Shown here: positions 1 to 64,000 of the stretch, piece after piece | Layout: every line of letters begins with the position of its first letter | Position numbering within the stretch: position 1 is the stretch's first letter | NCBI RefSeq assembly: GCF_026151205.1 | Contig: NC_087077.1 | Location: 744,001 to 808,000, forward strand | Origin: Bolinopsis microptera | Lineage: Eukaryota > Ctenophora > Tentaculata > Lobata > Bolinopsidae | Length of the DNA stretch: 64,000 nt | Reading direction: 5' to 3' | The notes under the pieces: generated by a model | What the model was told of the DNA's origin: nothing | The model's database searches: none | What the model saw: only the letters and a program-made list of their open reading frames with translations | Made by a program: the position numbers and the translations under genes

Positions 1-1326
1 ATGAAAAAAATCATTCAAATTTTCAAAGGGCCATAGTTTGGGTATGCAGCAATATTTCTCTATGAAATTCCATACACTTAGGCATAGGCATAAGAATGAG
101 AGCTATGCAAAGTTTCAAAACCGTTATTCAAATACTTTTTCTAAAAAATTTCCACAAAGATGGTGTCGCGTCCGTCACAAAATTAAGCAAAAAAGTTTTT
201 TCAGAGCCACATAGTGCTATTTATATTCAAAAAACCACTGTAACATATCTCTTCTGAAGGTAAGGGAGTACCGTAGAAATTATCAGGCTTGTATCTTTTA
301 AGAAAAAAATTTTGGAAGGGGGGTCCCAACTTGTCGCGTCCATCACATTTTTTTGAAAATGCTCCAAAAAATCCTTAAACAGACTTTAAATGCATTTTTC
401 TTAAAGCTGAGACTGTCCTCAACAAAACTATGTCGTCAAATCGAAAATTGGACAGAAAATGGCCGAGTTATGTATAATTTTGTATATGCCCATATATGGG
501 CGTACGGCTCACTTTTAGCCATTTTTATCCATATTTCCATTATTTTGACTAAAACCAAGACAAATAGAAGTCAAATAAGGTTGGATTGTGTTGACTATAT
601 TGACTAGACTATCAAATAACATCATATGCAATTCAATAATTAAATTTACTGAGTTTTTGCCACTTTATTTGCTTTCAACTTTTTCAGAGGTAAAAGGCAC
701 AAAAAATGGACTTTACCCTATTTTCGCATATTTTTGAAGTAAAAATTCAATATCTTCCACATTTTAAACACTAAAGTAATGAAACTTTTAGAAGATGGTC
801 TCAACAGTATGATGCATTGAACAGTGATGAATGTTTTACCAGAGTTATAAATTTGTTCAAGTAAAGAAATAATTGATGCCCCTAGACTGATACCCTAGCA
901 TATGCCCATAATGGACAATTTTGGCTATTGCAGACCTCTTGGGGGTATTTGAGGCCTAAAAATTGGCATGAATACAGAGTAGATGTCACTGAACAAGATA
1001 AAAGTGTCAAGTGGAAGATTTGGAAAAATTGAAAAAAAACGTGTGTCCGTCACAGTCACGTCTGTCACAATTTGAAAATGGCGCCACGCAAACAAAAATT
1101 GAGCAATCTCTAAGAAAATGGCATCTCAGAAATCCCTAAACCTTCTTCTATCATTTTAATTCCAAATTAGAGACAATAGATAACTTTTTGAGATAAATTT
1201 GGGTACCATCTGAGTAGACACCCAAAAAAAGTGTCATATTTAAGTCGCGTCCGTCACAGGGGTGCTATCTCAGAAAGTAATAATAGTAGGGGTCTGAAAT
1301 TTTCACACAACCTGTAGAAAGGTTAA
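1..1326. other. AT-rich non-coding region with a recurring CGTCCGTCAC-type motif
   Basis: No convincing coding region is visible. The stretch contains several copies of a short GC-richer motif, TCGCGTCCGTCACA or close variants, near 166, 333, 1045-1070 and 1243, set in A/T-rich DNA. A further copy lies inside the following ORF. A palindromic phrase GCCCATATATGGGC lies near 488, and a similar phrase occurs in the foldback element at 53.8-55.1 kb. The region is probably part of a dispersed repeat (inference). Confidence 0.5.
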
Positions 1327-2193
1327 ATGTGGACTAATAAACAGTTGGAACTGATAAATAAACAACATCTCGAGTACAAAATTCGTTTGAACTTTAAAAA
1401 ACAGCAAAATCGTGGTGTCCGTCACGGTGGAATTGCTCTACCCATTGCCAACATAGCCAAGAAATGCATTTGTGGCAAGGATAACACCTACAACCACATT
1501 CTCATTTGCAAGAAAGGAGGTTTTGTCAACAGCAGACACAACCGACTGAGAGACACCATTGCAAGCATTCTTGAAAAAATCTGTAATGAGGTTGTTGTAG
1601 AGCCCACACTCCAGCCATGCACTGGAGAAAGCCTTCGCCCTGGTACAATTCTGGATGATGGGGCAAGGCTTGACATTGCAGCTAGAGGTCTGTGGTCACC
1701 AATGGAGATGGCATTTTTTGATATCAGGGTTTTACACCCCGGAGCCAAATCCAACGCTAATCACAACACCCCAGCAAAGATGTACATGAAGCATGAGAGA
1801 GAAAAAGAAAGGAAATATGGAGACCGCTGTGTACAGATCGAAAAAGGAACCTGCAATGGCCTTGTATTCTCGACCACCGGAGGTATGGGCCCACAGGCTA
1901 CCATGTTCCTTAAACGAGTGGCAACACTTCTGGCAGCCAAGACCAGCCAGGACAAAAGCCTCATCATGGCAAATCTTAGACGTCGTTTGCGATTTGAGCT
2001 ACTCAAAACAGTTTTGATTGCAGTGAGAGGACACAGAGGACGGTATTATGAGAAAGCAATACCTGTTGATGAACTGGACCTAAATCTCGCACACACCACC
2101 AGCGATGAAGACAGGGGTGATGATGTTGATGATGAAGATGAGGAAGTTGGAGATGAGGTTGAGAATGTAGAGGAAGAGGTTTCAGAAGAGTGA
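1327..2193 (+). CDS. R2-type retrotransposon endonuclease fragment (CCHC zinc finger plus restriction-like nuclease), RT missing
   Basis: This is a 288-codon ORF with a stop codon directly before its ATG. Residues 47-61 form a C-x-C-x7-H-x3-C zinc-finger-like motif, followed by RHN at 70-72. Next comes a region with an LDI...FDIRV pair of acidic positions, and the tail (about 263-288) is highly acidic. CCHC followed by RHN and a PD-(D/E)XK-like nuclease is the order at the C-terminus of R2/NeSL-type LINEs, where the domain nicks target DNA. No reverse transcriptase is present upstream. This is therefore either a truncated element that kept its C-terminal part or an independent derivative of it. 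A polyadenylation signal AATAAA lies at 2247-2252. The family assignment is from motif order only. Activity is unknown. Confidence 0.6.
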   Translation: MWTNKQLELINKQHLEYKIRLNFKKQQNRGVRHGGIALPIANIAKKCICGKDNTYNHILICKKGGFVNSRHNRLRDTIASILEKICNEVVVEPTLQPCTGESLRPGTILDDGARLDIAARGLWSPMEMAFFDIRVLHPGAKSNANHNTPAKMYMKHEREKERKYGDRCVQIEKGTCNGLVFSTTGGMGPQATMFLKRVATLLAAKTSQDKSLIMANLRRRLRFELLKTVLIAVRGHRGRYYEKAIPVDELDLNLAHTTSDEDRGDDVDDEDEEVGDEVENVEEEVSEE

Positions 2194-2246
2194 GCTGAAA
2201 AGAAGACAAGTTTCTATTCTAATTTACTGATTATTATATTTATTGA

Positions 2247-2252
2247 AATAAA
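2247..2252 (+). promoter_or_regulatory. Polyadenylation signal AATAAA for the endonuclease ORF
   Basis: A canonical AATAAA lies 53 bases after the stop of the ORF ending at 2193. Confidence 0.4.
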
Positions 2253-3042
2253 CATACAATATCCATTACTCCAGGAGTGATGACAGGATATATAAAAAAA
2301 ATTATGTCAGTAACATTGTTAAATAATTTATGTATAATGTCGTATGAAAATGGATTAGGTCAAATTAATTTAGCTATTTGTTAGTTTCTTTACCTACATT
2401 GCACATGTGAGAAGCTCGAAAAGCAAAAAGTGCGCCGCGCATAAGGATAGGGGCGCATGGACCATGCATGGTTGACCATTGTTAATGATCTGGCCCGGCG
2501 CGCGCTACTTCGTAGCTCGTGCCATCGGAAGAAAGCGGCGCGCGCTACTTCGAAGAAATTTAGATGAGTAACATCCGTCAACATGCATGGTAAAACTTTT
2601 ATATCACAAACTCAAAACTGCCTCTTATACACTGTACTACACAACATGAACAACTGTCAAACAGTTTACAGATTCACTTTTATATATTAGTACCTGGCAC
2701 ACCAATTGTTAATTTCGATGTGCGGTGATCTTTTCAAGATTCTTGCATATGTTTATATTCGTATTCATATAAAAAGCGATTTATTTATTATATTCGTAAT
2801 TGTGTATGTTTGTATTTTACTTTAAGAAGTACAATTACAAATTATTTTTTTATTAAATACTTTTCAAAATTTACAGAGTACAGCAATTACAACGTATGAA
2901 ATAAACTGTAAAATCTGACGGGAGACCAAACACGGTACTGCACAGTAAAACGTGCCCGCAATTACATGGCCCCGATATGATTTTTTAAAGTGTGAAACAA
3001 AATTGTGATAAAATAAATGTGTGGTGAAGAATGTGAAACAGT
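2253..3042. other. Intergenic region with a short GC-rich island
   Basis: No gene is seen. A GC-rich island at about 2430-2560 contains two copies of CGGCGCGCGCTACTTCG about 45 bases apart and the palindrome CCATGCATGG. The rest is AT-rich. Confidence 0.5.
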
Positions 3043-3954
3043 TCAAATTTCTTCAGACGAGGCTGATACACTGTTCTTATCAGAGCTGACAATCTTATTG
3101 TTCCTTATGAAATGAACTCTGTTAGGCTCTGCTTTCCTCTTCTCTTTCAATTCCTCCCAGAGCTTCTTGTAAGCTCTCCTTTCTTCCACTGATCTGTCTG
3201 GGCAAATGTAGATACTTTTATAGCCCTCTTTTGTGCGTAGTAGTTTCGCTTTTCGCAGCACCTGAGTAACCATATCAGAGCTATTTAGAGATAGTTTAGT
3301 AGGTCGTATTAATGTGCCGGCTCTCTTCAAACCAACTCTACAACAGTCACGAAATGAAGGTTTCTCGTTTATCTCACCAAGAACTTCAGCAACTTTGTTT
3401 TCTAACTTCTCGCCGTCGGATTCACTTATTCCGTAGATTACGACGTTTCTGCTTCTTTCATCCTTTTCAGCTATTGTCTTAACTGCAGTACAGATCTTCT
3501 TTGGCGTAAGAGCAGCAGCACAAGTCTTCTTCAGGGCAGAAGAATATGATTTCATCTCTGTCTGCACAGTTGTTTGGACAGACTTGAGTTCTTCGTCCTT
3601 CTTTTCAATGAGCTGCTTCTGCAAATCAATGACAGTTTTCTGCTCCGCGATTAATGAAATGTTCTGTTTATCTACTCTCTCCGCAGCCATTTGCAAATGA
3701 GGAGCTGCATAACGATTCAAAATGAAACAAACAGTTTGCAGCCAATCACACAGTTTTTCTTTCGAAACTGATCGCTTGTTCAGGTTTTTCAATACTAGAT
3801 CTCCGTATTCCTTAACATCCAGTTCATGGCACATTTCATTGAAAACACTGTTTGTAGCTCTCGCTACCTGATCTGCATGTCTGGCACTAAACAGATCATC
3901 ATTATCGGGGTCATCGACCAAATGCTTCGTATGTTCATGGTATGAGTACTGCAT
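3043..3954 (-). CDS. LINE ORF1-like protein (coiled coil plus RRM-like nucleic-acid-binding domain)
   Basis: This is an intact 303-codon ORF starting at an ATG. Residues about 105-150 are rich in Q/E/K/L with heptad-like spacing, suggesting a coiled coil. From about 165 the sequence reads ERSRNVVIYGISES, then a long helix-rich segment. It ends with YICPDRSVEERRAYKKL and VHFIRNNKIV. This order (coiled coil, RRM-like RNVVIYGI, basic C-terminal domain with D-R-S and R-N-N-K-I-V) is typical of ORF1 proteins of L1/CR1-type LINEs, which bind element RNA as chaperones. No ORF2 (endonuclease/RT) follows on the minus strand between 3042 and 1. This is either a decayed LINE with an intact ORF1 or a stand-alone relative. 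Function beyond nucleic-acid binding is not inferable. Confidence 0.6.
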   Translation of the reverse strand: MQYSYHEHTKHLVDDPDNDDLFSARHADQVARATNSVFNEMCHELDVKEYGDLVLKNLNKRSVSKEKLCDWLQTVCFILNRYAAPHLQMAAERVDKQNISLIAEQKTVIDLQKQLIEKKDEELKSVQTTVQTEMKSYSSALKKTCAAALTPKKICTAVKTIAEKDERSRNVVIYGISESDGEKLENKVAEVLGEINEKPSFRDCCRVGLKRAGTLIRPTKLSLNSSDMVTQVLRKAKLLRTKEGYKSIYICPDRSVEERRAYKKLWEELKEKRKAEPNRVHFIRNNKIVSSDKNSVSASSEEI

Positions 3955-6922
3955 CGTGTATATTCCAATGTACAGTTCTTGTATACAGGCTACAAAACGA
4001 TCACACTAAAAGACAAGCACTTCTTATCGCAAGTTACAACAGCTGATAACAGAGCTCGCTATTTGCAACCAAATGTAAAACGACTACACACATAATAATA
4101 TAATACAAATAACAATGTAAATGTTTCTGAAAACCTTCGTTATAATAAATAACTGCAACAGCTGGTATAATTGAAAGTATGCGGAAATGATCTGGGACTT
4201 AAACATTAATGATTAAAATGAAAGTAAAATGTGAAGACCTCAAGCTTAGCCGTTTTATTATAAGTTATTTGGCAGAGAAAAAGCCTGGCCCAATCTTATG
4301 AAGAATTCCCGTACTGCATAGTGCATTTTATTAGTTTATTTTATGTTCAAGTTTAAGCGTATAAAATATATTAGTATACAGTTGTCCTTGGAACTAATTG
4401 AATTAAAGTATATGAAGTCCACCATCAGCATTTCCTGATTCAAAAACAGTTTAAATTCAGAAGAAATCATCCTTTAATGAATATCTAAAAATTAGTCTGT
4501 GTTACTGGGCCAATTATCGATTTACCTGGGGACCACAGGCTTTATGTGCATACATTTATATATTGATTGTAGATCTGGCAGAATTACAGACTAGACTGGG
4601 TGCCGCCCATGCAGTAATTATCAATATAATATAATTATATCATCCGATGAATTGATTATGCCTAAGTATACCGTGATAAATTTGTCATCCATTTTATGGT
4701 GTTTAATAGGCCATGGGTGATGGGGCCCAGAAGACTGAACTAACACAAGTGTTCTGCTGAGACTAATAAGGTATTCCGATGTTTTTACAACCGTCTTTTA
4801 TGAATAGCTAATTCGTAAATCGAAATATTTGCAGAACTTAGCAGGCTATCTAACTGAATGTCTTTTGGCACGGCAGGTCTCTCCTTACCTTCGTTTAATT
4901 ATGGTGGGATACATTTTGCGGTTTTTCGGAAAATCTGCCATATTTCTGCCAATATTTTTACCCATCACAATATTGCCCGCCATAAATATACGAACTAAGG
5001 TACTATATAATAAACCCTCGATTACAACGTTTTTCCTTCAAAGACACCTCCATTAATAAGCTAAATTATTAAACAAATATATATCCTATCATGACAGGAT
5101 TGATTGTTCATGATTACGATTTAAATTTTAATTTGACAATGAAAATCTTCAAATAACTGGCCACAATGAGCATTTTATAAACAGTAAACAGCAGAAATAC
5201 ATAAACTTTTACTCCTCTTACAAATTTATACCCTGTGAAAATGTTATAGAACAAAATACTTGACTTAATCAGTCACTTGACGTTTCAAAACGAAACGGAG
5301 GTTAACGATGCAGTTAACAAATGCCACAGCTCTTAATGGTCACTGAAACAAATTATTTCAAAATACGAATTTAAACAGTCCATATCGAATCTGCTTTTCT
5401 GTGATCTAAACAGCTCAGAAAGAAATTACTTAAACTATTTGCATGATATTCCAACAATATCTTAATATATAGAGATGTTCGTTGTCGAATAAACATAGGC
5501 CAATATCACTTAACTACACCTCAATTCCTTCAATTCTCATAGTAGCAAAATAGAAATTTATCACGGACCCTATCTTATAAACGGATTAATCTTTCGCTTA
5601 AGACTTTTTCCTCAATTTCAACGCAAGTACTTGAAACCATGCTCAGCTGCTAGGTCATCCATGTACCTTCCACTGTTACATAGTCTGATGATGCGTTTAG
5701 CTTCCAGCACTATTGGATCAGGCTTGGCACTGTCAGATAGTTAGCTATTTCTATTAGTACTTACTAGCGCCAGCTATGGTTGTGTAGCACAACGTGATCA
5801 ATTGTTAATCTCAATCATACAACAAAAGAAAAACCTTATTAAGTCCTCACTCCTCAGCTCAGCCAAGGGATCGACATGATTTGAATGCTAGTTATTCTAT
5901 CTAAAGCCCATTTCTCAATAAAGATATTCCCAAGATCAACTTATTTCAATTAACTTCAATCCCAAATTATTCTTTTGAAATGATTTTCTGAGGATTGCTT
6001 TTAAACTGGGCAAGCATAATATGAAACTATGCACTTTACTTTACTTTATCTAGACGTTCTGTGACAGTTGATATAGTTCACTCATATCTTTTAGTTAGTG
6101 TGTCAATTTCATATCAAAACTCCCTAACACTCAACAGTGCTGATGCCCATGCTTAATATACCTCCTGTCAGGTGTAGCCTAATCTATTGTATTGAACCTG
6201 CCACAATATGGCCTTGGTACAAAGCCTTAATAAGAGCTCGTAAGGCACTGACACCAAAACTGACAGTTCACCTATGTTCAATACTAGTGCATTTTGCGAA
6301 GCTGAAGCCCTATGTTTGCAAGCAATGGTGTGGCCCCCTCCCTGGTGAAGACTGATAAATAAATGGCTCAAGGCACTACCTTGACTGGCCTGGTTCTGGA
6401 AGGGAAACGTTAGGCAAAGCTGGTCGCCTCATCTCAAGGCAATATCCTGAGCAATGCTTAATAATAGTCACCCCATACTCCCTTATTCGTCCAGACACAC
6501 ATATTTGTGATAATTTTTGTATCTGCTCAGTTTAAATAGCATCAACCGTTCCCAATAAAAGTGAAAACTGTAAAATCAATCTGTACTTAAGTCCTTGTCA
6601 GAAGTCTTGTTGATCAAATAGAGATTGAACCCACACGGTTTTTGGTATGTTTCTGACTTGTTTTTTATTTTTGGGTCAAGAATGAAATTGGACATAATTA
6701 TTTAGAAAAGTGTTTTTTCTAATGTTTTACGTACTATATCTGGAGACAGGTGTTCACTGTTCTTCAACACATGGGCTGACTTGGGTATGTTTGACATTTT
6801 TTCCAAAGGGGGAGAAAATGTTAGGCGGGTATTGAATACTTTTGGGATTTTGGGATTTACAAAATTTCCTGTACTTCTTTTATATCAGTCATTCTGACAG
6901 CAACACTCCTAAGTAGTCAGCA
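3955..6922. other. Gene-poor AT-rich region
   Basis: Only short ORFs with no recognisable motifs or splice framework are present. I see no repeat array and no RNA gene. Confidence 0.5.
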
Positions 6923-7100
6923 AATTACAGGAAGCCGAAGGATCTTGCAAGGTCAGCGATAGTTAGGTAAGTGTGTGCCAGGCAGCTGCAGATTGACCTC
7001 TGCTCAAGGCCTTTCTTGTATCTACATGAATATTATATAGCTCCTCATTTAACTCTCAATTACAGTTTCCCGATCATTTGGCTGAGTGGACTGCACAGAC
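6923..7100 (-). mobile_element. Decayed copy of the SINE-like repeat seen at 57.8-58.1 kb
   Basis: The segment starts with AATTACAGGAAGCCGAAGGA, identical to the start of the repeat at 57811. It keeps the same order of blocks: a GTCAGCGATAGTTAGG-like block, AGCTCCTCATTTAA and GGCTGAGTGGAC. The match decays after about 7100, and no tRNA-like head is recognisable, so it is 5'-truncated or diverged. The minus orientation is taken from the better copy. Confidence 0.55.
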
Positions 7101-10100
7101 ACAATGGAGCCTTTACCTTATCCGAGGGACTGATAGTACAAGGTGGGGCCTTGTACTACCAATCAATTGTTTTATTTCTTGAAGTTATGTAAGCTGCCAC
7201 CACCAACTCCTTCTTTACCACCAATATAAATCAGATGGCTTCAGTAGCGATGACAGTCCATTTTTCCTAACAGTTGCTTCTTTGGAAATAATTCCATTGC
7301 TTGGTTTTAAATATAAATTTGTTCTCAACTATATTATCAGAATAAGGACATTTTTCAAATTTGTTCTGGTGGAAGTTCTATTTTCTTGCAATATTTGTGT
7401 TTGTTTTCATTAGCCTTGGTTTCATAACAATCTCTCATGACTACTATATTATTACTACATATTTTATCTTCTGTTCTGTTATCACTCGATTAACTCATAA
7501 TAATTTATAGAAAGGAATGATTACTCAAGAATGGACAACGTAAGTATCCTTATTTAAATCCTAGTGTATACTAACTTTTAGATATGAAGTTTTGATAGCA
7601 TTGTTGTCACCTTGACTTACTTCGTCTTTTGTGGCCTTCCCAAGATGAGGTGTTACAAAAAAGATGATACACTGCCTTAATTTTCTGCCATTGATAATGA
7701 TTGCAATTTGCAACAAACCTTTTGCTCTTCGCACGCTAGAGATAATTACAAAATTATGATCAATTAAATAGTCAAAATTAACGAATAATCAACCTCTCAC
7801 CTGAACAATGGAGTCAATAATTGCCTAACGAGTCAAGTACTTCGTTTTTACAGCTATCAAAACTTCTTTCTAGCAATATAATTTGATTACTCATTCACAT
7901 ATTTATAACTTTGATATCTACTGTAAACTTTAATAAATTCATCGCACTAATTTTGTTATATTGCGCACTTTTCTTAATTTTACCTATCAGTAACTGTTGT
8001 CAATAACTACGCTAATATTCATAGAATTGTTATCGGGAAATGATATATTCCTGAAATATATTCCATGATGTCGTCATTGATAAATACAATGCGATAGACA
8101 GTAACAATCTAATGAGACACATACCAACATCTTTGAAATTTGATTTTGAAATCAATTTTATTGATCAAGATTTAAATAGAAAGTAAGATCCAAACAAGAT
8201 TAAAATATGATTGGAATATGTGAGAAATAGGATTCAAATATGCAACTAGAAATATGATTCAAAGTTACATTCCATTTCCAAGAAACCCGAGCTGACTCGT
8301 AAAATATGTGCTCCCTTTATAGTGTAATTACCCCGTGTCCAAATGACCTGGAATTGAATTTCTTGAACTTATATACTTTGCGTGTCGTCTCGTTTTGTCG
8401 CTGTGTGTTTTCAAGTCCACACCCTGAGTGTACAGAAAGAATCTCAAGTTGGCCAAGTGCTTTGGCAGTCTTTTTAGGTATGGATCTCAATTTGAGTTAC
8501 GTAACATTATTTTTAAAATTAACTTATAAAGTATTGTGGAAACCCGACAGTTACTGTTATATGACTGGACTAATTCATACTTCGTTTTCTAGAACTATCC
8601 GGTAAGTCGCGGACCTTTAGTCGGGTGAAGTTGTTCGTTTTAGTCCAGCTGCAACGTCAGAAGGATTCTGAAGAATTCTGCCAGAGTAGTTACAATATTC
8701 AACCGGAATGTAACATTGCTGTGTAGCATTCCTGTTACTCGAGTACTAGGCTGCTTTGTAACAAGAACAAGCCGAGTTGAAAGTTTCAAGTACGCATGTT
8801 TCTGTAGTACAAATAAGTTCTCTAGAACAACTAAGTTTTTTATTAAAAAACGCAAAGGAGCCAACAAAATATGTAAGGTTTAAAAAGTTTAAAAAGTACC
8901 ACACAACATTAAATCTTGTGAGCTGTCCATTTTCACCTATAAATAATAAATATGTATCTTTGGACAGTATTATCTTAGTATCAAAATATAATAAAAGATA
9001 CAAAAGTACCATAATATCATACAACAAATATTCAATTACCCACATTTCAATAAGTTTGAACTTTTGCGTACTAATCCTCCACCCGAAGTAGCTATGGATC
9101 CTGAATTGACAGTGGAGAACAGATACTATCTGCGTTCCCACCACGGTCACGGTCTTTGCCAACTCCAGTAAGTCTTGTTAGACATGTTGCAGCGCTGAAA
9201 AGTTCATTAAAGCACTAACGTAGGGGTTAAAATAGCAGTCCCGTGTACACACCAATCAGAACATCCTAATCTCATATTTCTTTGATCAGAAAGCGTTCTC
9301 AAATATTGCGGTGGGACTTCTATTTTGGCCCCTACATTGCATTTAGCTTGCTGCAGTTTCTAAGGCCACAGTACAGTACATGGTACATCATTACTTGAGC
9401 TTGGGTCGAGATTTATGATATTTGATATCACGCTTCAACGCTCACTTCAAGGTAGGGGTCAAGACATCATTCCGAGTAACTACCATGCAATATAAGCTTC
9501 ATTGCGGCTGTCATTTGAAATGAGTGGAACTTTAAACGAGAAATAATGGTAGTTTGAAGTATTGAGCTGCTATATTGGCCGCATGATAATCGTAAGCTAT
9601 GCTGATATAACAATACGACAACGAAGCTCAGTGAGCATTTTTGCTGTAAGGTTGCTGAAAATTGGTATTTGATGAATGTTAAACAAGCTTTCATGGCTTG
9701 CTGGTATTACACGAGTTTTAAATTATTGCAATTTTGATCACCGCATTGTATAACAAAATCTCATCGAGTATGTCACCAAATCTAGGCTTTACGTATATTC
9801 GATTCACGTAAATTCGATTACCGACTTTTATTTTAGTATGGGGTTTGCTAGATTGTCTCATCCTCGTAACCTAACAGCTGTCTAAACGATGAGTATCAGT
9901 AAACCTCCGCTACTGAGCAGCTACTGCAGGATCTCTAACCAGCCAATCAGAGATCAGTTTACCCGTCACGTGACCCAAACTAGCCAATAAGCGATCTTTA
10001 TTCTGACCGATTTTCTGCAGCTAGCATTGTGTACCTGTGCAGGATCTATTGACCAACCCAGAAATACGTCACAATATAACCGATATTATACACTGAAGAG

Positions 10101-11820
10101 CATGTGCCTTTGTGTACAATTAGGGTGGGGTCAGCTCCATATCTTTACTTCTCAAGACACGACATCGTGTATACACAAATTACATCTCCTGGGCATGTCA
10201 ACAACACTACGTTATTGTATAATATAGCGGATGATAGCTAGCAGACATGATGGTCTAGACAGCCACACCTTCTAACAAGGGCTCCTTAAAACAAGGGCTC
10301 CTTAAAACAAGGAGTTTATTGTGTGGTAATTGTAGAAACAAAGCACCTGAGACTTGTTGAGTTGAGAGTCACTTAGCTAGTTGTTATATTCCTGGATTAT
10401 GGTGGGAAATGGGCCGTTTTTTTCGAGTGAGAACTGCAATTGAGGGTAGAGCTATTTATGTGGTGAGAAGTAATGGTGTGATGGATGTTGGCGCCTCCAG
10501 GAGCGGAGGATCTTGGCATTCTGTCCAATAGTTGGAATTACTGTAGAAAATAATATTCTATAACACTCTAACACCACCACATGACAACCGCACAACCACT
10601 TGTCATTCTTAGATCATTTCCTAATACTTAACTATACATTGTAATGTATAGCACTGTGTATAGTAGTGTATATAATATGATCTGAGGAGTGTATTCAGCA
10701 CTTAAATGTGATGTATCACATACATCACGTACATGCTCGTATTACAGAATGTGCAAGCATCTGTGTGTAACAATCACTACGTTTAATGGTCCAGGATGTA
10801 ACACTTTTCCGCAGACTCTTCGCCAGAATAACCTGAGTAGTATGTAACAGTATGTAACAGTATGTAGTATGTAAGTATGTAGTATGTAAAGAAGAGCTTT
10901 GTCAGTTACAGTAACTATGAGCTGCTAAAGACGAGTATTGTTAAGTATTTGCAATAAGTATTTGTAATTTTGATTAGTTACTGTAACAAATCAGTCCGGA
11001 TCAGTCCGATTTGAAGCGTGTCTCCTCCTCTGTTTCTCTCTGTTCCTCTCTTCTTCTCCTTCTACGGGCATGTATTTGATCGGGGGAATGTTGACGTAAC
11101 CTCTAGAATTTCAATTAACAAATAATCAGAGTGTTTATACCTTCTGGGCTGTAAATGACAGCAAGTTCATTGCCAGACAGGCATTCTATCGACAAATTGA
11201 ACCGGAAATTATAGATTATGTCATTCTGCCCAATAATTTAGCTGATTAAAGTATAATTTCCGAGTCTAAATTAAGTATTTGTAGATAGCAAGTCTCGGGT
11301 GATGATAAACCTTAAAAGTCGGAATTTTCTTGTTTTCCGGTAATAAAATTCTGAATAACAAGACTTTGACCCCGATTTTCTTGCTCCTTTCATGGGCCAA
11401 AGTTCAAGATAAAATATTTAGAATTCCAAGTACCAGCCCGCACATTACACAATCAAGTACATACCAATTAAAGTTAGTACTTATCTTTTGAAGATAGGCA
11501 TATTCCGAGAGTATTCCTCTAGCATATGGTGGCCGCTAACCTAGTATTCAGTGTACTGAGCCAGACTCACCGACGCAACAACTTTACAGCAAATGTGTAG
11601 GCACAATTTTATAATTTCTGTGTTACATGTACATCTAGCGTATAACAGCTGCTTTGAACGCAATTATATATAATACTCTGTGATGGATGTGCATTATATT
11701 ATAATAATATCCACTCTCAGATACCGTCCTGAATGACCTGCAATTAAAAATGATTTCATGTGATTATAACAATTAAAACTCCCTACACTTTAAACTCCCA
11801 ACTTGTGATACTACAGCACT
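7101..11820. other. Gene-poor AT-rich region
   Basis: No supported gene. Short ORFs near 8.3-9.2 kb overlap on both strands and show no domain. Small local repeats include GTATGTAACA/GTATGTAGTA near 10838-10888 and a duplicated ACAAGGGCTCCTTAAA near 10276-10310. Confidence 0.45.
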
Positions 11821-11824
11821 GTTA

Positions 11825-12172
11825 AAACACACACACAGTACACACACACACAGAACATTACACACTGCACACACACAGTACATTACACACACACAGAACA
11901 TTACACACACAGAACATTACACACTGCACACACACAGTACATTACACACACAGTACATTACACACACAGTACATTACACACACAGTACATTACACACACA
12001 GTACATTACACACACAGTACATTACACACACAGTACATTACACACACAGTACATTACACACACAGTACATTACACACACAGTACATTACACACACACAGT
12101 ACATTACACACACAGTACATTACACACACAGTACATTACACACACAGTACATTACACAGTTACACACACACT
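11825..12172. repeat. Tandem array, 14- to 16-bp units (CACACAGTACATTA type)
   Basis: About 350 bases of CACACAGTACATTA repeats with small length variants (extra CA steps, GAACATTA and CTGCACA variants at the left end). The right half is the most homogeneous. Confidence 0.9.
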
Positions 12173-14108
12173 TCAATTAAGTGAGCTAACGACATCGCCT
12201 CCCCACATGACCTGTTCCCACACAAAAGACGCACACATCAAACAGTGAGTGGTATAGACTGTGTGTGATATATTTAAAGAGAATATAACTTGTACTACAG
12301 TCATTGGCCGCTATATATTGTCTACTTTTTGTGTGTGTTTCTGTTTTATGTGTTGAAATAATCTTCAAGAAGCTTCTTTTTTAAGGTAAGAGATTGTCAC
12401 TGTAATGACTTAGAGATTAAGATTTCTGTTGAAATAACGTTATTGACGAACTAGCATTTATATTTTTCATCCCAACCTTGCACGAAATTTGGGATTGGTC
12501 TTCCTGCGGTATAATCTGTTCAGACAGTGCACAAAGTCGTCCAGTGCGGCCCCTAGTAGGACCAGTGCCTTGCAATTATACCTATCAAGTGACATGTAAG
12601 GATTGCGGGAAGGAATCCCGAGTATTTAGGTTAGGTTAAGAGCACAGTAGGGTGTGTTCGACTATCTTGCTCTAGAGTGGCTTTCAATGAGCTTTATAAT
12701 CGTTCTAAGCCCTCGACTGACGAAACAGCATCTCGGTAAGACCTAGAATGTGCATACTTTAACCAAATACAGGAGTTCCACCAGGCTTACAAGCTCGCAT
12801 GTTTTCCAGTGCGTACAGTGGTGTAAGGATTCCTCCGAGTGGGCGGAGTTTACATACCAGACGTGCTATACAACCCGCGAATAACTGACATACCAACTAA
12901 CATCTCCCTACATCCCCCATCTCTCTCTCTCTTAGTCGTGCTCAGAGCCACATCATCCTACCTCTGATGAAATTAAATTCCCTCAGCAGTTCTTGATGTC
13001 ACCTGACAGGGCTGTGACCACTGCTGTAAGATGGCACATCAGCATGCAATAGCGTACAAGCCATTAGAATGGAATGTCATAATCAGCGCTCCACCTTAAA
13101 GCTTTAACGTATAATATTAATATTGCATATCATCGTATATATGTGCTCAAAGAGCTCTCATGTTTGTGTACGAAAATATGCTGTGTCAAGGACACAGAGA
13201 GATTTGTGGATTTACACAGTACTCAGGAATGTTCGAGTTCTTAAAAATTTGTCATCTTGACAGTGGTCACTACACCACGTACCTCCTAGAGAATGAGTTA
13301 GACGACGTATCAAAAAACCGGATAATATCTAACTTTTTGACCTGAAAACCACCTTAATTTTGAAAATCTAGTCCATTCTACCGTGTTGTATTTCTATGGC
13401 TAACTAATTTGTTGGACCAGTGTAATTTACAGGACAGTAAAACAGTATCTTGGGAGGAATGTTGGGTTTAAAACCGAAGTTGCCGGTAGAATTACTACCA
13501 ACGGCTCCACACTGTCGATGTCTAGGTGCACTAAGAGAGTTGTTAACAAGAACTTTTAACCAGGTCACTTGTTCTGTTAAACAGCTCGCCTCAAAGCACT
13601 ATAAAAAGTTGTAAAACTGAGTCTTCCAGCCTGCACCTGGAGCTGCTAGACTGGATATACTGATGTGTCACCAGCACTGACATCCTCCGCCTTGCTCCAC
13701 ACTCTCCCAGATCCAGGACAAGCCTGAGGAGTTATACCCTGAGCGAGGGGATCTCGGGGACAATCCTGGAAATAATATGTTGTCGCGGACAGAAAGCCAT
13801 TTGAGGGATATCGACGCTGCTGAATTCCTCTCCAAGTCCATATCTCCATAGCAACATAGTAATTAGTTTTACAGGTCTCCGCCACAACTCAGCTAGCTGT
13901 GCAGTGTATTTGTGGAGAGCTCTGAGCTATCGTATATTTTACTGACTGCTATTCTTAGCTGCTCCTAGTTCATTTGTGGGCCCTATTTCGGGACATCTGG
14001 TGACCTTTGTTTCTGGAAACTTCATGGAGAATTGATCAACTATTTGCACCGTTTCAATTTGGTTGTTCTGCTCTCGCTTCTGAAAACAAGCGTACTGGAG
14101 CTTCAAAG

Positions 14109-45495
<31,387 letters not shown>

Positions 45496-45975
45496 AAGTC
45501 CGTGTTTTTAGTGGAACACTAGAATGGATAGGATAATTTGACGTGAGACTTGTGGAAAGAGATAACACTTGAATTTGTGTTAAGATCCTTCTTTATTGGA
45601 CATGTCCCTTTGTGGGCATGCCCAAATATAGACATAATGTGCTGATTCGCATTTCGCAGTGCTCTTTACTGAGGAATTGAACTAGTCATTAAAGGGGATA
45701 AAGTTCTTTCTTTCGTGACCGTTACTTTTTGTTCAATTCCTCGGGGTATCAACTGGCACTTCTCATACTTTTCTTGAATCGCCTGTATTTTGGGTCTTGG
45801 GAGAATAATGATATGGTTTGACGTCACACCACGCGATTTTTTGTCACATCACGTGTTATTTTGTAACGCCACGTGCTATGACGTCACGTGCTATGACGTC
45901 ACGTATTTAAGGGTGTCTTAACAAGAGAATAGCATGTCTCACGTGTTTTGTAGCCAAATTGCGATGTTATTACAG

Positions 45976-45981
45976 AATAAA
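45976..45981 (+). promoter_or_regulatory. Polyadenylation signal AATAAA for the Bcl-2-like gene
   Basis: Canonical AATAAA about 480 bases after the stop at 45495. Confidence 0.4.
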
Positions 45982-46416
45982 AGATTATTATTAGTAATTA
46001 TTGGGGAGCGTGCTTTTCACTCCCCGAATGTTTCAAATGTGTGTTTTACTTTGACAAGAAACTAATTTAGATAAAACGTAATGAGTAATGATAATGGTAT
46101 TCGATCATGATGGGATGGAATCATTACACATTATATTTCATCAATTAATATTTAAAAATTTTCCCAAAATGTACGCATTATTTTTGCTGTGCGTGATTTT
46201 AAAAGAAAAAGATTAATAGCTGAAGATAAATTGAAATGTAAATCATTCACTTTCAGACATAAAGAAAATGTATTGATCGCTGTAAGGTAAAAAGGGTTTG
46301 ACAGAAAATGTTACAATCTTTTTATATTGCCCACAAACAGTAAGACATGGGCATTGGGCATTTGTACATTCTGGATTTTACAGATACAAGATAGTGCAAT
46401 AATTAATCAACTCGAG

Positions 46417-46422
46417 TTTATT
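46417..46422 (-). promoter_or_regulatory. Polyadenylation signal (AATAAA on minus) for PLC-gamma
   Basis: TTTATT on plus, 150 bases beyond the PLC-gamma stop. It lies about 440 bases from the signal of the convergent gene. Confidence 0.45.
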
Positions 46423-46573
46423 ACAATTATATAGGGTCCGGTGACGTAAAACTGGCCATTGCTGTAGTCTGAGTCAGAATGTCCAATTTCAAATTTGAGA
46501 AATTTTTGAATGTCTTCGCATGATATTAATCAGACTCCAGTAAAATCAGTCGGTATTATTATTAAGCAGTAGC

Positions 46574-46780
46574 TCACAAGTTTTTATTAAAATGCGAGGA
46601 GATAGCCGTTGTGGCACCCATTGGGTTCATAAGAGCGTCAATGAACTTGTCACTGTATTTCAGGTCGAACAGTTCCATAAGGTACCTCTCGAGAGTACAC
46701 TGTTGGTCTTCAAGGTGCTCTACAGCTGCTTTACGGTACTTTATGTTGGAGTGTATCACTGACGCTAGATCTGTCGCTTT
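46574..46780 (-). CDS. PLCG: PLC-gamma last exon (C-terminal tail)
   Basis: The acceptor TTTTTCAG precedes [20 protein letters not shown]. Helical, charged tail of 68 residues ending HFNKNL and a stop. It joins in phase 0 to the exon at 47217. No named domain. Confidence 0.75.
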   Translation of the reverse strand, partial: KATDLASVIHSNIKYRKAAVEHLEDQQCTLERYLMELFDLKYSDKFIDALMNPMGATTAISSHFNKNL

Positions 46781-49700
46781 CTGAAAAACGGACGGAGTTA
46801 ATAGATTTAGAAACCAGGTAACGCAAGAATAGAGCAATCAATTGGGTATTATTATATTGGGTATGCGAAAATTTCTCCATTTTCAACTTCAAGTTTTGAA
46901 AATGGACCGGACAATTACCAAATGGTCCCAATTTTGTCCCATTATGAATTATGAGCTTTCCTAGACGGAGACCGAGATTTCACTGTTTTGGGGACCCCAG
47001 GCTATAATGTTCATAAAAATATAGAGATTCGGCGGAATGACAGGCTGAGTGCCGACCAGTAATGACAATGTTTTGGCAGAATTTTTCATTACATTTTCAA
47101 ACATACGCTTTCCTGGATTGAAATGACTACGAGGAAAAGTAATGAGAAAGGTTCTGATGTTAAACTTAAGGGGCAAGGCTAGTAGGTTGCCAGGTTGGTT
47201 ATAAGTGCAACTATACCTTCTGAAGTTCGCTCTCCCTTTGGTTGTTCTGGTCTAGTCTGTCACAAGTTTCAAATGCCTCCCAGGGCCGTTTGTTTACGTG
47301 GACTAGTAGAGCTGCTAACTCCAGCTCTTCACCGTACACGTTGTGCAGGATCACTGATCTGTAGCCTGGATACGGAGAAACAAATTGTTAGCAATCATTT
47401 AGAATACGGCCCTAAATATTATATGGTGCAGACAATAGTAACAATGGTTTTTATGCTGATTTAGATTTTAGATCTTGGAGTAAACTAATGCTAAGAAATG
47501 CAACTTTATTATCAATACTGCTTAATACTAATAGTCTATGTAATAAGCGCCATGAGCTGGCACAGAATTTGTTGTCTCTGATTTTGATAAATTTGGTATC
47601 AAAAGTTACCTCTAAGTGTGAATAATGAAAATTCACCGTGTAGCACGATAACGTCAAGCTGTATGTGGGCTTTTTGTGCATCGCAAGAGTGTACAAAGGA
47701 CGAAAAATAGGTAATTTATTGCTTAAAATGCCTATAACTCCTAAAATATTGAATTTTTTGAAATAATTCTTACAGGATCGTAATGAACGTAGTCAGACGC
47801 AACTTTTAGTACCAAAATTATAATTTTTGAAGCACCAAATTTTTCAAAAATTTGTTCAAAATTTCACACAAGTGGGGACGGCTTTGTGTTCAGATTAAAA
47901 ATTTTTGAAAATAATTATAATTTTTCTTTAAATCTTAAAATATTAGTACTAAAATTTTCGTCTCGATGAGCTGATTACAATGTTAATTGACGATGTCAAT
48001 TCATGGCAGCTCGGCGCGGCACAGTAGCGCATCCCGCCGATCTCGCTGTGAGAAGCCTCATTGAGTGCGCGGCGCGGCACAGTAACGCATCGCGCTACAA
48101 ATTACAATGCCATAATAATTATGTGATAATAACTGAAAATGTGAAAGTTATAGGCCAAAAACTAAAAATTTGCGCGATAAAAGCACGCGCGGCAAACAAG
48201 CGCCGTGTAGCATTTTTAGCGAAAATTGCTACACGGCGGATTTATTTTATTCACATTTTTAGACAACTTTTGGTACCAAATTTATCGAAATCGGAGAAAA
48301 AAAATTCTGTGCTCGCGCTTGGCGCTTATTACACTGACTATACTACTATAAGCGTTGTGTTCACTTAGTGACTTACTAGTACTACCCCTACAAGTACACG
48401 ATGGTTGTCATAATATTATTGGGTTTCTTTCGAAGTTTCCGATACATGGCAAAGCCATGCCGCAGGGCTGAGGGCAGACAAATTCCAAGCCCTACATTTT
48501 CTGCAAACATGCATTCCACAACACCCCACAAACCTAATTCCTATGCAGCAACTTTCACCTGACATGAATACCTACGTATCATTTTTACTCGTCACGGGTC
48601 AGGTCACACCAATTTTACAGGTGAATATCCCGAGACATCAGACACTCCACCATACCAATTACCAATTACCACATGACATACCACTGTACCACATGACATA
48701 CCACATGACATCGGACTAGCGTCTGAAAACCATTAGGGGTAGGGTCACATGTCTCCCCACAGCTGTTATCAAGCAATCAGTGGTGGAGGGGGTTCCTTAC
48801 CGGTCCCACGTGGAGCCTGTAATGAGGGTTACGTCACACCACGTGACCGATTAATTACACGTGACCAGACTAACTGCAATCCCTCCCTCTAATGAGACAT
48901 CTCTAAAGTGAGGGCTGAGGGGCGGTATATAAGGCGGAAGTGAAGGGTGAAGTGCATCATTCAGTTTATCTCTGCCTTTCAACCAATTTCCTTAATTATA
49001 ATCCCTTACTTACCTTCCCTCTCACGATATGTACGGAGACAGAAAAACGGAGAACTTCACGGATTACTACATGCTGGTGGATCACATCGGATCAGGAGGA
49101 TACGGAACTGTGTGGACCTGTATCGACCGGGACACTAAACAGAAGTGTGCAGTAAAGATTGTCCCTGATAAAAAGTGCTTGCGGAAGACCTGGTGTCCCA
49201 GATTCAACAAGTACGTGCCGGATGAAGTGGCACTGTGGTTGCCTCTCTACCACCCCAACCTAGTGGCTCTTCTGGAGGTGTTTTACGATGAGGACGGCAA
49301 CTATTGGATGTACGTGATGGACTATGAGAAGGAATACCAGGATCTCTTTACTTACATCGACAAGAACGGACCTCTAACCTCCGCAGCTGCTGGTTTCACC
49401 ACCCGACAAGTTATCAAGGTAAGCTATCCTTATTTATCCCAGCTTTCAGTGACATCTTGACATCTCTTTAAATATTTCCCAGCCCTTTGATGATTCAATG
49501 TGTAATTTCAAATCGAAACTTTCAAATCAAACTCTAAATGCCTCCCTCACCAGGTTGTCCACTACCTTGTCTCCTGCGGTATCGATCATCGGGACATCAA
49601 GGACGAAAACATCCTCCTCAACCCCACCACTCTCCAGATCAAGCTGCTCGACTTCGGTTCCGCCAGTAAACTCTCTCCAGACCCCTACACCACCTACCAA

Positions 49701-52700
49701 GGAACAGACGTCTACCTGCCCCCAGAATACTACCGAGAGAAGAAATACTCCGCTTTCCCTGCTGCTGTCTGGACTATTGGGTGTTTGGTCCACTGCCTCA
49801 TTGCTGGAGACTGTCCTTTCAACGAGAAAACAGAGATCCGGGACTACGTTGAATTGCAGTGGCTTGATGATGGAGACGATCTCGCAAAGGACTTTATCAA
49901 CCGGTGTATGAAGAATGACGTTGATCAGAGACTTGATATTGTAAGTCTGTTGACGCATAGGTGGTTTAATGAGCCAGAGATTAATCCTAGTCTATGAGCT
50001 GGTTTACTTTTAGATAACATACATTTTCATTCACGTGACTCATTTATTTGTACGATATTTGTCATTTTTGTTTCACAGTATTTTTATCAGATTTATATAA
50101 CAGCATGTATTTATATACAGATTTATATGACAGTATGTTTTTATCAGATAGCTGATCTGTGCCCAATTTTAACGACATTCGTGCAGTGTGCACAATGCAC
50201 ACTGCACAGCCATGTAAGACTTTCATTTCGATCTCCCCAAATGACTCTAACTCTAACTCTAACTCTAACTCTAACTCTAACTCTAACTCTAACTCTAACT
50301 CTAACTCTAACTCTAACTCTAACTCTAACTCTAACTCTAACTCTAACTCTAACTCTAACTCTTACTCTAACTCTAACTCTAACTCTAACTCTAACTCTAA
50401 CTCTAACTCTAACTCTAACTCTAACTCTAACTCTAACTCTAACTCTAACTCTAACTCTAACTCTAACTCTAACTCTAACTCTAACTCTAACTCTAACTCT
50501 AACTCTAACTCTAACTTACCTTCTCTCATGTAGTCTACAGGAACACATCTTTGACCGAGAAGTTCGTTGGAGCTCGAGAAGAGGACGAATTGTAACATTG
50601 CTAACTGTGGGAACCCAACCGAAAACTCCATAGTGTTAGAGGGTAGATCCTGATACCATTTGGGAGATACACCTGGGAAGTGGGAAATTGAGAAAGTTAG
50701 ATCCTGGTATTAATATTAATTAATTAAAATGATTAAGCAGATACTAATATTAATTAATTAAAGGTTAGATCCTGATACTAATATTAATTAATTAAAATGA
50801 TTAAGCAGTGATTTTATATGCTAAACTCACCAGGTTTTCTGTCAACAGTAGATTTCTTTTGTATATTTTGATCGGGTCCAATACCATGGAGGGTCACACT
50901 TACAAAACAGCCTGTCTTGTTCCAGTTCTTCGGGAGGGAAATCAGCCTGAATAGAGTAATTTAATATTAAATGCTTTAGAAAAACAGCGTATAATAAAAA
51001 TGAAACAGGTAATACCAAAATTTTATTTTGGTTGTGACGTAAAAACATATAGTCAACTGCAGGTTTACTGGGCTGACCTGCCGGTGAGGATATTTATAGT
51101 TATCACTTCAGGACCCGCGTCTGTTAAGTAGGTCTTCAGATTGTTAGGATCGTATTGTTCTTTTCGTATGAACGCAGGCTTCATTATATAGCCTCTGCGT
51201 TGATTTCTGAGGTAAATTAGGCTGTAAATCGTGAAGAACTTTACAAAAAATCCAATTATTTAATTAAAGTTTAAACACTGTCCAATTTTAACTTTGAATA
51301 ATTTGTTGTAATTCATAATCGCTGCTGATTCTAGTTGTACACTGCTAACCTAGTGAACATGCCATGGTTGAGCTGCATGGCCAGGTCAGGCGTCTGAAAG
51401 TTGAGTGCGACTAGCTGCATTCCATACGCCCACGGCAACATTGGAGAGTAGTTTGAAGAGTCCATCCTCTTCCAACTGGGATACATCCTACCTAGTTGCT
51501 GGTCGCAAAACCTGCTCAGGTTCATGTAGTCCACTCTGTTCTTGGCGAACTTATCTATCGTCAGTTCTGTAAACGAGCACATGTGGTACCTGAGATATAT
51601 CCTTATATAGGAACCACGTGGTAAGACCTCATGTCATGAGGTATGACGTCATGTCACGTGGTGTGACGTAACGTTGGAGGCGGAGCGACTCGTAGTTATC
51701 TGTAAGACAGAAAATAATAATATGCCCGAATCAGTTCTAGTGCTATAAAAAGAACGCCTAGCTCACTAACGGTTGCATTAAACTGATTGTAGCGGGAGCG
51801 AAGGGTTCTAGTTCTATAAAAAGAACGCCTAGCTCACTAACGGTTGCATTAAACTGATTGTAGCGGGAGCGAAGGGTTCTAGTTCTATAAAAAGAACGCC
51901 TAGCTCACTAACGGTTCCATTAAACTGATTGTAGCGGGAGCGAAGGGTTCTAGTTCTATAAAAAGAACGCCTAGCTCACTAACGGTTGCATTAAACTGAT
52001 TGTAGCGGGAGCGAAGGGTTCTAGTTCTATAAAAAGAACGCCTAGCTCACGTACGGTTGCATTAAACTGATTGTAGCGGGAGCGAAGGGTTCTAGTTCTA
52101 TAAAAAGAACGCCTAGCTCACATACGGTTGCATTAAACTGATTGTAGCGGGAGCAAAGGGTTCTAGTTCTAGTTCTATAAAAAGAACGCCTAGCTCACAT
52201 ACGGTTGCATTAAACTGATTGTAGCGGGAGCGAAGGGTTCTAGTTCTAGTTCTATAAAAAGAACGCCTAGCTCACATACGGTTGCATTAAACTGATTGTA
52301 GCGGGAGCGAAGGGTTCTAGTTCTAGTTCTATAAAAAGAACGCCTAGCTCACATACGGTTGCATTAAACTGATTGTAGCGGGAGCGAAGGGTTCTAGTTC
52401 TAGTTCTATAAAAAGAACGCCTAGCTCACATACGGTTGCATTAAACTGATTGTAGCGGGAGCGAAGGGTTCTAGTTCTATAAAGCGAAGGGTTCTACTTA
52501 CGGTTGCATTAAACTGATTGTAGCTTACTTACGGTTGCATTAAACTGATTGTAGCTTACTTACGGTTGCATTAAACTGATTGTAGCTCACATACGGTTGC
52601 ATTAAACTGATTGTAGCTCACTTACGGTTGCATTAAACTGATTGTAGCTCACATACGGTTGCATTAAACTGATTGTAGCTCACATACGGCTGCATTAAAC

Positions 52701-55700
52701 TGATTGTAGCTCACTTACGGTTGCATTAAACTGATTGTAGCTCACTTACGGTTGCATTAAACTGATTGTAGCTCACATACGGCTGCATTAAACTGATTGT
52801 AGCAGCACTTACGGTTGCATTAAACTGATTGTAGCTCACATACGGCTGCATTAAACTGATTGTAGCTCACATACGGCTGCATTAAACTGATTGTAGCTCA
52901 CTTACGGTTGCATTAAACTGATTGTAGCTCACATACGGCTGCATTAAACTGATTGTAGCTCACATACGGTTGCATTAAACTGATTGTAGCGGGAGCGAAG
53001 GGTTCTAGTTCTATAAAGCGAAGGGTTCTACTTACGGTTGCATTAAACTGATTGTAGCTTACTTACGGTTGCATTAAACTGATTGTAGCTTACTTACGGT
53101 TGCATTAAACTGATTGTAGCTCACATACGGTTGCATTAAACTGATTGTAGCTCACTTACGGTTGCATTAAACTGATTGTAGCTCACATACGGTTGCATTA
53201 AACTGATTGTAGCTCACATACGGCTGCATTAAACTAATTGTAGCTCACTTACGGTTGCATTAAACTGATTGTAGCTCACATACGGCTGCATTAAACTGAT
53301 TGTAGCTCACATACGGCTGCATTAAACTGATTGTAGCTCACTTACGGTTGCATTAAACTGATTGTAGCTCACTTACGGTTGCATTAAACTGATTGTAGCT
53401 CACATACGGCTGCATTAAACTGATTGTAGCTCACATACGGCTGCATTAAACTGATTGTAGCTCACTTACGGTTGCATTAAACTGATTGTAGCTCACTTAC
53501 GGTTGCATTAAACTGATTGTAGCTCACTTACGGTTGCATTAAACTGATTGTAGCGGGAGCGAAGGGTTTGGGTACTTTAACAGCCTGGCAGTAGATCACC
53601 AGATCAGAAAGTTCCTTGCTAAGCCCCATCTTCGCAGCATCATGACCTCCGCCGGCTGTGAGGGTAGCTGCTTCCGTGAATACTTTAGCGAACTGGTGGA
53701 CTTCCAAATTAGAGGTGAACCTGTGATGGATTCATGTGTTCAGACATGTCAATACTATTACTAATAGTTAAGGGGGGGGGGGGCCAATGGATATTTTTTT
53801 GTGAAACTTGATTTCGAGATAGCAGTTGACCAACAAACTAGGACCAGTGACCGAACTTTTGAGGGGGTCCCTGACCCTAACCGCCAAACGGTGCCTGCGG
53901 GGCAGCCACGCCCATATTTGGTCCAAATTAGGCCCAATTTAGCCAAATACCCTGAACATGCCCAAAACCCAAATTTTAGGTGCTCTACTTGTAGCTAGTG
54001 GTCTCCTGAACTCGTATATGAAATTTCATCAAGATTGGACAAAAAATAACTGAGTTATGAGCCAAAAACCATATGCCCATATTTGGGCATACGCACCAAA
54101 TTTGGTAGATTTCGTCCCATAAATTGGTCAAATATCAATATTTTTCACTGAAACTTACTTTATATGAAAGGTAAGCCTAAACTACATATTCTCTGTAAGT
54201 TATAGCTTTATATCTGTTTAAATGTGGATACTAAGGCGAAAAGACCACAAAAAATGAACTAAATTGCCCATATCTTGGTTCGCGATATTCGCGGAATTGA
54301 TCTCATTAAAATTGTAACAACTCAATCAGTTTTCAAAATTTGTCCATGAAATTTTCGGAATCGACTCGAAATCGCATTTCCACCTTAGTTTGAGAACAGA
54401 TTTTTAATTTAGGCCTCCAAAAAAATTTGGCGGCCAAATTCCAAAATTTTCCCGGAGAAATTCAGAATTTGGCCGCCAAATTTTTTTTGAGGCCTTAATC
54501 AAAAATCTGTTCTCAAACTAAGGTGGAAATGCGATTTCGAGTCGATTCCGAAAATTTCATGGACAAATTTTGAAAACTGATTGAGTTGTTACAATTTTAA
54601 TGAGATCAATTCCGCGAATATCGCGAACCAAGATATGGGCAATTTAGTTCATTTTTTGTGGTCTTTTCGCCTTAGTATCCACATTTAAACAGATATAAAG
54701 CTATAACTTACAGAGAATATGTAGTTTAGGCTTACCTTTCATATAAAGTAAGTTTCAGTGAATAATATTGATATTTGACCAATTTATGGGACGAAATCTA
54801 CCAAATTTGGTGCGTATGCCCAAATATGGGCATATGGTTTTTGGCTCATAACTCAGTCATTTTATGTCCAATCTTGATGAAATTTCATATACGAGTTCAG
54901 GAGACCACTAGCTACAAGTAGAGTACCTAAAATTTGGGTTTTGGGCATGTTCAGAGTATTTGGCTAAATTGGGCCTAATTTGGACCAAATATGGGCGTGG
55001 CTGCCCCGCGGGCACCGTTTGGCGGTTGGGGTCCGGGACCCCCTCAAAAGTTCGGTCACTGGTCTTAGTTTGTTGGTCAACTGCTATCTCGAAATCAAGT
55101 TTCACAAAAAAATATCCATTGGCCCCCCCCCCCTTAATGGTTGTGTCAGGTTATTACAATTTTCCTGTTTGTCCGCAATCTTTCTATATTTACTCACTTC
55201 ATGGTAATCTTTGAGATTGGAGTTGTGAAACTGAAGAATTCCGAATTGGTACTCATAATGGGGACTTGCTTCTCTATTAGTATTTTGGTTTTGAGCTGGT
55301 TTCCGAAGGGAGTTCCGTCTTTGACAACGCTCGTGATCTCTACTGGTACATGCAGACCTGGAATGAGTCAATTTGGTATCCTGTTGACATCTAAAAATCA
55401 TTGTTGATTGTTATACATAACTTGTTCTGAGCTCATAGACTGCCTCACTTTATTTTACCTTTCCTTGTCCCGAAATCTGCCTCATAGAAATCCTTAGGCG
55501 GATCACTGTCGACACGTATCTTCAGAGCGTTATGAAACTTGAACCCCTTCAACAACAAGAACTTCAAATTCAGGGCAGGGTCGTCATACGGGTAGGCCTC
55601 ATTCAGCTCCACAGTAAGACCATCCGCATTGGTACTAACATGAGTTTCTAGTCCATCTTTACATACCATCGTCAGCTTCACAGATCCTTCACTAGTTATG

Positions 55701-58700
55701 GGATTTTTAGTGAAGTGTTCCACCAAGTGATTCACGCTCCAGAACTTCAGGTTTTGGTTTATCTTGACGAACGGTCCTATCTCTCTAGCAGTCAAGTGCT
55801 GTACCACGAGATCATTTGCGTCTTTCGGCATTAGAAATGACACTGTAAACCCTATTTTAGTGTTCTTATCCATTCTGTTTCTGATGAGGAATTTGCCTGT
55901 CATCAAAGTTGGGGTCAAAAGGAGTTTCTGGGCTGTGTCCCTGTCCATGTCACCCTTGTACCAGAGCTTGTTGGTGTAATGCTCCGAGTTTGGGATGGGG
56001 TATTTGAAGTAGGCTGACTGGGGTAAGTCTTGTCGCACATGGTAGAAGTTGATGAAGTCAGGGACGCTGTTGAACTTTTCGGAGGGATCCAGGAAGAATT
56101 GAAGACGTTGTGTCAGAATGTTTATCTCACTTTTCACCTGAAGGTAAAATGAATGATTAGGTGTAAAAATCTTGCAGATGTGTACATATTTGTTTTGACC
56201 AATTAATACTGATACTGTTTTTTATGTATAATTTTTAATTATCTGTAGTTTTGAAGACATTAAAATTAAGAGGAACAGATAAAAATGAAAACATCTTAAT
56301 AAAAACTCACCTTGACATGTTTGACGGCGTTTCCCACCCAGATAGTAACCACAATGTTATAAAGTCCTGTCAGTGGTGTCCCACTCCTCCTCACAAGGAA
56401 CGAACCTATCGCTTCATTCTGATCAATACCACAGTTAACGTAACGAGAAAGGATAAAGTCCTTAACAACTTCCTCCGAGGTATCCCGACTGATAGAACCA
56501 AAGTACCAGGCGTTACAACCGTGCAATCTCATCTCCTTGCTTTGAGATAGACGGTCACGTTCTTCTTTTATATGGAGGGAATTTCCCTGAAGTACAATAG
56601 TATCATATTTGGGATTATATTTGAAGTGATTGGTTACCTGGTTACACCGTTACCTGGTTACACCGTTACCTGGTTATACCGTTACCTGGTTACACCGTTA
56701 CCTGGTTACACCGTTACCTGGTTACACCGTTACCTGGTTACACCGTTACCTGGTTACACCGTTACCTGGTTACCTGGTTTCCTGGTAAGTTACAAATACC
56801 TCGGTAATCTGGTTACTTCCTTACCTACTTACCTGGTTACTTCCTTACCTGGTTACCTACCCGGAGAATTTATAGTTATTTGGTTAGAGCCTCATTAGTC
56901 ATTACCTGGACAGCTATCTGACAGTAACTGTAAAGTTCCCCGTCAATATCGTCGTTAATGTAAACAGAGAATTTCTTCATCTCCTTGGACTCAGCCGGTC
57001 CTTCAGTCTGGATTTCGTTTAAAGTGGAGTACGCTGAATCGTTCTGAAACAACTCCTCGTCATTCTCGTCTGGTTCGTCCGAGTCGTCGTCCTCGTCTTC
57101 TATCGAGTCTGAGGGGAGAATTAGTGAGTTAAAGTGAGTCTGAGGGGAGAATTAGTGAGTTTCAATGAGTCTGAAAAGAGTGTTCACGCGTATGATAACT
57201 TGATTCCCGCGGCCGCACTATATAGTGACAACACTATATAATGACGCAGTATCTGTGTACAACTTGCAAACATAGCAGTATACCATGTCATGCGTGAGCA
57301 AGTCTATTCAGACACGGAACTAATGGAACTTGTAAAATCGGTCAAGAGATACATAGACGACGGCTGTGGAGTATTCCATGGTACGAAAAGACAGTTTTCA
57401 AAATTCATCGCGACTGTCAATACAAGGCTAGCAGAACTTGGCCTCCACATTGATGAGAACATCATAGAAGATAACAATGTTTATGTGGCGTTCTTAGACA
57501 TAAAATTTTGTTTCGACACCGCAGGTGATCTTCAGACAGACCTTCATGTTAAAGAGACTGATGCTCGCTCCTACCTGTACTTCGGTTCCCACCACCCGAA
57601 CCATACATTCAGCAGCATAGTCTATAGTGCATGCCTGAGACTCCGGCGAATCATCAATGATAACGACAGACTCCGAAAACAAATTGATGAATTAAAAACC
57701 TTTTTCTTCCAATCCAACTACCCTAAAACTATGGTAGATTTTTTTATCAAGACACTTATTTTACTTCGGAGTATTCCAACAGCCACATTGTTACACAAGT
57801 GCAACCAGCCAATTACAGGAAGCCGAAGGATTTGTTTTTAGCCAGTGACGGTTAAGGTAGTGTGTACCATACTTTCTTCGTCCGAGACTTTGCTGCAATG
57901 TGCAGCTCCTCATTTAACCCTCACACCCGATTTCTCGAGTATTCGGCTGAGTAGACCGGGGGGCTGCATAGACCACTCAGGATCCTTAGCTGAACGTCAA
58001 CGACGCTCACCCCACGACCAGGCAGACAGTGGGATTTGAACCCGCAACTTCACGATTGAAAAGCTGGCGTTCTAACCAACTGCGCTACCTGGCTTTGAAA
58101 GATGCCTAAAACCACTGGACAACTCAAACAGCAGTGTCCTGGTCCCAAAGTCTCCAGAACCAGCAGTCCGCGTTATTTCAACATTTGGCAGCGATCAAGA
58201 GTTAGTAGAATCGGTAAAAAGATTGGAACCAGAACTCAGTAGAACCAGGAGCTTCTCAGGATTATCTGGTTCCCATACAAGTGGAAACACCCCAGGCTCC
58301 CCAATATCATCTAGAGCCGGTACATCACGCCCTATCTTCAAATTCGTCAGACGTACTGGAACATCATTTAGAAGGAAGTTAGTCAAAGCAAAACAGTTTG
58401 CGGATGACTTAACCCAACCTCACACAAGACCATGTGGGGGCAGACACTGCGGTACCTGTAACATCATATCTCCACATCCATCAATAACAGTCAATGGACA
58501 GCGAGCCAAAGCAGTGTCTGGTACATGTGTCAGCTACAATGTTGTATACATCTTCAGTTGCCAACTTTGTAATATGTGTTATGTAGGAAGAACGGTGCAG
58601 CCCCTAAGGGCACGAGTAAACGAACATCGCGCCCATTACTACAAACTCATTTCGGACAATACATTTGTCCCTGAAGAAAACGACGACGGATTCAGCTTGG

Positions 58701-61700
58701 GTAAACACCTTGTAGAAGTTCATAACATGAAACAACGTGACAATTTCAACCAGGCTTATAAAGTGTCAATTCTCAGTAATAGTAGCCCAAGAACTCTAGA
58801 AGTGGATGAACACCGTTATATTCAGAAACTAAGAACTATACGTCCATTGGGGCTCAATGCCGTGGACCCGTTTGGGATTCCATTATTGGATTTATCTTAA
58901 AGGTTTTCCATTGCATTGGGGCACAAAAGTTATGTTTTTAAAAATATTCATAGGTATCGTTTTTAGTTGTGTCATTTCATTCCCAATGTTACACTTTGTA
59001 GGAACTGATATTAACCGAGTTTCTGATTCAGGATGTTACTGAAGATAGTAATGAAAATGTTTTAACACCTCAGTACTGTGTTTTACTACAGCTCAACCTG
59101 CTCAGTCTGACTATTTGGGAATTTAAACTTATGACATGTCACTATATGGTGCTGTCATTATAAAGTGCTTGTCATTATATAGTGTTGTCACTATATAGTG
59201 CGATTACCGATAACTTACCTAAGACTCAAGACTGCATTGTTACTAACTGTTACCAAACAGATTGGGAGAAGTGAGGGTCATGCAAATAAAGAAATTTTGT
59301 TGACTACATGTAAATGGGATTGCATCCCACGCCATTTCCCGAGAATATATAAATAAGAACATTCCAAACTCTATAGAGACCTTTTCAAAAAGAATTGTGA
59401 TGAATTCTAGGTCCATACTAGGAAAACTGGGTTACCTAAACGATTGAGATTGATAGATACATAATTAGATCCTGTAGTATCGGCATCACTGTCGCCTCCT
59501 TTCTCTATGAAATGGGGATTTTAAGAAGACTGTTCAAGCTTATATTTCTTTTCGAACTCAATAAGACTGCCCAAAGTTTTTGTTCCTTTTGGACAACTTG
59601 TTATTTATGGTCTTGGCCTTACTTTATCATGCAAAGTGTTGTAAAATAAATTTGAGTTTGAGGAATACTCTGAGTTGCTGCAAGTTTCGGTAATTTCTGA
59701 ATTATCAGATTGAATTATCAGATTTTTATGGCAATTTTACTTACTTTCCTGGATCTTTTTGTTTTTTACAAGTATTTTCTTTTTCAGAGCATCTGGTGAT
59801 GGCAAGCCCGGATCTTCAGGAGAAATGTCGATGGAAACCAGCTTGTTTTTGAAAACATGTTTCATCTGAAAATTTCCTAGTATGTATCATTAAATATGGT
59901 GGCAATCCAAAAATTAAAAAAACTTGCAAAAAATCTCTGAATTGTCAGTTTATAGAACTAACCATGCTATTTATAGAACTTACCATGCTAGCTGCCACGA
60001 TCTGCTGCTCGATACAGAGATGGTTTTCAATAGAGAGGATGATGGGATAATCTGAAGTAACAAAAGCGAATCTGTTAATCGCTTTTAACACCTGAAAGTG
60101 AGAGAGTGATGAGAGACTAAAAAGTAAAGTTAAAGGATATCCTGATTATTGGACTATAGCTCTGTTTTGATTCAACTTCATCTTGCTTAATCAAAAACAT
60201 ATCAATAACACACATATTTGAAACTTTATAGGTCTAAAACCGTCGTTTTTTCGACCCTATGATCACATGACACGTGGTATGACGACACATGACACATGGT
60301 ATGACGTCACATGACACGTGGTATGACGTCACGTGACACGTGGTATGACGTCACGTGACACGTGGTATGACGTCACGTGACACGTGGTATGACGTCACGT
60401 GACACGTGGTATGACGTCACATGACACGTGGTATGACGTCACGTGACACGTGGTATGACGTCACGTGACACGTGGTATGACGTCACGTGACACGTGGTAT
60501 GGCGTCACGTGACACGTGGTATGACGTCACGTGACACGTGGTATGGCGTCACATGACACGTGGTATGATGTCACGTGATACGTGGTATGACGTCACGTGA
60601 CACGTGGTATGACGTCACATGACACGTGGTATGACGTCACGTGACACGTGGTATGACGTCACGTGATACGTGGTATGACGTCACGTGACACGTGGTATGA
60701 CGACACGTGACACGTGGTATGACGTCACATGACACGTGGTATGATGTCACGTGACACGTTGTATGACGTCACGTGACACATGGTATGACGTCACGTGATA
60801 CGTGGTATGACGTCACATGACACGTGGTATGATGTCACGTGACACGTTGTATGACGTCACGTGACACATGGTATGACGTCACGTGATACGTGGTATGACG
60901 TCACGTGACACGTGGTATGATGTCACGTGACACGTGGTATGACGTCACGTGACACGTGGTATGACGTCACGTGACACGTGGTATGACGTCACGTGACACG
61001 TGGTATGACGTCACGTGATACGTGGTATGACGTCACGTGACACGTTGTATGACGTCACGTGATACGTGGTATGACGACACGTGTCACGTGGTATGACGTC
61101 ACGTGACACGTTGTATGACGTCACGTGACACATGGTATGACGACACGTGACACATGGTATGACGTCACATGACACGTGGTATGACGTCACGTGACACATG
61201 GTATGACGACACGTGACACGTGGTATGACGTCACGTGACACGTGGTATGACGTCACGTGACACGTGGTATGACGTCACGTGACACGTGGTATGACGTCAC
61301 GTGACACGTGGTATGACGTCACGTGACACGTGGTATGACGTCACGTGACACGTGGTATGACGTCACGTGACACGTGGTATGACGTCACGTGACACGTGGT
61401 ATGACGTCACGTGACACGTGGTATGACGTCACGTGACAGGTGGTATGACGTCACGTGATACGTGGTATGACGTCACGTGACACGTGGTATGATGTCACGT
61501 GACACGTGGTATGATGTCACGTGACACGTGGTATGACGTCACGTGATACGTGGTATGACGTCACGTGACACGTTGTATGACGTCACGTGATACGTGGTAT
61601 GACGACACGTGTCACGTGGTATGACGTCTCGTGACACGTTGTATGACGTCACGTGACACGTGGTATGACGTCACGTGACACGTTGTATGACGTCACGTGA

Positions 61701-64000
61701 CACAACTCACGTCGAAGAGTTTGATCTTGGTGCACCACGTGTTTTGATGCCACACTATAGGATCGTTGTTAGGACCGTCTATACAGTCGAGTTCTATACA
61801 GCGACATCCTTGTAACAAGGTTCTGATATACGCCTCCACTGAGCTGGCCCCTGTTAGCTGATGTCCTGGTATGTTAGGGTTAGGGGTATTTCCTTATATG
61901 GGTCGCACGTGTTGAGATGTCATGTGGTTTGCTACATTGCGTGACCACAAACGTGCAGAAATTACTGGAATTCCACCAGATTTTAACCGCTTTAAACGCT
62001 TAGTTTTTTGTTGCTAGATCCCAACAATTCAACAAAACCTTCAGTGCTAAGTTAACTGTTTAACTGTAGCGCTGTTCTATATTACATGTATTTTATAATG
62101 AATAAAGTATGTTTATATTGCTCCTTCCTGACACCAGCCTGTAATGTTTTCTCATACTATTTATTCCAAAATTCAAATAAATTTTACATCAATGTATTAC
62201 CATCGTATTATTTTTAATGTTATTATTAATTATTATCATAGCATTTGTGTCCAGGAAACGAAGGAACTTGTGGTCAATACATTACTTATTATATCATATT
62301 ATAACTAAATTACCTCACTCCTCCACGAAGGGGTGTTAGTGTACTTTTGTAACTTTATTGTACTTCTCAAGTATTAATACTTAATTTTTATGTTTTTCTT
62401 GCATATACAGTATACATATTTAATCTTAAATTATCATTTTAGTGGAACTATGTAAAAGGGGATCGTTGCTAGCGTTAAAACTGTTTTAACCCTGCCATAG
62501 TCAGTTGAAAGTCTGATAGCATATGTTCCGTTTGATTTGACCAAACTAATGCCTTTCATTGCTTTATAATAGTGCTAGTAAAATACCACTTGAAATCCGA
62601 TTGTGAAACGCTCGGGTTGCTAGATAATTAGACAACTCCTGGCTAAAATATGACTTTATATTGTTTCTGGATGCGGAACTGACTCTTCCACATTCGTAAA
62701 TTGCTAATTAATATTTAGAAGAATACACACTTAAACAGTTGATATGTTCGATGGAAATTGGAGTTTGACATCTGTTGCCGACAGTCTTAACGAGATTTAA
62801 CCAGCATCTAATAAACATTTTTACAGTTACCAAAGCTTGCTTTTAAATACTTGATTTATATTTTGTTTCTAATCATTACCGAGCGTGCTAAATCAATTTA
62901 CACTCGATTTTCGAGATTTCTGAAAGGACCCCCGACAGTTGAAACCAACTTGAATCGATGTATTTTCGGACGCTGATTATGAATCAACCCCCATGACATA
63001 GGGTTAAAATGCTCCCCTAGCAAGATATTGGCGATCGTTAGGGTTAGGGTTTCAGCATATGCTTTTTTAAGGGATTGGGTTAGGGTTAGGGTTGGGATCA
63101 GATTAGAGGGTTAGGGTTTCGAATAGTCGTTCAGGGCCACCTAGAGAACGGGTTGAAAAAGTCACGTGACATTCGAGTGTAGAGTGATAAATCATCATCC
63201 AATCATTACGCTTGATATTACCGCCTTTGTGATTTATATCATTCTTAACCACTTTTCGTTCACAAACCCATAAACATTTTAACTTCCCCACAAAACCGAC
63301 TAACGAGAGTCTTTCCTTTTACTCACCCATAAGGTAGGTGTTGTGAGAGGAATTAATCCAATAGTAGTTTAGCGAGTAAACCATGTTGTCACTTTTCTTT
63401 ATGTCGAATATATCGTTCTCTCTTGAGAACAACATTGTGTAGAAATCTCTGATTGGAACTTTAGACTCCTTTTTACTGACCTTCTTGCCGGTTACCCTCT
63501 TGCTCATCACGAATGTACGTTTCTCGGTGGAGATTTCTTGCTTCTGAAGGTTTTTAATGTCGTCTAAAGTTGCAAATATCATGTTGTTGTAGAAACCTAA
63601 AGTAAGTTATTGTCTGCCTATTGTTATGATTACCACTCATTAGGTTTTCTTGAATTTGCTAACATTTATCAAGTTTTTTAACTGTTCGTTTTGATAAGTA
63701 AAGGTTACCTGAATCCTTTTGCAAAACTTGTTGAACTGGTCAACGCTAAGTCCATGTTTTCCGTAGTTGTACCCTTCCAGAATAACTTTACCTAGAAGCC
63801 ATGTTTCGAGCATCTGGGGAACAATGTTGGCGGTCTATGTCATTGACTTTCACAAGTGAAAGGACTTTCAATGCAAACTATAAATACGGTCTTTCTGGCC
63901 CTACTGTCATAATCACTACCAAATCAAGTCTTGAAGTACATGTATAAACATTCAGCAACTCACAAAAGCATGGAAGAATTCTTGGAGCTGCTTGAGGTTC
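46574..64000 (-). CDS. PLCG: Phospholipase C gamma, partial (EF-hand region to C-terminus), 17 exons
   Basis: The enzyme hydrolyses phosphatidylinositol 4,5-bisphosphate to diacylglycerol and IP3 downstream of tyrosine kinases. Exons (5' to 3' on minus): 63964-64000 (cut by the edge), 63709-63813, 63327-63596, 61711-61865, 59984-60091, 59745-59865, 56906-57108, 56311-56586, 55459-56137, 55198-55357, 53532-53720, 51350-51589, 51078-51206, 50831-50946, 50520-50672, 47217-47365, 46574-46780. All junctions are GT..AG and in phase except 63709-63813 to 63327-63596. The X-box catalytic set is intact: His-Asn in SSHNTYL, Glu and Asp in IELDC, His in IVWH, Glu in SIENH. Both SH2 domains keep the phosphotyrosine Arg (FLVRRS, FLIRNR). 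The SH3 is degenerate and the first split-PH half is poorly recognisable. The N-terminal PH domain lies beyond the window. Confidence 0.93.
47217..47365 (-). CDS. PLCG: PLC-gamma exon, end of C2 domain
   Basis: It encodes [20 protein letters not shown] and LVHV, matching the last C2 strands of PLC-gamma (G-Y-R-x-V-x-L ... L-E-L-A-x-L-L). It then runs into a polar tail. The phase-1 entry fits the exon at 50520. Confidence 0.85.
47740..48370. repeat. Probable decayed mobile element with a near-perfect hairpin, inside a PLC-gamma intron
   Basis: The AT-rich segment is followed by two copies of GGCGCGGCACAGTA(G/A)CGCAT at about 48012 and 48070. A hairpin at 48201-48238 has arms CGCCGTGTAGCA / TGCTACACGGCG and an AT-rich loop. 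An open frame across it shows no recognisable protein. The element type is unknown. Confidence 0.4.
48926..48933 (+). promoter_or_regulatory. TATA box of the PIM-like kinase gene
   Basis: TATATAAG lies 96 bases before the kinase ATG. About 25-30 bases downstream is CATCATTCAGTTT, a possible initiator. CACGTG/ACGTCAC elements lie 80-140 bases upstream (about 48788, 48832-48865). Confidence 0.6.
49029..49418 (+). CDS. PIM-like kinase exon 1 (N-lobe)
   Basis: ATG to donor GTAAGC, 130 codons, with glycine loop, Lys43 and hinge. Confidence 0.88.
49029..49997 (+). CDS. PIM-like serine/threonine kinase, two exons, nested in a PLC-gamma intron
   Basis: Exons 49029-49418 and 49554-49997, joined in phase 0 (donor GTAAGC, acceptor CTCACCAG), give 277 residues: essentially one kinase domain. 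Visible motifs: GSGGYGTV loop (21-28), AVKIV with the ATP-binding Lys43, [16 protein letters not shown] hinge region, catalytic HRDIKDEN (142-149), DFGSAS (163-168), PPEYY in place of APE, and a WTIG helix. DLF.YI after the hinge, [12 protein letters not shown] and the PPE motif are PIM-family features; PIM kinases are constitutively active Ser/Thr kinases lacking a regulatory domain. All catalytic residues are present, so an active enzyme is expected. It has its own TATA promoter. The gene is transcribed opposite to PLC-gamma, within its 47366-50519 intron. PIM membership rather than another CAMK is inferred by motif. Confidence 0.88.
49554..49997 (+). CDS. PIM-like kinase exon 2 (C-lobe)
   Basis: From acceptor CAG at 49551-49553 to the TGA; it contains the HRD, DFG and PPE motifs and ends EPEINPSL. 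Confidence 0.88.
   Translation, partial: VVHYLVSCGIDHRDIKDENILLNPTTLQIKLLDFGSASKLSPDPYTTYQGTDVYLPPEYYREKKYSAFPAAVWTIGCLVHCLIAGDCPFNEKTEIRDYVELQWLDDGDDLAKDFINRCMKNDVDQRLDIVSLLTHRWFNEPEINPSL
50239..50516. repeat. CTCTAA hexamer array abutting a PLC-gamma splice donor
   Basis: About 46 copies of CTCTAA on plus (TTAGAG on minus), with one CTTACT variant near 50360. The array ends inside the donor GTAAGT of the exon at 50520-50672, so the intron starts GTAAG then (TTAGAG)n. A four-copy run of the same hexamer occurs at about 37474-37497. Confidence 0.95.
50520..50672 (-). CDS. PLCG: PLC-gamma exon, middle of C2 domain
   Basis: It encodes GVSPKWYQ, then [19 protein letters not shown] and [16 protein letters not shown]-x-x-P-x-W and L-x-F-V are C2 core features. 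Acceptor TTCCCAG, donor GTAAGT. Confidence 0.88.
50700..50812. repeat. Three imperfect repeats of a TAATATTAATTAATTAAA-type unit
   Basis: GTTAGATCCTG and ACTAATATTAATTAATTAAA recur three times, filling most of the short intron 50673-50830. Confidence 0.7.
50831..50946 (-). CDS. PLCG: PLC-gamma exon, start of C2 domain
   Basis: It encodes [20 protein letters not shown], then [19 protein letters not shown] cryptic GTAAGT lies in frame inside the exon at the Phe-Val-Ser codons, but the read-through frame fits the C2 family. Donor GTGAGT. Confidence 0.85.
51078..51206 (-). CDS. PLCG: PLC-gamma exon, Y-box end to C2 linker
   Basis: It encodes [20 protein letters not shown] and then [16 protein letters not shown]. 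The GY-x-x-KP signature ends the catalytic barrel. Acceptor CCTCAG, donor GTCAGC. Confidence 0.88.
51350..51589 (-). CDS. PLCG: PLC-gamma exon, Y catalytic box
   Basis: It encodes [10 protein letters not shown], ...[17 protein letters not shown]..., and [20 protein letters not shown]. The R-x-YP, DSSNY and Q-x-VALNFQT motifs are diagnostic of the PLC Y-box. Entry completes a Pro codon left by the exon at 53532. Confidence 0.93.
51731..53566 (-). repeat. Minisatellite made of a duplicated exon/5' splice-site junction (71- and 31-bp units)
   Basis: The left part has 10 long units (71 bp, some 77 bp by an extra CTAGTT); the right part has about 33 short units (31 bp). Read on minus, every unit carries GCTACAATCAGTTTAATGCA ACC followed by GT(AAG/ATG/TAG/ACG)TGAGC. 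The rightmost unit is the real end of the PLC-gamma exon at 53532-53720 with its donor. Long units also carry CCCTTCGCTCCC from the exon upstream side. A segment of about 530 bp of short units appears duplicated (junction phrases near 52475 and 53007). Confidence 0.95.
53532..53720 (-). CDS. PLCG: PLC-gamma exon, end of split PH and start of Y-box
   Basis: It encodes [20 protein letters not shown], then [20 protein letters not shown] and [20 protein letters not shown] matches the Y-box entry of PLC-gamma. The last 12 codons and the donor GTAAGT form the first unit of the minisatellite. Confidence 0.9.
53772..55133. mobile_element. 1.36-kb foldback element (near-perfect palindrome) flanked by TTAA, in a PLC-gamma intron
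   Basis: Arms at about 53772-54440 and 54462-55133 are near-perfect reverse complements around a loop of about 20 bases. The ends are a 12-G run on the left and an 11-C run on the right, each bordered by TTAA (53768-53771, 55134-55137). TTAA targets and terminal G/C runs are seen in piggyBac-type non-autonomous elements, but no transposase is present and assignment is tentative. It makes up almost the whole intron 53721-55197. The ORFs in each arm are mirror images without a known domain. Confidence 0.85.
55198..55357 (-). CDS. PLCG: PLC-gamma exon, degenerate SH3 end and second split-PH half
   Basis: It encodes [15 protein letters not shown], then [10 protein letters not shown] and [14 protein letters not shown]. 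Phases (1 in, 2 out) fit both neighbours; the other frames contain stops. [10 protein letters not shown] occupies the place of the SH3 motif L-F-P-x-N-Y-V. Confidence 0.8.
55459..56137 (-). CDS. PLCG: PLC-gamma exon, end of N-SH2, whole C-SH2, degenerate SH3
   Basis: The largest exon, 226 codons. It begins with the end of N-SH2 ([13 protein letters not shown]), then C-SH2 from [17 protein letters not shown] through GKFLIRNR to [14 protein letters not shown]. The phosphotyrosine Arg is kept. The rest (AYPYDD ... [12 protein letters not shown] ... [12 protein letters not shown]) aligns with an SH3 fold whose WW pair is replaced by FY. Confidence 0.9.
56311..56586 (-). CDS. PLCG: PLC-gamma exon, N-SH2 domain
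   Basis: It encodes [11 protein letters not shown], then [20 protein letters not shown] and VKHVK. W-Y-F-G and FLVR are SH2 hallmarks. The acceptor TACTTCAG precedes [13 protein letters not shown]; donor GTGAGT. Confidence 0.92.
56632..56789 (-). repeat. 16-bp array carrying CAGGTAAC, in a PLC-gamma intron
   Basis: About nine copies of CCTGGTTACACCGTTA on plus, followed to about 56860 by looser TTACCTGG/TTACCTAC repeats. On minus each unit reads CCAGGTAACGG, which resembles the real donor of this intron (TCCAG then GTAATG). Confidence 0.92.
56906..57108 (-). CDS. PLCG: PLC-gamma exon, acidic linker
   Basis: It encodes a run dominated by Asp/Glu ([18 protein letters not shown]), then [10 protein letters not shown] and [20 protein letters not shown]. 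It occupies the place of the X/SH2 linker and the first split-PH half, which is not clearly recognisable. Phase 1 in, 0 out. Confidence 0.8.
57246..57810 (+). pseudogene. Penelope-like element reverse transcriptase fragment
   Basis: The open frame includes LANIAVYHV (RT motif region), then [12 protein letters not shown] with the YxDD active-site core. Next come [20 protein letters not shown] and [20 protein letters not shown], which match the Penelope-like RT thumb (H-P-x-H, R-x-R-R-I). The N-terminal half of RT is missing at the left inverted repeat, and a SINE truncates the right side. Not functional as it stands. Confidence 0.85.
57811..58093 (-). mobile_element. tRNA-derived SINE inserted in the Penelope-like element
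   Basis: On minus the head is tRNA-like: A box TAGCGCAGTTGG (58076-58087), B box GGTTCAAATCC (58032-58042) and a recognisable acceptor stem (CCAGG/CCTGG) over about 76 bases. The body and tail continue to GCTTCCTGTAATT at 57811. The anticodon cannot be assigned with confidence. A related copy lies at 6923-7100. Confidence 0.8.
58094..58900 (+). pseudogene. Penelope-like element GIY-YIG endonuclease fragment
   Basis: After the SINE the frame continues [10 protein letters not shown]. Then come [24 protein letters not shown] (paired Cys, a zinc-knuckle-like motif) and [19 protein letters not shown] with [14 protein letters not shown]...CYVGRT is the GIY-YIG nuclease core as used by Penelope-like elements to nick DNA. 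The ORF runs to a stop at 58900. It is separated from its RT by the SINE. Confidence 0.88.
59745..59865 (-). CDS. PLCG: PLC-gamma exon, X-box end and linker
   Basis: It encodes [20 protein letters not shown], then [20 protein letters not shown], matching the LPSP-x-x-LK-x-KIL-x-K-x-KK linker of PLCs. Donor GTAAGT. Confidence 0.92.
59984..60091 (-). CDS. PLCG: PLC-gamma exon, X-box
   Basis: It encodes [20 protein letters not shown] and [21 protein letters not shown] carries the catalytic Glu. Donor GTAAGT. Confidence 0.94.
60261..61704. repeat. 22-bp tandem array carrying CACGTG and TGACGTCA, at a PLC-gamma donor
   Basis: About 65 copies. The unit joins TGACGTCACGTGACACGTGG and TA, so it holds TGACGTCA, GTCACGTGAC and ACACGTGG palindromic cores. 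Point variants include ACGACAC, ATGTCAC and GTTGTAT. The array ends at the donor GTGAGT (61705-61710) of the exon at 61711. Confidence 0.95.
61711..61865 (-). CDS. PLCG: PLC-gamma exon, X-box with catalytic residues
   Basis: It encodes [20 protein letters not shown], then [13 protein letters not shown] and [21 protein letters not shown] carries the catalytic/calcium residues and VWH the second catalytic His. The usual Y-H-G is W-H-Q here. Confidence 0.94.
63037..63121. repeat. Interstitial telomere-like TTAGGG repeats
   Basis: Three short runs of GGGTTAGGGTTAGGG type at about 63037-63053, 63077-63096 and 63106-63121, and a fragment at about 61876-61890, all in the same PLC-gamma intron. Confidence 0.8.
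63327..63596 (-). CDS. PLCG: PLC-gamma exon, EF-hand end to X-box start
   Basis: It encodes [20 protein letters not shown], ..., [19 protein letters not shown], then [14 protein letters not shown] with the first catalytic His and its neighbouring Asn. Entry needs a phase-1 donor, but the previous exon as drawn ends in phase 0. A GTAAAG within that exon (after LLETWLL-type sequence at about 63792) would give phase 1, so the 5' junction is unresolved. Confidence 0.88.
63709..63813 (-). CDS. PLCG: PLC-gamma exon, EF-hand region
   Basis: It encodes [20 protein letters not shown] and [15 protein letters not shown], between acceptor CCCCAG and donor GTAACC. It joins upstream in phase 0. The downstream phase does not match (see the next exon), so its 3' end may be earlier. 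Confidence 0.65.
63964..64000 (-). CDS. PLCG: PLC-gamma exon, partial at window edge
   Basis: The frame reads [12 protein letters not shown] before donor GTGAGT. Phase 0 fits the exon at 63709-63813. It is cut by the right edge. Confidence 0.6.

Follow-up and report, generated by a model that had tools for sequence, protein, structure and literature searches.

How does an intron come to begin with dozens of copies of its own 5′ splice site, and which of these would the spliceosome use? The question is raised by a 64-kb stretch of DNA (the whole of which is called the window below), which occupies positions 744001–808000 of contig C6 in a 264.65-Mb genome of 232 contigs and whose minus strand carries a gene of PLC-γ type, recognized from open reading frames and from Pfam and PDB matches (PI-PLC-X at 61893–61696; SH2 at 56649–56299 and 56221–55448; all Pfam, minus strand). 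Directly after the exon that ends at 53532, a 1.8-kb tandem array opens the next intron of this gene; it holds 43 copies of the exon end with its 5′ splice site, the original included, and GT is kept in 43/43 donors. The exons concerned are:

53532..53720, minus strand: PLC-γ-type exon, whose last 36 nt supply the exonic part of the long repeat unit (open frame; joined protein against PLC structures and PI-PLC-Y).
51350..51589, minus strand: downstream exon with the bulk of the PI-PLC-Y domain (PF00387 above cut-off by itself; domain complete once joined).
51078..51206, minus strand: next exon (continuing frame; inside the stretch matched by PLC structures).

By itself, the exon 51589–51350 covers positions 24–101 of the PI-PLC-Y model (Pfam). 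When 53720–53532 is joined through the first donor of the array (donor 1) to 51589–51350 and 51206–51078, the result is an open frame in which the domain is matched from position 1 to 113 of 114 (E 5.8e-35); an alternative acceptor 12 nt upstream (exon from 51601) likewise leaves the frame open. The joined protein matches 23 distinct PDB sequences, PLC-β3 and PLC-γ1 among them. Two alignments were examined, both to PLC-β3, and they run continuously through the donor-1 junction; the PLC-γ1 match spans the same stretch.

Between these exons the array is laid out as follows (a slash marks the exon–intron junction):

53523..53534, minus strand: donor 1, ACC/GTAAGTGAG, taken to be the authentic 5′ splice site (junction in phase 2; shares the top strength among the 43 donors).
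52434..53554, minus strand: 31-bp part with donors 1–33, two 68-bp steps and a block with a second copy 534 bp away (TRF, junction cutting).
51734..52433, minus strand: long-unit part with donors 34–43, in 77- and 71-bp steps, its units holding an acceptor-like TTCTTTTTATAG (sequence, TRF).
51700..51770, minus strand: last donor GTTAGTGAG and a non-repeated intron tail ending in TTTTCTGTCTTACAG at 51700, perhaps the remnant of an original short intron (read from the sequence, in part inferred).

TRF reports two joined arrays, at 51734–52524 (period 71, 10.8 copies) and at 52496–53554 (period 31, 33.9 copies). Cutting the array at each junction of exon end and GT, with the authentic donor at 53531 counted in, gives 43 donors where the sequence-only reading had estimated about 40. 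These are GTATGT (20), GTAAGT (18), GTTAGT (4) and GTACGT (1), spaced by steps of 31 bp (30 times), 71 bp (five), 77 bp (four), 68 bp (two) and 32 bp (one). A 31-nt core (23 nt of exon end and 8 nt of intron) is common to all copies, with 7 of its 31 columns variable, and the full 36-nt exon end is found in 12 copies including the real exon, 10 with no mismatch and two with one. That the array derives from the exon end and its 5′ splice site, as had been proposed, is borne out: far from being unrelated, exon end and unit align without gaps. Similarly, the 31-bp unit is indeed a shortened form of the 71-bp unit, which yields it by losing exactly 40 nt between GCTA repeats. Other details of that reading had to be amended. 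The GAG that it placed in every unit after GTnnGT follows in 36/43 copies only (the others have GTAAGTAAG in four cases, GTAAGTAGA in two and GTAAGTGCT in one), although the GT itself is invariant; and the 71-bp unit does comprise 36 nt of exon and 35 nt of intron, but 77- and 68-bp steps exist too. Between about 53343 and 52972, the sequence of the array recurs at a distance of 534 bp (among 12 windows, each 31 nt long, eight match at 31/31 positions, three at 30 and one at 26), which shows segmental turnover within it.

Joined to the Y-domain exon, donor 1 alone of the 43 gives an open junction, in agreement with the sequence-only reading that it suffices for the phase-2 junction. Donors 2–43 yield one identical 63-residue piece ending in ISLMQP in 42/42 cases, because CCG and then an in-frame TAA stand directly at donor 1; the protein extensions of variable length that had been envisaged are thus excluded. 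A coding repeat was also ruled out, as the frames of the array close after at most 52 codons. Regarding strength, the donor-1 type, ACC/GTAAGT, has both the top matrix score and the top U1 pairing among the five types in the array, the matrix being built from 36 other hand-set donors of the same genome. None of donors 2–43 is stronger, and 17 are identical to donor 1 over positions −3 to +6; their use would give the truncated protein.

We consider it probable that the array is a ‘mirage’ minisatellite, that is, a tandem duplication over the exon–intron boundary which expanded, donor 1 being used and the rest being spliced out as near-neutral intron. A duplication across the boundary would have created the 71-bp unit from 36 nt of exon and some 35 nt of intron, loss of 40 nt between two GCTA repeats would have produced the 31-bp unit, and unequal exchange or slippage would then have enlarged both unit types. 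The spliceosome would most likely pick donor 1, the first of the series to be transcribed and unsurpassed in strength by any copy; the remainder would leave as ordinary intron, and the array would be close to neutral, tolerated as long as the first donor is used. This order of events, the use of donor 1 and the neutrality are what the genomic sequence makes most likely. Several points count against the use of donor 1: the 17 identical donors, its rank below the median of the 36 hand-set donors (10/36 score no higher), and the presumed acceptor at 51590 (ATATCTCAG), which looks weak next to a better-looking one at 51700. Use of the latter, however, would give CCA TAA, an immediate stop. Moreover, many splicing systems prefer the donor nearer to the acceptor.

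The later donors could instead act as a rheostat of unproductive splicing: U1 would sometimes engage donors 2–43, the resulting messages would stop at one codon and be destroyed, and the length of the array would tune the amount of PLC-γ. The convergence of all 42 alternative donors on a single stop and the 17 perfect copies of donor 1 are what such a device would show, but the convergence is a trivial consequence of the TAA inside GTAAGT, and at least one sister array (L011, 497–894) is without a good donor, by reading. Nor does the constancy of GT help, since with only 7 of 31 core columns variable it carries no sign of selection; selection for GT in every unit was itself dropped as an explanation, the variable columns being too few to tell. 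We regard a rheostat as improbable.

It is more improbable still that a pre-existing minisatellite supplied the exon end, rather than the reverse. The near-identity of exon end and units would fit such an exonization, but the Y-domain profile extends over the exon end, the alignment with PLC-β3 has no large insertion, and a search of the 264.65-Mb genome, which skips very common words, found no second copy of the array, the gene's own exon end being the sole match besides the array. The same search, with the same restriction, places the array at one genomic location only, and both a dispersed element and an introner were rejected on this ground. Least likely of all is an assembly artefact, with the repeat collapsed or inflated and the copy number wrong, as long near-identical arrays do assemble poorly but this one shows ordered unit variants and a change of unit type midway, and similarly built arrays with different sequences occur elsewhere in the genome.

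The mirage reading also places the array in a known, though rare, family. Minisatellites over exon–intron boundaries were given this name in amphioxus (PMC3087553 and PMC3902484, in the portions available), so that the structure is not of an undescribed kind, as had been supposed. In those portions, the hosts are Adh3 and the globins BflGb6 and BflGb9 (PMC3087553), with PGBD5 and troponin C added later (PMC3902484); for the globins 150–160 bp is given, either boundary can be duplicated, and data on Adh3 together with globin RT-PCR suggest that mirages leave amphioxus splicing undisturbed (PMC3087553). The array reported here is a large new case of this structure. As in amphioxus, its units span the exon–intron boundary of a coding gene (23–36 nt of exon end plus the intron start, in 43 copies, at PI-PLC-Y) and keep the splice signal, here the GT. 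As far as the same portions go, it differs in size, BflGb6 having 6 and 3 units in two haplotypes against 43 here; in position, both boundaries being reported there whereas donors seem to prevail here; and in that splicing was checked there, while the present case is known from genomic DNA alone. The reports seen so far come from cephalochordates, and in the parts of the ctenophore literature consulted we noticed none of such arrays. What may be new is how common such arrays are, together with any leaning towards donors, in what could be a very distant animal.

The available portion of PMC3087553 also cites a model of Rogers, in which introns are created through tandem duplication. Here too a tandem duplication carries splice signals, and the acceptor-like TTCTTTTTATAG in the long units means that the raw material is present; however, the array does not contain the acceptor, and no new intron is required. 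Intron gain by this route was rejected, as the frame-keeping acceptors (51590, 51602) are outside the array and the two sites thus cannot both come from copies. Introners, or intron-generating transposons, are repeated sequences with a splice site, of which similar copies stand in many introns. The array shares with them a repeated sequence that carries a splice site.

Is the array a solitary accident? Within the window, five further repeats lie at or near exon boundaries:

59949..59990, minus strand: second duplication of an exon end and donor within this PLC-γ-type gene, AGCATG/GTAAGTTCTATAAA and AGCATGGTTAGTTCTATAAA (TRF and reading).
60263..61710, minus strand: 22-bp unit in 65 copies, beginning 7 nt past the donor TTCGAC/GTGAGT (TRF and reading).
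50244..50519, minus strand: 6-bp unit in 45 copies, beginning 3 nt past the donor GAAG/GTAAGT (TRF and reading).
57105..57174, minus strand: acceptor duplication in the same gene, TTCTCCCCTCAG/ACTC in 2.3 copies (TRF and reading).
31306..32254: further array, beginning about 17 nt past a likely exon end, ...WACEMEY/GTGAGA.

The search for other exon- and donor-derived arrays that the sequence-only reading had suggested was also fruitful. Three occurrences of AGGTAAGT at 14–44 bp from one another were sought in the genome, and among the matches listed, which cover contig C1 and the first part of C2, at least seven arrays were found, five of them independent; when their flanks were read, 7/7 proved to begin no more than about 12 nt from a likely exon end. 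These arrays, and those of loci fetched for PLC homology, are:

L044 and L050: ...AYLMIALFTQ/GTACTT, 32-bp unit, mostly exon.
L046: ...VRTVVNK/GTAAG, 44-bp unit with 39 nt of exon, 43 copies.
L047: ...ECDCGTEE/GTAAGT, 8 copies.
L048 and L049: ...EANNWLPDQ/GTACTT, 19-bp unit, intron only.
L045: array from about 12 nt past the donor.
L013 (PLC homology): PI-PLC-Y exon, ...NYNKRQVSRIYPK/GTTATACC, 92-bp unit, 7 copies.
L011 (PLC homology): SH3 exon, ...DPDYVGW/GTGAGT, 20-bp unit, 20 copies.
L011 (PLC homology): ...NPL/GTATAAAC, 48-bp unit, 2.1 copies.

At L047 the next exon, ECIASDPCC, extends a disintegrin-like domain, again from donor 1 (Pfam E 3.4e-06, under the cut-off). Pfam matched three of the seven array-side exons tested, namely SH3 at L011 and PI-PLC-Y at L013, both over the cut-off, and this disintegrin under it; it gave no match at L044, L046, L048 and near 32271, where the likely exons rest on an open frame and splice signals. 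Copy number differs between duplicate loci (37.0 versus 26.1 for L044/L050; 28.0 versus 3.0 for L048/L049), whose aligned pieces are 95–99% alike, those of L044/L050 consisting of exon and array; sister arrays thus change size. Within the window, no known structured RNA was matched in Rfam at gathering score.

These arrays raise a wider proposition, that minisatellites in this genome arise with unusual frequency at 5′ splice sites. Arrays would start at donors far more often than at acceptors or in mid-intron, and a large class of them would be amplified exon ends with their donors, either because donor DNA is prone to duplication during transcription or because such duplications are uniquely harmless as the first donor wins. 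We advance this tentatively, its chances falling a little short of even. Word counts offer one approach. Genome matches numbered 1212 for the threefold AGGTAAGT versus 11 for its reversed control, 1016 versus 184 for AGGTGAGT, and 133 versus 20 for the acceptor word TTTTTCAG; with the unrelated word GAATGTGA there were 371, and with its reverse 526. Match counts were dropped as a genome-wide measure, since one long array gives many matches and the unrelated word is also high. Counted as arrays on contig C1, AGGTAAGT has five and AGGTGAGT at least 12 (in the first 25.92 of 26.2 Mb), one of which is shared, so that at least 16 are distinct; TGAATGGA has none, and GAATGTGA and TTTTTCAG one each. 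Single-site counts in 221 kb were 6, 6, 5, 10 and 21, the words being about equal or the controls commoner. As AGGTAAGT is antisense to the gene in three of the five independent arrays read, and flanks were read for one of the 12 AGGTGAGT arrays, the word test alone is no proof of donor seeding. The sole array of the control word TGAATGGA has AACAAG/GTAAGAG on its minus strand.

A second approach was the placement of repeats within introns set by hand, in the PLC gene, in two myosin segments fetched regardless of repeats, and in the PLC loci L011 and L013/L014 where placeable. A repeat was called flush when it spanned the donor or started within 15 nt after it, the expectation being random placement in the same introns. 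One intron between alternative myosin exons was dropped, one donor was shifted by 1 nt and four lengths were assumed (500, 1250, 1500 and 1700 nt). A narrower earlier count had placed 7/21 repeats at donors (3.07 expected, p = 0.018) and 3/21 at acceptors, with 4/9 at donors for scores of at least 100 (p = 0.06). The recount took in one cut repeat of L082 and every L011 or L013 repeat that could be assigned to an intron, and left out, their intron not being known, L011 3256–3283 and L013 21–198, 624–724, 921–987 and 1662–1686, as well as L014 2180–2209 and 2338–2376 (weak) and window positions 56809–56858. From this recount, 10/30 repeats are donor-flush versus 4.40 expected (p = 0.004), 9/29 without the reported array (p = 0.009) and 6/18 outside the reported gene (2.53 expected, p = 0.02); in the two myosin segments alone the excess is not significant (3/10 versus 1.38, p = 0.14). 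Acceptor-flush repeats number 4/30 (4.40 expected), 2/18 outside the reported gene and 1/10 in the myosins. The recount made the wider proposition slightly less likely than it had seemed from the earlier count.

A TRF sample made up of the window and 40 loci (209 kb; thresholds of 4 copies, a 12-bp unit and a score of 150) gave 14 rows. These are 12 arrays when the reported array, split over two rows, and the L013/L014 array, fetched twice, are each counted once. Coding sequence lies on the 5′ side of 5/12 by hexamer score; on the 3′ side the score is positive at the reported array only, where it picks up the antisense of that same neighbouring exon, while by reading the array at 56633–56773 extends to a presumed acceptor. 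Thirty kinase loci, mostly with the whole kinase domain in one frame, held no array reaching these thresholds. From this small sample and these hand-set introns, a preference of arrays for donors is possible to probable.

With as many as 43 near-identical donors in a row, such arrays offer a natural experiment on the spliceosome's choice between equal 5′ splice sites, and as the identical donors stand in an ordered series, RNA sequencing would answer directly which one is chosen. Should it be true that donors seed minisatellites genome-wide, splicing or transcription would be linked to tandem duplication, and the material from which new exons and introns can arise would be steadily replenished.

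Further features at exons and splice sites were observed in the PLC-gamma-type gene on the minus strand of the window and at two loci elsewhere in the genome, L077 and L081, the latter containing myosin head exons:

Window 50244-50519, minus strand: hexanucleotide array (GAGTTA)45, starting 3 nt past a later PLC exon's donor.
Window 57105-57174, minus strand: acceptor CTCAG|ACTC in 2.3 tandem copies, where the PLC gene's acidic linker exon begins.
L081, 5637-5744: 17-bp array of 6.4 copies, made up of branch-point-like CTCACTAATC, ending 10 nt upstream of an acceptor.
L077, 2960-3175: a unit of acceptor, short exon-like stretch and donor, CTCTGTAG|GG...CTCTGAG|GTAAG, present in tandem copies.
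L081, 3014-3206 and 3266-3488: two similar consecutive myosin head exons, with 59 nt between them.

One reading frame is open throughout the hexanucleotide array and would read as Leu-Glu repeats. Use of the paired myosin head exons is possibly mutually exclusive.

Other elements were observed in the window. At 56633-56905 (minus strand), a 268-nt intron consists largely of CCAGGTAAC-type repeats, which extend to the presumed acceptor, and telomere-like CCCTAA repeats lie within an intron of the PLC gene at 63030-63125 (minus strand). Window 53764-53900 is part of a dispersed repeat with at least 40 further matches in the genome. Open frames in a PLC intron, on the strand opposite to the gene (57245-58900, plus strand), are retroelement-like, as judged from ORFs only.

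Among the five independent exon-end arrays that the genome search for repeated donor words listed first, three (L044, L045 and L048) carry the word AGGTAAGT antisense to the gene. Consequently, the sense RNA there repeats ACUUACCU, a sequence also present at the U1 snRNA 5' end.
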